A stretch of 64,000 nucleotides of DNA from the NCBI RefSeq assembly GCF_016756535.1, contig NZ_AP023247.1:744001-808000 (forward strand), written 5' to 3'. This DNA is from Mesorhizobium sp. 131-2-1 (GTDB lineage Bacteria > Pseudomonadota > Alphaproteobacteria > Rhizobiales > Rhizobiaceae). This document shows positions 1-64,000 of this stretch, in pieces. The notes beneath the pieces are model-generated. The model was given only the letters and a program-made list of their open reading frames with translations. It did not search any database and had not been told where the DNA came from. The position numbers and the translations under genes are program-made. The first letter of the stretch is position 1. Each line of letters begins with the position of its first letter.

Positions 1-471
1 GATGCCGATCACCTCCTCGACCTGCTCGCGGATGCGCTCGGGCTCGGCCGCCGGCAGGTCGACCTTGTTCAGCACCACGACGATCTCGTGGTTGTTGTCG
101 ATGGCCTGGTAGACATTGGCCAGCGTCTGCGCCTCGACGCCCTGGGAAGCGTCGACCACCAGCAGCGAGCCCTCGCAGGCGGCGAGCGAACGCGACACTT
201 CGTAGGCGAAGTCGACATGGCCGGGCGTGTCGATGAGGTTGAGGATGTAGTCCTCGCCATTGTCGGCGCGGTATTTCAGCCGCACCGTCTGCGCCTTGAT
301 GGTGATGCCGCGCTCGCGCTCGATGTCCATCGAGTCCAGCACCTGCTCTTTCATGTCGCGCAGCTCCAGCCCGCCGGTGGACTGGATCAGCCGGTCGGCA
401 AGCGTGGATTTGCCATGGTCGATATGGGCGACGATGGAGAAATTGCGGATGTGGTCGAGAGGCGTCGTCAT
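1..471 (-). CDS. lepA: Elongation factor 4 (LepA), N-terminal part
   Basis: Ribosome-associated translational GTPase that acts on stalled or mis-translocated ribosomes. Only the first 157 codons are inside the window; the gene runs off the left edge. The start at 471 gives [22 protein letters not shown], which is how LepA proteins begin. The G1 loop AHIDHGKS, the switch I region RGITIKAQ, G3 DTPGHVDF and G4 NKVDL all follow in order. The adjacent [18 protein letters not shown] stretch is typical of LepA rather than BipA or EF-G. Upstream lies a palindromic repeat broken by an insertion sequence, so any promoter must sit within about 50 bases of the start or be supplied across the repeat. Confidence 0.95.
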
Positions 472-520
472 GCGGCGCGCTTTAGCAGGGGCAGGGGTGA
501 GGGGCAAGCTCAGCTCTTCT

Positions 521-657
521 CCTTCTCCCCCTGTGGGAGAAGGTGTCGCCGAAGGCGACGGATGAGGGGTGCTCCAGAAAACACCAACCTCTCACTCCGC
601 TGGAACACCCCTCATCCGTCTCGGCGCTGCGCGCCGATCCACCTTCTCCCACAAGGG
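521..657. repeat. Large palindromic repeat, copy 1 (left part, split by IS)
   Basis: First of three copies of an element of about 145 bp whose two ends are inverted copies of CCTTCTCCCC(T/C)(T/G)TGGGAGAAGG, with inner arms containing GGATGAGGGGTG and CACCCCTCATCC. Here the element is interrupted by the insertion sequence at 658-1807; its last bases continue at 1808-1823. It is in the opposite orientation to the copies at 3020 and 32624. Confidence 0.85.
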
Positions 658-1807
658 GCCTGTTGCGTAGTTATCGGGGAGAGGCTTGCGGAGCGATTTC
701 GCCGTTGGCTTTCGCTTTGCTTCTGGGATTGGGCTTCTGGTTGGGGGTTTAAGGGTGGTGGTCCGGCCCTTTGGCCGGTCGCTAGGCGCACCTATCCCGT
801 GATGGCGGCCCATCGGCGCATGTTGAAGGCGATCGCTGCCATCGTCACCTGACCAGCAGCCTTGGCCAGTCCGACATAACGGATCGTGGTCAGCCTCATG
901 CGGTTTTTGAGCGTGGCGAAGGTGGTCTCCACCGCCGCTCGCCGTCTGGCGATCAGACGATTGTAATGCTTGAGCCGCGCCGGCAGCGCATGATGCTTGT
1001 TGGGGCGGCGCGCAATGCGCACCTTCTTGCCCTCAGCCTTGAGCCGGGCACGGCGGGCATGGGTGTCATAGGCGGCATCCGCCCACACCGTCTTCTCGTC
1101 GCCGCAGATCAAGCGATCGGCCGGCACTGTGTCGTTGACGTTGGCCGGTGTAGTGATCACCGTGCGGATCAGGCCCGATCCCTCATCCACCCCGACATGA
1201 GCCTTGTAGCCGAAGGTGAGGCCGCCCTTGCCCTTGCGTGCGGTTATGCGAGCGTCTGCGTCCTTCGACACCCGCTCCGGCGTCGGCGGCGCCGAGACGG
1301 CATCGATCAGCGTGGCATCCAGCATCGTGCCACGCTTCAGGATCACACCGGCTTTCTCCAGCTGTCGGTCCAGTTCGCCAAACAGCTTCTCCATCAACCC
1401 TTCGCCGACAAGCAGATTGCGAAAGCGTGACAGCACCGTGTGATCGGGGATGCTCTCCTCAAGACCAAGCCCGACAAAGCGGCGGAACGACAACCGGTCG
1501 CCCAGCGCTTCCTCCAGTTCGCGATCCGACAGCCCATAGAGCGATTGCAGCAGCAGCGCCTTGAACAGCACCAGCGGCGGCCAGGCCGCGCGTCCCGGCC
1601 CGCCATCGCGCAGCGCGACAAGCAGCTTCTCGAAGCGGTACCACTTCACCAGACCAGACAGCCGATCGAGTGGCGAAGAGCCACCTGGAAGCTTGCTGCC
1701 AAGAAACGCCTCCGCCAAGCTCAACTGACCTGTCTGCTTCACCGCCATTGCGACTCTCCACGGCTTCCGCCCTCAGAGAATCACAACCAGCCAATTACGC
1801 AACAGGC
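658..1807 (-). mobile_element. IS5-family insertion sequence, complete
   Basis: About 1150 bp, carrying one transposase gene on the minus strand. The ends are inverted: the left reads GCCTGTTGCGTAGTTAT and the right end, on the other strand, GCCTGTTGCGTAATTGG. The flanks CCACAAGGG at 649-657 and 1808-1816 form a probable 9-bp target duplication. Removing the element and one flank restores the uninterrupted palindromic repeat seen at 3020 and 32624, which fixes the boundaries well. Because the terminal bases are self-complementary to the flank, the duplication could be read as 7 to 11 bp. A 9-bp duplication fits the IS903-type branch of the IS5 family. Confidence 0.9.
792..1748 (-). CDS. IS5-family transposase
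   Basis: DDE transposase of 318 residues, intact and therefore possibly active. The catalytic triad can be placed at D144 in TMLDATLIDA, D224 or D228 in WADAAYDTH, and E274 in AAVETTFATLKNRM, with the usual YKAHVGVD segment between the first two. The N-terminal part (LFKALLLQSLYGLSDRELEEAL) is the IS5-type DUF772 domain. It fills most of the insertion sequence, with about 60 bases from the start to the right end and 134 bases from the stop to the left end. No second frame is needed, unlike the frameshifted IS427 branch. Confidence 0.95.
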   Translation of the reverse strand: MAVKQTGQLSLAEAFLGSKLPGGSSPLDRLSGLVKWYRFEKLLVALRDGGPGRAAWPPLVLFKALLLQSLYGLSDRELEEALGDRLSFRRFVGLGLEESIPDHTVLSRFRNLLVGEGLMEKLFGELDRQLEKAGVILKRGTMLDATLIDAVSAPPTPERVSKDADARITARKGKGGLTFGYKAHVGVDEGSGLIRTVITTPANVNDTVPADRLICGDEKTVWADAAYDTHARRARLKAEGKKVRIARRPNKHHALPARLKHYNRLIARRRAAVETTFATLKNRMRLTTIRYVGLAKAAGQVTMAAIAFNMRRWAAITG

Positions 1808-1823
1808 CCACAAGGGGAGAAGG
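1808..1823. repeat. Large palindromic repeat, copy 1 (right end)
   Basis: The terminal bases of the repeat begun at 521, beginning with the duplicated target CCACAAGGG and completed by GAGAAGG. They are separated from the rest by the insertion sequence. Confidence 0.8.
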
Positions 1824-1937
1824 GGAGGCTCACAACCTGCCCTGCGCCTAAATAAGCCGCGCCTTAAGTATTAATCCACCAGTTTGGGGCATGATCCGCC
1901 GCTGCCTGGGCAGGCAAGGTTTTGGGGGACCTCGACA

Positions 1938-3002
1938 ATGTTCGGATACGCAAGAGATTTCGTGCACTCGCGGCGCGGCTCGATGATGCCGGTGTTCGTC
2001 ATCATCCTGACGCCGCTGCTGCTCGCCGTCGGCTTTTCGGTCGACTACACATCGGCGGTCGAGACGAAGAGTAACATGCAGAACGCGCTCGACGCGGCGA
2101 TCCTGTCGATCACCACGCTGCCGACCACGACCAAGCTGGCCGACCGCGAGATTTCGCTGCAGCAGGCCTTCGCCGCCAATGGCGGGCAAGGCACCGCCAA
2201 GCTCGACAGCTTTGTCGTGGCCGCCGACGGCACCGCCACCGCCACGGCCTCGGCGCACTACCCGATGCCGACCAATTTCATGCAGATCGCCAGGATCGAG
2301 ACGGTCCAGGTCGGCGTTGACGCGGCGGTGCGCAAGCGGCCGACGCTGGTGCAGACCACGTTCAGGGTCACGAAAGTGTCCGGCTACTGGAACAAGACGA
2401 TGACGCTCTACGGCACCAAGTTCGGCGACAAGGTGGCCAAGCCGCTGATGACGATCACCTATGCCTACAACAATTTCGGCGACCCCAAGGGCTACGGCAC
2501 CTCGATCGTCAGCACGATCAACGGCAGCACCACGACCAAGGTGCAGCAGCAGGTCTGCACGACCGCCACGGTGAAGAACTTCAACAGCCTGCCCAGCGGC
2601 GCGATCACGCAGACCAGCGGCAGCAAGAAGTATGTGACGATTTGCGCCGATACTTTCTATCCCAGCAACGGCGCCGGCGCGGTGATCGACGTCAGCCAGA
2701 TGGACAACCTCTATCTGCAGATGGACGTGCCCTCGGGCAGCCCGAAGGTGCTGAAGTCCAACGATCCGACCACCTCGAACCGGCTCTATATCGGCACCAG
2801 CACCACCACCATGCCCGAAGTCGCGACCGGCCAGACGGTCGACATCTTCACCGCCGTGCCCTGCGGCCAGACCGGCTACCAGGCCTGGGAGGACGGCGGC
2901 AACCCGGTGCCGGCCGACGTCAGCAACGCCGACTTCTTCTACACCGTCCAGGGCAAGTGCGACTTCAACCAGCGGCCGTCCAACACGGTGCTGACGCAGT
3001 AG
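1938..3002 (+). CDS. TadG-like pilus-assembly/membrane-anchored protein
   Basis: Protein of 354 residues beginning MFGYARDFVHSRRGSMMPVF. The N-terminal 60 residues match the Flp pilus assembly TadE/G-like domain: a short basic stretch, one hydrophobic segment (about residues 15-35), then VDYTSAVETKSNMQNALDAAIL, the usual post-membrane helix. The remainder is an extracytoplasmic beta-rich, Thr/Ser-rich region with four cysteines in its C-terminal half that could form disulfides. No von Willebrand A domain is apparent, although many TadG proteins have one. The start at 1938 was chosen over 1884 because GGGGGA precedes it and the hydrophobic segment is then correctly placed. No other tad genes are nearby, so it is an orphan; its partner machinery would be elsewhere. 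Confidence 0.75.
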   Translation: MFGYARDFVHSRRGSMMPVFVIILTPLLLAVGFSVDYTSAVETKSNMQNALDAAILSITTLPTTTKLADREISLQQAFAANGGQGTAKLDSFVVAADGTATATASAHYPMPTNFMQIARIETVQVGVDAAVRKRPTLVQTTFRVTKVSGYWNKTMTLYGTKFGDKVAKPLMTITYAYNNFGDPKGYGTSIVSTINGSTTTKVQQQVCTTATVKNFNSLPSGAITQTSGSKKYVTICADTFYPSNGAGAVIDVSQMDNLYLQMDVPSGSPKVLKSNDPTTSNRLYIGTSTTTMPEVATGQTVDIFTAVPCGQTGYQAWEDGGNPVPADVSNADFFYTVQGKCDFNQRPSNTVLTQ

Positions 3003-3019
3003 GGGGTGCTGCGCACTCC

Positions 3020-3163
3020 CCTTCTCCCCTTGTGGGAGAAGGTGGATCGGCGCGCAGCGCCGAGACGGATGAGGGGTGTTCCAGCGGAGTGAGACGTCGG
3101 CGTTCCCTGGAGCACCCCTCATCCGTCGCCTGCGGCGACACCTTCTCCCACAAGGGGAGAAGG
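3020..3163. repeat. Large palindromic repeat, copy 2
   Basis: Intact 144-bp copy. The left arm CCTTCTCCCCTTGTGGGAGAAGG and the right arm CCTTCTCCCACAAGGGGAGAAGG are inverted copies, and the inner arms GGATGAGGGGTGTTCCA and TGGAGCACCCCTCATCC pair as well. It starts 17 bases after the TadG-like stop and could act as its transcription end. Confidence 0.9.
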
Positions 3164-3196
3164 AAGGACGCTCGCAGTCACAAACCGGTGAAGCCT

Positions 3197-3222
3197 GTAA
3201 CGAAGCGCTCCGTGGCGGCGAA
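3197..3222 (+). promoter_or_regulatory. Candidate ECF16/SigF-type promoter for the DUF1223 gene
   Basis: GTAACG at 3197-3202, 16 bases, then CGAA at 3219-3222. The consensus known for Caulobacter SigF (ECF16) is GTAACC-N16-CGAA, so nine of ten fixed bases agree. The -10 ends 36 bases before the start codon at 3259. A similar site with the same spacing precedes msrA. Assigned by eye only. Confidence 0.45.
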
Positions 3223-3258
3223 GTGGGGATGTAGCCCACCGCAACGGAGACTTTCTTC

Positions 3259-3957
3259 ATGACCGGACCCAAGACATCGCTGGGCAGAGCGCTGCTCGCC
3301 GCCGCGGCGCTTGCCGCCATGCCGGCTGGCGCCTCCGCGCAGCCGCTGACGGTGGTCGAGCTGTTCACCAGCCAGGGCTGCTCGTCCTGCCCGCCGGCCA
3401 ACGCCAACCTGATCAAGGTCAAGGACCAACCCGGCGTGCTGGCGCTGTCGTTTAACGTCACCTACTGGGACTATCTCGGCTGGAAGGACATTTTCGGCCG
3501 CGAGGAATTCACGCAGCGCCAGGTCAACTATGAGCCGTCGCTCGGCCGCTCCGGCCCGTTCACGCCGCAGGTGGTGGTGAATGGCGCGGCCGACGCGGTC
3601 GGCGCCCGGCCGGGCGAGATCGAGCAGCTGATCGCAGGCAGCGGCCAGACGCAAGGCCCTTCGCTGTCGCTCGACGGCGGCCGGATCAGCGTCGGCGCCG
3701 GCACGGCGCCGACGGGCGGCGCCGACATCTGGCTGGTGCGCTACCGGCAGGGCGTCGTCGACGTGCCTGTGGCGCGCGGCGAAAACAGCGGCCGCACGCT
3801 GCCGCACGCCAATGTCGTGCACGCGCTGCAAAAACTCGGCCGCTGGAACGGCGCGGCGACGACGCTGCCGCTGCCGGCCGATGGCGACGGCTTGAGCACC
3901 GCGGTGCTGCTGCAGTCGCCCGGCGGCGGGCCGATCCTCGCCGCGGCCACCAACTGA
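3259..3957 (+). CDS. Exported DUF1223 thioredoxin-fold protein
   Basis: DUF1223-family protein of 232 residues. Residues 1-28 form a signal peptide ending ASAQ. The mature part opens with VVELFTSQGCSSCPPAN, a thioredoxin-like CxxC (CSSC), followed by LSFNVTYWDYLGWKDIFG and GPFTPQVVVNG, the hallmarks of the family. Its two cysteines are the only ones in the protein. The biochemical role of DUF1223 is not established; the fold and periplasmic location suggest a thiol-disulfide function. It is the first of three exported proteins in a row, ahead of a methionine-rich protein and an exported MsrA, and might pass electrons to the latter (inference). Family assignment is firm, role is not. Confidence 0.88.
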   Translation: MTGPKTSLGRALLAAAALAAMPAGASAQPLTVVELFTSQGCSSCPPANANLIKVKDQPGVLALSFNVTYWDYLGWKDIFGREEFTQRQVNYEPSLGRSGPFTPQVVVNGAADAVGARPGEIEQLIAGSGQTQGPSLSLDGGRISVGAGTAPTGGADIWLVRYRQGVVDVPVARGENSGRTLPHANVVHALQKLGRWNGAATTLPLPADGDGLSTAVLLQSPGGGPILAAATN

Positions 3958-4038
3958 TCATCCAGATTGCGCAACGCCGCATGAGCGGCGCCGCACCCAC
4001 CGGCCGCATTTGGCGCGCCACCCAAACAGGAGACTTGC

Positions 4039-4392
4039 ATGACCCGTTCCTCCCGCCTGACGGCACTCGCCCTGGCCTTCTCGGCCACGCTTCTTGCCGG
4101 CGGCATGGCGCGCGCCGAAGATGCGATGAAGCCGGCCAATGCCATGGCGACCGACGCCATGAAGCCGGCGACGGATGCGATGAAGCCCGCGACCGATGCC
4201 ATGAAGCCGGCCGGCGCGATGGCCACGGATGCGATGAGCACGCAGGCGATGAAGCCGGCCGATGCGATGAAGCCGGCGACGGACGCCATGAAACCTGCGG
4301 ATGCGATGGCGGCCGATCCGATGAAGCCCGTCGACCCGATGGCCTCGACCGACGCCATGAAACCGGCGGATGCGATGGCGCCGGCGCAGTGA
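4039..4392 (+). CDS. Exported methionine-rich DAMKPA-repeat protein (MrpX-like)
   Basis: Protein of 117 residues. Residues 1-27 are a signal peptide (hydrophobic LALAFSATLLAGG, cleavage likely after ARA). The mature 90 residues are an irregular repeat of DAMKPA/DAMAT units with about 15 methionines, roughly one residue in six, plus many Ala, Pro, Lys and Asp and no Cys. It must be disordered. It resembles the pentapeptide MXKDX repeat family, whose Azospira member MrpX is a sacrificial periplasmic methionine source for reactive chlorine, recycled by MsrP. Here the neighbour downstream is an exported MsrA, which supports the same role with a different reductase (inference). GGAG seven bases before the start serves as ribosome site. 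Confidence 0.75.
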   Translation: MTRSSRLTALALAFSATLLAGGMARAEDAMKPANAMATDAMKPATDAMKPATDAMKPAGAMATDAMSTQAMKPADAMKPATDAMKPADAMAADPMKPVDPMASTDAMKPADAMAPAQ

Positions 4393-4405
4393 AACAATCG
4401 CAAAG

Positions 4406-4430
4406 GGCGCTCCCCCTGTGGGGGAGCGCC
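4406..4430. terminator. Perfect GC hairpin between Met-rich gene and msrA
   Basis: GGCGCTCCCCC, a TGT loop, then GGGGGAGCGCC: 11 perfect base pairs, 13 bases after the stop of the methionine-rich gene. There is no T-run, so it may attenuate or protect the 3' end rather than terminate strongly. It resembles the centre of dispersed palindromes. Confidence 0.5.
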
Positions 4431-4462
4431 GTCGCGAACAAGAGCCGCCCCACGGCAAATTG

Positions 4463-4488
4463 AGAACCCCCTGGTGGCTTCGGTCGTA
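4463..4488 (+). promoter_or_regulatory. Candidate ECF16/SigF-type promoter for msrA
   Basis: AGAACC at 4463-4468, 16 bases, then CGTA at 4485-4488, ending 30 bases before the start codon. Compared with GTAACC-N16-CGAA this has three mismatches, but the spacing and position equal those of the site ahead of the DUF1223 gene. Tentative. Confidence 0.35.
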
Positions 4489-4518
4489 TATATTGGAACA
4501 ACAATAAGGAGACCCGAC

Positions 4519-5253
4519 ATGACCGCAATTCGACAGCAGGGGCGATCGTCGACCTTCGCCAAGGGCGCGCTTGCCGCGCTGATCCTGACAGTCGCTGCCG
4601 CTGCCTTCTGGCAGACGCCGGCCGTCTCGGCCGAGGACGCGGTGGTGATCCCGCCGCCGGCTTTGGACGAGAAGGCAGCGAGCGGCAGCGAGACGGCCGT
4701 CTTCGCCGGCGGCTGCTTCTGGGGCGTGCAGGGCGTGTTCCAGCACGTCAAGGGCGTGACCAAAGCCGTTTCCGGCTATACCGGCGGCAGCGCCGAAAAC
4801 GCCGTCTACGAAACTGTCGGCACCGGGCGCACCGGGCACGCGGAATCGGTCGAGATCACCTACGATCCGTCACAGGTGACCTATGGCCAGCTGCTGCAGG
4901 TCTATTTCTCGGTCGCGCACAATCCGACGCAGCTCAACTACCAGGGACCGGACCACGGCACGCAGTACCGCTCGACGATCTTCGCCGAGAACGACCAACA
5001 GAAGCAGATCGCCGAGAGCTACATCGCCCAGCTCGACAAGGCCAAGGTGTTTTCCGCGCCGATCGTCACCACGCTGGAGACCGGCAAGACCTTCTATCCG
5101 GCCGAGGACTACCACCAGGATTTCCTGACCCTGAACCCGACCTATCCCTACATCGTCTACAACGACCTGCCGAAGGTGGCGAATTTGAAGACGCTGTTCC
5201 CCAAGCTCTACAGCGAAACGCCGGTGCTGGTGCTGGCGAGCAGCAAGAGCTGA
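4519..5253 (+). CDS. msrA: Exported peptide-methionine (S)-S-oxide reductase MsrA
   Basis: Reduces the S-epimer of methionine sulfoxide in proteins. Of the 244 residues, the first 38 or so form a signal peptide or anchor (ALAALILTVAAAAFWQ, then AVSA), so the enzyme is sent to the periplasm. The catalytic motif GGCFWG is present, as are TGHAESV and DHGTQYRS, which carry the active-site Glu and Asp. The catalytic Cys is the only cysteine in the protein: the usual resolving cysteines are absent, so an outside thiol donor is needed. The start at 4519 has AAGGAG 7 bases upstream. It lies downstream of the methionine-rich and DUF1223 genes. Confidence 0.93.
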   Translation: MTAIRQQGRSSTFAKGALAALILTVAAAAFWQTPAVSAEDAVVIPPPALDEKAASGSETAVFAGGCFWGVQGVFQHVKGVTKAVSGYTGGSAENAVYETVGTGRTGHAESVEITYDPSQVTYGQLLQVYFSVAHNPTQLNYQGPDHGTQYRSTIFAENDQQKQIAESYIAQLDKAKVFSAPIVTTLETGKTFYPAEDYHQDFLTLNPTYPYIVYNDLPKVANLKTLFPKLYSETPVLVLASSKS

Positions 5254-5355
5254 GGGGGTGGATCGGGCAGTAGCCCATTTTGCAGCATGGTGCCTTGGAG
5301 GTTAGCCGAGACGTTCCTCCGTTCGGGGAAGCGCGAAGGCAACATCTCCTGCGCC

Positions 5356-6360
5356 TCAATCGTACGTCAAATCCGTCGCCTTCCCGCCGAACACCCGGTA
5401 GGCATAAAACGAATAGAAGATGATGATCGGCAGCACGACGACGACGCCGACCAGGATCACCACGAGGCTTTCCGGCGCAGACGCCGCCTGCCAGATGGTC
5501 AACTTGTCGGGCACGACGAAGGGGTAGAACGACCAGGCGAGGCCGGCGAAGCCGAGCGCGAAGATGGCGGCCAAGGTCAGGAAGGGCGTCAGCGCGTGGC
5601 GGTCGTCCGGTTTCGGCAGATGGAAGGTCTGCCGCCACAGCCAGACGAACAGCAGCGCCGACAGGATCGGCAGCGGCGACAGATAGAGGATCTCCGGAAA
5701 GAGGAACCATTTGTCGAAGATGCGTGGGCTGGCGAAGGGCGTGGCCAGCGACACCGCGACCATGCCGAGCGCCGCCAGCACCAGCGCGGTACGCAGCCAG
5801 CGCACCGCCTTCCTCTGCAATTCGCCCTCGGTCTTGTAGATCAGCCAGGCGGCGCCCATCGCCGCGTAGGCGGCCGACAGGCAGAGCGCGACCAGCGCGC
5901 CGAAGGCGATGCCGCCGAGGCCGACATCGAGGCCGAGCACATAGACGCCGAGCATATAGCCCTGCGCCAGCGAGGCGACGGCCGAGCCGAGGAAGAAGAT
6001 GCGGTTCCAGCGATGCTTGCTGCCGGCCGGCACCTTGGCGCGGAAATCGAAGGCGACGCCGCGCAGGATCAAGCCGACCAAAAGCACGAAGACCGGGATG
6101 TAGAGCGCGCTGAGGATCGTGCCGTGCGCCAGCGGGAAGGCGACCAGCAGCAGGCCGACGGCCAGCACCAGCCAGGTCTCGTTGGCGTCCCAGAACGGGC
6201 CGATGGCCGCGATCATCGTGTCCTGCTCGTGGTCGTCGGCGGCGGCGAACAGGATGCCGATGCCGAGGTCGAAGCCGTCGAGGATGACGTAGATCAGGAT
6301 GGCGAGGCCCATCAGGCCGGCGAAGATGAGGGGGAGCGCGGTTGGCCAGTCGTAGCTCAT
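5356..6360 (-). CDS. cydB: Cytochrome bd-type ubiquinol oxidase subunit II
   Basis: Membrane subunit of a bd-type quinol oxidase that reduces oxygen to water. The 334 residues contain about eight or nine hydrophobic segments. The N-terminus has the family signature ILDGFDLGIGIL and the following FWDANETWLVL. It starts one base after the subunit I stop, so the two are one transcript. No CydX-like small reading frame follows, which is usual for the cyanide-insensitive (CioAB) branch. The C-terminus is convergent with msrA, 102 bases away. Confidence 0.93.
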   Translation of the reverse strand: MSYDWPTALPLIFAGLMGLAILIYVILDGFDLGIGILFAAADDHEQDTMIAAIGPFWDANETWLVLAVGLLLVAFPLAHGTILSALYIPVFVLLVGLILRGVAFDFRAKVPAGSKHRWNRIFFLGSAVASLAQGYMLGVYVLGLDVGLGGIAFGALVALCLSAAYAAMGAAWLIYKTEGELQRKAVRWLRTALVLAALGMVAVSLATPFASPRIFDKWFLFPEILYLSPLPILSALLFVWLWRQTFHLPKPDDRHALTPFLTLAAIFALGFAGLAWSFYPFVVPDKLTIWQAASAPESLVVILVGVVVVLPIIIFYSFYAYRVFGGKATDLTYD

Positions 6361-6361
6361 G

Positions 6362-7723
6362 TCACTCTCCTGCAGCCGGCTGCGACATGGCCGCGTTCAT
6401 GACGCCCGGCAGCGGCGAGGCGTCGCCATCCTTGGCCGCCTTCAGCGCCAGGTGCACCAGCACGCCGAGATAGGCGATCAGCAAAAGCACATAGAGGATG
6501 AGATAGATGGCAAGCGTCAGCGCGACATGGCTGCCGGCGACCGGGCCGACGGCATCGGCGGTCTTCAGGACGCCGGTGACCAGCCAGGGCTGGCGGCCGA
6601 TCTCGGTGGTGTACCAGCCGGCCAATGTCGCCACCCAGCCGGAGATGGTCATCGGCACCATGATGAGCGCCAGCGGCTTCGGCAGGCTGTGGCGGCGCTT
6701 GAGGAAGAAGGCAGCCGACCAGGAGACGATCAGCATCAGGATGCCGGTGCCGACCATGATGCGGAAACCCCAGAACACCGGGAAGACCGGCGGGTGGTTG
6801 CCGGGATAGTCGTTGAGGCCGGGCACGACGCCGCTGGTGCTGTGCCTGAGCACAACGCTGGCGCCGTCGGGGATGGCGATCTCGAACCTGTTTTCCTTCG
6901 CCGCCTCGTCGGGCAGCGCGAACAGCACCAGCGGCACGTTGGGGCCGGTGTTCCAGTTGGCCTCCATGGCGGCGATCTTCTGCGGCTGGTGCTCCAACGT
7001 GTTCAGCCCATGCTGGTCGCCGGCGAAGATCTGGATCGGGATCAGGATGGCGGCGGTGAAGACGCCGGTGCGCAGCGCCTTCCACATCGATTCCGAACGG
7101 TCGCCGCTGAGGTAGCGCAGCGCCGACAGGCCGGCGATGAGGAAGGAGACCGTCAAGCCCGAGGCGAGCAGCATGTGGACGAGGCGGTAGGGCATCGACG
7201 GATTGAAGACGATCGCCCACCAGTCGACGGCATGCGCCTTGCCGTCGCGCATCTCGAAGCCGGCCGGCGTCTGCATCCAGGAATTGAGCGCGATGATCCA
7301 GAAGGCCGAGACGGTGGTGCCGCCAGCGACCAGCACGGTAGCCAGAGTGTGGATGCGGTTGGAGACGCGGCGGAAGCCGAACAGCATGATGCCGAGGAAG
7401 GCGGCCTCGAGAAAGAAGGCGGTGAGGATCTCATAGGCGAGCAGCGGGCCGGCGATGTTGCCGACGGTTTCCATGTAGCCCGGCCAGTTGGTGCCGAACT
7501 GGAAGCTCATGGTGACGCCCGACACCACGCCCATGGCGAAGGACAGAGCGAACACCTTCACCCAGGTGAAATAGGCGCGCATCCAGGCGGAATCGCCGGT
7601 CCTGTTGTAGCGCAGCTTGAAGAACAGCAGCACCCAGCCAAGTGCAATGGTGATCGCCGGAAACAGGATATGGAACGAGATGTTCGCGCCGAACTGGATG
7701 CGCGACAGGATGAGCGGGTCCAT
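6362..7723 (-). CDS. cydA: Cytochrome bd-type ubiquinol oxidase subunit I (CioA-like)
   Basis: Haem-binding subunit of the quinol oxidase, 453 residues. Seen are ISFHILFP near the N-terminus with a haem-ligand His, the quinol-site segment around GDQHGLNTLEHQPQKIAAME, and GWYTTEIGRQPW near the C-terminus. The quinol loop is short, and the whole protein is shorter than E. coli CydA, which matches the cyanide-insensitive CIO type found in rhizobia and pseudomonads. Calling it cioA would be equally fair. It shares a 223-base upstream region with the divergent ABC exporter genes; no FNR-type TTGAT-N4-ATCAA box was seen there. Confidence 0.93.
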   Translation of the reverse strand: MDPLILSRIQFGANISFHILFPAITIALGWVLLFFKLRYNRTGDSAWMRAYFTWVKVFALSFAMGVVSGVTMSFQFGTNWPGYMETVGNIAGPLLAYEILTAFFLEAAFLGIMLFGFRRVSNRIHTLATVLVAGGTTVSAFWIIALNSWMQTPAGFEMRDGKAHAVDWWAIVFNPSMPYRLVHMLLASGLTVSFLIAGLSALRYLSGDRSESMWKALRTGVFTAAILIPIQIFAGDQHGLNTLEHQPQKIAAMEANWNTGPNVPLVLFALPDEAAKENRFEIAIPDGASVVLRHSTSGVVPGLNDYPGNHPPVFPVFWGFRIMVGTGILMLIVSWSAAFFLKRRHSLPKPLALIMVPMTISGWVATLAGWYTTEIGRQPWLVTGVLKTADAVGPVAGSHVALTLAIYLILYVLLLIAYLGVLVHLALKAAKDGDASPLPGVMNAAMSQPAAGE

Positions 7724-7946
7724 GGCGGGCTCCGGCTGCTGTTTCTTCCTGGAGAATAGGACGCGGACGCGGTCCGGTCAAAGCGGCGCGGCGTCACGCG
7801 GGGCGCGTTGTCGCAGCAGTTCGTGCGAAAGCGTCAGGGGAATGATTGTCCAGAAATGTCAGGAGCGGCATTGACTTCCGGCCGCGCGCACCGACATTCA
7901 GCGCAATAAAATCCTCCCGCCCCTTTCAAGCAGCCGTTTTCAGACC

Positions 7947-8873
7947 ATGCCGTCCATCATTTCCATCTCCGGCGTGACCAAGACCTACGCCACCGGTTTC
8001 AAGGCCTTGAAGGAGATCAACCTCGACATCGAGCGCGGCGAGATCTTCGCGCTGCTCGGACCGAACGGCGCCGGCAAGACGACGCTGATCTCGATCGTCT
8101 GCGGCATCGTCAACCGCTCGTCGGGCACGGTCACGGTCGACGGCCACGACATCAGCAAGAATTATCGCGCCGCGCGCAGCCTGATCGGGCTGGTGCCGCA
8201 GGAGCTGACCATCGACGCCTTCGAGACCGTCTGGGCGACGGTCAACTACAGCCGCGGCCTGTTCGGCAAGCCGACCAACCATGCCTTCGTCGAGAAGGTG
8301 CTGCGCGACCTCTCACTGTGGGAGAAGAAGGACGCCAAGGCGATCACGCTTTCGGGCGGCATGAAGCGCCGGCTGATGATCGCCAAGGCGCTGTCGCACG
8401 AGCCGCGCGTGCTGTTCCTCGACGAGCCGACGGCCGGCGTCGACGTCGAACTGCGCCAGGACATGTGGGCGATGGTGCGCCGGCTGCGCGAGGACGGCGT
8501 GACCATCATCCTCACCACCCACTATATCGAGGAAGCCGAGGCGATGGCCGACCGCGTCGGCGTCATCAACCGCGGCGAGATCGTCCTGGTCGACGACAAG
8601 GCCGAGCTGATGCGCAAGCTCGGCCGCAAGCGGTTGACGCTGGAGCTGCGCAGTCCGCTTGCCGCCGTTCCCGAGGCCATCTCGCGTTACGCGCTGGAGC
8701 TGTCGCCCGATGGCGGGCGATTGACCTACACCTATGACAACCAGAGCGACCGGCCGGGCGTCGCCTCGCTGATCCGCGACCTCGAGGCGGCCGGCATCCA
8801 GTTCCGCGACATCGAGACGGAGAACAGCTCGCTGGAGGAGATCTTCGTCAGTCTGTTGAGGCAAGAGCCATGA
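7947..8873 (+). CDS. ABC-2 type exporter, ATP-binding protein (YadG-like)
   Basis: Nucleotide-binding subunit of an ABC-2 type exporter, 308 residues. Walker [10 protein letters not shown] (about residue 39), signature LSGGMKRR, Walker B VLFLDEPT and the switch His in TTHYIEE are all present. A C-terminal extension of about 90 residues after the ATPase core is typical of the CcmA/DrrA-like group. It overlaps the permease gene by four bases (ATGA). The arrangement and sequence resemble E. coli YadG/YadH, whose substrate is unknown. Confidence 0.9.
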
Positions 8874-9631
8874 ATTTTCGCGCGGTATGGGCGATCTACC
8901 GAATGGAGATGGCGCGCGCGCTGCGCACCGTGCTGCAGAGCATCATCTCGCCGGTGCTGTCGACCTCGCTCTACTTCGTCGTCTTCGGCTCGGCGATCGG
9001 CTCGCGCATCACCGAGATCGACGGCATCAGCTACGGCGCCTTCATCGTGCCGGGGCTGATCATGCTGTCGCTTTTGACGCAGTCGATCTCCAACGCCTCC
9101 TTCGCCATCTATTTCCCGAAATTCGTCGGCTCGATCTACGAGCTGCTGTCGGCGCCGGTCTCCTATCTGGAGATCGTGCTGGCCTATGTCGGGGGTGCGG
9201 CGACCAAGTCGATCATCCTCGGCCTGATCATCCTCGCCACCGCCTCGCTGTTCGTGCCGCTGCACATCGAACACCCGTTCTGGATGATCGCCTTCCTGGT
9301 GCTGACGGCGGTGACGTTCAGCCTGTTCGGCTTCATCATCGGCATCTGGGCGAAGAGCTTCGAGCAGCTGCAGCTGGTGCCGCTGTTGATCATCACGCCG
9401 CTGACCTTCCTCGGCGGCAGCTTCTATTCGATCAACATGCTGCCCGGCATCTGGCGCACGGTGACGCTGTTCAATCCGGTCGTCTACCTGATCAGCGGGT
9501 TCCGCTGGAGCTTTTACGGCAAGTCGGATGTCTCGGTCGGCATCAGCCTCGGCATGACGGTCGTGTTCCTGGCTATCTGCATCGCGATCGTCGCCTGGAT
9601 TTTCCGCACCGGGTATCGGTTGAGGAACTGA
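8870..9631 (+). CDS. ABC-2 type exporter, permease (YadH-like)
   Basis: Membrane subunit of 253 residues with six predicted hydrophobic segments. It contains the ABC-2 signature region [38 protein letters not shown] near residues 180-220. It is translationally coupled to the ATPase gene upstream. Each subunit would act as a homodimer. A hairpin-rich repeat follows 39 bases after the stop and may end the transcript. Confidence 0.9.
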
Positions 9632-9670
9632 CGAGCAACGTCACCTTTTTCGCGCGTCAGGTCCGCTGAG

Positions 9671-9787
9671 ATTCAGGTCAGGCCGAGCCGAAAATGGTGG
9701 TCTCCGAGAACCGGAGCGGAGCGTACTGAGGTACGTGAGCACCGGAAGCGCAGGAGACCGCCATTTGCAGGCCGGCATCACCTGAAT
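9671..9787. repeat. Nested inverted repeat (ATTCAGGT type)
   Basis: Outer arms ATTCAGGT at 9671 and ACCTGAAT ending 9787; inner arms AAAATGGTGGTCTCC and GGAGACCGCCATTT. The left end GATTCAGGTCAGGCCG recurs at 46788. It lies between the convergent ABC permease and DUF2156 genes and could act as a two-way transcription end. Confidence 0.75.
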
Positions 9788-9797
9788 ATCGACGGAC

Positions 9798-10835
9798 CTA
9801 GATCGCCTTCACCAGCCGCAGCAGGCCAAGCATCTCGACAAAAGTCCCCTTGCGGAACGCGACATAGGTCGGCTGTTCCTGGCCGTGGAAACGGCGCTTG
9901 AACGCCGCCTGGCCCTGCAGGTTGAACTTCGAACGATTGATCCAGGCGGACGCGTAGGCGCGCTGGAATGTGCCGCGCCAGAAGCTCGATTCGGCGAAGC
10001 CGCTGGCTTCGATGTCGACCAGCGGCGACAGGCCCAGCGTGACGACGGAAATGCCTTCCTCGCGAAAACGGTCGACGGCGAATTTGGTCAGGCCGATCTC
10101 GGCGTGAGGCGTGGCGTCGATATGCTTGCGCTTGAAGGCGGTCGTGTAGCCGATAACCTTGCCGTCGCTGAACAGCGGATCGAAATCGAGCAGGGCGACC
10201 AGCTCGCCATCCGGCCCACGCAGCACGAAACGGCGCATGTCGGCGCCGAGATGATCGGCGAAGGGCCGGTTGAGGAAGCCCATCTCCCAGCGCTTGACGA
10301 TGCGCTCGCCGCGCCAGTTCTCGGACAGCCTGGCGATCTCGTCGAGGAAGATGTTGCGCCTGTCCTCCTCGAAGGAATAGCCCTTCTTCGACAGCCAGCG
10401 CTCCGAATAGCGCACCGTCTCGTTGCGCTTGCCGGAGAAGTCATGCGCGGGCAGGACGAGCCTTGTGTCGATACCCAGGCGGTTGACCTGGTAGCCGAGC
10501 CCGGCCAGCACCCGCGCGGTTTCGGCGCCGATCTGCACGAACCAGGGACCGCCGGCGGCTTCGACGAAGCGCTTGATGTAGCCGGGGCGGTCAGACGGAT
10601 GCACCACCGGATCGCCCAGCGCGAAATGGTGCTTCATCTTGGTACCGAAGGCGATGTAGCCGTCGCCGTCGCTGAAATAGGACAGTTTCTGCTGCACGGC
10701 GGTGGAGTAGGCGAGCGAGAAGTCGCCATGCCGGCGCACCAGCGCCAGGCGCTCGAGATGCGTCAGCTCGCGCCGCGGGACCTTGGGTGCTGCGTCTTCG
10801 AGAAACCTGTCAATGTAGATGCGCAAGGAGGGCAT
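9798..10835 (-). CDS. DUF2156 protein, soluble lysyl-PG-synthase-like domain
   Basis: Protein of 345 residues that matches the C-terminal aminoacyl-transfer domain of MprF/LpiA-type phosphatidylglycerol lysyltransferases (two GNAT-like halves). Recognisable parts are SLAYSTAVQQKLSYFSDGDGYIAFG, KWEMGFLNRP-like and TLGLSPL. There is no membrane flippase domain, so it is not a full LpiA. Substrate unknown. The start at 10835 (MPSLRIYIDRFLED) is chosen because the family similarity begins there; an in-frame ATG at 10907 is an alternative, and neither has a strong ribosome site. Confidence 0.78.
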   Translation of the reverse strand: MPSLRIYIDRFLEDAAPKVPRRELTHLERLALVRRHGDFSLAYSTAVQQKLSYFSDGDGYIAFGTKMKHHFALGDPVVHPSDRPGYIKRFVEAAGGPWFVQIGAETARVLAGLGYQVNRLGIDTRLVLPAHDFSGKRNETVRYSERWLSKKGYSFEEDRRNIFLDEIARLSENWRGERIVKRWEMGFLNRPFADHLGADMRRFVLRGPDGELVALLDFDPLFSDGKVIGYTTAFKRKHIDATPHAEIGLTKFAVDRFREEGISVVTLGLSPLVDIEASGFAESSFWRGTFQRAYASAWINRSKFNLQGQAAFKRRFHGQEQPTYVAFRKGTFVEMLGLLRLVKAI

Positions 10836-11092
10836 GAGGTTCCGCGTGCCGATAGATGGAGACCCGTCGACGCACAGGGCCCGAATCAGTCGCCTTGGTG
10901 CGGCCATTGATACCGCGCAGGCGCCATATAGGATGCAATCGGCGCCGACAGAAGGGCAAATCTCGGCCAAATGGTGGCAGGCGAACAGCGCGCCATGCGC
11001 CCTCATCGGCCAGATCGGCCTGCACCTTGTGGTGGCAGGCTTGGCGGTGGTTCAGCGTGCCGGATAGGGGCACGCGACTGTTGTCGCCGACC

Positions 11093-11317
11093 TCAGGCCG
11101 ACTTTGAATCGAGGCGTCGGAAGCCGACGGCTTCCATCAGCATGTCCTCTTCGACCATGCCGGCATTGTGCAGGGCAAGCAGGGTCAGGGCTATTTCCCG
11201 CGCTTTGGCGGAATCGGGATGCGCTTGGCGCCGCTGGCAGGCCTCGTCAAAGACGCGCTGCAGCCTGGCGATGTCGGCAGGCTTGAGCAGGCCACGGTCA
11301 TAAACAGACTTTGGCAT
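11093..11317 (-). CDS. Conserved small protein, 74 residues
   Basis: A short acidic-basic helical protein beginning MPKSVYDRGLLKPADIARLQ, with no membrane segment, no Cys and no motif I recognise. A good ribosome site, AGGAGA, stands 6 bases upstream of the ATG. The predicted composition is mostly alpha helix (LQRVFDEACQRR, AKAREIALTLLALHNAG). It stands alone between the DUF2156 gene and phoX, both on the same strand. Function unknown. Confidence 0.7.
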   Translation of the reverse strand: MPKSVYDRGLLKPADIARLQRVFDEACQRRQAHPDSAKAREIALTLLALHNAGMVEEDMLMEAVGFRRLDSKSA

Positions 11318-11463
11318 GGCGGGTCTCCTGACAAGGACCTAGGGCGCCACGCATAAATTGCCAATCTTTCCCGAAGCTTGACTGTCCCTGACATGAAAAG
11401 GAGGGATCTCGGCCTGCCGAAATCCCTCCCATGCTCGCGCAGCCTCTACGGACTGGCAGTGCC

Positions 11464-13467
11464 TCAGACCGCGATTTTGCCGCCGCCCTGTTTGGTGATG
11501 GCGACCACCGACGGCCTGACCGGCATGTCGGGCTTGAAGTCGGGCCAGCGGGTCGACAGGTCCTCATAGTAGGAGGGACGGCCGAAAGCTTCCCAATCCT
11601 CGCCGCCGTCGCCCGGATGCTGGACGGCGACGAAGGCGGTTTGGTCGTCCGGCGCGAACAGCGGGCCGCACATCTCGGCGCCGATCGGCACGCGGAAGAA
11701 CAGCTTCGAGGTCGCCCGCGCGGCGCCCTCGGTGTCGACCGCCCACAGGCCGTCGGTGCGGCCGGTGGCCTTCGGGCCCTGGCCGTCGGTGGCGACCCAC
11801 AGGCGGCCCGCCGAATCGACGGCGCAATTGTCCGGCATGCCGAACCAGCCATTGGCGGTGGTCGCGGTCGAGAAGGTGGCGCCGACGTCGGCCACCGACG
11901 GGTCGCCGCATTTCAGCATCACTTCCCACTTGCCCTTGGTGGCGGCAAAGTCGCCGCCATCCTCCGATATCTCGATGATATGGCCGAAGGCGTTCGCCGC
12001 GCGCGGATTGGCGGCGTCGACCTGCTCTGCCTTGCGCTTGGAATTGTTGGTCAGCATGACATAGACCTTGCCGTTGGCGCCGTTGGGCTGGATGTCCTCG
12101 GGACGATCCATCTTGGTGGCGCCGAGCAGGTCGGCGGCGCGGCGCGTCTCGATCAGCACGTCGGCCTGGCTGGCAAAGCCGTTCTCCGCCGTCAGCGGGC
12201 CCTGGCCAAAGGCGATCGGCATCCATTCGACCGAACCATCCTCGGCGAATTTGGCGACGTGCAGCGTGCCGTCGTCGAGCAGGTCCTTGTTGGCCGCGCG
12301 GTCGTCGGGGTTGAACTTGCCCGTGGTGACGAATTTGTAGGCATAGTCGAAGCGCTCGTCGTCGCCGAGGTAGAAGACGACGCGGCCGTCCTTGGCGACG
12401 ATCGATTCAGCACCCTCATGCTTGAAGCGACCCATGGCGGTGCGCTTGCGCGGCACCGAATTCGGATCATTGACGTCGACCTCGACGACCCAGCCGAAGC
12501 GGTTCGGCTCGTTCGGCTCCTTGGCAAGGTCGAAGCGGTCGTAATGCGAGCCCCACTCATAGGCGCCTTCCGGAATGCCGAGGCGCTTGTAATTGGCGGC
12601 TTCCTTATGGCCTTCCGGCAGCTCGCCGGTGAAATAGCCGTGGATGTTCTCCTCGGCCATCACATAGGTGCCCCATGGGGTGACGCCGCCGGCGCAATTG
12701 TTGAAGGTGCCGATGACCTTGGTGCCGGAGGGATCGGCATTGGTCTTGACGCGATCATGGCCGGCGACCGGGCCGGCGAGCTGCATCTCGGTGTTGGAAG
12801 TGATGCGGCGGTTGAGCTTGCCATCGCGCACCACCTGCCACTTGCCGCCGTCCTTGCGGATCTCGACGATTGTGCCGCCATGCGCCGCCATCTCGATATC
12901 GACCTGCTCCTTGCTGAGCGGTGCCACCTCGGCCGCCTTCTTGCCGTCCTTGTCGACGATCTTGACGATGCCGGGGAACATCAGATGCGGGTTGGTGTAT
13001 TCGTGGTTGACGACCAAGAGGCCGTGCTCGGCCGAGCCGTCGATCGCGATATAGCCGACATAGTCGTTGTTGTAGCCGAACTGTTTCGCCTGGGCCTCGG
13101 CCGACTGTTTCACCGGGTCGAATTCCGGTGAGTCGGCAAACAGCGGGTCTCCCCAGCGCAACAGCACGTCGGCGTCGTAACCCGGCGCGACATGGTGCTT
13201 GTCGTCGATGCCGGCCTCGAGCTCGTCGAACTTGAAAGCAGAAGCCTCGGCGGCGCGGGCATCGTCGGCGGCGACGAGCGCCAGCGGGCTGACGGTGGCG
13301 GCGATGGCCGAAACGGCCAGCGAACCCTTCAGGAACCCACGGCGCGAGAAGCGCGCGGCAATGATCTCACCCATGGTGCGGTTGTCGGTGGGATTGACGG
13401 CCGGGCCGTCATTCTCCTCGAGCAGGCTGGTGCGGAAACCGGTGTCAGCGGAGCGGGGATCGGTCAT
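11464..13467 (-). CDS. phoX: PhoX-family alkaline phosphatase (DUF839)
   Basis: Exported phosphomonoesterase of the PhoX type, 667 residues, a beta-propeller enzyme using Ca and Fe. A twin-arginine signal, SRRGFLKGS, lies at about residue 41-49, later than usual but typical of PhoX, which has a long N-terminal region. Family segments seen include LLVVNHEYTNPHLMFPG, NNCAGGVTPWGTYVMAEEN, GRFKHEGAES and PDNCAVDSAGRLWVATDGQ. The protein would be folded in the cytoplasm and sent out by Tat. A PHO-box candidate lies 60 bases upstream, in line with phosphate-starvation control by PhoB. Confidence 0.93.
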   Translation of the reverse strand: MTDPRSADTGFRTSLLEENDGPAVNPTDNRTMGEIIAARFSRRGFLKGSLAVSAIAATVSPLALVAADDARAAEASAFKFDELEAGIDDKHHVAPGYDADVLLRWGDPLFADSPEFDPVKQSAEAQAKQFGYNNDYVGYIAIDGSAEHGLLVVNHEYTNPHLMFPGIVKIVDKDGKKAAEVAPLSKEQVDIEMAAHGGTIVEIRKDGGKWQVVRDGKLNRRITSNTEMQLAGPVAGHDRVKTNADPSGTKVIGTFNNCAGGVTPWGTYVMAEENIHGYFTGELPEGHKEAANYKRLGIPEGAYEWGSHYDRFDLAKEPNEPNRFGWVVEVDVNDPNSVPRKRTAMGRFKHEGAESIVAKDGRVVFYLGDDERFDYAYKFVTTGKFNPDDRAANKDLLDDGTLHVAKFAEDGSVEWMPIAFGQGPLTAENGFASQADVLIETRRAADLLGATKMDRPEDIQPNGANGKVYVMLTNNSKRKAEQVDAANPRAANAFGHIIEISEDGGDFAATKGKWEVMLKCGDPSVADVGATFSTATTANGWFGMPDNCAVDSAGRLWVATDGQGPKATGRTDGLWAVDTEGAARATSKLFFRVPIGAEMCGPLFAPDDQTAFVAVQHPGDGGEDWEAFGRPSYYEDLSTRWPDFKPDMPVRPSVVAITKQGGGKIAV

Positions 13468-13526
13468 GAGCTTTCCTCTGGCTTCTTGGCTGGAGCATGT
13501 GACCTGTCGACCCGTAAAGCCGCTTG

Positions 13527-13544
13527 ATCACATTTTCGTGACAC
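13527..13544 (-). promoter_or_regulatory. Candidate PHO box upstream of phoX
   Basis: On the phoX strand: GTGTCAC-GAAA-ATGTGAT, two 7-base direct half-sites separated by 4 bases, as in the PhoB consensus CTGTCAT-AAAT-CTGTCAT. TGTCAC matches well; the second half has TGTGAT in place of TGTCAT. It sits 60 bases before the start. Confidence 0.6.
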
Positions 13545-13768
13545 GGGATGCGATTTCGGCGAATTATTTGCCGGCTCATGAGCTGCCCTGCCGATCCTGC
13601 CGTCATGCGCCAGCGGCAACCATGGTTGCTTGGGACATATTTTGCGACATCCGGCTTCGGTCCTGTCTGAGCGGGACGCCGGTCGGACGCGCTCTGCTTG
13701 ACGGCCTCGCGCGCTTCGGAAACAAGGACTGCGGCGCATGACGATGGCGGCAACAGGAGAAATGGACC
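13545..13768. other. Intergenic region between phoX and 4-TM protein
   Basis: Together with the PHO-box side this is a 301-base gap. It serves as the divergent promoter region. Apart from the PHO-box candidate and the ribosome site AGGAGA ahead of 13769, I see no gene or repeat in it. Confidence 0.5.
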
Positions 13769-14107
13769 GTGAGTTTCTGGGGACTGGTGCAGCTTGGCGT
13801 TTCGACCGTGATCTTCCTGCTCGCGGCGACCGCGGCCAAGCAATGGGGGCTGGCGCCGAGCCTCGGCAAGATCGTGCTGACGCTGGCGCTCTATTCGATC
13901 GGCAATCTGATCATGCTGAGGCTGATCCGCGAATTCGGCATGTCGGTGTCGTTCAGCCTTTCGGCGGTGATTCAATTGGTATCAGTGAACGTCGTGGCGC
14001 TCGCCTTCTTCGGCGAGAGGGTCAATGCGCTGCAGGCAACCGGGATCGTGCTGGCGATCGCCGCCGTGGCGCTGATCACGCTCGGGCCTTATATGCAGCG
14101 GCTTTAG
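13769..14107 (+). CDS. Small four-helix membrane protein (EamA/SMR-like)
   Basis: Protein of 112 residues that is nearly all membrane: four hydrophobic segments, at about residues 5-23, 32-50, 60-80 and 88-108. The pattern, with FSLSAVIQLVSVNVVALAFFGERVNALQATGIVLAIAAVALITLG at the end, is that of the C-terminal half of EamA/DMT exporters or of a small multidrug resistance protein acting as a dimer. The start is GTG at 13769, supported by AGGAGA 8 bases upstream; the ATG at 13763 is out of frame. The PAP2 phosphatase gene follows 16 bases later and probably shares the transcript. Substrate unknown. Confidence 0.7.
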   Translation: MSFWGLVQLGVSTVIFLLAATAAKQWGLAPSLGKIVLTLALYSIGNLIMLRLIREFGMSVSFSLSAVIQLVSVNVVALAFFGERVNALQATGIVLAIAAVALITLGPYMQRL

Positions 14108-14123
14108 TCGGACCCCCAAGCTG

Positions 14124-14825
14124 ATGAAGTCCTTCGCAACCGCCCTGCTCAACAAGATCGAGTTCCCCGTACTATTGGCCGGACTGGTGATCGCCGGCGG
14201 TCTGTGGGGCTTGGAGGAGCTGATGGAGGTGGCGCGCGCGACCACGCCGCATGCTTTCGACACGGAGATCATGCTCGCCTTCCGCCAGGCGGGGCAACCC
14301 GACGTCCCGATCGGCCCGGCCTGGCTGGAAGGGGCGGTGCGCGACATCACCAGCCTTGGCAGCACCAGCGTTCTGGTGCTGCTGACGACAGCGGTCATCA
14401 TCTACCTGCTGCTGATCCGCCGGCCGACGACCGCGCTGCTGATGTTCGTCGCCGTGGCGGGCGGGCAAGTGCTGTCGAGCCTGCTCAAGTTTGAAGTCGA
14501 CCGGCCACGACCGGATCTTGTTTCGCACCTCGTCAACGAGACCTCGCTGTCCTTTCCGAGTGGCCACGCCATGCTATCGGCGGTGACGTACCTCACCCTG
14601 GGCAGCATGGCGGCCCGCTTCCTGCCGGGACGCACGACGAAGACCTTTGTGCTCGGCCTTGCCATTCTGACGACACTGCTGGTCGGCGCCAGCCGCGTCT
14701 ATCTCGGCGTCCACTGGCCGTCCGACGTGCTTGCCGGCTGGTGTGCCGGCTTCGCCTGGGCCATGCTGTGCTGGCTGGTGGCGCGCTTCCTGCAGCGGCG
14801 CCATGCGGTGGCGGACAGTGAGTGA
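14124..14825 (+). CDS. PAP2-superfamily lipid phosphatase
   Basis: Integral membrane phosphatase of 233 residues. The three PAP2 motifs are clear: KFEVDRPRP (about residue 124), FPSGHAMLS (about 145) and SRVYLGVHWPSDVLAG (about 190). Five or six membrane segments surround them. Likely substrates are phosphatidic acid, phosphatidylglycerol phosphate or undecaprenyl pyrophosphate; the sequence does not decide. It directly follows the small membrane protein gene, suggesting an operon concerned with envelope lipids. Confidence 0.9.
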   Translation: MKSFATALLNKIEFPVLLAGLVIAGGLWGLEELMEVARATTPHAFDTEIMLAFRQAGQPDVPIGPAWLEGAVRDITSLGSTSVLVLLTTAVIIYLLLIRRPTTALLMFVAVAGGQVLSSLLKFEVDRPRPDLVSHLVNETSLSFPSGHAMLSAVTYLTLGSMAARFLPGRTTKTFVLGLAILTTLLVGASRVYLGVHWPSDVLAGWCAGFAWAMLCWLVARFLQRRHAVADSE

Positions 14826-14828
14826 TCC

Positions 14829-14862
14829 ATGTTTCATCCATGCTAAATGATGCTTGAAACAT
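14829..14862. promoter_or_regulatory. Inverted repeat ahead of the XRE-SulP pair
   Basis: ATGTTTCA at 14829-14836 and TGAAACAT at 14855-14862 are perfect inverted copies, centres 26 bases apart. The site lies between the PAP2 stop and the start of the XRE regulator at 14917, where an operator for that regulator would be expected. It could also be a weak terminator stem. Confidence 0.4.
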
Positions 14863-14916
14863 CATGATCCTTATATTATCCATTGATACTGCAGACTCAG
14901 ACAAGGGTTCTGGCCG

Positions 14917-15195
14917 ATGATCACCGCCCAGCAGATGCGCGCCGCGAGGGCGCTGGCCGGCATCGATCAGAAGACGTTGGCCGAGCGCGCCGGGGTTTCG
15001 CTTCCGACCATCCAGCGCATGGAGGCGAGCGACGGCGTCGTCAGGGGCGTGGTCGACACGCTGATGAAGGTCATCCAGGCGCTCGACGAGGCCGGGGTGG
15101 AATTGATCGGCGATAACCAGGCCAGCGAGCGCGGCGGCCGGGGCGTGCGCCTCAAGCCGGTCGCGCCGTCCAATCCGAAAGCTGAGCCGGCATAA
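14917..15195 (+). CDS. XRE-family HTH protein
   Basis: Protein of 92 residues. Residues 1-60 are a Cro/CI-type helix-turn-helix (QMRAARALAGIDQKTLAERAGVSLPTIQRMEASDG), followed by an alpha-helical segment and a basic, disordered tail. Short proteins of this kind commonly stand ahead of SulP transporter genes in alphaproteobacteria, which is the case here (122 bases). It probably regulates itself and the transporter gene (inference). No ligand domain is present. Confidence 0.8.
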   Translation: MITAQQMRAARALAGIDQKTLAERAGVSLPTIQRMEASDGVVRGVVDTLMKVIQALDEAGVELIGDNQASERGGRGVRLKPVAPSNPKAEPA

Positions 15196-15251
15196 GTCGC
15201 GACGGCGACCGCCGACAATCCTGCCGACGATCCCACCGCCGCAGTCTTTGT

Positions 15252-15300
15252 TATGCATGTCGTTGCCAAGACCGCTTCGCGCTATTGGGCGACATGCATA
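15252..15300. repeat. Palindromic element in the SulP leader
   Basis: TATGCATGTCG at 15252-15262 and CGACATGCATA at 15290-15300 are perfect 11-base inverted arms around 27 bases. The element ends 17 bases before the SulP start codon, so its hairpin would sit just upstream of the ribosome site. The arm sequence resembles an abundant dispersed palindrome I remember from Rhizobiales genomes (not checked). Confidence 0.7.
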
Positions 15301-15317
15301 GGCGCGGAAGGCAGTCC

Positions 15318-17027
15318 ATGGACCAGGTCCGGCGGGCAATCCATCAGCAGGCGCGGCCGACATTCGCCGAATTGTTCACCCCCAAGCTGGTGACAGTGCT
15401 GCGCGAGGGCTATACGGCAGCGCATTTCAAGGCCGACGTCATTGCCGGGCTGACGGTTGCCATCGTGGCGCTGCCGCTGTCGATGGCGATCGCGATCGCC
15501 TCCGGCGTCTCGCCCGAGCGCGGCCTCTACACCTCGATCGTCGGCGGCTTCATCATCTCGGCGCTCGGCGGCAGCCGCTTCCAGATCGGCGGCCCGGCCG
15601 GCGCCTTCATCGTGCTGGTGGCGGCGACGGTGGCGCGCGTCGGCGTCGACGGGCTGCTGCTGGCGACGATGATGGCCGGCGTCTTCCTGCTCGCCATCGG
15701 CTATCTGAGACTTGGCACCTATATCAAGTTCATCCCCTATCCGGTGACCGTCGGCTTCACCGCCGGCATCGCCGTCATCATCTTTTCCGGCCAGATCGTC
15801 GAGCTGTTCGGGCTGAAGCTCGCCGGCAAGGAGCCGGGACCGCTGGTGCCGAAGCTGATGGCGCTCAGCGAAGCGGCCGGCACGATCAATCCGGCCGCGA
15901 CCTTCGTGGCGGTGCTGACCATCGCAACCATTGTCCTGCTCAAGCGCTGGCGGCCGAAATGGCCGGCAATGCTGATCGCCATCGGGCTGGCCTCGCTGGT
16001 CGTGGCGCTGTTTGCGCTGCCGGCCGAGACGATCGGCACCCGCTTTGGCGGCATCCCGCGCAGCCTGCAAATGCCTTCCATGCCGCAGATCAGCCTCGAC
16101 AGGATGATTACCGTGCTGCCGGATGCCATTGCCTTTGCCCTGCTCGGCGCGATCGAATCGCTGCTGTCGGCCGTAGTCGCCGACGGCATGACTGGCCGGC
16201 GGCATCGTTCCAACTGTGAACTGGTGGCGCAAGGCTTCGCCAACATCGCCTCGGCCCTGTTCGGCGGCATCTGTGCCACCGGTACCATCGCCCGCACGGC
16301 GACCAATGTGCGAGCCGGCGCGCATGGGCCCGTCGCGGGCATGATCCACTCCGCCATCCTGCTGGCACTCATGCTGGTAGCCGCGCCTTTGGCCAGCTAC
16401 ATCCCGCTGGCTGCCCTTGCCGGCGTGCTGGCGGTGGTGTGCTGGAACATGTTCGAAAAGCAGGCCTTCGCCACGCTGCTGCGCACGTCGCGCGGCGATG
16501 CCCTGGTGCTGATGGCGACCTTCCTGCTCGTCATCTTCCGCGACTTGACCGAAGGCATCGTTGTCGGCTTCGTGCTGGGGTCGATCCTGTTCATCGACCG
16601 CATGGCCAAGTCGATCGCCGTCGAGGCCGACCAATCGCTGGTGCAGGAGGACGTCGCCGACCAGCCGAGCAGCTACGATTCCAGCGAGGCGACCGACACC
16701 GACACCGTCGTCTACCGCATCTCGGGCGCCTTCTTCTTCGGCGCCGCCTCGACGGTCGGCGCCGTGCTCGATCGCATCGCCGACCAGCGGAAGAATTTCA
16801 TCCTCGACTGCTCGGCGGTGCCGTTCTTCGATTCCACCGCCGCCAACGTCATCGAGGGCGCGGCGCACAAGGCCAAGCGCGCCGGCGTGCGCTTCATCAT
16901 CGCGGGTGCCGCGCCGCAGACGCGGCGCATGCTGATCAACCACGGCGTCAAGCGGCCGCTGGTCACCTATGCCGCCTCGATCAAGGACGCGCAGGCGCAG
17001 CTGAGGGGAAAACTGGAGACACAGTAG
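15318..17027 (+). CDS. SulP-family inorganic anion transporter with STAS domain
   Basis: Membrane transporter of 569 residues, for sulfate, bicarbonate or a similar anion. The N-terminal 430 residues hold the multi-span SulP domain, with ADVIAGLTVAIVALPLSMAIAIASG and GGPAGAFIVLVAA near the start. Residues about 455-565 form a STAS domain (FFFGAASTVGAVLDRI, FILDCSAVPFFDSTAANVIEG). The start at 15318 has GGAAGG 6 bases upstream; ATG at 15294 and TTG at 15285 are in frame but have poor sites and fall in the palindrome. Which anion is carried cannot be told. Confidence 0.9.
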   Translation: MDQVRRAIHQQARPTFAELFTPKLVTVLREGYTAAHFKADVIAGLTVAIVALPLSMAIAIASGVSPERGLYTSIVGGFIISALGGSRFQIGGPAGAFIVLVAATVARVGVDGLLLATMMAGVFLLAIGYLRLGTYIKFIPYPVTVGFTAGIAVIIFSGQIVELFGLKLAGKEPGPLVPKLMALSEAAGTINPAATFVAVLTIATIVLLKRWRPKWPAMLIAIGLASLVVALFALPAETIGTRFGGIPRSLQMPSMPQISLDRMITVLPDAIAFALLGAIESLLSAVVADGMTGRRHRSNCELVAQGFANIASALFGGICATGTIARTATNVRAGAHGPVAGMIHSAILLALMLVAAPLASYIPLAALAGVLAVVCWNMFEKQAFATLLRTSRGDALVLMATFLLVIFRDLTEGIVVGFVLGSILFIDRMAKSIAVEADQSLVQEDVADQPSSYDSSEATDTDTVVYRISGAFFFGAASTVGAVLDRIADQRKNFILDCSAVPFFDSTAANVIEGAAHKAKRAGVRFIIAGAAPQTRRMLINHGVKRPLVTYAASIKDAQAQLRGKLETQ

Positions 17028-17058
17028 CAACCACGATCTGCCAGGGCGAAATGCGCCG

Positions 17059-17985
17059 TCAAACAGCCGCCTCGATCGGCTCGGCAAGCTTCGGGTTGGC
17101 GCGCGCCGCGATGAGACAGCCGGCGACGATGAGACAGGCCCCAGTCAGCGTCGTCCATGCCACGTCCTCGCCGAAGAAGAACCAGCCAAGCGCGATCGCC
17201 CAGATGAAGGCCGAGTATTCGGTCGGGATCAGATATTGCGCTTCGGCGCGGGCGTAGGACCAGCTCATCAGGAATTGACCGGCAAGCGACAGCATCGTCA
17301 CCCCGACCAGGGGAAGCCAGAGATTGCCCGGCAGCGCAACGGCGAGCCACGGCGCGGCGAGACCAAGGATGATCGCGACGCAAAGGTTCTGGAACAGCAT
17401 GATCTCGACTGGCTTGGCGACCAGCGCCTGTCGCCGGGCGAGGATCAGATTGTAGCCGTAGAACACTGTCGATATGAGCACCGCTGCCGTGCCAAGCAGG
17501 GCATCCTGCGAATAGTCTGCCTGGCCGAACTGGCCGGCCAGTATGATCGCGACGCCCGTAATGCCGGCCACCGATGCCCAGATTGCCTGCCACCGGATTC
17601 GCTCGCCCAGCAACAGCGCCGCGAGGAAGAGAGCGAACAGGGGCGCGACGAAGCTGAGCCCGATCGCCTCCGCGAGCGGCAGCCTGGCGAGACCCCAAAA
17701 GAAGCAAATGAGAACGATGCCGACAACCGCGGCGCGCAGCGCATGCAGCCTCAGCACCGTGACGGTCGGTGTTGAGCGCGACCCCGCCGACCAGCCAGCG
17801 CCCGCGACTACGGTCGCGACCAGGCTGCGCCACAGCACCGTATTGTAGACGCCTACGGCGATGACCAGCGTCTTCATCGCCGCATCCATCGCGGACAGCA
17901 GGAAGATCGCCAGCGCGCATATGAGCACCGGGATCATCGGGGAAACGGCGCCGGTCAGGCTGGGTGTCTTCACGGCTTCGCTCAT
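17059..17985 (-). CDS. EamA/DMT-family exporter
   Basis: Drug/metabolite transporter of 308 residues with ten hydrophobic segments in two EamA repeats (residues about 15-150 and 165-295). The repeat ends are visible as LGERIRWQAIWASVAGITGVAIILAG and FGEDVAWTTLTGACLIVAGCLIAAR. It is a probable exporter of small metabolites; the substrate is unknown. It is convergent with the SulP gene, 31 bases apart, and lies downstream of the SMP-30-like gene on the same strand after a 183-base gap. Confidence 0.85.
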   Translation of the reverse strand: MSEAVKTPSLTGAVSPMIPVLICALAIFLLSAMDAAMKTLVIAVGVYNTVLWRSLVATVVAGAGWSAGSRSTPTVTVLRLHALRAAVVGIVLICFFWGLARLPLAEAIGLSFVAPLFALFLAALLLGERIRWQAIWASVAGITGVAIILAGQFGQADYSQDALLGTAAVLISTVFYGYNLILARRQALVAKPVEIMLFQNLCVAIILGLAAPWLAVALPGNLWLPLVGVTMLSLAGQFLMSWSYARAEAQYLIPTEYSAFIWAIALGWFFFGEDVAWTTLTGACLIVAGCLIAARANPKLAEPIEAAV

Positions 17986-18168
17986 TGCCGCCGGTTATCT
18001 CAGAGCGCACGACAGGGCCAGATGGCAGCCCCGTCGAGATGGAGGTCCAAGCCCGATTGGAGTCGTTGCCGCCGCGACGGCGCGGCCCCAACAGCAAGGC
18101 CGAAAAGCTGCTTGTCACCGCAAGTGGCGAAGCTTCGTGGACCGGCGCCAACGCACCGGTCCCGGCTC

Positions 18169-19029
18169 TCAGTCGAGCGTCAGCGCGGCGATCTCGCCCT
18201 CGTTCATCAGCGGCACGTAGATGGTCGACTTGCCGTCGGTGCCGATGTCGGCACTGCCCGGCTTGAAGGTGGCGACCACCTCCGGCTTGCCGCCGTCCTT
18301 GTAGCGGTAGAGCGTGCCGGTCATGTAGGCGGTGGCGTAGATGCTGTCGCCTACGGCGATGACGCCGTCGAGGTCGGCGAACTTTTCCGCGCCGGGCAAT
18401 TGCGAAACCGTCTTGGTGGCGAGATCGACCGCAAGCAGGCCGCCGGGCTCGGCGGTGCTGAAGTCGGGCTTGATGCCCTTGCCCCAGGACGCGACGATCA
18501 GCCTGCCGCCGTCGGCGAAGACGCCGTTTGGCGAGGCAAGCAGCGCGTCCTTGACGAACAGCTCGGGTGTGTCGCCATCGATGCGGTAGATGCTGTCGGC
18601 CAGCATGTCGCTGACGTAGACCTTGCCCGCGCTGTCGGCCGTCATGTCGTTGAGGAAGACGGCATTCGGCACGTCGATGCTCGAGATCAGCTTGCCGCTG
18701 GCGAGATCGACGACGCGGACCCTGGTGATGTCGGCGACATAGAGCCTGCCGCCCGAGATCGCCATGCCCTTGGGCGCATCCATGCCGTCGGTCCAGTGCC
18801 GCGTGACGACCTTGCCGTCCAGCGACAGCACCGACAGATAGCCATTGCCGTCGGCCTCGCCCGGATTGCCGACGATGTTGGAGACGATAATGCGCTTGTT
18901 GGCGGCGTCGAGCAGCGCCGATTCCGGTTGCTCGAAGCCGGAGGCGCGCCAGATTTCGCCGGCCTCAGCGGCTGGCGCCTCGGCGATGCCGATAATGGCG
19001 AGGATGGTTGAAGCGATGAGGGTCTTCAT
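18169..19029 (-). CDS. Exported SMP-30/gluconolactonase-like beta-propeller protein
   Basis: Protein of 286 residues. Residues 1-22 form a signal peptide (STILAIIGIAEAPAAEA). The rest is a beta-propeller with repeating strands such as GMAISGGRLYVADITRVRVVDLASGKL, NDMTADSAGKVYVSDMLADSIYRID and GVFADGGRLIVASWGKG, as in SMP-30/strictosidine-synthase-like proteins. Whether it is a lactonase or only a binding protein is unclear. The start at 19029 has AGGAGA upstream and puts the signal peptide at the N-terminus. It is divergent from an XRE regulator across a strong operator candidate, so it is probably the regulator's target. Confidence 0.8.
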   Translation of the reverse strand: MKTLIASTILAIIGIAEAPAAEAGEIWRASGFEQPESALLDAANKRIIVSNIVGNPGEADGNGYLSVLSLDGKVVTRHWTDGMDAPKGMAISGGRLYVADITRVRVVDLASGKLISSIDVPNAVFLNDMTADSAGKVYVSDMLADSIYRIDGDTPELFVKDALLASPNGVFADGGRLIVASWGKGIKPDFSTAEPGGLLAVDLATKTVSQLPGAEKFADLDGVIAVGDSIYATAYMTGTLYRYKDGGKPEVVATFKPGSADIGTDGKSTIYVPLMNEGEIAALTLD

Positions 19030-19067
19030 GGCTGGTCTCCTGTGATGACGGCGGAGAGCTAGGTTTT

Positions 19068-19116
19068 TCGATACTTTTCCGGAAGGCCTCTTACAGCTAG
19101 TATCGAGCTTCGATAC
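19068..19116. promoter_or_regulatory. Operator sites for the divergent XRE regulator
   Basis: A perfect palindrome, GTATCGA-GCT-TCGATAC, lies at 19100-19116, and an extra half-site TCGATAC at 19068-19074. They fill the 113-base gap between the divergent SMP-30-like and XRE genes. The half-site lies about 40 bases from the SMP-30-like start, the full site 26 bases from the regulator start. Confidence 0.65.
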
Positions 19117-19142
19117 GAAATCGCGCGTACGAGGTGCATTCC

Positions 19143-19928
19143 ATGAATGGTCCGATCTTCGAGGCACTGAAACGGACGCTGAAGGCGAAGGGCCTGACCT
19201 ATCGCATGCTGGCCGAGCGCATGGGCGTTTCCGAGCCGACGGTGAAGCGCATCTTCCATGAGAAGAACTGCAAGCTCGACCGCCTGGTCGAGATCTGCGC
19301 CGCCGCCGGGGTCGAGCTGGAGAACGTGCTCGGCTCGATGAGCAGGGGGCCAGGGCCCGCCAACCACGTGGCGCCGGAGATCGAGCAGAGACTGGCAGCG
19401 CGGCCGGCGCTGCTGTTCATCTTCATCATGCTGTCGGAGAGGTTCACGACGGAGGGCATCATGCGCTCTCAGGGGCTGAGCGAAGCCTCGATGTTCCTCT
19501 ATTTGCGCGACCTCGAGGCGCTCGGCCTAGTCGAGATCGGGCGCGGGCTTTCGACGCGGCTGCTGGTCGAGACGCCGATCCAGTGGAATTTCGACGGGCC
19601 GCTGAAGCCGCTGTTCGAGACGACCAACAAGAATTTCATCGGCTGGGCGATCGGCCACATGGAACAGGCCGCGACCTTCATCAGCTTTTCCAGGCGGATG
19701 CGGCCGGAAACGGCGGAGATGCTGCGACGCGAGGCCGACGAGCTCGCCGAACGCGCCCGGCTGCTTGCCCATCACGACCAGCACACGACGCCGGAGGACC
19801 AACTCACCGGCTACAAATGGACATTTGCCTTCGGCGCGACGCCATTTCCCGCGATCATGCCGATCGGGCCGCACCCGCGCGATGCGGGGGCGCGCACCGA
19901 GGCTGCGAAGCGGCCGCTGCCGGCGTAG
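19143..19928 (+). CDS. XRE-family transcriptional regulator, 261 residues
   Basis: Residues 5-65 form a Cro/CI-type helix-turn-helix (ALKRTLKAKGLTYRMLAERMGVSEPTVKRIF). The remaining 190 residues hold a conserved effector region of unknown ligand (FIFIMLSERFTTEGIMRSQGLSEASMFLYLRDLEALGLVEIG, which looks like a second winged helix, then TPIQWNFDGPLKPLFETTNKNFIGWAIGHM). The start at 19143 has GAGGTG 6 bases upstream. It is divergent from the SMP-30-like gene. A decayed second copy of its C-terminal region lies at 20843-20990. Confidence 0.85.
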   Translation: MNGPIFEALKRTLKAKGLTYRMLAERMGVSEPTVKRIFHEKNCKLDRLVEICAAAGVELENVLGSMSRGPGPANHVAPEIEQRLAARPALLFIFIMLSERFTTEGIMRSQGLSEASMFLYLRDLEALGLVEIGRGLSTRLLVETPIQWNFDGPLKPLFETTNKNFIGWAIGHMEQAATFISFSRRMRPETAEMLRREADELAERARLLAHHDQHTTPEDQLTGYKWTFAFGATPFPAIMPIGPHPRDAGARTEAAKRPLPA

Positions 19929-19985
19929 CGGTTGAAAATCCAGCGCTTGGCACCCGCAGTCCGGACACCCCGGGGGAGAGTATTG

Positions 19986-20803
19986 ATGTCGTGGAAACTC
20001 GATGAAACCGTGCAAACATCCGCGGGCACAGTGGCAGCGGGTCGACTGGGTAACGGGCCTGCACTCGTGCTGGCCCACGGCTGGCCGTGGTCTTCGTTCT
20101 CATGGCATCGGATTATTCCGAAGCTTGCAAGGCGGTATCGTGTGCATTGGTACGATATGCCCGGATACGGGCGATCCGACAAAGCCCCGGAGCAGCGCAC
20201 GTCGCTCGATGTGCAAGGTCAGGTATTCGCCGAGATACTCGCGCATTGGGAACTCGAGCAGCCTATGGTCGTTGCCCATGATTTCGGTGGAGCGACGACG
20301 CTACGGGCGCATTTGCTGCATGGCTGCGACTTCGAGCGGTATGTTCTGATGAATGTCGTCGCGATGCGCCCTTGGGGATCGGAGTTCTTCATGTCGGGCG
20401 CCATGTGGATGCCTTCCTGGGCCTGCCACCGCATATCCACAGAGCGGTCGTAGAGGCCTACATCAAGGGAGCCATCGTGAACGACATCGATTTCGGAGAT
20501 TTCGAGATGCTTGTCGAGCCGTGGCTTTCCGAGGACGGGCGCGCAAGCTTCTATCGCCAATTCGCGCAAGCCGACGAAAGATATACCGCCGAAGTCGAAC
20601 CGATGTTCGGGGACATACGCTGTCCGGTAAAGATAATCTGGGGCGAGGACGACCCATGGATTCCGCTGGCGCGAGGCAAGGCGCTTCATGCGCTGATCCC
20701 GCAGGCGTCGTTCGAAACGCTGCCTGGCGTCGGCCACCTGCCTCAGCTTGAAGCTCCGGATCTGATGCTGAGGCGGCTGAGCGCATTTCTGGGAGGAGAT
20801 TGA
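19986..20803 (+). pseudogene. Frameshifted alpha/beta hydrolase (epoxide hydrolase/dehalogenase-like)
   Basis: Two overlapping frames together make one hydrolase of about 270 residues. The first (from 19986, ribosome site GGGGAGAG) carries the oxyanion motif HGWPWSSFSWHRIIP, PGYGRSDKAP and the nucleophile elbow AHDFGGAT with Asp. It reads out of frame near 20390-20415 and stops at 20453. The second frame picks up at FLGLPPHIHRAVVEAY and carries the acid in WGEDDPWIP and the His in GVGHLPQLEAPD. Both halves match the family, so a single-base change near 20400 is the break. It could be a real lesion or an assembly error. Confidence 0.8.
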
Positions 20804-20842
20804 TGATATCTCAGCGCGACGCCAGTCGACCTCGTGGCGCTC

Positions 20843-20990
20843 GGGCGCGGCCTCGGCAAGAGTGCTGGTCGAGATGCCGATCCAGTGGGAGTTCGAGGGG
20901 CCGCTGAGGCCGCGTCTCGAGATAACCAATAAGAACTCATTGGCTGGGCGATCGGTCATCTGGACAGGCCAGCGACGCGATGCAGACCGC
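20843..20990 (+). pseudogene. Remnant of a second copy of the XRE regulator
   Basis: The bases from 20843 resemble 19541-19690 inside the intact regulator. The encoded fragment VLVEMPIQWEFEGPLRP corresponds to LLVETPIQWNFDGPLKP, followed by EITNKNS against ETTNKNF and then a frame change (GCTGGGCGATCGG is still shared at the DNA level). No start, helix-turn-helix or open frame remains. It lies just after the broken hydrolase. Confidence 0.75.
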
Positions 20991-21104
20991 GCAGCCGGTG
21001 TTTCAAAAATGAAGCCACATTCATGATAGGATTCGCGGATTGATTTGCCAGACTCCGGGTTTTGCCCAACGCGCGACCCGTCCCCGCGAAATCGAAGTGA
21101 TCCC

Positions 21105-22480
21105 ATGTCGAGCGCACCAACACTTGAACTTCGCCGCTTTTCGCGCCTGAAAAATTTGCGGGCGCGCGCAGAACGCCAGGGTGCTGCATTGCAGTTCTGG
21201 GCGCGTACGGCATCGCTCGCTGCGATCTCCTGCTTCTTTTCACTGATCAGCCGTTGGGATGCCTCGCTGCTCTTCGTGCTGGCGGGCCTGGCGCTGTTCC
21301 AGATCGTCGGCCTGATCCAGTTTCGCTTTGCGCGCCGTCGCACGGCTCCATGGTGGATCGGTTACCTCGTCGGTACGCTGGACATCGTTCTGTTGACCGT
21401 TCTGCTGATAACGCCCAACCCGTTTGCCCAGGAGGTCGCGCCGGCCGCGATGCAACTGCGCGAGGGCAGCTTCAAATTCCTGCTGATTTCGTATGCCTTG
21501 GCGCGCTGACCCTTTCGACACGATTGGCACTCTATCTCGGCGCGCTCGCTGCCTTGACGTGGGCGACCGGCGTGGGATGGGTGATTTTTCATCCGGGAAC
21601 CGTCATTCCGGCGACGAACCTCTATTCGCTACCGGTGACAGAGCGACTGAACCTTTATCTTAACCCCAATTTCGTCGACACATTCGCGCAGGCGACCAAC
21701 GTGTTGGTCGTGCTGATTATCGGCGCGATCATGGCCCTGATCGTCTCTCGTTCCCGACATCTGTCGGAAGAATATGTCAAGGCAGAGCGCGCCCGCGCCA
21801 ATCTCGCCCGGCATTTTTCGCCCAATGTCGTCGACCAGCTCGCCACCGATGACGAGCCCTTCGGCCCGGTCCGCCGGCAGGACATCGCGGTGCTGTTCGC
21901 CGACATTGTCGGCTTCACACATTATTCCGAGGATCACCCGGCCGAAGCAGTGTTCGAACTTCTGCGCCAGTTCCACCGTCGCATGGAACAGGTCGTTTTC
22001 GACCACAATGGCACCGTCGACAACTATATCGGCGATTGCATCATGGCGACATTCGGGGTTCCGCAAGCCAGCCATGACGACGCGACTCGGGCCATCCGGT
22101 GCGCTGAAGCGATGGTCGCCGCTCTAGAAACCTGGAATGTGCAGCGGGTTTCCAGGGGATACCCGTCGCTGGACGTTCGGATCGGTGCACAATATGGCGC
22201 AGTCGTCATCGGTGCGGTCGGCAGCGAGCGCAATCTGTCCTTCGCGGTGGTGGGCGACACCGTCAACGTCGCCAGCCGTTTGCAGTCGCTGTGCCGTGAG
22301 CTTCAGGCGAACATTTGCTTTGGGTCACGACTGATTGAGGCCGCGCAGGCGGAATCGCCCACGACACAGTTGAATGCACGCGATCATGGACCGGTCAGCA
22401 TCCGCGGCCGGGACGAACCTGTCCATGTCTGGGTCGAACGCAGAGCCGAAAACCCAGGCGCTATTGCGGTTTCGGCGTGA
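21105..22480 (+). pseudogene. Frameshifted class III adenylate/guanylate cyclase
   Basis: Frame one (21105-21509) encodes an N-terminal cytoplasmic stretch and four membrane segments, ending FKFLLISYALAR and a stop. The neighbouring frame continues at about 21496 with LGALTLSTRLALYLGALAALTW, two more membrane segments, and a full cyclase domain to 22480: LFADIVGFTHYSEDHP with the metal Asp, NYIGDCIMATFGVP with the second Asp, and VVGDTVNVASRLQSL. A one-base slip near 21496-21506 joins them into a six-helix membrane cyclase of about 457 residues. The catalytic half has no other obvious start, so as written the gene is probably broken. Confidence 0.8.
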
Positions 22481-22550
22481 TGTAGGCCGCCATGTGAAAC
22501 GCCTGCGCCACGGCCGGATAGGGGCATGTCCTGGCCAAGCCTGAAAGCCG

Positions 22551-23378
22551 TCACGTGTCTGAGGCGATTGCGCCAGCCGTCGCGGCTGCGGCGTCTGTGC
22601 TTGCCTTGTCGTCCCAGGTCACCGCCCGGTAGTCGAAGCCGTATTCCAGCGTCGGCTTGACGATGCGGAAGAAGGGCGACAGGTCGAAATCGCGCGGCGT
22701 GTAGAGCGAGTGGTGGCGGATGTGCAGGATCTCCCGACGCATGTAGCTCGACTGCGCCGATGCGCGGCCGGGGGCGCGGGTGATTTCGGGCAGGATCGGA
22801 TAGCGGATCTGGCCATAGGCCTCGGCGATCAGCGTCGAGCAGATGGCGCGTGTCGGATCGCCGGACCCGAAGGCCAGCATGCGGCGGCGCCAGCGCACCG
22901 GCACCGGCGGCGTTGGAAAGAAGAAGCGCAGCATGTCGAAGATGTTCTTGAGGTCGTATCTCAGGCCGAGCTTGCTGATCATGAAGGCAACCACATGATC
23001 GCGGTCTTCGGGCGTCAGTCCGCTCGCCCGGCAGATGCGGGTGTTGTAGCTGCGATAGCGCGACAGCGGCACGGCGACACAGCCTTCGCCGAGCGTGACC
23101 TCGATCAGGCGCGGCCGCTCCGAGCCGTCCTCCGGCGTCGGCAAGGCATCGCCAACATAGAAGGCGGCATGCGACCAGGTCGACTGGGTCAGGTATTTGA
23201 TGACCGCCGAGATCTTCTGGTTGCCCTCGATGAGCAGGATGTCGCCCGGTTCCAGCGCGCGGCGCAGCGTGTCGGCGTCGGACGGCGTGTAGGGCTCGTA
23301 GCCCGAGGATTCATCCTGCAGCCTGCCGGCAAGCCAGCGGCCAAGGCGGTCGAGAAGCGTTTCGGCCGGCGCGGTCAT
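22551..23378 (-). CDS. YiiX-like permuted NlpC/P60 (papain-fold) protein
   Basis: Protein of 275 residues without a signal peptide. It has the YiiX/YebB-like signature: GDILLIEGNQKISAVIKYLTQSTWSHAAFYVG with the catalytic-type His (about residue 69), a Glu in LIEVTLGEG, and a later Cys in AICSTLIAEAYG (about residue 180), the circularly permuted order of the superfamily. Likely a cysteine amidase or acyltransferase acting on lipids or cell-wall peptides; the substrate is unknown. It is downstream of CHAD and CYTH genes on the same strand with a 49-base gap. Confidence 0.8.
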   Translation of the reverse strand: MTAPAETLLDRLGRWLAGRLQDESSGYEPYTPSDADTLRRALEPGDILLIEGNQKISAVIKYLTQSTWSHAAFYVGDALPTPEDGSERPRLIEVTLGEGCVAVPLSRYRSYNTRICRASGLTPEDRDHVVAFMISKLGLRYDLKNIFDMLRFFFPTPPVPVRWRRRMLAFGSGDPTRAICSTLIAEAYGQIRYPILPEITRAPGRASAQSSYMRREILHIRHHSLYTPRDFDLSPFFRIVKPTLEYGFDYRAVTWDDKASTDAAAATAGAIASDT

Positions 23379-23427
23379 GGTAAAGCGTGATTAGCATGGG
23401 CTGGCGGGGGGACGCCAGCCGCGCCCG

Positions 23428-24360
23428 TCAGCCGGCGGCCAGATCTTCCTGGGCACCGGCAAGGTCGTCGCGCGCCTTGCGGGCGAGCTTCCTGGTCGAC
23501 CGCTTGGGGCTGTCGCCGAACAGTTCGGCGGCCTCGGCGAGGCATGACTTCCGCAGGCTCTTTTCCGAACGCTTCAAGAGCTTGGCGAGCAGCTTTGTGT
23601 CCTCTGGCGGCCCGAGTGGTTCGCCGTTGGCATCGAGCAACGCACGCATGACGAAAACATCGTGGAGTTCGCCCAGCCGTTCGCCGAGCGAATCGACCGC
23701 CTTGCGGCGGGCCTTGATCGGCGTCGGCCACAGCCGGCCGAGCAGCGACAGGTGCATGCTGTGGGTCTTGGCGGCCTTGCGCAGGTCGTGGAAATCGTTG
23801 GCCGCGCCGCGCGAGCCCGCCTTGTCCAGCGCTTTGCGTGCCCGTCGCAAGGTGACGCGGGCGCCCTCGGCGAGAATGTCGGCCGCCTGCTCGGGCTGGT
23901 CGGGCAGGGAGAGCCTGTCGATATGGCCGAGGCCTTCCCGGCAAGCGGCAGCCGCAGCACTGATCGCGGCATCGAGGCCGGCGCCGGCATGCATTTCATG
24001 CTGGCGCATCACCAGCCGGTCGCGGACGGCATCAAGGCCGCCGCCGGCGCTCTGCTCCGGGAAGCTTGCCGCCAGGCGGTCGATGGTCTCGATCAGCGCG
24101 GTCGCCTCACGGGGACCGGCAAGCAGCGCCGACACCTGTTTGTAACATTCATTTTCTGTCGCGCAGAATGTTTCGTCACCGGTACGGACCAGGCGCAGCA
24201 GGGCGCGCACGCTCTTCAGTCGCTTGCGGCATTTGTGCAGCCCCTGCTCGGGCTTCTCGCGCGCCATCTCGAGATGGGCGAGCGCCTTGCCGACTTCGTC
24301 GGCCAGGATGCGCCTGACCTCGCCGGTCAGCGGCAGGCGCGGATCGATGCGAAAACTCAT
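23428..24360 (-). CDS. CHAD domain protein
   Basis: Protein of 310 residues, a helical CHAD domain (conserved histidine alpha-helical domain). The repeated basic helices HKCRKRLKSVRALLRLVR and FHDLRKAAKTHSMHLSLLGRLWP carry the conserved His and Lys/Arg. CHAD domains bind inorganic polyphosphate. It overlaps the CYTH gene by four bases (ATGA), so the two are translated together. The pairing suggests a role in polyphosphate granules or polyphosphate-related triphosphate metabolism. No signal peptide or membrane segment is seen. Confidence 0.88.
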   Translation of the reverse strand: MSFRIDPRLPLTGEVRRILADEVGKALAHLEMAREKPEQGLHKCRKRLKSVRALLRLVRTGDETFCATENECYKQVSALLAGPREATALIETIDRLAASFPEQSAGGGLDAVRDRLVMRQHEMHAGAGLDAAISAAAAACREGLGHIDRLSLPDQPEQAADILAEGARVTLRRARKALDKAGSRGAANDFHDLRKAAKTHSMHLSLLGRLWPTPIKARRKAVDSLGERLGELHDVFVMRALLDANGEPLGPPEDTKLLAKLLKRSEKSLRKSCLAEAAELFGDSPKRSTRKLARKARDDLAGAQEDLAAG

Positions 24361-24830
24361 GCGGCGATCTCCGGAATCCCCCCAAGGGCGAGCGACGCGT
24401 TGTAGAATCTCGACTCGCCGGTGATTTCACGGCCGAGCCAATCAGGCAGCATTTCGTCCGGCACGTCTTCCGGCGTCTCGAGCTCGGCAACCACCAGCCC
24501 CGTCAGCAGTCCGCCGAAGACATCGACTTCGTAGAGATAGCCGCTATGCCTAACATGGTGGCGTGTCTTCTCGATGACACGTCCGATGGCGAAGGCCTGC
24601 ATCTCCTGCGCTTCCGCAAGCGGGATTGGATACTCGAACTCGTCGCGCTCGCGCGCCTTGCTGCCGAACTTCAGCGTCAGCTGGGCCGAAACGCCGTCGC
24701 TGATGCGCACGCGAACCGTGCGGCCGGGCGCCGCGGCAAGGTAGAATTGCCGGATGCGGATATCCGCCTCGACCAGGTCGCGCCAGGCGGCGCTGGAGAC
24801 CAGGAATTTGCGTTCGACTTCCTTGCCCAT
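24357..24830 (-). CDS. CYTH-domain (triphosphate tunnel) protein
   Basis: Protein of 157 residues beginning MGKEVERKFLV, with the ExExK-type motif (EVERKF) that opens CYTH enzymes. Further tunnel residues are in RIRQFYLA, VRVRISDG, LTLKFGS and YEVDVFGG and in the closing VVAELETPED. CYTH proteins act on triphosphates, as inorganic triphosphatase, thiamine triphosphatase or class IV cyclase. The linkage to CHAD points to tripolyphosphatase activity (inference). The start at 24830 overlaps nothing upstream; the TetR gene is divergent with 94 bases between. Confidence 0.88.
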   Translation of the reverse strand: MGKEVERKFLVSSAAWRDLVEADIRIRQFYLAAAPGRTVRVRISDGVSAQLTLKFGSKARERDEFEYPIPLAEAQEMQAFAIGRVIEKTRHHVRHSGYLYEVDVFGGLLTGLVVAELETPEDVPDEMLPDWLGREITGESRFYNASLALGGIPEIAA

Positions 24831-24903
24831 GGCCGCGCACTAAAGCGTGCGCGAAGGGACATGGCAAGCCGAAGCTGAGGCCGAAGCTGAGATTCAAATT
24901 GAC

Positions 24904-24925
24904 TTTAATCAATCGATTGATTAAA
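24904..24925. promoter_or_regulatory. Perfect 22-bp palindromic operator at the cecR-like start
   Basis: TTTAATCAAT-CG-ATTGATTAAA is a perfect palindrome whose last base is the A of the ATG at 24925. It is AT-rich in a GC-rich neighbourhood. Its place fits autorepression by the TetR-family product of the adjoining gene, covering the start of the whole exporter operon. Confidence 0.75.
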
Positions 24926-25656
24926 TGAGTGGTATGAGCAAGAAAACGAACGTCAAACCTTCCCTTCGCGAAGCCTCTCCCGCCGAGCAAACGCGCGCCG
25001 CGCTTGTGCATGCGGCGCTGAAGCTGTTCGGCCGGCAAGGCTTCGACGGCACCTCGACGCGGGAGATCGCGGCGGAGGCCAAGGCCAATATCGGCTCCAT
25101 CGCCTATCATTTCGGCGGCAAGGAAGGGTTGCGCGCCGCCGCCGCCGACTACATCGTCGACACCATCCAGACGATCGCCGGACAAGCACTTGGAAGCCAG
25201 GCCATCGGCGCGGCACCGGCGGGCGCGGAGGCGGCACGGGCGCAGCTCTTCGCGGCGCTGGAGCGGATGGTGGCCTTCATCGTTGCAAGCCCGCAGGCCG
25301 GAGAGATCGTACAATTCGTACTTCGAGAGCTTTCCCACCCGACCGCCGCGCTCGACCGTATCTATGCCGGTGTGTTCGAGCCGACGCATCGCAGGCTGTG
25401 CATGATCTGGGAGCAGGCGACGGGCGAACCGGCCGAAAGCGAGCGCACCCGGCTCACCGTGTTCACGCTGATCGGCCAGGTGATCTATTTCCGCATCGGC
25501 CGCGAGGCTGTGATGCGCCGGATGGGCTGGCGCGAGATCGGCGAGGCCGAGGCGGCCAAGGTGGTGGCGATCGTCTCGGACAATCTCAGCGCAATTCTCG
25601 CCGCGAGAGATATGGCCGCCGGCACCAAGGCCGCCCGCAAGGAGGGCAAATCATGA
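24925..25656 (+). CDS. cecR: TetR-family regulator, CecR/YbiH-like
   Basis: Repressor of 243 residues. Residues 17-65 are a TetR helix-turn-helix (RAALVHAALKLFGRQGFDGTSTREIAAEAKANIGSIAYHFGGKEGL). The C-terminal domain (VQFVLRELSHPTAALDRIYAGVFEPTHRRL) matches the CecR/DUF1956 type. The next three genes are the matching ybhG-F-S set, as in the E. coli cecR-ybhGFSR operon. ATG codons at 24925 and 24934 are both possible; neither has a clear ribosome site, so a short or absent leader is likely. The 22-bp palindrome overlapping the first ATG is its probable operator. Confidence 0.85.
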   Translation: MSGMSKKTNVKPSLREASPAEQTRAALVHAALKLFGRQGFDGTSTREIAAEAKANIGSIAYHFGGKEGLRAAAADYIVDTIQTIAGQALGSQAIGAAPAGAEAARAQLFAALERMVAFIVASPQAGEIVQFVLRELSHPTAALDRIYAGVFEPTHRRLCMIWEQATGEPAESERTRLTVFTLIGQVIYFRIGREAVMRRMGWREIGEAEAAKVVAIVSDNLSAILAARDMAAGTKAARKEGKS

Positions 25657-26606
25657 GCTTTCTCTGTTCGCTGCCGCTTGCCGCCCAGCTGTTTGGCGCC
25701 TGCGCGCCGGCGGCACCGCTGGCCGTCGGCTATGTCGAGGGCGACTATGTGCTGCTGGCGCCGATCGAGGTGGCGCAGGTGGAGACGGTTGCGGTCAGGC
25801 GCGGCGACCGCGTTGCGCCGGGCGCGACGGTGGTGACGCTGGAGAGCGCCGACGCCAAGATCGCCGTCGCGCAGGCCGAGGCGGCACTTGCGCAGGCGCA
25901 GGCGCAGCTTGCCGACCTGCAAGTGGGCAAGCGCCCCGAAGAGATCGCCGTGCTCAAGGCGCAAGTCGACATGGCCAGGGCGCAAGCCGCCGACGCCAAG
26001 CGCCGGTATGACCGGGCCAGCGACCTCTACAAGCGCGGCACCGGCACGCAGGCCGACTACGACACGGCGTCGGCCGCGCTGGAGACCGCCAACGCGCAGG
26101 TCGGCCAGGCCGAGGCCAACCTCGCCGTCGGCGGACTGCCGGCGCGGCCGGAGACGATCAAGGCCGCCGACAACCAGGTCCAGCAGGCGCAATCGGCGCT
26201 GGAACAGGCTCAGTGGCGGCTGTCCAAGCGCGTGCTGACGGCGCCCTCGCCCGGCCGCGTCAACGACGTGATCCGCAATGCGGGCGACACCGCCGGCCCG
26301 ACCGCGCCGGTCGTCTCGATGCTGCCGGACGGCGCCGTGAAGCTCAGCGTTTATGTGCCGGAAAGCGCCTTCTCCTCGGTCAAGGTCGGCGCACTGCTCA
26401 ACGTCCATTGCGACGGCTGCGGGCCCAATCTGAAGGCGCGCATCAGCTACGTATCGCCGGATCCGGAATTCACGCCGCCGGTGATCTATTCGCTCGAGAA
26501 CCGGCAGAAGCTGGTGTTTCTGGTCGAGGCGCGGCCGGAGGGCGATGCCAGCTCGCTGCAGCCCGGGCAGATCGTCGACGTCGACCTTGCGGATGTTGGA
26601 AAATGA
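25653..26606 (+). CDS. ybhG: HlyD/YbhG-like membrane fusion subunit
   Basis: Periplasmic adaptor of 317 residues. A short hydrophobic N-terminus with a near-lipobox (LFGAC) suggests export, perhaps as a lipoprotein. A biotinyl-lipoyl half (VGYVEGDYVLLAPIEVAQVETVAVRRGDRVAPG) is followed by a long Ala/Gln-rich coiled coil (about residues 70-200) and the second half with LTAPSPGRVNDVIRNAGD. It joins the inner-membrane ABC exporter to an outer partner. It overlaps the regulator gene by four bases and the ATPase gene by four bases. Confidence 0.87.
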   Translation: MSFLCSLPLAAQLFGACAPAAPLAVGYVEGDYVLLAPIEVAQVETVAVRRGDRVAPGATVVTLESADAKIAVAQAEAALAQAQAQLADLQVGKRPEEIAVLKAQVDMARAQAADAKRRYDRASDLYKRGTGTQADYDTASAALETANAQVGQAEANLAVGGLPARPETIKAADNQVQQAQSALEQAQWRLSKRVLTAPSPGRVNDVIRNAGDTAGPTAPVVSMLPDGAVKLSVYVPESAFSSVKVGALLNVHCDGCGPNLKARISYVSPDPEFTPPVIYSLENRQKLVFLVEARPEGDASSLQPGQIVDVDLADVGK

Positions 26607-27523
26607 ACGTCATCGACGTCCACGGTCTGGTCAAGCGCTTCGGCAACAAGACCGTCGTCGACCATGTGACGATGACGGTGGCCGAGGGTGAGATCGTCGG
26701 CTTCCTCGGGCCTAACGGCTCGGGCAAGACGACGACGATCCGTATCATGTGCGGCCTGCTCACGCCTGACGAGGGCGAAGGCACGGTGCTCGGCTTCGAC
26801 ATCCGTACCGACAGTCTCAGGATCAAGCGCGAAGTCGGCTACATGACGCAGAAATTCTCGTTCTACGAGGACCTGACGATCGGCGAGAACCTCGAATTCG
26901 TAGCGCGACTTTATAAGCTAAGACCGGTCGAGGAGCATGTGGCGCGGACGCTGGAGGAGCTTGGCCTGACGACGCGGCGCAACCAGCTCGCCGGCACGCT
27001 GTCGGGCGGCTGGAAGCAACGGCTGGCGCTGGCCGCCTGCATCATGCACAAGCCGAAGCTGCTGCTGCTCGACGAGCCGACGGCGGGCGTCGACCCCAAG
27101 GCAAGGCGCGAATTCTGGGACGAGATCCACCGGCTGGCGAGCGGCGGCCTGACCGTGCTGGTCTCCACCCATTACATGGACGAGGCCGAGCGCTGCCACC
27201 GCATCAGCTACATCTCCTACGGCAAGATGCTGGCCACCGGCACGGTGGACGAGGTGGTGAAGAATGCCGGGCTCACCACCTTTGTCGTGCAGGGGCCGCG
27301 CCTCGACCAGGTCGCGGAGGCGCTGCAGGGACGCCCGGGCGTCGACCAGGTGGCGCCGTTCGGCGCGACGCTGCATGTGGTGGGTTCCGACAAGGCGGTG
27401 CTTGAGGCGGCGCTCGCCGATGTCGAGAAGGAGCACAAGGGCGTGACCGTGATGCCGGGCGAGACCAGCCTCGAGGACGTCTTCATCCAGTTCATGTCCG
27501 GCTCGAAGGACAATATGGCATGA
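26603..27523 (+). CDS. ABC exporter ATP-binding protein, YbhF-like (single domain)
   Basis: ATPase of 306 residues with Walker A GPNGSGKTT (about residue 36), signature LSGGWKQR, Walker B LLLLDEPT and switch His in STHYMDE. E. coli YbhF has two such domains in one chain; this has one and would act as a homodimer. It sits between the fusion protein and the permease, with ATGA overlaps on both sides. It powers export of an unknown drug-like or hydrophobic substrate; the E. coli operon affects sensitivity to some antibiotics. Confidence 0.9.
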   Translation: MNVIDVHGLVKRFGNKTVVDHVTMTVAEGEIVGFLGPNGSGKTTTIRIMCGLLTPDEGEGTVLGFDIRTDSLRIKREVGYMTQKFSFYEDLTIGENLEFVARLYKLRPVEEHVARTLEELGLTTRRNQLAGTLSGGWKQRLALAACIMHKPKLLLLDEPTAGVDPKARREFWDEIHRLASGGLTVLVSTHYMDEAERCHRISYISYGKMLATGTVDEVVKNAGLTTFVVQGPRLDQVAEALQGRPGVDQVAPFGATLHVVGSDKAVLEAALADVEKEHKGVTVMPGETSLEDVFIQFMSGSKDNMA

Positions 27524-28656
27524 ACGCGGTCTTCTCCTTCGCCAGGCTCGGCGCGCTGCTGATCAAGGAGTTCATCCAGATGCGGCGCGACCGCATCACC
27601 TTCGCCATGATGCTGGGCGTGCCGCTGATGCAGCTGGTGCTGTTCGGCTATGCCATCAACAACGACCCGAAGAGCCTGCCGGCCGCCCTCGTGGCCACGA
27701 GCAGCGATCCCTACACGCGCGCCATGGTTTCGGCGCTGCAGACCACCGGCTACTACCGCTTCGACCATGTCGCGCAAAGTGCCGCGGAGGCCGAATTCCT
27801 GATGTCGCGCGGCGACGTCGCCTTCGTCGTCACCATCCCCGCCGACTTCGCCCGTCGGGTCGAGCGTGGCGACAATCCGCAGATCCTGATCGAGGCCGAC
27901 GCCACCGACCCGGCGGTGGCCAGCGGCGCCATCTCGACGCTGGGCACGGTGGCCAACCAGGCACTGCTTCGGGCGCGCGGCATGCAGGAGGCGGCCGCGG
28001 AAACGGCCAAGGGCCAGCTCGAAGTGGTGGTGCACCGCCGCTACAATCCGGAAGGCATCTCGCAATACAACATCGTGCCCGGCCTGCTCGGCGTCATCCT
28101 GCAGATGACGATGGTGATGATGACCTCGATCGCGCTGACGCGCGAGACCGAGCGCGGCACGATGGAAAACCTGCTCGCCATGCCCTCCAGCCCGCTGGAG
28201 ATCATGATGGGCAAGGTGCTGCCCTATCTGGTGGTCGGCGCCGTGCAGGTGGTGGTGGTGCTGGCGGCGGCGAAGCTCTTGTTCACCATCCCCTTCACCG
28301 GGTCGATCTCGCTGCTGTTGAGCGCGGTGCTGATCTTCGTGCTGGCGCTGGTGCTGCTCGGCTACACGATCTCGACGATCGCCCGCACGCAGATGCAGGC
28401 GCTGCAGCTCACTTTCTTCTTCTTCCTGCCCTCGATCATGCTGTCGGGCTTCATGTTCCCCTATCGCGGCATGCCAGGCTGGGCGCAGCTGTTCGGCGAG
28501 ATCCTGCCGCTGACGCATTTCCTGCGCATCATCCGCGCGGTGATGCTGAAGGGCGCCGAGCTGCCGGCGGTGGCGACCGAGATCGGCTGGCTGGTGCTGT
28601 TCGTGGCGCTGTTCGCCGGCGTCGCGCTGGTGCGCTTCAGGCGGACGCTGGACTAG
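27520..28656 (+). CDS. ABC-2 exporter permease, YbhS/YbhR-like
   Basis: Permease of 378 residues of the ABC-2 long type: one N-terminal membrane segment (about 25-45), a large periplasmic domain (about residues 45-175, with DFARRVERGDNPQILIEADATDP), then five membrane segments with MENLLAMPSSPLEIMMGKVLPYLVVG and PSIMLSGFMFPYRGMPGWAQ. E. coli has two such permeases, YbhS and YbhR, in the operon; here only one is present and a palindromic repeat follows at once. The four genes therefore form a compact version of the system. Confidence 0.9.
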   Translation: MNAVFSFARLGALLIKEFIQMRRDRITFAMMLGVPLMQLVLFGYAINNDPKSLPAALVATSSDPYTRAMVSALQTTGYYRFDHVAQSAAEAEFLMSRGDVAFVVTIPADFARRVERGDNPQILIEADATDPAVASGAISTLGTVANQALLRARGMQEAAAETAKGQLEVVVHRRYNPEGISQYNIVPGLLGVILQMTMVMMTSIALTRETERGTMENLLAMPSSPLEIMMGKVLPYLVVGAVQVVVVLAAAKLLFTIPFTGSISLLLSAVLIFVLALVLLGYTISTIARTQMQALQLTFFFFLPSIMLSGFMFPYRGMPGWAQLFGEILPLTHFLRIIRAVMLKGAELPAVATEIGWLVLFVALFAGVALVRFRRTLD

Positions 28657-28657
28657 A

Positions 28658-28700
28658 GCAATTCCAGGAAAGTGTGTAACGGTTTTCCGTCCGGAATTGC
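28658..28700. repeat. GCAATTCC-type palindromic repeat, copy 1
   Basis: GCAATTCC at 28658-28665 and GGAATTGC at 28693-28700 with inner AGGAAA and TTTTCC pairing. It begins two bases after the permease stop. A second copy in reverse orientation is at 62201-62244. Confidence 0.75.
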
Positions 28701-28812
28701 GTAGAAACAAAGATTTAGAGCGTCCGGCAAGCATGGGCTGCGGATGCTTGTCGGAGCTGTTCCGGGCACTCGAATGCGATAGAGTGGTGGTCTCATCAGG
28801 CGGACTGGTCCC

Positions 28813-29778
28813 ATGCGGGTCGTCGATACGGCAGAGGTCATCTTTCTCGTCGACAATACGACGGACAGCCTTTCTTCGAACCCTGGCTTCGTCGAAACCG
28901 AGTTCGCCCGCCTTCGCCGTCGCGGAATGCCATGGCTGTCCGGGAAATGCCTGTGCTGCGCCGCGCATGGGCTTTCCTGCCTGATCACCGCCCGCACCGC
29001 GGCCGCCAGCCGCACGCTCCTGTTCGACACCGGGCCCGAGGAGTGGGTGTTCGAGCGCAACGCGGTCAGGCTCGGCGTCGATCTCGGTGAGGTCGACGCG
29101 GTGATGCTGTCGCACGGTCACTGGGATCATGCCGGTGCGATGCCGCGCGCCCTGCAGATGATCGCCATGGGCAATGGCGGGCAGCCCGTCCCGACCTACA
29201 TGCATCCCGATATGTTCGCCTTGCGGGCGACCAAATCCGGCGATGGGCAATTTCGGCCGATGGAACTTGTGCCGAGCGTGGAGGTCCTGTCCGGAAGCGG
29301 CGCCGACGTCATCGTTACCCGCGACGAGCAACTGCTTTTTGACGAGACGTTTTCCATCAGCGGTGAAATCCCTCGTGTGACCCGGTTCGAGCGCGGCTTC
29401 CCCGGCCAGTATCGCCAGACCACAGCAGGCAGTTGGGAGCTGGACGAAGTCATGCCGGACGAGCGTTTCGTGGCGATCAACGTGGCCGGCAAGGGGCAAG
29501 TCGTCTTCACCGCCTGCTCACACGCCGGCCTGATCAACGTTCTGACGCACGCCCGGGCACGGTTTCCGGATATCCCGCTCTACGGCGTTTTTGGCGGCTT
29601 CCACCTATCTGGAATCACCGAGTCGATCATCCCGGAGACGGTCGAAGCACTGGCCGAGTTTGACCTACAACTGATATCGCCCGGGCATTGCACGGGTTGG
29701 CGCGCGGTGAGCGCACTTGCGGCTGCCTATGGCGAGAGGGTCGTGCCATCAGTGGTCGGCAAAACGTTCGTACTTTGA
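28813..29778 (+). CDS. MBL-fold metallo-hydrolase
   Basis: Protein of 321 residues, metallo-beta-lactamase fold. The metal motif is HGHWDHAG (about residue 97), with later ligands in ACSHAGLINV and GGFHL and a final GHCTGW. The segments CLCCAAHGLSCLI and SHAGLINV follow the pattern of the archaeal dihydropterin-ribofuranosyl-aminobenzene-phosphate synthase-like branch (MJ0301/Tflp type), whose bacterial members have no settled function. No signal peptide. It stands alone between the exporter operon and a convergent dehydratase gene. Confidence 0.82.
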   Translation: MRVVDTAEVIFLVDNTTDSLSSNPGFVETEFARLRRRGMPWLSGKCLCCAAHGLSCLITARTAAASRTLLFDTGPEEWVFERNAVRLGVDLGEVDAVMLSHGHWDHAGAMPRALQMIAMGNGGQPVPTYMHPDMFALRATKSGDGQFRPMELVPSVEVLSGSGADVIVTRDEQLLFDETFSISGEIPRVTRFERGFPGQYRQTTAGSWELDEVMPDERFVAINVAGKGQVVFTACSHAGLINVLTHARARFPDIPLYGVFGGFHLSGITESIIPETVEALAEFDLQLISPGHCTGWRAVSALAAAYGERVVPSVVGKTFVL

Positions 29779-29827
29779 CGCCCTTGGACCGAGCTGGCAG
29801 CCCAACGCCTCGGGACCCGCCGCTACC

Positions 29828-30805
29828 TCACGCCGCCGCCAGGATTTCCGCATAGGTGCCGAAATCGACATTGCCGCCGGAGAGCACGACGGCGACGCAT
29901 TTGCCGGCGAGATCGATCTCGCCCGACCCAAGTGCCGCGAGCGCAACGCAGCCGCCGGGCTCGACCACCAGCTTGAGAAACGCCATGGCGTCGCGCATCG
30001 CCTGGGCGGTCGCCTTGTCGGACACGGCGACGGCGCCGGCGAGGTTTTTGCGGTTGATCTCGAAGGTGATGACGCCGGGCTCGGCGGTGAGGATGGCGTC
30101 GCAGATCGAGTTGTGGCCGGGCTCGTTGGCGACCCTTTCGCCCTTGGCCAGCGAGCGGCGGGTGTCGTCGAAATATTCCGGCTCTGCCGCCCACACGGCG
30201 GTGTCCGGCGAGGCATCCTTGACGGCAACGGAAATGCCGCTCGACAGTCCGCCACCGCCGCAGGGGATGACGACCGCGTCGAGATGCAGGCCGAGAGCCT
30301 TGGCCTGGGTCATCAACTCGAGGCCGATCGTGCCCTGGCCGGCGATGATGGCCGGATCGTCGAAGGGCGGCACCAGCGCCATGCCCTTTTCCAGCCAGGG
30401 ACGGACCACCGTCATGCGGTCATCGCGAAAGCGGTCGAACGGAACCACCTCGGCGCCCATCTTGCGGACGTTGCCGATCTTCATCGCCGGCGCGTCGGCC
30501 GGCATGGCGATGACCGCCTTGACGCCGAACATCGCGGCGGAAGCGGCGACGCCCTGCGCATGATTGCCCGAGGAGAAGGCAACGACGCCACGGCCGCGCT
30601 CCTCCTCGCTCAGCGACGACAGCTTGTTGTAGGCGCCGCGGAACTTGAACGAGCCGGTGCGCTGCAGCGTCTCCGGCTTGAACAGGATGCGGCCGCCATA
30701 GCGCTTGTTCAGCTCCGGCGATTCGATCAGCGGCGTCTCGACGATGAGGCCGGAGAGGCGCGCGGCGGCGCGGCGGATATCGGCGATGCCGGGAGGGACG
30801 GTCAT
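29828..30805 (-). CDS. Threonine/serine dehydratase, PLP fold II
   Basis: Pyridoxal-phosphate enzyme of 325 residues. The Schiff-base Lys is in TGSFKFRGAYNK (about residue 53), followed by FSSGNHAQGVA and the phosphate-binding GGGGLSSG. No ACT regulatory domain follows, so this is the short catabolic or racemase-like type rather than biosynthetic IlvA. It converts threonine or serine to the keto acid and ammonia; serine racemase activity is also possible. The start at 30805 (MTVPPGIADIRRAA) is preferred to 30865 because family similarity begins there. Confidence 0.88.
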   Translation of the reverse strand: MTVPPGIADIRRAAARLSGLIVETPLIESPELNKRYGGRILFKPETLQRTGSFKFRGAYNKLSSLSEEERGRGVVAFSSGNHAQGVAASAAMFGVKAVIAMPADAPAMKIGNVRKMGAEVVPFDRFRDDRMTVVRPWLEKGMALVPPFDDPAIIAGQGTIGLELMTQAKALGLHLDAVVIPCGGGGLSSGISVAVKDASPDTAVWAAEPEYFDDTRRSLAKGERVANEPGHNSICDAILTAEPGVITFEINRKNLAGAVAVSDKATAQAMRDAMAFLKLVVEPGGCVALAALGSGEIDLAGKCVAVVLSGGNVDFGTYAEILAAA

Positions 30806-30922
30806 GGGCGTGGCCTTGCGGAAAATGACCGCCCATGGTGCACGGAAATTGTCCCGGCGCGCCAACGAAAAAATGTGATGGTTACAAGGTTGGTGATGAT
30901 GGCGCCGGCAGCCGTCACCTTC

Positions 30923-31109
30923 GTCATTCTAGGGCGGAGCAAGGAGCGAAGCGACGCGCGCAGGCCCTAGAATCCATGCCGTGATGTCCGTGACGTGCAA
31001 AAGCAGGTCAGAATTGGGCAGCATTTACAGCGGATTGAGACGCTTGTTCTGGGCCGCTGCGTCCTTTGATCGAGGTCACGGCATGGATCCTCGGGTCAAG
31101 CCCGAGGAT
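30923..31109. repeat. Composite hairpin element
   Basis: In the 325-base gap between the dehydratase and the next gene lie three nested pairings: ATTCTAGGGC (30926-30935) with GCCCTAGAAT (30964-30973); ATCCATGCCGTGA (30972-30984) with TCACGGCATGGAT (31076-31088); and ATCCTCGGG with CCCGAGGAT (31087-31109). All are perfect. It reads as a dispersed repeat unit of about 190 bp. No reading frame is apparent. Confidence 0.7.
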
Positions 31110-31130
31110 GACGAAGCGAAGGAAAGCACC

Positions 31131-31454
31131 TCACCCCAACAACGTCCTTTGCCTTTTGCTGCCGCCGAGCTTGCGCCAGGCGTTGAAGCGGTGAGTGGCG
31201 GCGGCGAACGAGATCTTCATCTGCTGGGCGACCGAATAGCGCGACTTGCCGTCGTCGAACATGCGGTAGCAGCACTCGACGCCCTCTTCGGTCAGCTTGC
31301 CGTCCGGAGCCTTGTTGTGCGGATTGGCGGGATCGAATTTCTCGACCTGCTGGTCGACCAGGCCTTTCAGGCGCTGCAGGTCGGCCTCGATGCTGGCGAT
31401 GAGATCGAGGACGGGCTTCGGGTCAAAGGCGTGTGCATGCTCTTTTGTCGGCAT
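31131..31454 (-). CDS. Conserved small protein with HTH-like C-terminus
   Basis: Protein of 107 residues beginning MPTKEHAHAFDPKPVLD. The N-terminal half is a helical segment (LIASIEADLQRLKGLVDQQVEKF), possibly a coiled coil; the C-terminal half (SRYSVAQQMKISFAAATHRFNAWRKLGG) reads like a helix-turn-helix in which AAATHRFNAWRK would be the recognition helix. The start at 31454 has AAAGGAA upstream. Two cysteines are adjacent (ECCYRMF). I do not recognise the family. It is divergent from mbfA across the Irr-type box. Confidence 0.68.
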   Translation of the reverse strand: MPTKEHAHAFDPKPVLDLIASIEADLQRLKGLVDQQVEKFDPANPHNKAPDGKLTEEGVECCYRMFDDGKSRYSVAQQMKISFAAATHRFNAWRKLGGSKRQRTLLG

Positions 31455-31597
31455 CCGGGAATTCCTTTCTCTTGGCCTAGGCTTGGCCATATAGGTGAAC
31501 GTTTACCGATAATGAAGTCCTTGCAGGCAAATCCCGGATCAACAAATTTTGTATCCGCAGGCGATGCGCGATTGACCGGCCGCGGGTCAAACCATAG

Positions 31598-31613
31598 TTT
31601 AGAACAATTCTAA
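31598..31613. promoter_or_regulatory. ICE/Irr box upstream of mbfA
   Basis: TTTAGAACAATTCTAA, an inverted repeat (TTAGAA and TTCTAA around CAA) that agrees with the rhizobial iron control element bound by Irr. It lies 18 bases before the mbfA start, where Irr binding would block transcription under low iron. Confidence 0.75.
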
Positions 31614-31630
31614 TCTAGGGTGATTTCCTC

Positions 31631-32614
31631 ATGCTTTCGCGTGTTTTCGGCTTCGGCCGCCGTTCCTTCGATTCGCTCAGCGAGCAGGAGATCCTGGCGC
31701 TGGCCATATCGTCGGAGGAAGATGACGGGCGCATCTACCGCGCCTATGCCGACGGACTGGCGCAAGACTTCCCGCAATCGGCCAAGGTGTTCGAGGCGAT
31801 GGCGGAGGAAGAGGACGGCCACCGCGATTCGCTGATCGAGCTCTATCGCAAGCGTTTCGGCGAGCGCATTCCGCTGATCCGGCGCGAGCATGTCAGGGGC
31901 TATTACGAGCGCAAGCCCGACTGGCTGGTCAGGCCGCTCGGCGTCGAGGCCGTGCGCCGGCAGGCCGAAGCGATGGAGCAGCAGGCCTATCGCTTCTATG
32001 TCGAGGCCGCCAAGCGCACAACCGATGCCTCAACCCGCAAACTGCTCGACGAGCTGGCCGTGGCCGAGCAGGGCCACGAGAGCTCGGCGCACGAACTGGA
32101 GCAGAAACATGTTCCGGGCGAGGTCAAGGCCGAGGAGGCGACGGCCGAGCAACGCCAGTTCATCCTCACCTATGTGCAGCCGGGACTGGCCGGGCTGATG
32201 GACGGTTCGGTGTCGACGCTGGCGCCGATCTTCGCCGCGGCCTTCGCCACGCACGACACGTTCCAGACCTTCCTGGTCGGGCTGGCCGCTTCGATCGGCG
32301 CCGGCATCTCGATGGGCTTCACCGAAGTCGCTTCCGACGACGGCAAGCTGTCGGGCCGCGGCTCGCCGCTGAAACGCGGACTGACCGTCGGCATCATGAC
32401 GACGCTCGGCGGTCTCGGCCATGCGCTGCCTTATCTCATCCCGTTCTTCTGGACGGCAACGGCGGTCGCCGCCGTGGTGGTGTTCTTCGAATTGTGGGCG
32501 ATCGCCTTCGTGCAGAACCGCTACATGCAGACACCGTTCTGGCGCGCCGCCTTCCAGGTCGTGCTGGGCGGGGCGCTGGTGTTCGCGGCCGGCGTGCTGA
32601 TCGGGAATGCGTAG
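31631..32614 (+). CDS. mbfA: Membrane-bound ferritin MbfA (erythrin-VIT1 fusion)
   Basis: Protein of 327 residues in two parts. Residues 1-165 are a ferritin-like diiron domain with repeated E and ExxH ligands (SEEDDGRIYRAYADGL, AMAEEEDGHRDSLIELY, AVAEQGHESSAHELE). Residues 180-325 are a VIT1/CCC1-like membrane domain (GLMDGSVSTLAPIFAAAFA, GAGISMGFTEV). In Bradyrhizobium and Agrobacterium MbfA exports iron and protects against iron and peroxide stress, and is repressed by Irr. The ICE-type box just upstream supports the same control here. Confidence 0.93.
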   Translation: MLSRVFGFGRRSFDSLSEQEILALAISSEEDDGRIYRAYADGLAQDFPQSAKVFEAMAEEEDGHRDSLIELYRKRFGERIPLIRREHVRGYYERKPDWLVRPLGVEAVRRQAEAMEQQAYRFYVEAAKRTTDASTRKLLDELAVAEQGHESSAHELEQKHVPGEVKAEEATAEQRQFILTYVQPGLAGLMDGSVSTLAPIFAAAFATHDTFQTFLVGLAASIGAGISMGFTEVASDDGKLSGRGSPLKRGLTVGIMTTLGGLGHALPYLIPFFWTATAVAAVVVFFELWAIAFVQNRYMQTPFWRAAFQVVLGGALVFAAGVLIGNA

Positions 32615-32623
32615 CGCGACTCC

Positions 32624-32766
32624 CCTTCTCCCCTTGTGGAGAAGGTGGATCGGCGCGCAGCGCCGAGACGGATGAGGGGTGTTCGAGCGGAGTGAGGCGT
32701 TGGCGTTCCCTGGAACACCCCTCATCCGTCGCCTTCGGCGACACCTTCTCCCACAGGGGGAGAAGG
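32624..32766. repeat. Large palindromic repeat, copy 3
   Basis: Third copy, 143 bp, same orientation as copy 2 and very close in sequence. It fills the gap between the convergent mbfA and ABM genes and begins 10 bases after the mbfA stop. Confidence 0.9.
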
Positions 32767-32773
32767 GGGAGCT

Positions 32774-33118
32774 TTATCCATTCACCGCCCTGCTGTCCTC
32801 AGGCGCCTCGGCCCTTTCGGTGAGGCCGTAGTCGCGCACGACGTGGGCGATGCGCAGACGATAGCCGGCAAAGATGCCGCCGCGGCCGGCCTGCTGCGCC
32901 TGCCGGTGCTCCTCGGTGTTGCGCCAGGCCTTCACCGCCTCCTCGTCGCGCCAGAAGGACAGCGACAGGATGCGGTCCGGATCGGCGAGGCTCTGAAACC
33001 GCTCGATCGAGATGAAGCCGTCGATGCCGTCGAGCAGCGGCCGGAGCTGCGCCGCGATGCCGAGATAGGCGTCGCGTTTTCCCTCGGCCGGCTGGACCTC
33101 GAAGATGACGGCGATCAT
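32774..33118 (-). CDS. Antibiotic biosynthesis monooxygenase (ABM)-domain protein
   Basis: Protein of 114 residues with the dimeric alpha-beta-barrel ABM fold: MIAVIFEVQPAEGKRDAYLGIAAQLRP, then GFISIERFQSLADPDRILSLSFWRDEEAVKAWRNTEEHRQAQQAG. Proteins of this shape include small monooxygenases and haem-degrading enzymes; the haem-type Asn is not evident. It overlaps the NIPSNAP gene by four bases and is therefore co-translated with it. Probably regulated by the divergent ArsR-family protein. Confidence 0.83.
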   Translation of the reverse strand: MIAVIFEVQPAEGKRDAYLGIAAQLRPLLDGIDGFISIERFQSLADPDRILSLSFWRDEEAVKAWRNTEEHRQAQQAGRGGIFAGYRLRIAHVVRDYGLTERAEAPEDSRAVNG

Positions 33119-33483
33119 GCCTCTATCCCTTCCTTGACAATGACGTCGGTCCGAAACATCTGCCGCGGCCCATGCGGACCCGACACCTGCTTCAGGAAGA
33201 TGCGGTCCTCCTTGAGGATGAATCTTTCGCGACGCGCGAACTCGTAATTTGCCTTGCCGGCCGGGTCGGCGGCAAGCCGGGCGCGGTAGGCTTCGTAGGC
33301 CGCGAGGTTCTCGATGTTGTAGGCGGCATAGGCCGTGGTGGCCGAACCCTCATGCGGCGCGAAATAGCCGATCAGGTCGGCGCCGCAGCGCGGGATGGCC
33401 TGGCCCCAGGCGCGGGCATACTGCTCGAACGCCGCCTTGCCGAACGGGTCGATCTCGTAGCGGATGAAGCAGGTGATGGTCAT
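33115..33483 (-). CDS. NIPSNAP-family protein
   Basis: Protein of 122 residues with a NIPSNAP/dimeric alpha-beta-barrel fold: MTITCFIRYEIDPFGKAAFEQYARAWGQAIPRCGADLIGYFAPHEGS, then YAAYNIENLAAYEAYRARL. Function of bacterial NIPSNAP proteins is unsettled. It is the first gene of a two-gene unit with the ABM protein and is divergent from the ArsR-family regulator, a setting that recurs for small oxidoreductase-like barrels. Confidence 0.82.
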   Translation of the reverse strand: MTITCFIRYEIDPFGKAAFEQYARAWGQAIPRCGADLIGYFAPHEGSATTAYAAYNIENLAAYEAYRARLAADPAGKANYEFARRERFILKEDRIFLKQVSGPHGPRQMFRTDVIVKEGIEA

Positions 33484-33627
33484 GGTCGTCTCCTCGTCGG
33501 CTCAGGTTTGCGGCGGCGACAGTTCGAGCGCGGTCGAAACATCGCTTCCGTCTGCGTGCTAGTCAGCTTCATGTCAGGAGTGGGCGCTTGCATCGTCGTC
33601 CGCTCCTTGAGCTGAACCGAGAATAGT

Positions 33628-33646
33628 GCATTCTTGGCCAGAATGC
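33628..33646. promoter_or_regulatory. Operator for the ArsR-family regulator
   Basis: GCATTCT-TGGCC-AGAATGC: perfect 7-base inverted arms around 5 bases, 18 bases before the regulator start at 33665 and 145 bases from the NIPSNAP start. A matching second site was not seen. Confidence 0.6.
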
Positions 33647-33664
33647 TTCGATGGAGATGAAACT

Positions 33665-34339
33665 ATGCGTGAAGGACCGGACATTGCCCGCATCGCCAGC
33701 CTGGTCGGCGATCCGGCCCGCGCCAGCATGCTCACCGCGCTGATGGGCGGCACGGCATTGACCGCATCGGAGCTGGCGCTGGAGGCCGGCGTGTCGCTGC
33801 CCACCGCCTCCTCGCATCTGTCGAAGCTTATGGAGGGTGGATTGCTGACGCTGGCCAGCCAGGGCCGGCACCGCTACTACGGGCTTGCCGGGTCGCAAGT
33901 GGCCGGCATGATCGAGGCGATCATCGGCGTCGCGGAAGCGGTCGGGCCAAAGCGGGTGCGGCCGGGCCCGCGCGACGCGGCGATGCGGGTGGCGCGGGTC
34001 TGCTACGACCATCTCGCCGGCGAGCAGGCGGTGGCGATGCTCGACCGCCTCGTCGACAGGAAGGTGCTGCTGCGCGAGGACAACGAGATCCGCTTGGCGC
34101 CGTCAGGCGCCGCGCATTTTTCGGCGCTCGGCATCGATGTCGCGGCCAAGGCGCGAAGGCCTGTCTGCCGCGCCTGTCTCGACTGGAGCGTCAGACGCTC
34201 GCACCTCGCCGGCACGCTGGGCGCCGCCATCCTCGACAAGATCATCGCCGAGAAATGGGCCCGGCGCGAAAAGGACAGCCGCGCCGTGGTGTTTTCGCCA
34301 CCGGGCAGGCAGGCGTTCGAGAAGGTGTTTCTCGCCTGA
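33665..34339 (+). CDS. ArsR-family transcriptional regulator
   Basis: Protein of 224 residues. Residues 5-80 are an ArsR winged helix (IARIASLVGDPARASMLTALMGG, TASELALEAGVSLPTASSHLSKLMEGGLL). The C-terminal region of 140 residues has CRACLDWSVRRSHLAGTLGAAILD, seen in the longer ArsR group found beside small oxidoreductase genes; it has no classic metal site. The start at 33665, preceded by GGAG, is preferred to an upstream in-frame ATG at 33626 that would overlap the operator. Confidence 0.87.
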   Translation: MREGPDIARIASLVGDPARASMLTALMGGTALTASELALEAGVSLPTASSHLSKLMEGGLLTLASQGRHRYYGLAGSQVAGMIEAIIGVAEAVGPKRVRPGPRDAAMRVARVCYDHLAGEQAVAMLDRLVDRKVLLREDNEIRLAPSGAAHFSALGIDVAAKARRPVCRACLDWSVRRSHLAGTLGAAILDKIIAEKWARREKDSRAVVFSPPGRQAFEKVFLA

Positions 34340-34353
34340 TGCGCCTTCCCTGA

Positions 34354-36873
34354 TCAGCCGCGTTTCAACGGCTTGCCGAGCTTGAAGAAATCCTTCCACG
34401 GATCGGCCTTCTTCAATTGCTCGAGCGTCGTTTCATCGCCGAGCGGAAAGGCATTCGGCGCCAGACCCTTCTCGAGCTCGGACCAGGTCACCGGCATCGA
34501 CACCGTGGCGCCCTTCTTGGCGCGCGAGGAATAGGGCGCGACCGTCGTCGAGCCGCGGCCGTTGCGCAGATAGTCGACGAATGTCTTTCCGGTGCGCGCC
34601 TTCTTCGACAGCGTCGCCGTGTAGAGGTCGGGCGCGGCCTGCTCCAGCGCGCGGGCGAAATCATGGGCGAAGTCCTTGACCTCGTCCCAGTCGGCCGACG
34701 GCTTTAGCGGCACCAGCACATGATAGCCCTTGCCGCCGGAGGTCTTGACCAAATTGGGCAACGACAGCTCGTCCAGCTGCTTGTGGATGTCGAGCGCCGC
34801 CTCGCGCACCGCCCTGACGTCGACGCCTTCGTCGGGATCGAGGTCGAAGATGATCTGGTCGGGCTTCTCCAGCGCGTCGACGGTCGAGCCCCAGATATGG
34901 ACTTCGACCACGCCGTACTGGACCAGCGCGGCAAGCCCGTCGAAATCCTTGATGAACAGGATCTCCTCGCCATCCGCCGGATCCTTCATTCTCGCGATCT
35001 TGTCGCTCATGCCGGGCGAGGCGTGCTTCTGGAAGAAACGCGGGCCACCGATGCCGTCCGGCGCCCGCACCAGGCTGAGCGGCCGGTTGACCACGAACGG
35101 CTCCATGCGCGGCCAGATCAGCGCATAGTGATCAAGCAGATCCTGCTTGGAGAGCTTTTCGTCGGGCCACAGCAACTTGTCGGGATGGGATAGTTTCACC
35201 GACGTCTGTGCCGCTCCAGTCGAGGCGGCCTTTGGCGCCGACTTGCCGCCGCTCGCATCGCTTTGGCCCTTGCCGGTGGCTCGCTTCGGTTTTTCCTGCA
35301 CGACTTCCTCCGCCGGCTTGTCCTCGCGCAGCCCCTGGAACGAGGCGTGGCGTACTATACGGTCCGCGGTCCAGCTGCGAAACTCCACTTCGCCGACAAG
35401 TTGAGGCTTGACCCAGACCAGGCCCTTGCCCTTGGGCACAGCGGCGGAAAAGGGCGAGGTTTCCGCCTTCAGCCCGTCCAGCCGCTTCTTGAGATCCGTC
35501 GCCACCTTGCCGGAAAAACCGGTTCCGACGCGGCCGGCATAGTGCAGCTTGCCGCGCTCGTGATAGCCGACCAGCAGTGAACGCAGGCCGCGGCCGGTCT
35601 TGTCGGACGGCAGATAGCCGCCGATGACGAATTCCTGGCGCAGCGTGCATTTCGATTTCACCCAGGTGAGGCCGCGGCCGCTGCGGTAGGGCGCGTCGGC
35701 GCGTTTTGAAACCACGCCTTCCAGGCCCATGCGGCAGACATGCTGCAGCATGATCTTGCCGGGCTGGTGGAAATGATCGCTGAAGCGCAGCGCCGAATCT
35801 TCCGGCTGGCCGCCGAGCAGTTCAGCCAGCGCCTGCTTGCGCTCGACCAGCGGCTCGCCGCGCAGGTCTTTGCCGTCGAGGCGCATCAGGTCGAAGACAT
35901 AGTAGACGAAGCGATCGGCGCGGCGGGCCGAAAGATCGGCCTGCAGCAAGGCGAAGGACGACACGCCGCTATCGGCCAGCACGATGATCTCGCCATCGAT
36001 GATGGCATCCCGGCACTTCAGTCCGGCAAGCGCGGCGGTGACGGGACCGTCGAATTTCCCGGTCCAGTCGAGGCCGGCGCGGGTGAGCAATCTAACTTCG
36101 CTGCCGGCGATCTGCGCCTGCATGCGGTAGCCATCGAATTTTACTTCATGCAGCCAATCGTCGCCGGACGGCGCATCCTTCTCCAGCGTGGCGAGCTGCG
36201 GCTCGATGAAGTCCAGGCGTTTTGCAGGCGCCGTCTTTGTCTTGTTGGTGGCCGGCTTGTTGGAGTGCCAGACTTTTGGGTTCGCGCCCCTGGCCGTCTT
36301 GCCCTCGCCGACCTCCTCGATGGTCAGGCCGGACTTCACCGATTTGGGCTCTTGCTTGAGAATGTCCTCGCCGGGCCGGGCGGCGGCATCGTCGGCCTTG
36401 ATCAGCAGCCAGTTGTCGCGCTTTTCCCCCGGGCGTGGCTTCAGCCGCACCAGATGCCAGCTTCCATGCAATTTGTGCCCGTCGAGTTCGAAGCCGATAT
36501 GGCCCTTCTTCATCGCCTTGGCGGGATCCCCCTCGGGCTTCCAGGTGCCCTCGTCCCAGACGATGACCGTGCCACCGCCATACTCGCCCTCGGGGATAGT
36601 GCCCTCGAAGGGCGCGTAGTCGATCGGGTGATCCTCGACGTGCACCGCCAGCCGCTTCTCATGCGGATCGAGGCTCGGGCCGCGCGTTACCGCCCAGCTC
36701 CACAGCACGCCGTCATGCTCGAGGCGAAGGTCGTAGTGCAGCCTGGTCGCGGCATGCTTGTGGATGACGAAGATGCCGCCAGCCTCGCCTTTCCTGGCAG
36801 GCGCGACCTTGCCGGCCGGCTCGGCGGTTTTGCGGAAGTCACGCTTGGCTTGGTATTGTTCGAGACCGGGCAT
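34354..36873 (-). CDS. ligD: Non-homologous end-joining DNA ligase D (LigD)
   Basis: Multi-domain end-joining enzyme of 839 residues in the order phosphoesterase, ligase, polymerase. The 3'-phosphoesterase (about residues 30-170) has HYDLRLEHDG and HVEDHP. The ligase domain has the adenylated Lys245 in EVKFDGYR, then DGEIIVLA and EGVVSKR, with the OB-fold region to about 540. A Lys/Ala/Ser-rich linker (about 545-580) leads to the primase-polymerase, with FDLDPDEGV carrying the metal Asp pair and TSGGKGYHVLVPL. It follows ku by ten bases and shares its promoter. Confidence 0.96.
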   Translation of the reverse strand: MPGLEQYQAKRDFRKTAEPAGKVAPARKGEAGGIFVIHKHAATRLHYDLRLEHDGVLWSWAVTRGPSLDPHEKRLAVHVEDHPIDYAPFEGTIPEGEYGGGTVIVWDEGTWKPEGDPAKAMKKGHIGFELDGHKLHGSWHLVRLKPRPGEKRDNWLLIKADDAAARPGEDILKQEPKSVKSGLTIEEVGEGKTARGANPKVWHSNKPATNKTKTAPAKRLDFIEPQLATLEKDAPSGDDWLHEVKFDGYRMQAQIAGSEVRLLTRAGLDWTGKFDGPVTAALAGLKCRDAIIDGEIIVLADSGVSSFALLQADLSARRADRFVYYVFDLMRLDGKDLRGEPLVERKQALAELLGGQPEDSALRFSDHFHQPGKIMLQHVCRMGLEGVVSKRADAPYRSGRGLTWVKSKCTLRQEFVIGGYLPSDKTGRGLRSLLVGYHERGKLHYAGRVGTGFSGKVATDLKKRLDGLKAETSPFSAAVPKGKGLVWVKPQLVGEVEFRSWTADRIVRHASFQGLREDKPAEEVVQEKPKRATGKGQSDASGGKSAPKAASTGAAQTSVKLSHPDKLLWPDEKLSKQDLLDHYALIWPRMEPFVVNRPLSLVRAPDGIGGPRFFQKHASPGMSDKIARMKDPADGEEILFIKDFDGLAALVQYGVVEVHIWGSTVDALEKPDQIIFDLDPDEGVDVRAVREAALDIHKQLDELSLPNLVKTSGGKGYHVLVPLKPSADWDEVKDFAHDFARALEQAAPDLYTATLSKKARTGKTFVDYLRNGRGSTTVAPYSSRAKKGATVSMPVTWSELEKGLAPNAFPLGDETTLEQLKKADPWKDFFKLGKPLKRG

Positions 36874-36883
36874 GAAGCGGTGC

Positions 36884-37750
36884 CTATGCCGATTTTCGCC
36901 TGGGGGTGGAGGCTTTGGCTTTGCTCCGCGCCGCCGTCGTTTTCGACGAGGTCTTCCTGGCTTTGCCAGCGCCTTCCGCGTTCAGGCTCTTCTTCAGCGC
37001 ATCGAAGAGATTGACGACATTGGAGGGTTTCGGCGGCGCCTTGGCCTTCGGCGCCTTCCTGCCAGCCTTCCTGGCGCGAATCAGTTCGAGCAGCGCGTCC
37101 TCATAGCGGTCGTCGAATTTCGACGGATCGAATTTTGCTCCCTTCCTGTCGATGATGTGCTCGGCGAGGTCGATCATCTCGTCGTCGGTCTTGATCGGCT
37201 TGATGTCGCCAAAGACACTGTCGGGCTGGCGCACCGTGTTGTCGTAGCGCAGCGTGGTCAACACCATGCCCCTGCCGAGCGGCTCGATCACCACCGGGCG
37301 CTCCCGTTGGTAGAGCACGATGCGGGCGAGCCCGGCCATCTTCTTCGCCACCATGGCGTCGCGGATGACGGCGAAGGCCTCCTCCGACACCTTGTCGGCC
37401 GGCGAGACATAGTAGGGCGTGTCGAGATAGATCTGCTGGATCGAGGCTTTATCGACGAAGCCATCGAGGTTCATCGTGTGCGAGGACTCGATCTGGACGG
37501 CCTCGATCTCGTCCTCCTCGATATGGATGTATTCGCCGTCCTCGACCTCATAGCCCTTGATCTCGTCGCCTTCCTCCAGCGGCTTGCCGGTTTCGGCATC
37601 GACATAGATGCGCTTCACGGTGTTGCCGGTCTTGCGGTTGAGGATGCGGAAGGAGACCTTTTCGGCGTGGGTGACGACGTTGGTCAGCTCGATGGCGCAA
37701 GTGACCAGCGACAGCTTGAGGTAGCCCTTCCAGGCCGGGCGCGGCGCCAT
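36884..37750 (-). CDS. ku: Ku protein for non-homologous end joining
   Basis: DNA-end-binding homodimer of 288 residues. It begins MAPRPAWKGYLKLSLVTCAIELTN, as bacterial Ku proteins do, and has the ring-forming segments IEEDEIEAVQIESSHTMNLDGFVD and YYVSPADKVSEEAFAVIRDAM. The last 60 residues are Lys/Arg/Ala-rich, the usual DNA-binding tail. First gene of the ku-ligD unit. An EcfG-type promoter match stands 34 bases upstream, suggesting that end joining is switched on by the general stress response. Confidence 0.96.
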   Translation of the reverse strand: MAPRPAWKGYLKLSLVTCAIELTNVVTHAEKVSFRILNRKTGNTVKRIYVDAETGKPLEEGDEIKGYEVEDGEYIHIEEDEIEAVQIESSHTMNLDGFVDKASIQQIYLDTPYYVSPADKVSEEAFAVIRDAMVAKKMAGLARIVLYQRERPVVIEPLGRGMVLTTLRYDNTVRQPDSVFGDIKPIKTDDEMIDLAEHIIDRKGAKFDPSKFDDRYEDALLELIRARKAGRKAPKAKAPPKPSNVVNLFDALKKSLNAEGAGKARKTSSKTTAARSKAKASTPRRKSA

Positions 37751-37783
37751 GACGAACTCCCTGACTAGGACGGTTCAACCGAG

Positions 37784-37808
37784 AACGGGCAGAAGCCGCT
37801 CCGGTTCC
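37784..37808 (-). promoter_or_regulatory. EcfG (general stress) promoter for ku-ligD
   Basis: On the ku strand GGAAC (37808-37804), 16 bases, CGTT (37787-37784): an exact match to the alphaproteobacterial EcfG/RpoE2 consensus GGAAC-N16/17-CGTT, at a fitting distance from the start at 37750. Confidence 0.72.
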
Positions 37809-38115
37809 GGGCTTGGGAGGCAACCCGCTTCCAGACGAGTTTCCCGGCCGCGCACGGAAATTTCGCGGGGGCGCCCGCGTTTGAAACAGAACCGCGCCCA
37901 AGCGACATTCAGGCGAAACATATGTGATGCAAAAGTCACATTGGGCGAAATGCCGACAAATGGCTCCGAAAGACCCCGAATCAGCCGCAATCCGGCCACG
38001 AACCAGGGCATTTCGGACCAGAAATTAACATCACGTTCACCGACTATTCACGCCTCGACGCTATGATGCCCGCAATTCGGACGGGACATCCGAAATCGGG
38101 ACAGGGACAGGGAAA
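37809..38115. other. Intergenic region upstream of ku and the small ORF
   Basis: About 300 bases without a credible gene. It becomes AT-richer near 37915-38060 (CATATGTGATGCAAAAGTCACATT, where TGTGATGCAAAAGTCACA forms a short imperfect inverted repeat). No repeat family member or RNA gene was recognised. Confidence 0.4.
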
Positions 38116-38262
38116 ATGAAGTTCTGGAGCCACATCGCCGGCTACGCCGCCGCCATCCGCGAGTTCGTCGCGCCGACCTACCGGCCGGAGCGCTATTACA
38201 TGCGCGGCCCGGGCCCGGCCTGCGCCCGCCGCGGCAACTCGCTCGGTATCAGCGCGCATTGA
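38116..38262 (+). CDS. Possible small basic protein, 48 residues
   Basis: ATG at 38116 is preceded by AGGGACAGGGAAA, a strong ribosome site, and opens a frame of 48 codons starting MKFWSHIAGYAAAIREFV and ending GNSLGISAH. It is basic and aromatic-rich with GPGPACARRG. No family is recognised. It is below the size usually annotated; codon usage (mostly G/C in third position) fits neighbouring genes. Alone between ku and the DCC gene. Confidence 0.5.
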   Translation: MKFWSHIAGYAAAIREFVAPTYRPERYYMRGPGPACARRGNSLGISAH

Positions 38263-38441
38263 TCATGACCCTCGAAAGCCGTCATGACAGCCGGATCTGC
38301 AAACCGGCCGATAACCATCGCGCCACCACCTATCGCGCCGAGCGTCCCGCGCTGGCCGACCGGCGGTGTGCGGCAACACGGCGGCTTTGACGCCGCCGCC
38401 GGCTGGCTTAGTGTCTGAAGACACCAGCTGCCGGGGCCGCC

Positions 38442-38894
38442 ATGACCGACCTGCCCGAACAGAAGCCTGCTCCTCTCCAGCCGCAAGTCCATGATCCATC
38501 CCGGCCGTTGATCGTTTTCGACGGCGTCTGCGTGTTCTGCTCGGGCTTCGTGCGAACGGTGGTCCGGCTCGACCGCGAGAAGCGCTTCCGTTTCGCCACG
38601 GCGCAGTCGCCGCTGGGCGAGGCGCTGTTCCGCAAGCACGGGCTGCGGACCGACAGCTACGACACCAGCCTGACCCTGGTCGACAATGAGGCCTTCACCC
38701 AACTGGACGGCTTCATCGCGGTGATGGCCGAGCTTGGCTGGCCATGGCGGGCGGCGAAGGCCCTGCTCGTTCTGCCGCGGCCGCTGCGCGACTGGATCTA
38801 CGACCGCGTCGCCAAAAATCGCTATGCCCTGTTCGGCAGGAAGGACAGCTGCGAGATCCCGTCGGCTGAATTGCGGGAGCGGCTGATCGGCTAG
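38442..38894 (+). CDS. DCC-family (DUF393) thiol-disulfide protein
   Basis: Protein of 150 residues with the DCC signature: LIVFDGVCVFCSGFVRTVVRLD, the D-x-x-C-x-x-C arrangement at about residues 27-33 that names the family. The fold is thioredoxin-like but lies in the cytoplasm as no signal peptide is seen. The rest (DTSLTLVDNEAFTQLDGFIAVMAELGWPW) is typical of the family. Role unknown. The DUF4166 gene follows after 50 bases on the same strand, a common pairing in rhizobia (from memory). Confidence 0.87.
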   Translation: MTDLPEQKPAPLQPQVHDPSRPLIVFDGVCVFCSGFVRTVVRLDREKRFRFATAQSPLGEALFRKHGLRTDSYDTSLTLVDNEAFTQLDGFIAVMAELGWPWRAAKALLVLPRPLRDWIYDRVAKNRYALFGRKDSCEIPSAELRERLIG

Positions 38895-38944
38895 GACATG
38901 ATCCCGGGGCGAGGCCGGGGCGGGCGGGCATAGGGGGTGTGCGG

Positions 38945-40654
38945 ATGAAGCTTCTCATCGTCGGCGGCTACGGCACATTCGGCGGCCGCATCGTGGAGCT
39001 TCTGGACGGTGAGCCGCGCCTGACGCTGATCGTCGCCGGGCGTTCGCTTGCCAGGGCGGAAACCTATTGCAACAGCCGCGTTGGCGCGAGCGCGCGACTG
39101 ATCCCGGCAATGTTCGACCGCGACGGCGATCTTGCCGCGCAGCTTGGCGCGCTCATGCCTAATATCGTGGTCGACGCCAGTGGCCCGTTCCAGGCGTACG
39201 GTGCGGGACGCTACCGCCTGGTCGAGGCCTGCATTGCGGCGCGCATGAACTATCTCGACCTCGCCGACGGTTCCGACTTCGTCGCCGGCGTTTCGGCGTT
39301 CGACGCCACCGCGAAACGGCAGGGGCTTTTCGTGCTGTCGGGCGTATCCAGCTTCCCGGTGCTGACGGCCGCGGTGGTGCGGCGCCTGTCGATAGGCCTT
39401 GCGCACGTCGACAGCATCCGCGGCGGCATCGCGCCGTCGCCCTTTGCCGGGGTCGGCGAGAACGTCATCCGCGCCATTGCCAGCTATGCCGGCCAGCCGG
39501 TGCAGCTGGTGCGGGACGGCAGCCTGCAGCAGGGCCGACCCCTGACCGAGCAGATGCGCTGCACGATCGCCCCGCCCGGCCGGCTGCCGCTGCGCAACAC
39601 CCTGTTTTCGCTGGTCGACGTGCCGGACCTGCGCGCCCTGGCAGCACTGTGGCCGGAGGCGAGAACAATCTGGATGGGGGCGGGACCGGTGCCGGAGGCG
39701 CTGCACCGCGCGCTGATCGGCCTTGCCTGGCTGGTGCGCATCGGCCTGGTCCGCTCGCTGTCGCCGCTGGCGCCGCTCATGCACTGGGCAACCAACCGGC
39801 TGAGCTGGGGCGAGCACCGCGGCGGCATGTTCGTGGCGGTCGAAGGGGTTGACCCGACCGGCAGGCCGGCCAAGCACTCCTGGCACCTGCTCGCGGAAGG
39901 CGATGACGGGCCGCTGATCCCGTCGATGGCGGTCGAGGCGCTGGTCCGCAAGGCGCTCGACGGCCAGGCGCCGTCGCCTGGGGCGCGGGCGGCGGTGCGC
40001 GACCTCGAGCTCGCAGACTATGAGGCGCTGTTTGCGACGAAGACGATCCACACCGGTTTCAGGGACGATACCGACGACGACCAGCCGCTCTATCCGGCCC
40101 TGCTCGGCGATGCCTGGCCCGCGCTGCCTGCTGAAATCCAGACCATGCACGACCGCACCATGGCGGCAGACGGACGCGCCAGCGTCGAGCGGGGTGGCGG
40201 CATGCTTAGCCGGCTTGCCGCGCGGCTGGTCGGCTTCCCCGGCGCCGCTGCCGATGTCCCGGTCAAGGTGCGTTTCGACACCGATGGCAAGGGCGAAACC
40301 TGGACGCGGACCTTCGGCGCGCACAGTTTTTCGAGCCGGCAGCTTGCAGGGCGCGGACGCTCGGAGCGGTTGCTTGTCGAACGCTTCGGGCCGCTGGCTT
40401 TTGCCATGGCGCTTGTCGCCGGGGAGGGCCGGCTGACGCTGGTGCTGCGCCGCTGGAGCCTGCTTGGCCTTCCGCTGCCGATGTGGCTCTGCCCGCGCTC
40501 GACCTCCTATGAAACGGTGGAAGACGGCCGATTCCGCTTCCATGTCGAGATCTCGCACCCGCTCACCGGGCTGATCGTGCGTTACCGTGGCTGGCTGGAG
40601 CCGGCCGCCCAGCGCCGCAGCGATGTCCCGTCGCCCGCCGTCCTGTCCGGCTGA
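38945..40654 (+). CDS. Saccharopine-dehydrogenase-like NAD(P)-binding protein with DUF4166
   Basis: Protein of 569 residues in two parts. Residues 1-130 are a Rossmann domain (KLLIVGGYGTFGGRIVELL, VVDASGPFQAYG) of the saccharopine dehydrogenase type, continuing with a catalytic-like region to about 370. Residues 375-560 are DUF4166 (LYPALLGDAWPALPAEIQTMHD, then VKVRFDTDGKGETWTRTFG). Substrate unknown; related proteins have been discussed as lipid or fatty acyl reductases. The start at 38945 is used; a GTG two codons earlier is possible. Confidence 0.82.
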   Translation: MKLLIVGGYGTFGGRIVELLDGEPRLTLIVAGRSLARAETYCNSRVGASARLIPAMFDRDGDLAAQLGALMPNIVVDASGPFQAYGAGRYRLVEACIAARMNYLDLADGSDFVAGVSAFDATAKRQGLFVLSGVSSFPVLTAAVVRRLSIGLAHVDSIRGGIAPSPFAGVGENVIRAIASYAGQPVQLVRDGSLQQGRPLTEQMRCTIAPPGRLPLRNTLFSLVDVPDLRALAALWPEARTIWMGAGPVPEALHRALIGLAWLVRIGLVRSLSPLAPLMHWATNRLSWGEHRGGMFVAVEGVDPTGRPAKHSWHLLAEGDDGPLIPSMAVEALVRKALDGQAPSPGARAAVRDLELADYEALFATKTIHTGFRDDTDDDQPLYPALLGDAWPALPAEIQTMHDRTMAADGRASVERGGGMLSRLAARLVGFPGAAADVPVKVRFDTDGKGETWTRTFGAHSFSSRQLAGRGRSERLLVERFGPLAFAMALVAGEGRLTLVLRRWSLLGLPLPMWLCPRSTSYETVEDGRFRFHVEISHPLTGLIVRYRGWLEPAAQRRSDVPSPAVLSG

Positions 40655-40713
40655 TCCTGTCCAGCGGTCTTGCGCAAGGCGCCGTGGCGGACGAAAGATT
40701 TTTTCGCAGCACC

Positions 40714-40740
40714 TGTCGAAATCCGTCCGGTCCACGCGAC
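40714..40740 (+). promoter_or_regulatory. ECF42-type promoter ahead of the DGPF gene
   Basis: TGTCGA at 40714-40719, 17 bases, CGAC at 40737-40740. The ECF42 group recognises TGTCGA in the -35 and CGA/TC in the -10 region, and the ECF42 sigma gene is the second gene of the unit that follows. The -10 ends 49 bases before the start at 40789. Confidence 0.6.
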
Positions 40741-40788
40741 ATTGATCAGGCCGGCGACGACGCGGCCTTCGAAAAACGGGAGAAGACC

Positions 40789-41157
40789 ATGCGATACATG
40801 CTTTTGATCTACGCGAACGAAGCCGCGATGGCGACCGCGCCGAGCGACAAGACCTACGAGATCAGCGCCGCCTACGGCGCCTATACCGAGGCATTGAAGA
40901 AATCCGGCGCGTGGCTCGCCGGCGACCGGCTGCGGCCGACCCAGTCGGCCACCGCGGTGCGGACGGCCGACGGCAAGACCAATGTGCTCGACGGTCCCTA
41001 CGCCGACACCAAGGAGCAGCTCGCCGGTTTCTACATGATCGAGGCCGCGGACGCCGACGCGGCAATCGCTTGGGCGGCGCGCTGTCCGGGCGCCAGTGCC
41101 GGCACGATCGAGGTGCGGCCGATCTGGGAAATGAGCGACTACCCCTCCGGGAACTAA
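40789..41157 (+). CDS. YCII/DGPF-domain protein, ECF42 partner
   Basis: Protein of 122 residues beginning MRYMLLIYANEAAMA, a YciI-like barrel, with NVLDGPYADTKEQLAGFYMIEA, a DGPY form of the DGPF motif. Such proteins are encoded with ECF42 sigma factors in many phyla and are the main target of that sigma. Enzymatic activity is not known. The start at 40789 has GGGAGAAG upstream. Three bases separate its stop from the sigma gene. Confidence 0.88.
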   Translation: MRYMLLIYANEAAMATAPSDKTYEISAAYGAYTEALKKSGAWLAGDRLRPTQSATAVRTADGKTNVLDGPYADTKEQLAGFYMIEAADADAAIAWAARCPGASAGTIEVRPIWEMSDYPSGN

Positions 41158-41160
41158 CCC

Positions 41161-42414
41161 GTGATGCACAATCGCCCGGAAATCGCTCGGGCGGCGGCGG
41201 AAGCGGCCGCCCGGCAGAGCTACGGCAAGCTGGTCGCCTTTCTTGCGGCGCGCACGCGCGATGTCGCCGGCGCCGAGGACGCGCTTGCGGATGCTTTCGC
41301 GGCCGCGCTGGAGCGCTGGCCGCAGACCGGCGTGCCCGAAAAGCCGGAGGCCTGGCTGCTTGCGGTGGCGCGCCGGCGGGGCGTCGACGCGATCCGGCGG
41401 CGACAGACAAGCGAGGCGGCACGCGATCATCTCAAGCTGATCGCCGAGGAGGTGGAGGCCCGCATGACCGACGAAGAGCTACCGGACGAGCGGCTGAGGC
41501 TGATGTTCGCCTGCGCGCATCCGGCCATCGAGGCCAGCGTGCGGGCGCCGCTGATCCTGCAGACCGTCCTCGGCTTCGACGCGGCGGCCATCGCTTCGGC
41601 CTTCCTGGTCTCGCCGGCAACGATGGGCCAGCGCCTGGTGCGCGCCAAGACCCGCATCCGCGAGATCGGCATCCCGTTCCGCGTGCCGGAGCGGGCCGAG
41701 CTCGGCGAGCGGCTGGACGCGGTGCTGGAGGCGATCTACGCCGCCTTCGCCGAGGGCTGGACCGATCCGGCCGGCACCGAGACGCGGCGCCGCAACCTCG
41801 CCACCGAGGGCATCTGGCTCGGCCGGCTGGTGGCTTCGCTGATGCCGGAGGAACCGGAGGCGGTGGGGCTTTTGGCGCTGATGCTGTTTGCCGAGGCGCG
41901 GCGGGCGGCGCGGCGCAGCCCGGAAGGGGACTTCGTGCCGCTTGCCGAGCAGGACACCGCGCTCTGGGACGACACGCTGATCGACGAGGCGGAAACCCTG
42001 CTCGAGGGTGCCGCCGCCGCCAGGGGATTGATCGGCCGCTACCAGCTGGAGGCGGCCGTGCAATCCGCCCACACGGCGCGGCGCCGAGGCGGCCGCACCG
42101 ACTGGGTGGCGATCCGCCAGCTTTACGACGCGCTGCTGGCCGTCGCCGGCTCGCCGGTGGTGGCGATCAACCGCGCCGTGGCGATCGCCGAGGACGAGGG
42201 TGCCGCGGCGGGACTGGCGGCGCTCTACGTGCTGGGCGAAGACAAGCGGCTGGATGACTATCAGCCCTACTGGGCTGCCCGCGCGGGCCTGTTGGCCAGG
42301 CTCGGCAACACCAGCCACGCTGTCGAGGCCTATGATCGAGCGATTGGCCTCGAGCGAGACCCGGCCGTGCGCCGTTTCCTGCAGGAAAAGCGAGCAAACC
42401 TCACCCGGAACTGA
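41161..42414 (+). CDS. ECF42-group RNA polymerase sigma factor
   Basis: Sigma factor of 417 residues. Residues 1-185 hold sigma-2 (AGAEDALADAFAAALERWP, KPEAWLLAVARRRGVDAIRR) and sigma-4 (FDAAAIASAFLVSPATMGQRLVRAKTRIRE). The unusually long C-terminal part, about 230 residues, is the DUF6596/TPR-like extension of ECF42 (AIYAAFAEGWTDPAG, WVAIRQLYDALLAVAGSPVVAINRAVA). ECF42 has no anti-sigma; the extension controls activity. The start is GTG 41161 or ATG 41164. It is co-transcribed with the DGPF gene, probably from its own ECF42 promoter. Confidence 0.92.
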   Translation: MMHNRPEIARAAAEAAARQSYGKLVAFLAARTRDVAGAEDALADAFAAALERWPQTGVPEKPEAWLLAVARRRGVDAIRRRQTSEAARDHLKLIAEEVEARMTDEELPDERLRLMFACAHPAIEASVRAPLILQTVLGFDAAAIASAFLVSPATMGQRLVRAKTRIREIGIPFRVPERAELGERLDAVLEAIYAAFAEGWTDPAGTETRRRNLATEGIWLGRLVASLMPEEPEAVGLLALMLFAEARRAARRSPEGDFVPLAEQDTALWDDTLIDEAETLLEGAAAARGLIGRYQLEAAVQSAHTARRRGGRTDWVAIRQLYDALLAVAGSPVVAINRAVAIAEDEGAAAGLAALYVLGEDKRLDDYQPYWAARAGLLARLGNTSHAVEAYDRAIGLERDPAVRRFLQEKRANLTRN

Positions 42415-42416
42415 GT

Positions 42417-43046
42417 TCAGTTTTCCGGCCACATCTCGTGCGATGCATTGAGTTTCCGCATCAGCGCATCGTCGCGCAGCTTGCCCCACAGGCGCTCAAC
42501 ATTCGGCCAGGCCGTGCGAGCCCGTTCGACGTCGGGATGCCAGGCTACCAGCATGACTAGATAGATGTCGGCGATTGAGAGCGTGTCGCCGACCAGCCAA
42601 TCCCGTCCGGCAAGGGCCTTGTCGAGTACGGTAAAGCCGCGATCCATCTCCGTGATTGCCGCCTCTTTTACGGCCTTCACGCCTTCCGCGTCGGCAGTGT
42701 AGCGACGAGCATAAAAGAAGCGCAGCACCGCCGGGTAGAGGACCGACGACATGAAGGCCATCCAGCGCAGGAAGTCGGCGCGCGCGGCCGAGCCCGCCGC
42801 CGGCGCCAGCCCGGCCTCCGGATGGCGCTCGGCCAGCAGGATGCAGATCGCCGCCGATTCGGTCATCGATTGGCCGTCCGGCAAGGTCAGGACCGGCACC
42901 TGGTTCAACGGGCTGATGTCGAGAAAGGCCTGGTCGGGCGGGTCCTTCTTCGGCACGTCGATCTGGTCGAATGGCGCGCCGGTCAATGCCAGCGCCGCCT
43001 CGACGACGAAGCCGCCGCTGCCGGGGCGCGTGTAAAGTCTGTACAT
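42417..43046 (-). CDS. Glutathione S-transferase family protein
   Basis: Protein of 209 residues. Residues 1-78 are a thioredoxin-like N-domain (MYRLYTRPGSGGFVVEAALALTGAPF, NQVPVLTLPDGQSMTESAAICILLAE with the cis-Pro and the ES pair that holds glutathione). Residues 90-205 are the helical C-domain with DWLVGDTLSIADIYLVML. The catalytic residue near the N-terminus would be Ser10 or Tyr5. Substrate unknown. The gene is convergent with the sigma gene, two bases apart. Confidence 0.9.
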   Translation of the reverse strand: MYRLYTRPGSGGFVVEAALALTGAPFDQIDVPKKDPPDQAFLDISPLNQVPVLTLPDGQSMTESAAICILLAERHPEAGLAPAAGSAARADFLRWMAFMSSVLYPAVLRFFYARRYTADAEGVKAVKEAAITEMDRGFTVLDKALAGRDWLVGDTLSIADIYLVMLVAWHPDVERARTAWPNVERLWGKLRDDALMRKLNASHEMWPEN

Positions 43047-43177
43047 GAATCTCTCCCAACCACCCCCAGGGGGCCGGGCAGATTTGCACCGGAAGCCGCG
43101 CGGCGCTCAAGCGGCGCGCGGACGCCACAGGGGTTTTTTCAGCGGTCCAGCGTGCCGCGAGGCTTCGTCGAGGCTGC

Positions 43178-44158
<981 letters not shown>

Positions 44159-44350
44159 TGTTTCGCTCCCAGATCAGGCAATTGCATTCAGCGACAGAAT
44201 AGGGCTTTCAAACGCGCAAGATAGGCTGCCGGCCGAAAATATCCGAGTGGGGCGCGTGCTGAAAACGCTCCCGCCCTGGAAAAGCATTTTCCGGATCGGC
44301 CCGTTTCCGGAATGGATTGGCGGAAACGTCGACGCGATGAGATGCGCGCT

Positions 44351-44968
44351 CTACTGGCGGGCGGCGATCGCCGCCGCCGCACCCGCCATGAAGCCCGCGG
44401 CGGTGCGGTTCAGCGCCTTGAGCGCCCGCGGCGACTTCAGGAACCAGCGCGCCTTGGCCGCCAGCGCCAGATAGGGCACCAGCACCACCAGCAGCACAAT
44501 GACGGTGAGCGCGACGAGGATGCTGTAGTCGGCCAGCGTGATCGTCTTCAGGTCGACGATGGTCGGCGTGATGGCAAGGTAGAAGATCATCGTCTTCGGA
44601 TTGCCGAGCGTGACGGTCAGGCCGGCCAGGAAGGATGCGAACAACCCGCCCTTGCCCTTCCTCGCCTCGACTGTCTCCGGCGTGATGCCGCTGGTCCAGA
44701 AGCGCCAGCCGAGGAAAGCGAGGTAGGCGACGCCCGCCCATTTGATCGCCAGGAAGACCATGCCGAAGGTCTGCGCGACGAAGGCAAGGCCGAGCACCAC
44801 GGCGGTGAGATAGGTGAGGTCGCCGAGGATCAGGCCGAACGACATGGCCAGCGACGAGCGGAAGCCGGAACCGAGCGCCCGCGCCACAAGCGCGGTGACG
44901 CCAGGGCCCGGAATGGCGGCGGCGATGCCGAGGGCGGCGCTGTAGGCGATGAATCCGGTGAGGGTCAT
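44351..44968 (-). CDS. LysE/RhtB-family amino-acid exporter
   Basis: Membrane exporter of 205 residues with six hydrophobic segments. The N-terminal LysE signature AAAIPGPGVTALVARALGSGFRSSLAMSFG and the central GLTVTLGNPKTMIFYLA are present. It exports an amino acid or derivative that cannot be named from sequence. The start at 44968 (MTLTGFIAYSAALGI) puts the first membrane segment at the N-terminus; an in-frame ATG at 45094 would overlap the end of the neighbouring gene and add a non-homologous stretch. Confidence 0.88.
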   Translation of the reverse strand: MTLTGFIAYSAALGIAAAIPGPGVTALVARALGSGFRSSLAMSFGLILGDLTYLTAVVLGLAFVAQTFGMVFLAIKWAGVAYLAFLGWRFWTSGITPETVEARKGKGGLFASFLAGLTVTLGNPKTMIFYLAITPTIVDLKTITLADYSILVALTVIVLLVVLVPYLALAAKARWFLKSPRALKALNRTAAGFMAGAAAAIAARQ

Positions 44969-45074
44969 GGGCTGGTCCTGGCGCGGGCGGCGCGGAAAGC
45001 GGCCCTTTTGCCACAAAACAAGGGCCTGGAGAATTCCCTCGCGGCGGGATTCGGTTGCACCAGGAGCGGCGATC

Positions 45075-46424
45075 TCAGGACCGGCCGTCGCCATAGGTGA
45101 CGCGCCAGATGGTGCCGTTGCCGTCCTCGGTGAGGATCAGCGCGCCATCCTTCGCGACAGTGACGCCGACCGGCCGGCCCCAGACATCGTCGTCGGAGAT
45201 GACGAAGCCGGTGGCGAAATCCTCATACTCGCCGGTCGGCTTGCCATCCTCGAATTTCAGCCGCACCACCTTGTAGCCGGTGCGCACGCCGCGGTTCCAC
45301 GAGCCGTGCAGGGCGACGAAGGCATCGCCCCGATATTCGGCCGGGAAGCTCTTTCCCTCATAGAAGGCGATGTTGAGCGGCGCCGAATGCGCCTGCATCA
45401 GCACGTCGGGAACGGTGACCTTGCCGGCGAGATCCGGGCGCGCGCCCGCGTGGCGCGGGTCCTCGTTGGCGCCGATGTAATACCAGGGCCAGCCATAGAA
45501 GGCGCCGTCCTTGACGGTGGTGGCATATTCGAAGGGAACGTTGTCGCCGAGCCCGTCGCGCTCGTTGACGACGCACCAGAGCCCGCCCGTCTGCGGCTGC
45601 ACGGTCATGCCGGAGCAGTTGCGCAGGCCGGTGGCGAAGCTGCGTCGGTTCCTGCCGTCGGGATCGAAGGCCAGCACGTCGGCGCGGCCTTCCTCAGAGC
45701 CCCAAATGGCGCCAAGCGGCGCCGACGTCGCCCATCGCTCGAGCCCGCCCTCCGGCTCGGCGCCGACGTCCTCGGCGATATTCGAACCGGAGCCGACGGA
45801 CAGATAGAGCGTCTTGCCATCCGGGGAAAAAGCTATGTCGCGCGTCCAGTGATGGCTGGAGGGGATGTCCTGGACGATGGTTTCCAGCTTGCCCTGCGCC
45901 TTCAGGTCGCCGTCGCGATAGGCGAAGCGCATGACGCTGTTGCTATTGGCGACATAGACCCATTGCGGCCTGTCGCCCGGCGGGTAGAAGGCGATGCCAT
46001 AGGGCCGGGTCAGCCCTTCGGCGAAAATGGCTTGCTCCGCCGGCTTCGCGCCGCCCTCGGCGAGGCGATAGACCCGGATCTGGTTGGCCTTGCTGTCGGC
46101 GACGAACAGGTCGCCATTGGGTGCCGCGCGCACGACCCGCGGATTGTCGATACCGGAGGCGACAAGCTCGATGGAGAAGCCGGGCGGCACGAGCGGCTTG
46201 ACCCCTTCCGGGCGATCGGCGATGCCGGCGCCGTTCGATGACGAGCGGGTCAGGTAAGGCGCCGGCAGGTCCTGCGGCTTGATCAGGCGGCGAACGCCCG
46301 GACGGTCGGCTTTCCAGTCGCCGAAGGCCCTCTTGCCGGTCAACACCGGCTGGTCCGCCTGTTGCGCCAGCGCTGTGGTGGCGACCAGCACGGCAGCTCC
46401 CGCAAGACAGGCAAACCGGATCAT
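45075..46424 (-). CDS. Exported PQQ-type sugar (sorbosone) dehydrogenase
   Basis: Exported protein of 449 residues. Residues 1-20 are a signal peptide (ACLAGAAVLVATTALAQ). The mature part is a six-bladed propeller like soluble glucose or L-sorbosone dehydrogenases: FSIELVASGIDNPRVVRAAPNGDLFVADS, HHWTRDIAFSPDGKTLYLSVGSGSN, and NCSGMTVQPQTGGLWCVVNERDGLGDN, closing with GRPVGVTVAKDGALILTEDGNGTIWRV. PQQ would be the cofactor; the sugar is unknown. The start at 46424 gives the signal peptide; an in-frame ATG at 46517 does not. Confidence 0.87.
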   Translation of the reverse strand: MIRFACLAGAAVLVATTALAQQADQPVLTGKRAFGDWKADRPGVRRLIKPQDLPAPYLTRSSSNGAGIADRPEGVKPLVPPGFSIELVASGIDNPRVVRAAPNGDLFVADSKANQIRVYRLAEGGAKPAEQAIFAEGLTRPYGIAFYPPGDRPQWVYVANSNSVMRFAYRDGDLKAQGKLETIVQDIPSSHHWTRDIAFSPDGKTLYLSVGSGSNIAEDVGAEPEGGLERWATSAPLGAIWGSEEGRADVLAFDPDGRNRRSFATGLRNCSGMTVQPQTGGLWCVVNERDGLGDNVPFEYATTVKDGAFYGWPWYYIGANEDPRHAGARPDLAGKVTVPDVLMQAHSAPLNIAFYEGKSFPAEYRGDAFVALHGSWNRGVRTGYKVVRLKFEDGKPTGEYEDFATGFVISDDDVWGRPVGVTVAKDGALILTEDGNGTIWRVTYGDGRS

Positions 46425-46547
46425 ACCGTCCTCCAGGGTTGGTCTCGCCACGGACCGGCCAAGGGCAGGGCAAACAACGGCAAGATCCGACAGGCGTTCC
46501 GCAGGGAAGCTCGCCACACGTGAATTTGAGGCCGGTTTCCTGGGTGC

Positions 46548-46745
46548 TCAGCTGCCTTCGGCGTAGAAATCATCGTCGAGGCGCTTTTCCAGCGCGACTA
46601 GGTCGGCGGGCAGCGGCAGGCCCATGGCGCGCAATTCCTGCAGCTTCTCGCGCAGCTGCTCCTGTATCTCGTGCTGGTCCTCGGGCTGATTGACCATTTC
46701 CTCGAGCAACATGCTGATCTGGGCCTTCAGCGATTCCAGCGCCAT
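46548..46745 (-). CDS. Conserved small helical protein, 65 residues
   Basis: Acidic, fully helical protein: MALESLKAQISMLLEEMVNQ, then EDQHEIQEQLREKLQELRAMG and LPADLVALEKRLDDDF. The heptad pattern suggests a coiled coil or helical hairpin. No Cys or membrane segment. A strong ribosome site, GAGGAGA, precedes the ATG. It lies downstream of hrcA on the same strand, separated by a repeat, and may share its transcript. Family unknown to me. Confidence 0.75.
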   Translation of the reverse strand: MALESLKAQISMLLEEMVNQPEDQHEIQEQLREKLQELRAMGLPLPADLVALEKRLDDDFYAEGS

Positions 46746-46787
46746 TCTTTTTCTCCTCGTCAGCCTGTGTCTTCCAGGGTGTGTCGA

Positions 46788-46832
46788 GATTCAGGTCAGG
46801 CCGCGCCGAGCACGGTGCCTCAACTGAATATC
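46788..46832. repeat. Short ATTCAGGT-type repeat
   Basis: GATTCAGGTCAGGCCGCGCC at the left matches the left end of the repeat at 9671 and AACTGAATATC closes it at the right. It is shorter, lacking the inner GGTCTCC arms. It follows the hrcA stop by nine bases. Confidence 0.6.
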
Positions 46833-46840
46833 AATGCACC

Positions 46841-47923
46841 TTACCGCAGCATGCGCGAAATAAGCTGCGCCGTATAGTCGACCATCGGCACGATGCGGGC
46901 ATAGTTCAGCCGCGTCGGACCGATGACGCCGAGCGCGCCGACGACGCGGGCGTCCTTGTCGCGATAGGGCGCCACCACCAGCGACGAGCCGGACAGCGAA
47001 AACAGCTTGTTCTCCGAGCCGATGAAGATGCGCACGCCCGGACCTTCCTCGGCGAGGTCGAGAAGTTGCAGCAGCCCGTCCTGCGTCTCCAGATCCTCGA
47101 ACAGATGGCGCAGCAATTCGATGTCGGCCTGGGCGGTGACGTTTTCCAAGAGGTTGGCGCGGCCGCGCACGATGAGGCGCGCCGGCAGGCCGCTTTCGGC
47201 GCCCGCCCAGACCGCCAAGCCCTTCTCGACCAGGTCCTGCGACAGCGTGTCGAGGGCGGCCCTGGTCTCGTCCTTGATGCGGGCGATCTCGACGCGCGCC
47301 TCGGCCAGCGTACGGCCGCGGATGTGGGCGTTGAGGAAGTTGGACGCCTCGTGCAGCTGCGAGACGGTGGTGCCGGCCGGCAGGTCGACGACGCGGTTCT
47401 CGACATCGCCGTTCTGCGACACCAACACGGCCAACGCCTTGGTCGGCTCGAGCTGGATGAATTCGATGTGCTTCAGCGCTACCTCGTTCTTGGCGGCAAG
47501 CACCAGGCCAGCCCCGCGCGACATGCCCGACAGCATCTGGCTGGCCTCGGTCAGCATATGCTCCAGCGTGGCGCCGGAGCCGGAAGCGCGCACCTGCGCC
47601 TCGATGATGCGCCGCTCCTCGTCGGAGAGGTCGCCAAGCTCCATGAAGGCGTCGACGAAGAAGCGCAGGCCGGTCTGCGTCGGCAAACGGCCGGCCGAGA
47701 TGTGCGGGGCATAGATCAGGCCGAGATGCTCGAGATCGCTCATCACATTGCGGATGGTGGCCGGCGACAACGAGGAGGGCAGGATGCGCGACAGGCTGCG
47801 CGAGCCGACCGGCTCGCCGTCCCTGAGATAGGATTCGACGATGCGCCGGAAGATGTCGCGCGATCGCATATCGAGCGACTGGAGCACGGGCGACTGCGAT
47901 GCCGGATCGACTGCCTTGGTCAT
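46841..47923 (-). CDS. hrcA: Heat-inducible transcription repressor HrcA
   Basis: Repressor of 360 residues that binds CIRCE elements ahead of groESL. The N-terminal winged helix has [46 protein letters not shown], followed by [24 protein letters not shown], both diagnostic. The C-terminal GAF-like region ends [26 protein letters not shown]. The divergent partner is rph, the classic alphaproteobacterial arrangement. No CIRCE element is visible in the 143-base gap, so self-control through CIRCE is not supported here. grpE is not adjacent within the window. Confidence 0.96.
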
Positions 47924-48066
47924 TCGAGCCAAAAACCTCCTGCTCAAATATAGACTTAGGCCGTGCCCGCGCAACCCGGTCCATTTTCCTTTGCGCCATG
48001 GGCCGCATGCGTCTACAAGCCGCCGACGAATCCTTGAAAACCAAAAGAAAGAAGAAAGAGGCCTCG

Positions 48067-48783
48067 ATGCGCCCCTCCAAACGCCAAGCCGACGAAATGC
48101 GCGCCATCTCCTTCGAGCGCGGCGTCTCCAAGCACGCCGAAGGCTCGTGCCTGGTGAAGTTCGGCGACACGCATGTCCTGTGCACGGCAAGCCTCGAGGA
48201 AAAGGTGCCGGCCTGGATGCGCAATTCCGGCAAGGGCTGGGTGACGGCCGAATACGGCATGCTGCCGCGCTCGACCGGCGAGCGTATGCGCCGCGAGGCT
48301 TCCACCGGCAAGCAGGGCGGCCGCACGCTGGAGATCCAGCGGCTGATCGGCCGCTCGCTCCGCGCCGTGGTCGACCTGCAGGCGCTGGGCGAACAGCAGA
48401 TCACCGTCGACTGCGACGTGATCCAGGCCGATGGCGGCACCCGCACCGCCTCGATCACCGGCGGCTGGGTGGCACTCTATGACTGCCTGCGCTGGATGGA
48501 GGCGCGGCAGATGGCCAGCGTCGCCAAGGTGCTGAAAGACCATGTCGCGGCGATCTCCTGCGGCATCCATGACGGCCAGCCGGTCATCGACCTCGACTAT
48601 CTCGAGGATTCCTCGGCCGGCACCGACGCCAATTTCGTCATGACCGGCAAGGGCGGCATCGTCGAGATCCAGGGCACGGCGGAAGGCGAACCGTTTTCCG
48701 AGGAGCAGTTCGCTGCGCTGATGAACCTCGCCAAGAAAGGCATTTCGCGCCTGGTCAGCCTGCAGCAGATGGCGGTGGCTTAG
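48067..48783 (+). CDS. rph: Ribonuclease PH
   Basis: Phosphorolytic 3'-exonuclease that trims tRNA ends, 238 residues. Family segments seen: [48 protein letters not shown] and the phosphate and metal site [18 protein letters not shown]. The start at 48067 ([19 protein letters not shown]) is where family similarity begins; longer upstream frames overlap the hrcA promoter side. First of a run of plus-strand genes (VOC, rdgB, hemW) with very short gaps, likely one operon. Confidence 0.96.
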
Positions 48784-48792
48784 GCTCTTGTC

Positions 48793-49203
48793 ATGACGCC
48801 TTCCGCCATCCTTGAATCGGCTCTCTACGTCACCGATCTGGCTGCGGCGGAAGCCTTTTACGCCGACGTGCTCGGGCTCGATCTGATCGGCAGGGTCGAA
48901 GGCCGCCACGTCTTCTTCCGCTGCGGAACTGGCGTGCTGCTGCTGTTCAACGCCGAGGCGACCAAAATCCCGCCGGCGCCCGACGCCAGGCTGAAAGTGC
49001 CCCCGCATGGCACGGTCGGCCAGGGCCATCTCTGCTTCGCCGCGAGCGCCGACGAGATCGCTGGCTGGCGCAAGCATCTCGCGGCGAGGAACATCGCCAT
49101 CGAAAGCGACTTCCAATGGCCGCAAGGCGGGCGCTCGATCTATTTTCGCGACCCTTCGGGCAATTCAATCGAATTCGCCGAGCCAGGGATCTGGGGCCTC
49201 TGA
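48793..49203 (+). CDS. VOC-family (glyoxalase/dioxygenase fold) protein
   Basis: Protein of 136 residues with two VOC beta-alpha-beta-beta-beta modules: [38 protein letters not shown], and [18 protein letters not shown] with [18 protein letters not shown] closing. Possible metal ligands are His (GQGHLCF) and Glu (IEFAEPG). Substrate unknown; similar to small glyoxalase/bleomycin-resistance proteins. Its stop overlaps the rdgB start (TGATG). Confidence 0.85.
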
Positions 49204-49850
49204 TGCATCAGCTCAACGGACACAAAATCGTCGTCGCCAGCCACAATGAAGGCAAGCTGCGCGAGTTCGCCGACCTGATGGCGCCGTTCGGCTTCGAGGC
49301 CAAATCGGCGAAGGAATATGGCCTGCCGGAGCCGGACGAGACCGGCACCACCTTCGAGGAGAACGCCTACATCAAGGCATACGCTGCGGCCAAGGCCACC
49401 GGCCTGCCGGCGCTGTCCGATGATTCCGGGCTCTGCGTCGACGCGCTCGACGGCGCGCCCGGCGTCTACACCGCCAACTGGGCCGAGACGCCGGACGGCA
49501 GCCGGGATTTCGGCATGGCCATGCAGCGCACCGAAGTGGCGCTGCAGGAAGTCGGCGCGGCCGAGCCCGCGCAGCGCACGGGCCGCTTTGTCGCCGTCAT
49601 CTGCCTGGCCTTTCCCGATGGCGAGGCCGAGTATTATCGCGGCGAAGCCGAGGGAACGCTGGTCTGGCCGCCGCGCGGCGCGCTCGGCTTCGGCTACGAC
49701 CCGGTGTTCCTGCCCAACGGTTTCGACAAGACCTTCGGCGAGATGAGCGCCGAGCAAAAGCACGGCTGGAGGCCCGGTCAGCCGACGGCGCTGTCGCACC
49801 GCGCCCGCGCCTTCCAGAAATTCGCCAAAGCGCGGCTGGGGTCGGCCTGA
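49203..49850 (+). CDS. rdgB: dITP/XTP pyrophosphatase RdgB (HAM1)
   Basis: House-cleaning enzyme that hydrolyses non-canonical purine triphosphates (dITP, XTP), 215 residues. The signature [14 protein letters not shown] near the N-terminus, [39 protein letters not shown] and [13 protein letters not shown] are all present, with the catalytic Asp in SDDSG. The ATG at 49203 overlaps the VOC stop. hemW follows after one base, as in many alphaproteobacteria. Confidence 0.96.
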
Positions 49851-49851
49851 G

Positions 49852-51009
49852 ATGCTGCTCGACCGCAGTCCCGGCTTCGGCGTGTACGTCCACTGGCCGT
49901 TCTGCGCGGCCAAGTGCCCCTATTGCGACTTCAACAGCCATGTCCGCCACCAGCCGGTCGACCAGGAACGCTTTGCGCGCGCCTTCGAGGCGGAACTGGC
50001 AACGATGCGCGCCCGCACCGGGCCGCGCGAGGTGACGAGCATCTTCCTCGGCGGCGGCACACCATCGCTGATGAAGCCGGAGACTGTGGCGACGGTGCTG
50101 GATGCCGTGGCGAAGAACTGGACGGTGCCAGCCGGCATCGAAGTGACGCTGGAGGCGAACCCGTCCTCGGTCGAGGCCGAGCGCTTCCGCGGCTATCGCG
50201 CCGCGGGCGTCAACCGCGTGTCGCTCGGCGTGCAGGCGTTGAACGACAAGGATCTGCGCTTCCTCGGCCGGCTGCACAATGTCGAGGAGGCGCTGCATGC
50301 GATCGGGCTCGCGCGGGAGATATTTCCCCGCCTCTCTTTCGACCTGATCTATGCCCGGCCGGGCCAGACGCCGGAGGCGTGGCAGGCGGAGTTGGAGCAG
50401 GCGATCGGCCATGCCGCCGACCATTTGTCGCTCTACCAGCTGACCATCGAGGAAGGCACGCCGTTCCATGCGCTGCACGCGGCGCGGAAATTCATCATTC
50501 CGGACAATGACCAGGCCGCCGACCTCTACGCGCTGACGCAGGAAGTGACCGCGGCGCATGGGCTGCCGGCCTACGAGATCTCCAACCATGCCAGGCCGGG
50601 CGCCGAAAGCCGGCACAATCTGACCTACTGGCGCTACGGCGAATATGTCGGCGTCGGCCCCGGCGCGCATGGTCGCTTCGTCGAGAACGGCCGCCGCACG
50701 GTCACCATCGCCGAGCGAATGCCGGAAACCTGGGCCAACCTGGTCGAGGCCAAGGGCCATGGCGTCACCGGCGGCGAGATTTTGACGCGTTCCGAGGAAG
50801 CCGATGAGTTCCTGCTGATGGGGCTGAGGCTGGCCGAAGGCATCGACCTGTCGCGCTACGAGGCGTTTTCCGGACGCGGGCTCTCCAGTGCCAGACTGTC
50901 GGTGCTGCAGGAGGAAGGGCTGGTGGCGCCGGTCGGCAATTCCCGGCTGCGCGCCACGACGGCCGGCATGATCGTGCTTGATGCCGTGGTGGCAGACCTG
51001 GCGCGGTAA
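49852..51009 (+). CDS. hemW: Radical SAM haem chaperone HemW
   Basis: Haem-binding radical SAM protein of 385 residues. The cluster motif HWPFCAAKCPYCDFNSH places C18, C22 and C25, with Phe following in the last position as in HemW and not the second Cys of HemN. Further segments: TSIFLGGGTPSLM, VTLEANPSSVE, VNRVSLGVQALND and LTYWRYGEYVGVGPGAHGR. Often misnamed coproporphyrinogen oxidase; the Phe points to HemW. Overlap and spacing link it to rdgB. Confidence 0.94.
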   Translation: MLLDRSPGFGVYVHWPFCAAKCPYCDFNSHVRHQPVDQERFARAFEAELATMRARTGPREVTSIFLGGGTPSLMKPETVATVLDAVAKNWTVPAGIEVTLEANPSSVEAERFRGYRAAGVNRVSLGVQALNDKDLRFLGRLHNVEEALHAIGLAREIFPRLSFDLIYARPGQTPEAWQAELEQAIGHAADHLSLYQLTIEEGTPFHALHAARKFIIPDNDQAADLYALTQEVTAAHGLPAYEISNHARPGAESRHNLTYWRYGEYVGVGPGAHGRFVENGRRTVTIAERMPETWANLVEAKGHGVTGGEILTRSEEADEFLLMGLRLAEGIDLSRYEAFSGRGLSSARLSVLQEEGLVAPVGNSRLRATTAGMIVLDAVVADLAR

Positions 51010-51014
51010 CCCCC

Positions 51015-51338
51015 TTGAAGAACGTCCTCTTCGTCTGCAGCCAGAACCGCTTGCGCAGCCCGACCGCGGAGCAGGTGTTTTCCAGGCGCAGGGATATCGA
51101 AGTGGCTTCGGCCGGCACCAATCATGACGCCGACAACCCGCTGACGCATGAGCTGGTCGCCTGGGCCGACATCATCTTCGTCATGGAAAAGGCGCATCGC
51201 GCCAAGCTGCAGAAGAAATTCAAGGTGAGCTTGAAGAAGGCGCGGGTAATCTGCCTCGACATTCCCGACGACTACGAATTCATGGACCCGGAGCTGGTGC
51301 GACTGCTGGAGGCGCGGGTCCAGAGATACCTGGGCTAA
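51015..51338 (+). CDS. Low-molecular-weight phosphotyrosine phosphatase-like protein
   Basis: Short protein of 107 residues, beginning with TTG at 51015 (MKNVLFVCSQNRLRSPTAEQVF). The P-loop C8-x5-R14-S15 of low-molecular-weight phosphatases is present, and the general acid would be an Asp in CLDIPDDYEFMDPEL. It is shorter than classical members (about 150 residues) but matches a compact bacterial group. It lies five bases after hemW on the same strand. Substrate unknown. Confidence 0.82.
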   Translation: MKNVLFVCSQNRLRSPTAEQVFSRRRDIEVASAGTNHDADNPLTHELVAWADIIFVMEKAHRAKLQKKFKVSLKKARVICLDIPDDYEFMDPELVRLLEARVQRYLG

Positions 51339-51385
51339 CCAACCCGCCGGGTGCGCAACACCCACGCGGTCGTCATCCTCGGCTG

Positions 51386-51523
51386 GCGCCGATCGATAAA
51401 CTAGGCGTCGTGCTTGTGGCGGTGTTTGGCGCGGTCTTTCTCGGCGAGTGCCTCTCCGGAGCGAACTGGCTTGGCGTTGTCCTTATCGCGGCGGGGGCGG
51501 TGCTGGTCGCCTATCGGGGCTAG
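51386..51523 (+). pseudogene. C-terminal remnant of an EamA-family transporter
   Basis: An open stretch of 45 codons ending with TAG reads APIDKLGVVLVAVFGAVFLG, then ECLSGANWLGVVLIAAGAVL and VAYRG, which is the last EamA repeat of the transporter group that has APIDKLS at this point. The residues before it do not match the family and there is no start codon. It appears to be the end of a deleted gene. Confidence 0.7.
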
Positions 51524-51596
51524 CGGCACGCCTTCGCGGGCGGTTTTGGTTTCGAGGCGGGAAATGAAGATATCGAAGCGATTGGGCATCGTCCGG

Positions 51597-51791
51597 TCAG
51601 TGCTCCGTCGTGCTATCGGTTTCGGCCTTGAGTCTGGTCTTCGGCCGGCGGCGCAAACGCCGCTTCCTGGCTTCGGTTTTACCGGCGGCGTCATCGGCGC
51701 TGGCCGGCAGGCTCTTGTCCCTTCGCATGGCGAAACGCTTGCGGCCCGCATAGTAGGGCTCGAAAACGTCCTGAATCTTCAGGCTGTCCAT
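51597..51791 (-). CDS. Hypothetical small basic protein, 64 residues
   Basis: Reads MDSLKIQDVFEPYYAGRKRF and continues with a Lys/Arg/Ala-rich tail (KTEARKRRLRRRPKTRLKAE). Start at 51791, with an alternative seven codons earlier at 51812 (MSLGEHR). No strong ribosome site at 51791. The first 20 residues look like folded protein and the rest disordered. Unknown family; may be spurious, as it lies in a degraded region next to the EamA remnant. Confidence 0.4.
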   Translation of the reverse strand: MDSLKIQDVFEPYYAGRKRFAMRRDKSLPASADDAAGKTEARKRRLRRRPKTRLKAETDSTTEH

Positions 51792-51963
51792 CCTGTGCTC
51801 CCCGAGACTCACTGATCAACGAGACTCACGGATAAATTCGCCGGTGACGGTTTCGTTCCGCACTGTGGCAAAGGCATGGCGGCCACATTACTTCGTCGTC
51901 ACGTTTTGCAACCGGGCGTGCGCCGTGCCAAACAGGGCCAAATGCAAAGGCCAGAGGGCACCG

Positions 51964-52854
51964 GTGACCGGCGACAAACGCAGCTATGTGATCGGGCAGA
52001 TCGAGATACCGGCGCGGCCGCTCCCGCCGGCGCTCTATCTGGTGGCGACGCCGATCGGCAACCTCGCCGACATCACGCTGCGCGCGCTGGAGACGCTGGC
52101 CGCAGCCGACATCGTCGCCTGCGAGGACACGCGCGTCTCGCGCGTGCTGCTCGAGCGCTACGGCATCCGCCGCCGCACCACCGCCTATCACGAGCACAAT
52201 GCCGGCGAGGCCGGACCGAAGCTGATCGCGGCGCTTGAAGCCGGGCAGAGCGTGGCGCTGATCTCGGACGCCGGCACGCCGCTGATATCGGATCCCGGCT
52301 ACCGGCTGGTCGGCGAGGCGCTCGACCGTGCGATCCGCGTCGTGCCCATTCCCGGCCCTTCGGCGGCGCTGGCGGCGCTGACCGCTTCCGGCCTGCCTTC
52401 CGATGCCTTCCTGTTCGCCGGGTTCCTGCCGGTGAAGACCGGCCAGCGGCTGACCAAGCTGGAGACATTCAAGGCGGTGCCGGCGACGCTGATCTTCTTC
52501 GAATCGCCGCGACGGCTGGCCGAGACGCTTGCCGCCATGGTCGAGGCGCTGGGCGGCGAGCGCAACGCCGCCATCGGGAGGGAACTGACCAAGACCTTCG
52601 AGGAGACGCGGACCGGCACGCTGCAAGCGCTTGCCGATCACTACGCGGCGGCGGACACGCCAAAGGGCGAGATCGTCATCTGCGTCGGTCCCGCCGAAGC
52701 CAAGGCCGACGAGCCTGCGGACATCGACCGGCTGCTGCTGTCGCTCGCCGCCGAAATGCCGGCCTCGAAGGCGGCGGCGGAAGCAGCGAAGATGACCGGC
52801 GGCCAGAAGCAGGCGCTCTACCGGCGGCTGCTCGAACTCAGGGACAGACCATGA
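51964..52854 (+). CDS. rsmI: 16S rRNA (cytidine-1402-2'-O)-methyltransferase RsmI
   Basis: Methylates the ribose of C1402 in 16S rRNA. 296 residues of the tetrapyrrole-methylase fold: LYLVATPIGNLADITLRALETL near the N-terminus, ACEDTRVSRVLL, then ALISDAGTPLISDPGYRLV and VVPIPGPSAALAALTASGLPSDAF. The start is GTG at 51964, preceded by AGAGGG, since family similarity begins shortly after; the longer frame from 51844 adds 40 unrelated residues. yraN follows after a palindromic repeat, the usual neighbour. Confidence 0.94.
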   Translation: MTGDKRSYVIGQIEIPARPLPPALYLVATPIGNLADITLRALETLAAADIVACEDTRVSRVLLERYGIRRRTTAYHEHNAGEAGPKLIAALEAGQSVALISDAGTPLISDPGYRLVGEALDRAIRVVPIPGPSAALAALTASGLPSDAFLFAGFLPVKTGQRLTKLETFKAVPATLIFFESPRRLAETLAAMVEALGGERNAAIGRELTKTFEETRTGTLQALADHYAAADTPKGEIVICVGPAEAKADEPADIDRLLLSLAAEMPASKAAAEAAKMTGGQKQALYRRLLELRDRP

Positions 52855-52893
52855 TCCCGAAAAGTGGAAACCGGTTTTCGGAAAAGATCATGG
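52849..52893. repeat. CCATGATC-type palindromic repeat over the rsmI stop
   Basis: CCATGATC at 52849-52856 and GATCATGG ending at 52893, with inner CCGAAAA and TTTTCGG pairing. The rsmI stop codon (52852-52854) lies inside the left arm. It separates rsmI from yraN. Confidence 0.75.
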
Positions 52894-52914
52894 TCAAACA
52901 AAGAGAGGATAGCG

Positions 52915-53292
52915 GTGGCTGAGCGCCCGGCCGCCAGCCGCCAGAAGGCCTATCGGCGCGGCCATCGCGGCGAATGGCTGGCGGCGCTGGCGCTGATGCT
53001 GAAGGGTTACCGGATCCTGGCGCGCCGTCACCGCACCAGGCTTGGCGAGATCGACCTCATCGCGCGGCGCGGCAACCTGGTGCTGTTCGTCGAGGTCAAG
53101 GCGCGGCGCACGCTGATGGAAGCGATGGAAGCGATCGCCCACAGTTCGGAGCGCCGCATCGAGGGCGCCGCCGACCTATGGCTGTCCCGCCAGCCCGACT
53201 ATGGAAAACTGTCAGTGCGTTTCGACATGGTGGCGGTGCTGCCATGGCGCTGGCCGGTGCATGTCGAGAACGCGTTTTATGGGCGGAATTGA
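52915..53292 (+). CDS. YraN-family (UPF0102) endonuclease-like protein
   Basis: Protein of 125 residues of the UPF0102 family. It has the restriction-endonuclease-like core: [51 protein letters not shown], where E-x-D and E-x-K form the metal site (GEIDLI, FVEVKAR). Role unknown; the genetic link to rsmI is widespread. GTG start at 52915 with AGAGAGGA upstream. Convergent with uppP, 7 bases apart. Confidence 0.92.
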
Positions 53293-53299
53293 AGGGGCT

Positions 53300-54106
53300 T
53301 CATCCCCAGATCATCAACGCAATCAACCCGACGCCGCCGACCACCAGCCGCCACCAGCCGAACAGCGAGTAGCCGTTGCGCGACACGTAATCGAGCAGGA
53401 AGCGGACGACGAACAGCGCGGTGACGAAGGCGGCAACGAAGCCGATGGCAATGATCGGCAGGTCGGCCGAGGTCAGCACGTTGCGGTTCTTGAACAGGTC
53501 GAAGGCGAAGGCGCCGACCATGGTCGGAATGGCCAGGAAGAAGGAGAATTCCGCCGCCGCGCGCTTGTCGACACCCAAAAGCAGCGCACCGACGATGGTC
53601 GAGCCGGAGCGCGAGGTGCCAGGGATGAGCGACAGGCACTGGAACAGGCCGATCTGCAGATAGAGCCTCGTCGGGAAGCGTTCGACGTCGCGATAGACGG
53701 GCTTCAAATTCATGCGGTCGACCAGGAGCAGGACCACGCCGCCGATGATCAGCATGATGCAGATCAGCCGCGGCGATTCGAACAGGATCGTCTTGATGAA
53801 GTCATGCGCCAAGGCGCCGATAATGGCCGCCGGCAGGAAGGCGATGAGGATGCCGATGACGAAATGCCGCGTCAGCCGGTCATAGGGCAGTTCGATGAGC
53901 ATCTGCCACAGGCGTTTGAAATAGACGCTGAGGATGGCGAGGATGGCGCCGAGCTGAATCAGGATCTCGAAGGCCTTGCCGGTCGAATGGAAGCCGAGGA
54001 AATGGCCGGCGAGCAGGATATGGCCGGTCGATGATACCGGAATGAACTCGGTCAGGCCCTCCAGCAGGCCGAGCAGCAACGCTTCGACGATGGTCTGGCT
54101 ATCCAT
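53300..54106 (-). CDS. uppP: Undecaprenyl-diphosphatase UppP (BacA)
   Basis: Recycles the cell-wall lipid carrier by removing one phosphate from undecaprenyl diphosphate; loss or gain affects bacitracin sensitivity. 268 residues with about eight membrane segments. Motif 1 is [24 protein letters not shown] and motif 2 is [33 protein letters not shown], both complete. The start at 54106 ([13 protein letters not shown]) has GAGG ahead and is preferred to 54130. Divergent from fzlA. Confidence 0.96.
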
Positions 54107-54260
54107 GGCAACCTCGGGATTGGGACTCAAAGAAGGGCTTGCTTGTCATGGCGCGGAAGTCCCCCTATAGGTCGCAGCACCCTGACGGTCCGCTTTGCGG
54201 GCGGCCAAGACTTACCGGCGCCGCCGGCGATTCGCCAGTGCGCCTTATTATCGCGGGACC

Positions 54261-54953
54261 ATGCTGACGCTCTTCCACCACCCGATGTTCGCCTCTTGCC
54301 GGTTCGTTCGCCTCGCCTTCGGCGAATATGGCGAGGAGCTGGCGCTGATCGAGGAAAAGCCGTGGACGCGGCGCAAGGAGTTCCTGGCGCTGAACCCGGC
54401 CGGCACGCTGCCGATCCTGCTCGCCGAAGGCGACGTGCCGATCGTCGGCGCCATGGTGATCGCCGAATATCTCGACGAAACGCGCGGCGTGCTCAAGCGC
54501 GACAAGCGGCTGTTTGCCGAGGACCCGATGGAGCGCGCCGAAATCCGCCGGCTGACCGACTGGTACCTGAACAAGGCCGAAAGCGAGGTGACCCGCCATC
54601 TGGTGCGCGAACGGGTGCTGAAGCCGATAATGCCGGAGACGGCGGGCGGCGGCTCGCCCGATTCGGGCGCGATCCGCGCCGCGCGCGCCAACATCCGCCA
54701 GCACATGAAATACACCAACTGGCTGGCTGGCACCCGCCATTGGCTGGCCGGCAGCAGGGTGACCTATGCCGACCTCGCGGCGGCGGCAACACTTTCGGTG
54801 CTCGACTATCTCGGCGAGATCGATTGGCGCGAGCACAGCGCGGCGCGCGAATGGTATACAAGGGTGAAGTCACGACCCTCGTTCCGGCCGCTGCTGTCCG
54901 ACCGGGTGCGCGGCCTGTCGCCGGTGTCGCATTATGCGGACCTCGATTTCTAA
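54261..54953 (+). CDS. fzlA: GST-fold FtsZ-binding protein FzlA
   Basis: Protein of 230 residues with glutathione-S-transferase fold: N-domain [35 protein letters not shown] and [16 protein letters not shown], then a helical C-domain with [29 protein letters not shown]. The end, HYADLDF, is the conserved tail that FzlA uses in alphaproteobacterial division (FtsZ filament curvature in Caulobacter). It is likely not a catalytic transferase. The start at 54261 gives the right N-terminus though its ribosome site is weak. It overlaps queG by 20 bases. Confidence 0.75.
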
Positions 54954-56088
54954 GACCGAAACCCTGCGCGCGCTGATCGAGCGCGAGGCGAGGCGCGCCG
55001 GTTTCGATGCCGTCGCCGTCACCAGGCCGGACGCCATTCCGCTGGCGCCGGCGAGGCTCGCCGAATTCGTCGCCGACGGTTTTCATGGCTCGATGGGCTG
55101 GATCGCCGAGACGATCGAGCGCCGCGCCGAACCGTCCGCGCTCTGGCCGGACGTGCGCTCGATCATCGTGCTCGCGATGAATTACGGCCCGGACCACGAT
55201 CCGCGCGCGCTGCAGGCCAGACGCGACCGCGGCGCGATCTCGGTCTATGCGCAAAACCGCGACTATCACGAGATTATGAAGGGCAGGCTGAAGGAGATCG
55301 CCGGCAAGATCGTCGCGCGCGCGGGCGGCGACGTCAAAGTCTTCGTCGACACGGCGCCGGTGATGGAAAAGCCGCTCGCCGAAGCCGCCGGCCTCGGCTG
55401 GCAGGGCAAGCACACCAATCTGGTCAGCCGCGCGCATGGCTCATGGCTGTTCCTCGGCACCATCTTTACCACGGCGGAGCTCGAGCCCGACACGGCGGAA
55501 GAGGACCATTGCGGTTCCTGCCGCGCCTGCCTCGACGCCTGCCCGACCGATGCCTTCCCGGCACCCTACCGGCTCGATGCGCGACGCTGCATCTCCTACC
55601 TCACCATAGAGAACAAGGGGCCGATCCCCAGCGAGTTCCGCGACAAGATCGGCAACCGAATCTATGGCTGCGACGATTGTCTCGCCGCCTGTCCGTGGAA
55701 CAAGTTCGCCCGCGCCGCCTCGGAGGCGAAGCTAGCCGCGCGCGACGATCTGCGCGAGCCGCCGCTGGCCGAGCTGCTCGCCCTCGACGACGCGGCCTTC
55801 CGCAGCTTCTTCTCCGGTTCGCCGATCAAGCGCATCGGGCGCGACCGTTTCATCCGCAACGTGCTGATCGCCGCCGGCAATTCGGACGATGCGTCGCTCG
55901 TCCGGGCCGTGCACGGGCTGCTCGGTGATGCCTCGCCGCTGGTGCGGGGCGCCGCTGTCTGGGCGCTGTCCAGGCTCGTACCCGATGCCGAGTTCGCCAG
56001 ACGCGCCGCCATCGCCTTGGCAACGGAAGATGACGCGACGGTGCGCGACGAATGGCTGTCCGCCCTGCCAACCGAGGTCCATGCATGA
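54934..56088 (+). CDS. queG: Epoxyqueuosine reductase QueG
   Basis: Last step of queuosine synthesis in tRNA: reduces epoxyqueuosine to queuosine using cobalamin. 384 residues. Two 4Fe-4S motifs are complete: [17 protein letters not shown] (about residue 190) and [14 protein letters not shown] (about 247). The catalytic Asp is in [25 protein letters not shown]. The C-terminal HEAT-like part ([28 protein letters not shown]) is present. It starts inside the end of fzlA and its stop overlaps the next start (ATGA). Confidence 0.96.
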
Positions 56089-56987
56089 GCGAAAAACGGT
56101 TCTTCGTCTTCGGCGCCGGCTACTCCGGCAAGGCCTTCGCCCGCGCCAACCGGGACGCCGCGACCATCTTTGGCACGACGCGCTCGCCTGAGAAATTCAC
56201 GGCGCTCAGCCAGGCCGGCATCGCGCCGCTGCGCTTCGACGGCGCGATGACGCCAGAAATGGGCGACGCCTTGAAGGCGACCACCCACCTCATCGTCTCG
56301 GTGGCGCCGGAAGAGGCCGGCGACCTGGTGCTCGGTGCCGCGGGCGAGGCGATCGCCGCGATGCCGGCACTGGAATGGATCGGCTACCTCTCGACCGTCG
56401 GCGTCTATGGCGACCATGGCGGCGGCTGGGTGGACGAGAGGGCCGAATGCCGGCCAGTGTCGAAGCGCTCGGTGATGCGGGTGACGGCTGAACGGGACTG
56501 GCTAACGCTCGGCCGGGAAATCGGCAGGCCGGTGGCGGTGTTGCGCCTGTCGGGCATCTACGGTCCCGGCCGCAACGCGCTGGTCAACCTGGCCGACGGC
56601 ACCGCTAGACGGCTGGTCAAGCCCGGCCAGGTTTTCAACCGCATCCATTGCGACGACATCGCCGGCGCGCTCTGGCATCTGGCCGGGAAAAATCTCGGCG
56701 GCATCCTCAACGTCACCGACGACGAGCCAGCGCCGCCGCAGGATGTCGTCGCCTATGCCGCGGGGCTGATGGGCGTCGAGCCGCCGCCCGAAATTGCCTT
56801 CGAGACCGCAGAGCTTTCGCCCATGGCGCGCTCCTTCTATGGCGAGAACAAGCGCGTTTCCAACGCCGCGATCAAGGCGGCCGGCTACGGCTTTGCCTAT
56901 CCCGACTACCGCTCCGCGCTCGAGCGGATGTGGGCGGACGGCAGCTGGCGCGAGGGCGAGCCGCGCAGCCCGATGAAGCGTTCCTGA
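56085..56987 (+). CDS. NAD(P)-binding SDR/epimerase-like protein (YeeZ-like)
   Basis: Protein of 300 residues with a Rossmann fold: [17 protein letters not shown] near the N-terminus, then [18 protein letters not shown] (with the Tyr of the epimerase type) and [20 protein letters not shown]. It fits the extended short-chain dehydrogenase group that includes E. coli YeeZ; the classical YxxxK is not seen. Substrate unknown. It is coupled to queG by a four-base overlap. Confidence 0.85.
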
Positions 56988-57074
56988 TTAAAGCGGGACG
57001 CCGGGCGTGATATGATTCGCGCCATCGCCGCTCTCGAGGCTCGGGCGGCGCGACTAGGAGAGGGATGCGGCTTG

Positions 57075-58166
57075 ATGATGACCTCGATGCGATCATTTTC
57101 CGTCCGAAGGCCGTTCCTGACGGCGGCGCTGGCGATCGTCGGGCTGGCCGGGCTGGCGGCGGCCGCGCTGACGGCCGAGCCGCGGGCAAAGGACCTGTTC
57201 GGCGCCAAGAAGCTGCCGGCGGTGGCGGCGGCGCAATCCTTCGGCTTCTACTCCAAGGGCTGCTTCGCCGGCGGCGTCGCCATTCCGATGGACGGATCGA
57301 CCTGGGAAGTGATGCGCCCCTCGCGCAACCGCCGCTGGGGCCACCCGGCGATGATCGCGCTGATCGAGAAGCTGGCGCGCGACGCGCATGCCGACGGCTG
57401 GCCGGGCCTGCTGATCGGCGACATCTCGCAGCCGCGCGGCGGGCCGATGATGACCGGCCATGCCTCGCACCAGATCGGGCTCGATGCCGACATCTGGCTG
57501 ACGCCGATGCCCAGTCGGCCGCTGTCGATGGCGCAGCGAGAATCGATGAGCGCCACCTTGATGGTCGACGAGAAGACCCATCTGGTGAAGGACGCACTGT
57601 GGACACCGGCGCACACTAGGCTGCTGAAGCGGGCCGCCAGCTATCCGGAGGTCGAGCGCATCCTGGTCAATCCAGGGATCAAGAAGAAGCTGTGCGATAC
57701 GGTGAAGGGCGACCGTGACTGGCTGCGCAAGATCCGGCCGTTCTGGGGCCATGACTACCATTTCCACATGCGCATCGGCTGCCAGCCGGGCTCGTCCGGC
57801 TGCAAGGCGCAGGAAGCGACGCCGGCCGATGACGGCTGCGGCAAGCCGCTGGCCTGGTGGTTCACCGAGGAGCCGTGGCGCCCCAACAAGAACCCCGACG
57901 CGCCGAAGGCGCGCGACATCATGACGATGGCGAACCTGCCGAAGGAGTGCCGGGCGGTGCTCGACGCGCCAAATCCGCCTTCGGCGGAAGCCGTCACCTA
58001 TCATGGCGACGGCTTGCCGATCGCTGCCGCCGAGCCGCCGGCGGAAGTGCCGGCGCCCGCAGCCACAGTGCCAGTCGGCGCCACGGCGCTGCCTGCCTCG
58101 GCGAGCGCCTTCGCGCCGACGCCGGAGATCGGCATTCCGCTACCGCGGCCACGGCCCGGCAACTGA
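57075..58166 (+). CDS. mepA: Penicillin-insensitive murein endopeptidase MepA
   Basis: Zinc peptidase that cuts D-Ala to meso-diaminopimelate cross-links in peptidoglycan, 363 residues. Residues 12-33 form a signal peptide or anchor (LTAALAIVGLAGLAAAALTAEP). The zinc motifs are GHASHQIGLDADIWL (H and D) and FWGHDYHFHMRI. Several Cys pairs (CFAGG, CDTVK, CQPGSSGC, CGKPL, CRAVL) fit the disulfide-rich family. The last 50 residues are Pro/Ala-rich and disordered. The start at 57075 follows AGGAGAGGG; an earlier in-frame ATG at 57012 is less likely. Confidence 0.93.
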   Translation: MMTSMRSFSVRRPFLTAALAIVGLAGLAAAALTAEPRAKDLFGAKKLPAVAAAQSFGFYSKGCFAGGVAIPMDGSTWEVMRPSRNRRWGHPAMIALIEKLARDAHADGWPGLLIGDISQPRGGPMMTGHASHQIGLDADIWLTPMPSRPLSMAQRESMSATLMVDEKTHLVKDALWTPAHTRLLKRAASYPEVERILVNPGIKKKLCDTVKGDRDWLRKIRPFWGHDYHFHMRIGCQPGSSGCKAQEATPADDGCGKPLAWWFTEEPWRPNKNPDAPKARDIMTMANLPKECRAVLDAPNPPSAEAVTYHGDGLPIAAAEPPAEVPAPAATVPVGATALPASASAFAPTPEIGIPLPRPRPGN

Positions 58167-58321
58167 CGCCGAGACGGCTTTCTCTTTGCGAGGCCATGCG
58201 CTACACGCATCCCGCTCTATCTCTGTCTTAGCGGCATTGTGCGACGCCAGGTGATTCCACTTGGCTGCAAAATGCTCTAGTCAGACAAATGAGGGGCTGC
58301 CGGAACGGGGACGAACAGAGC

Positions 58322-59341
58322 ATGGCAGGTGAAGACGAGACAGCGCTGCGGTTTCCGGTCCTGATCGGCGACATTGGCGGCACCAATGCGCGCTTCTCGA
58401 TCGTGCTGGACGCCAATTCGGAGCCGACCGAGCCGCAGATCGTCCAGACGGCCAATTTCAACACCATCGACGAGGCGATCCAGGCGGCGGTGCTCGACCG
58501 CTCCTCGGTGCGGCCGAATTCGGCCGTGCTGGCGGTGGCCGGTCCGGTCGACGGCGACGAGATCCCGCTCACCAATTGCCCCTGGGTGGTCAAGCCCCGG
58601 CAGATGTTCTCCAATCTCGGCCTCACCGACATCGTCGTGCTCAACGACTTCGAGGCGCAGGCGCTGGCCGTCGTCGCGCTCGGCGAGGAGCATATGGAAA
58701 AGATCGGCGGTGGCACGCCGGAGCCCAATGCCAGCCGCGTCGTGCTCGGCCCCGGCACCGGGCTCGGCGTCGCCGGGCTGATCCATGCGCTCAATCACTG
58801 GATACCGGTGCCGGGCGAAGGTGGGCACATGGATATCGGCCCGCGCTCGCCGCGCGATTTCCAGGTCTTTCCGCATATAGAGCGGCTCGAGGGCCGCGTT
58901 TCCGGCGAGCAGATCCTGTGCGGGCGCGGCCTGGTCAATGTCTACCGCGCGGTGGCCAAGGCCGACGGCAAGCCGGCGCCCTTCAGCGCGCCGGCCGAGA
59001 TCACCGCCGCGGCGTTGGCGAACGCCGACCCGGTGGCGGAGGAAGCGCTGTCGTTGTTCGTCACCTGCCTCGGCCGCACCGCCGGCGACCTCGCGCTGGT
59101 GTTCATGAGCCGCGGCGGCGTCTTCCTCACCGGCGGCATCGCGCAAAAAATCGTGCCGGCGCTCAAAGCCGGCAATTTCCGCTCGGCCTTCGAGGACAAG
59201 GCGCCGCACAGCGCGCTGATGCGCTCGATGCCGGTCTATGTCATCACCCACCCGCTGGCGGCGCTTCTCGGCCTCGCCGCCTATGCCAAAAACCCGTCGC
59301 TGTTCGGCGTCCGGACCGCAGGGCGGCGCTGGCGGGTCTAG
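58322..59341 (+). CDS. glk: Glucokinase
   Basis: Phosphorylates glucose with ATP, 339 residues, hexokinase-fold glucokinase of the bacterial Glk type. The phosphate loop is [15 protein letters not shown] (about residue 13), the sugar-binding Asp lies in [11 protein letters not shown], and [12 protein letters not shown] and EGGHMDIGP follow in order; the second ATP contact is [14 protein letters not shown]. The start at 58322 ([13 protein letters not shown]) fits family length. It stands between mepA and an ABC exporter on the same strand with its own upstream gap of 155 bases. Confidence 0.94.
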
Positions 59342-59493
59342 GCTTTTTGAGCTTTCACAGCCGCTGCAGAAGGTTCTGATCCGAGCCGCGACGAAGTTTC
59401 GCCATAGGCAAGCCGTAGCCGGGGCGCTAAGAGGGGTGCCGAATTGCGGCCCTGCCGCAAGGCCAAACCGAAAATCACGGAACAAACCCCGAT

Positions 59494-61353
59494 TTGAACC
59501 AGCCGCTTCAACATAAAGCGAAGGCCCTGCAAGGCGAAACCTGGGCGATCCTGCGCCGCATCGTCGCTGAAAACGGTCGCGACCATCGCTGGTCCTATGC
59601 AGTTGTCATCGTCTGCTCGCTGCTGGTTTCGGGTACGACCGCCTTCTCGGCCTGGGTCATGGCGCCGATGGTCAACCAGATCTTCTACGAGCGGCGCGGC
59701 GATATGATCTTTTGGATATGCGCCGGCTTCATGGGCGCCTTCATGCTGCGCGGCTTCGCTGGCTATGGCCAGGCAGTGGCGTTGGCCCAAATCGGCAACA
59801 ATCTGGTGGCGCGCTACCAGAAGCGCATCTTCGATCATCTGATGAAGCTTGGCGTCGGCTTCTTCAACGATACACGTTCGGGCCGATTGGCGGCGCAGGT
59901 CAACGAGAATATCGGCGGCATTCGCGACCTGTTGTCGTTGACACTGATATCGATCACCCGCGATGCGGTAACGCTGGTCGGTCTTGTCGGCCTGATGATC
60001 TACCAGGATCCGGTGTTGTCGATCAGTTCGCTGCTGATTGGACCGCCGCTGATCTGGGCCGTCGTCTACATCACCCGTCGCGTGCGGCAGATCAACCGGG
60101 AATCCGTGCTGATCAATTCCCGGCTGACCGGGGCCATCCAGGAAGCCACGCAAGGCATCGCCATCGTCAAGGCCTTCACCCTGGAGGACGAGCTGGCGCG
60201 ACGCATCGACAGCATGGCCGACACGGCCGAGCAGCGGGGTAACAAGATCGCCCGCGTGTCGGAACGATTGTCGCCGATTTCGGACATGCTGGCCGGTCTC
60301 GCCGTCACCGCCGTCATTGCTTATTCCGGTTATCGGGCGCTGGTGCTCGGGCAACCGCCGGGCGCGGTTTTTTCGTTCATCACCGCACTGATCCTGGCCT
60401 ATGACCCGGCGCGGCGGCTGGCGCGCATGCAGGTCAACATGGAGCGCGCCCTGGTCAACGCGCGCATGATCTACGAATTGCTCGACCTCGAGCCGCAGCA
60501 GGGCGACGCCCCCGGCGCGGTCGAGGCGAGGATCGCCAGCGGCGAGGTGCGCTTCGACAATGTCTCGTTCAGCTACGCCGCCGACGCGCCGGTGCTCAGG
60601 GATCTGAGCTTCACCGCCGCAGCCGGCAAGGTGACCGCGATCGTCGGTGCCTCCGGCGCCGGCAAGTCGACGCTGGTGGCGCTGCTGCAGCGCTTCTACG
60701 ATGTGGACCAAGGCAGCATCGAGGTCGACGGCCAGGACATTTCCAAGGTGACCAAGCAGTCGTTGCGCCAATCGATCGCCTATGTCTCGCAGGCGCCCTA
60801 TCTGTTCGAGGGCACGATCCGCGACAACATCCGCTACGGCCGGCTCTCGGCCACGGACGCCGAGATCGAATGGGCTGCAAGCCAGGCCGCCGCCGACGAG
60901 TTTATCCGCCAGCAGCCGCAAGGCTACGACACGCCGGTCGGCGAGGGCGGCTCGACGCTGTCGGGCGGCCAGCGCCAGCGCGTCTCGATCGCCCGCGCCA
61001 TCGTGCGGCAGGCGCCGATCCTGCTGCTCGACGAGGCGACGTCGGCGCTCGACAATGAGGCCGAAGCGCGCGTCCAGGAAGCGCTGACCCATGTCATGGA
61101 AGGACGCACGACGATCGTCATCGCGCACCGGCTGTCGACGGTGGTCAACGCCGACCACATCATCGTACTCGAGGAAGGCCGGCTGGTCGAGGAAGGCACG
61201 CATGCCTCGCTGATGGCCGACCCGCACAGCGTCTATGCCCGCTTCCACCGGGTGCAGGGCAAGAAGGGGCTGGGGCTTGTCGATGACGCCAAGCCCATCC
61301 AAACTCCGGTCCAGCGCAGCCGCGCGAAAAAGGCAGTGGGGAGGCAGGCATGA
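59494..61353 (+). CDS. MsbA-like ABC exporter, fused permease-ATPase
   Basis: Half-transporter of 619 residues. Residues 30-330 carry six membrane segments ([59 protein letters not shown] and others). The ATPase has Walker [10 protein letters not shown] (about residue 388), signature LSGGQRQR and Walker B ILLLDEAT, with IAHR. It is of the MsbA/lipid-exporter class; the substrate could be lipid A, a lipid or a glycan. The start is TTG at 59494, with no better codon until well inside; dapB overlaps its end by four bases. Confidence 0.88.
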
Positions 61354-62171
61354 GCGAAACCGGCGATATGGGCCTTGTGGTGGTGGGTGCTGCCGGCCGC
61401 ATGGGCCAGACGCTGATTCGCGCCATTCACACGATGCCTGGCGCGCGCGTCGCCGGCGCCGTCGAGCGGCCGGGCTCGCCCTATCTCGGCAAGGATGCCG
61501 GCGAGCTTGCCGGCATCGGCATCATCAACGTGCCGATATCAGACGACCCGCTGCCGGCCTTCGCCAAGGCCGATGGCGTGCTCGACTTCACCGCGCCCGC
61601 CGCGACCGTCGAATTCGCCGGCTATGCGGCGCAGGCGCGCATTGTTCATGTCATCGGCACCACCGGCTGCTCGGCGGACGACAATGCAGCGATCGCGGCG
61701 GCGGCGCGGCATGCCACGATCGTCAAATCGGGCAACATGAGCCTCGGCGTCAACCTGCTGGCGGTGCTGGTGGAACAGGCGGCGCGCGCGCTCGACGCCG
61801 ACGATTTCGACATCGAGATCCTGGAAATGCACCACCGCCACAAGGTCGACGCGCCGTCGGGAACGGCGCTTCTGCTCGGCGAGGCAGCGGCAACGGGCCG
61901 CGACATCCCGCTTGCCGGCAACGATGTCCGCGTTCGCGATGGCCATACAGGGGTGCGCAAGCCAGGCACGATCGGCTTCGCCACGCTGCGCGGCGGCTCC
62001 GTCGTCGGCGACCACAGCGTCATCCTGGCCGGCACCGGCGAACGCATCACGCTTTCCCACCATGCCGAGGACCGGGCGATCTTCGCGCGCGGCGCTGTAA
62101 AAGCGGCGCTTTGGGCCCGTGCGAGGAAGCCAGGTCTCTACTCAATGCGGGACGTGCTCGGCCTGAGCTGA
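61350..62171 (+). CDS. dapB: 4-hydroxy-tetrahydrodipicolinate reductase DapB
   Basis: Second step of the diaminopimelate/lysine branch: reduces the dapA product with NAD(P)H. 273 residues. The N-terminal Rossmann motif is [17 protein letters not shown]; substrate-site residues lie in [14 protein letters not shown] and the signature [20 protein letters not shown] with the catalytic His and Lys. The ending [27 protein letters not shown] is typical. It is translationally coupled to the ABC exporter. A palindromic repeat and gpmA follow. Confidence 0.96.
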
Positions 62172-62200
62172 GGCGGCCTCTCCAAATATTTTGTCCTTAC

Positions 62201-62244
62201 GCAATTCCGGACGGAAAACCGCTGCCCACTTTTCCTGGAATTGC
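62201..62244. repeat. GCAATTCC-type palindromic repeat, copy 2
   Basis: GCAATTCC at 62201-62208 and GGAATTGC at 62237-62244, with inner GGAAAA and TTTTCC pairing. Reverse orientation of the copy at 28658. It sits between dapB and gpmA and ends 10 bases before the gpmA ribosome site. Confidence 0.75.
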
Positions 62245-62264
62245 TCAAACTCGAAGGAGCAGAC

Positions 62265-62885
62265 ATGTCGAGAACCCTCGTGCTCGTGCGCCACGGCCAG
62301 AGCGAATGGAACCTGAAGAACCTGTTCACCGGCTGGCGCGACGTAGATCTGACCGAGCAGGGCCATGCCGAGGCCAAGGCCGCCGGCCAGAAGCTGAAGG
62401 CGCGCGGGCTGAAATTCGACATCGCCTTCACCTCGGCGCTGATCCGGGCGCAGAAGACCTGCCAGCACATTCTCGACGCGGTCGGCCAGAGCGATCTCAA
62501 GACCATCCGCGACCAGGCGCTGAACGAGCGCGATTACGGCGACCTCTCCGGCCTCAACAAGGACGACGCGCGCAAGAAATGGGGCGAGGAGCAGGTGCAT
62601 ATCTGGCGCCGCTCCTACGACGTGTCGCCGCCCGGCGGCGAAAGCCTGAAGGACACCGGCGCGCGCGTCTGGCCCTATTACCTGCACGATCTGCAGCCGC
62701 ATGTGCTGCGCGGCGAAACGGTACTGGTGGCGGCGCACGGCAATTCGCTGCGGGCGCTGATCATGGCGCTGGACGGCAAGTCGGGCGAGGAGATCGTCAA
62801 GCTCGAGCTCGGCACCGGCGTGCCGGTGATCTACACGCTCAACGCCGATTCGACCGTGGCGTCGAAGGAAGTGCTGGAAGGCTGA
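62265..62885 (+). CDS. gpmA: 2,3-bisphosphoglycerate-dependent phosphoglycerate mutase
   Basis: Interconverts 3- and 2-phosphoglycerate in glycolysis and gluconeogenesis, 206 residues. The catalytic His is in [29 protein letters not shown]; the Glu is in [19 protein letters not shown] and the second His in [19 protein letters not shown]. The alphaproteobacterial form is shorter than the E. coli enzyme (about 250 residues), as here. The start at 62265 has AAGGAG 6 bases before it; the ATG-less extension to 62241 runs into the repeat. Confidence 0.95.
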
Positions 62886-63004
62886 TCGTCATTTGGTCCC
62901 CGCCGACCGGCCAATGAGGTCCGGCGGGGGCTCTCGCACAAGCTGTAAGCCGGCAAGCGTAGACGCGGTCCTTCGGTTCGGGTCATGCTCTCGAAAAAAG
63001 CGCG

Positions 63005-63033
63005 TTGACACACATCGCTTGCCCGCTTACATG
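63005..63033 (+). promoter_or_regulatory. Promoter of the tRNA-Leu gene
   Basis: TTGACA at 63005-63010, 17 bases, TACATG at 63028-63033. A perfect -35 for the housekeeping sigma factor and a fair -10. The predicted start of transcription is about 5 bases before the tRNA. Confidence 0.7.
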
Positions 63034-63044
63034 AGCCCGCACCA

Positions 63045-63129
63045 GCCCAGATGGCGGAATTGGTAGACGCGCACGGTTCAGGTCCGTGTTCCGCAAGGAG
63101 TGGAGGTTCGAGTCCTCTTCTGGGCACCA
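63045..63129 (+). tRNA. tRNA-Leu (CAG)
   Basis: 85 bases including an encoded CCA. Acceptor arms GCCCAGA and TCTGGGC pair fully. The anticodon stem CACGG/CCGTG holds the loop TTCAGGT, giving anticodon CAG (leucine CUG, a frequent codon in this GC-rich DNA). A variable arm of class II size (TTCCGCAAGGAGTGG region) and the T-loop GGTTCGAGTCC follow, as expected for leucine tRNAs. Confidence 0.96.
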
Positions 63130-63168
63130 AATTCCCGTTTCGGACCGTCTGACGCGGTTCAGAGACAT

Positions 63169-63203
63169 AAGAAAAAAGCCCGGTTCGTCCGGGCTTTTTT
63201 CTT
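63169..63203. terminator. Rho-independent terminator after tRNA-Leu
   Basis: AAGAAAAAAGCCCGG, loop TTCGT, CCGGGCTTTTTTCTT: a 15-base stem whose lower part is an A/T run, followed by T residues on both strands. It can end the tRNA transcript and, from the other side, that of the hydrolase gene. Confidence 0.92.
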
Positions 63204-63260
63204 GGGCTGATATTTGCCTTGCACGATCCGACGGCCGGATCAGAGCCATAGCCGGCGGTC

Positions 63261-64000
63261 CTACACCTCGCCAAAGTGAGAACTGAACCAGTCCAGCACC
63301 AGCTGCGGGTTCTTGCCGAAGTAATTGTATCCTTCGAAGCGCTGGTCAGTCCCTTCGATCCAGAACAGTTTCTTGTCCTGAGAGGAAATGGTTTCGTAGA
63401 TTTCCTGCACGTTGGAGGGTTTGGTCAGGAAGTCGTTGCGAACCTGGGCCACGAGTGTCGGAACGGTCACCGCCCTGGCATATTCCATCGGCCAGACGTC
63501 AGCGAGGTGGAAGCCAGTCCGCTTGTGAAAGGCCGTGTCGAACCGCTCCAACCCATTTGCGATCTTCTGGTTCTCCACCGCTGTCTGGACAAACACGCTC
63601 GGCGACACCGGCTGCAAGGCGATCATCGCCTTGATGTGCTTGAATTCCTCGGGGTGCTTTTTCATGCCCACGATCGTGGCATTGGCTCCCAGGCAACGGC
63701 TGTACAGGGCCGTCTTCATGTCCCTGGTATCGGGCCGTGACTTCGCGTAACGCAGCGAGCCGATGACGTCCCGATATTCCAGCACGCCGTGGCCATTTAC
63801 GCCGCTACTGCCCATGCCGCTGCGGCCATGGTTGCGCATGTCGTAGGTGATGATGTTGTAGCCGGCATCGTGCAGGAGCTTGTATTCCGGCAGGAAGTTC
63901 ACCTCGAAGCCGCCAAAGTTGGTCCAGGGCTCCAAATGCCCCGGATAACCGTAGCGGTTGCAGGGCATGGGGTGATTGAAGATGAGCAACCTGTCCGAAG
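63261..64000 (-). CDS. Alpha/beta hydrolase, N-terminus cut by window edge
   Basis: Last 246 residues of a hydrolase whose start lies beyond the right edge; a TTG at 63989 is in frame but the family sequence is already under way there (LLIFNHPMPCNRYGYPGHLEPW). Seen are YDMRNHGRSGMGS and the nucleophile elbow YSRCLGAN, which would place a Cys at the nucleophile position, as in dienelactone hydrolase GxCxG. The acid may be the Asp in VRNDFLTKP. The catalytic His expected near IEGTDQRFEGY is a Gln. Substrate unknown. Confidence 0.7.
   Translation of the reverse strand, partial: SDRLLIFNHPMPCNRYGYPGHLEPWTNFGGFEVNFLPEYKLLHDAGYNIITYDMRNHGRSGMGSSGVNGHGVLEYRDVIGSLRYAKSRPDTRDMKTALYSRCLGANATIVGMKKHPEEFKHIKAMIALQPVSPSVFVQTAVENQKIANGLERFDTAFHKRTGFHLADVWPMEYARAVTVPTLVAQVRNDFLTKPSNVQEIYETISSQDKKLFWIEGTDQRFEGYNYFGKNPQLVLDWFSSHFGEV

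Follow-up and report, generated by a model that had tools for sequence, protein, structure and literature searches.

Positions 3197 to 5253 of the window (the whole 64 kb stretch of DNA analysed here, taken from a 7.1 Mb Mesorhizobium genome in two contigs) on balance probably encode a methionine-sulfoxide module of the cell envelope, switched by an ECF16 sigma factor, in which a methionine-rich protein, to which I will refer as METR, serves as a sink recycled by MsrA and MsrB, much as in the MrpX and BcrX systems. The original prediction proposed a module of two genes, METR and MsrA. The pairing stands, but a third gene, encoding a DUF1223 protein, and an ECF16 promoter motif now belong with it. 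The reading draws on the layout of the genes, their conservation, purifying selection on METR, the promoter footprint and a link to a known protein family, all of them seen in the sequences themselves. The locus consists of the following features.

1938 to 3002: TadE/G-like gene, upstream of the module
3197 to 3222, plus strand: predicted ECF16 (SigF/EcfF-type) promoter, GTAACGAA...GCGAA, 36 nt 5' of the DUF1223 start codon
3259 to 3957, plus strand: exported DUF1223 protein with thioredoxin fold and CSSC motif (PF06764, E 1.9e-57)
4039 to 4392, plus strand: exported Met-rich repeat protein METR, 117 aa, with DAMKPA-type units
4393 to 4518, plus strand: METR-MsrA intergenic region, with a GC-rich hairpin lacking a T-run and a promoter-like block TTGAGA...TATATT
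4519 to 5253, plus strand: exported one-cysteine MsrA, 244 aa from ATG, with an alternative GTG at 4474
Downstream of the module, opposite strand: cydB/cydA

The ORFs of METR and MsrA, both on the plus strand and separated by 126 nt, lie where the original prediction had placed them. Upstream of the listed features there is an insertion element (about 659 to 1806, with a DUF772/DDE_Tnp_1 transposase at 792 to 1748). Judged by eye, its ends are the inverted repeats CCTGTTGCG...CGCAACAGG, and it apparently sits within a copy of a palindromic repeat that is found also at about 3010 to 3165.

METR begins with a 26-residue signal-like N-terminus ending ...GGMARA/ED (by eye). The mature part of 91 residues contains 15 Met, in agreement with what was first noticed, along with 28 Ala, 12 Asp, 12 Pro and 9 Lys. 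The excess of Met has a binomial P of about 8e-9, if a Met frequency of 2.5% is assumed. The Met residues are spaced 5 to 7 residues apart in units of the type DAMKP(A)(T), and the DNA beneath them forms a 21-nt array of 7.2 copies with 68% matches (TRF). To judge from substitutions, the ORF is under purifying selection: pN/pS is 0.13 over eight ungapped pairs of orthologs, which are not independent of each other (L097, L109 and L113 recur). Met was kept in 154 of 162 ortholog comparisons, Pro in 146 of 154 and Lys in 128 of 138. Since Pro and Lys are retained about as well as Met, Met is not singled out by selection. The analysis of selection and composition made use of 48 parsed genes out of 57 (L126 was left out and eight were not parsed), amongst which the mature length ranges from 45 to 100 aa and the density of Met from 13 to 18%. 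Ten of the 48 contain Cys; the mature part of METR in the window has neither Cys nor His.

Proteins of the family TIGR02953 (MXKDX) consist of a signal peptide followed by short repeats of Met, Lys and Asp. METR fits the pattern of a signal (by eye) plus short repeats, but its unit is DAMKP(A)(T), not MxKDx. The METR of the window scores 31.6 bits against the family, under the cut-off of 41, and is the sole match in its genome. Four of its orthologs were scored as well, and three of them pass (L122 at 41.4 bits, L120 at 48.5 and L077 at 41.7). These three carry a block resembling DCMxKAxME..DAMKKDE, while the fourth, L125, has the pure DAMKPA form and fails at 31.2 bits. Since orthologs in the same slot exceed the cut-off, the DAMKPA form would seem to be derived, and METR is apparently to be counted amongst the derived relatives of the TIGR02953/MrpX/BcrX proteins. 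The parallel to MrpX-type SigF systems, suggested at the outset, is thus borne out by the family tie as well as by the ECF16 promoter motif considered below. A second exported Met-rich protein, METR2, is encoded outside the window (G000:C1:936766-937062, L364). Its Met residues are clustered, and it matches no NCBIfam family at E<=0.1. The gene is present in 20 of 31 genomes of the genus, with the ECF16 motif in 18 of the 20 (in the window's genome, 71 nt upstream).

The MsrA of the window belongs to Pfam PMSR (PF01625, E 8e-58) and scores 177.8 bits against TIGR00401, as compared to a cut-off of 108.1. Its signal-like N-terminus ends ...TPAVSA/ED, and the two N-termini, assessed by eye, agree with the export claimed earlier for both proteins. 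Classical thioredoxin-recycled MsrA possesses a C-terminal resolving Cys, a trait not defining for one-Cys MsrAs. That Cys is absent here; the sole Cys is the catalytic one, in GCFWG. A single Cys is the rule in the genus (57 of 60 MsrA rows), the other three rows being L119, with two Cys, L120, with a second in the signal region, and L126, which covers the C-terminal half only. Given one Cys, a second thiol donor must resolve the enzyme. In the genome of L126 (G005) the MsrA ortholog is split over two frames while promoter, DUF1223 and METR are intact, a case either of decay or of assembly error.

The spacer between METR and MsrA has a median length of 171 nt (range 70 to 338, 55 loci). A transcription terminator between the genes was considered and rejected: none of the 55 loci parsed (56 were tried) has a stem of at least 7 pairs with a T-run. 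Across much of the genus the eye finds a block before msrA, at 4455 to 4500 in the window, consisting of TTGAGA (GTGAGA in many strains), about 21 nt, and then TATAnT. The spacing is long for sigma-70, 21 of 60 loci match a strict pattern for its TATA-like portion, and a sigma-70 scan of the window's spacer before msrA gave no promoter-like site. The block persists in L121 and L124, from genomes without the ECF16 module, and so msrA may have a promoter of its own and may also be made independently of METR.

Amongst the named matches listed, Mesorhizobium is the source of the closest relatives of MsrA and of most relatives of METR. I searched 61 Mesorhizobium genomes for the MsrA ortholog and found it in 59 (58 intact, and G005 in two frames); it is absent from G013 and G056. 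Sixty loci were compared, 59 of them from 58 other genomes (G053 has two) plus that of the window. METR stands just before MsrA in 57 of the 60 loci, equivalent to 57 of the 59 genomes with MsrA, so that the pairing is indeed conserved in related genomes, as the original prediction would have it. Within the 60 loci METR was not found before MsrA in G006, in G024 and in the second copy of G053.

Of the 57 genomes in which the syntenic place could be assessed (L074 and L108, cut by contig ends, are left out of the counts), 55 have the promoter motif GTAACN15-17CGAA there and 50 have DUF1223. The promoter precedes DUF1223 in 50 genomes and stands directly before METR in five (L116, L117, L118, L120 and L122). 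Its position directly before METR where DUF1223 is absent argues that the promoter serves METR. Further matches to the motif in the 60 loci amount to one on the plus strand upstream (L109) and one outside the 1.7 kb that precede msrA.

What counts as evidence is the conservation at the syntenic place; the motif in the window is not significant by itself. GTAACN14-18CGAA has its sole match in the window at 3197 to 3222, but shuffled windows average 0.55 matches and contain at least one in 45 of 100 cases. Nor does the genome as a whole show an excess, with 30 hits to the ECF16 motif against 182 for a reversed control. Counting hits over the genome was for this reason given up as proof of a regulon, and footprinted hits alone were used. 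The window's genome has one match to the anti-sigma factor NrsF, with an ECF gene that is itself preceded by the ECF16 motif, about 0.8 Mb from METR and MsrA; the motif precedes ecf16 in all 30 loci examined. An exported MsrB with a Tat-like signal is encoded 74 kb from the MsrA of the window (G000:C1:674477-674977, L336). Its ortholog is present in 28 of 31 genomes searched, and the motif precedes it in 27 of the 28, the miss being G006. Hits that remain candidates, having no footprint, lie before genes for a cytoplasmic MsrB, a peroxiredoxin-like protein (by eye) and a BufA2-like protein, the last at 25.6 bits, below the cut-off of 60. From the footprints and the single NrsF match, control of METR and MsrA by ECF16 (SigF/NrsF) is predicted.

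NrsF is found in 58 of the 61 genomes and is absent from G006, G013 and G024. In G006 and G024 MsrA has been kept and promoter, METR and NrsF are all absent; G013 lacks the MsrA ortholog along with NrsF. The counter-case is G056, where NrsF is present (two matches) and the MsrA ortholog absent. By the MsrA tree the sister of G006 is L120, where nrsF, ecf16 and METR are contiguous, and the absences in G006 may therefore represent a single deletion rather than several losses. The tree was built from 74 chosen rows, 16 of 60 from the genus, 38 of 40 from the family and order and 20 of 74 from named matches. The METR label requires three changes on it, and 28 of 500 shuffles gave a number as low, a pattern compatible with a single gain and two losses, G006 accounting for one of the losses. 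The tree does not show one clean origin of the METR label; 15 of the 16 genus rows make up a supported set (99/86), and L124 lies outside it.

Outside the genus the kin of METR keep different company. Nineteen of 151 genomes of the family match TIGR02953 at E<=0.001, nine of them over the cut-off. The window's aside, there are 18 such genomes, and in nine the MxKDx gene is followed by genes for a membrane cytochrome b and then a molybdoenzyme of the YedY type (L206-L211, L213-L215). The gene for ECF16 lies beside six of these nine loci and DUF1223 in front of four. In the remaining nine genomes the neighbourhood of MxKDx is different or ambiguous, and in none of the 18 is MsrA found within the flanks examined, at most 1.5 kb on either side. 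In L120 and L122 METR and MsrA diverge from ecf16-nrsF, in the spot taken in other genera by MxKDx-CytB-YedY. MsrA, then, occupies the place that CytB and YedY hold in relatives, and there exist loci with both. One is L182, from another family, with the order promoter-MxKDx-CytB-YedY-MsrA and a convergent gene for an MsrB whose N-terminus is signal-like; in L179, a relative of L182, CytB-YedY-MsrA is present and no MxKDx was detected. Another is L297, from a betaproteobacterial MAG, where MxKDx-YedY-CytB lies within 2.2 kb of MsrA along with an ECF16-like gene.

Beyond the genus MsrA is patchily distributed. Relatives of it, those of the genus included, were found in 15 of 101 genomes of the family (E<=1e-50) and 32 of 199 of the order (E<=1e-45). 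The 40 loci taken from family and order often have MsrA alone or with MsrB, many behind an element GTAAC...CGTA/CGAA. By eye, a Met-rich gene is near MsrA in one of the 40, with CytB-YedY between, and other ORFs in these loci that looked Met-rich lack the pattern of signal plus repeat. Since a Met-rich gene is so rarely near MsrA outside the genus, MsrA does not need METR. The named loci tell much the same. Amongst the best 80 of at least 583 confirmed matches, six are from Mesorhizobium, and METR adjoins MsrA in five of the six by a filter that missed one true case (L228, whose contig is as long as that of L105, a locus with METR). By the same filter, which misses one true case in six, METR adjoins MsrA in none of the 74 loci from elsewhere.

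The DUF1223 protein scores 195.1 bits against PF06764 (gathering cut-off 30.7) and matches PDB 2axo (Atu2684) with E 7.7e-35; according to the accessible part of PMC3091736, the family is assigned to the thioredoxin clan. Every one of the 50 DUF1223 copies in the genus loci has a CxxC motif. Because of the thioredoxin fold, the CxxC and the place in the operon, DUF1223 is possibly the reductant of the one-Cys MsrA, a candidacy that forms the weakest step of the model. The notion that it is an obligatory partner of MsrA is weakened twice over, by its absence from the five METR-MsrA loci at which the promoter directly precedes METR (a statement about those loci only) and by its presence before MxKDx-CytB-YedY in four other genomes. 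In two of those four its second Cys has been lost (L213 and L214, with CSSV) and in the other two kept (L210 and L211), so a correlation of CxxC loss with a CytB-YedY partner is only suggestive. Across genera DUF1223 accompanies METR rather than MsrA.

If the module works as I propose, NrsF would answer to an oxidant in the envelope and ECF16 would be released to switch the module on. The Met residues of exported METR would react in the periplasm with HOCl-like oxidants or peroxides. Exported MsrA would reduce Met-S-sulfoxide in METR and in other envelope proteins, and the R form would be taken by the co-regulated, exported MsrB. With its one Cys, MsrA would depend on another thiol for resolution, and the DUF1223 protein encoded in the same operon may supply it. 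A thiol enzyme would in this way replace the molybdenum YedY-type reductase in a sink like that of MrpX/BcrX. I infer that METR is a scavenger recycled by MsrA/MsrB, with MsrA most likely its recycler. The original prediction had MsrA as the recycling gene; that an exported MsrA is adjacent holds good, but the enzyme lacks a resolving Cys, and an exported MsrB elsewhere shares the motif. A more specific version, in which replacement of the partner gave rise to a molybdenum-free periplasmic Met cycle run by the one-Cys MsrA (plus MsrB) and resolved by DUF1223, I hold to be doubtful.

Other explanations may be set against the proposed sink. MsrA might be a neighbour by descent, repairing ordinary envelope proteins and sharing the promoter through a common stress response, while METR is served by a CytB/YedY-like reductase encoded elsewhere. 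The genome does retain a CytB and YedY-like pair (C1:3296012-3296437, L064), MsrA homologs elsewhere do without METR, and a promoter-like block precedes msrA. The pair, however, lies at none of the 30 hits to the ECF16 motif and may be a remnant of the partner that relatives have. Its YedY-like protein reaches 101 bits against MsrP, below the cut-off of 207, and a canonical MsrP was rejected for this genome, none of the two PF00174 proteins scanned (of three matches) exceeding that cut-off. The only TIGR02953 match of the genome is METR, whose adjacency to MsrA survives without DUF1223 and without linkage to ecf16, for example in L116. These considerations render the explanation rather unlikely. 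Improbable, to my mind, is that METR buffers periplasmic Cu(I), Ag or Cd in the manner of ECF16-controlled DUF2282 proteins, with MsrA repairing metal-driven oxidation of Met. The copper "Mets" motif is a cluster of the form M-x(1-3)-M, and as a first reading of METR it was abandoned in view of the spacing of 5 to 7 residues; there is no such cluster, no His, and no Cys in the mature protein of the window, though Cys does occur in ten of the 48 parsed orthologs. In addition, the characterised relative BcrX sits, as given in the accessible part of the report, in an operon for HOCl resistance (PMC8315932). What speaks for metals, besides the BufA2-like gene behind its unfootprinted hit, comes from the available portions of two papers: SigF of Caulobacter responds to Cr and Cd and has DUF2282/DUF692 operons under its control (PMC3511200), and in Mesorhizobium STM 4661 a gene for MsrA, which may or may not correspond to that of the window, is listed with 1.13 (P 3e-4) under Cd (PMC3668242).

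Very improbable is the idea that METR is a signalling decoy, the oxidised form competing for MsrA/MsrB or being sensed so as to tune ECF16/NrsF. METR does have the ECF16 promoter motif and adjoins ecf16-nrsF in L120 and L122, and sensing through Met in OsrA is a speculation of Masloboeva et al. (PMC3420878, in the part accessible). The variation of METR in length (45 to 100 aa) at a steady Met density of 13-18% is instead what one expects of a bulk sink, not of a specific ligand.

The proposed sink has counterparts in known systems, described here from the accessible parts of the papers unless otherwise indicated. The MrpX/YedYZ/SigF type is characterised amongst other things by hypochlorite scavenging through cyclic oxidation of Met, as is proposed for METR. 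MrpX-YedYZ of Azospira suillum PS, under SigF/NrsF, shares the exported Met-rich peptide, an Msr partner and the ECF16 control that is predicted for Mesorhizobium (PMC4623255, PMC8315932). The partner of MrpX, however, is the molybdenum enzyme YedY with YedZ, in contrast to MsrA in Mesorhizobium, and no DUF1223 is mentioned in those parts. BcrXQP of Brucella melitensis, with BcrS/AbcS, shares the MXKDX protein, the predicted ECF16 link and the promoter GTAA-N-CGAA; the operon is controlled by ECF16, induced by HOCl and contributes to resistance to HOCl. It differs in having three genes with MsrQP as partner, and the same portions leave MsrA and DUF1223 unmentioned (PMC8315932). The EcfF/OsrA regulon of Bradyrhizobium japonicum shares the control of Msr genes by ECF16 that is predicted here. 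EcfF controls three, one of them predicted to be periplasmic, and the reductant proposed is Bll1027/Bll1026, a DsbD-type core and a thioredoxin; no Met-rich protein is named in the part available (PMC3420878). In the perchlorate islands of P. militaris MP and D. hydrogenophilus LT-1 exported msrA/msrB are grouped with sigF/nrsF, yedYZ and mrpX, but are described as additions to the function of yedYZ/mrpX, not as the partner of mrpX (PMC4623255).

Closer to the window's genome, Mesorhizobium huakuii 7653R has two MsrA and two MsrB, all induced by NaClO. Its msr deletion mutants are more sensitive to H2O2, to which only msrA1 responds, and both msrA2 and msrB2 reach peaks of more than 1000-fold, in roots at 5 days and in nodules at 35 days (PMC13272141). 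The full text contains neither "periplasm" nor "signal peptide", and "methionine-rich" only in the title of a reference; msrA2 and msrB2 would, I infer, be the exported pair. Against a uniform link between ECF16 and MsrA, Caulobacter SigF left expression of msrA unchanged, its targets not being induced by ROS generators (PMC3511200), and fusions to Sinorhizobium RpoE7 (ECF16) were unresponsive to H2O2, Cd and chromate (PMC6180224). Amongst the matches listed in the literature searched, seen in part and with Melnyk 2015 outside its scope, none names such a pairing of MsrA with a Met-rich protein for Mesorhizobium. The earlier remark that no MsrA-based version was known has to be qualified in view of the perchlorate islands (PMC4623255) and of L182. 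The METR-MsrA module does not call for a class of its own; it is most naturally grouped with MrpX/BcrX, as a variant.

A few bacteria are known in which a molybdenum reductase serves a Met-rich decoy. If a whole genus has METR beside a thiol-dependent MsrA instead, the sink and its recycling enzyme would look like exchangeable parts. Were the partner-replacement version true, DUF1223 would gain a function, and the module would point to a role for this secreted thioredoxin-fold family, as yet without a named one. METR itself is an ORF annotated as "hypothetical protein" in many Mesorhizobium records. Together ECF16, METR, METR2, MsrA and MsrB could form the set of genes that underlies the induction of msr genes by hypochlorite in a legume symbiont.
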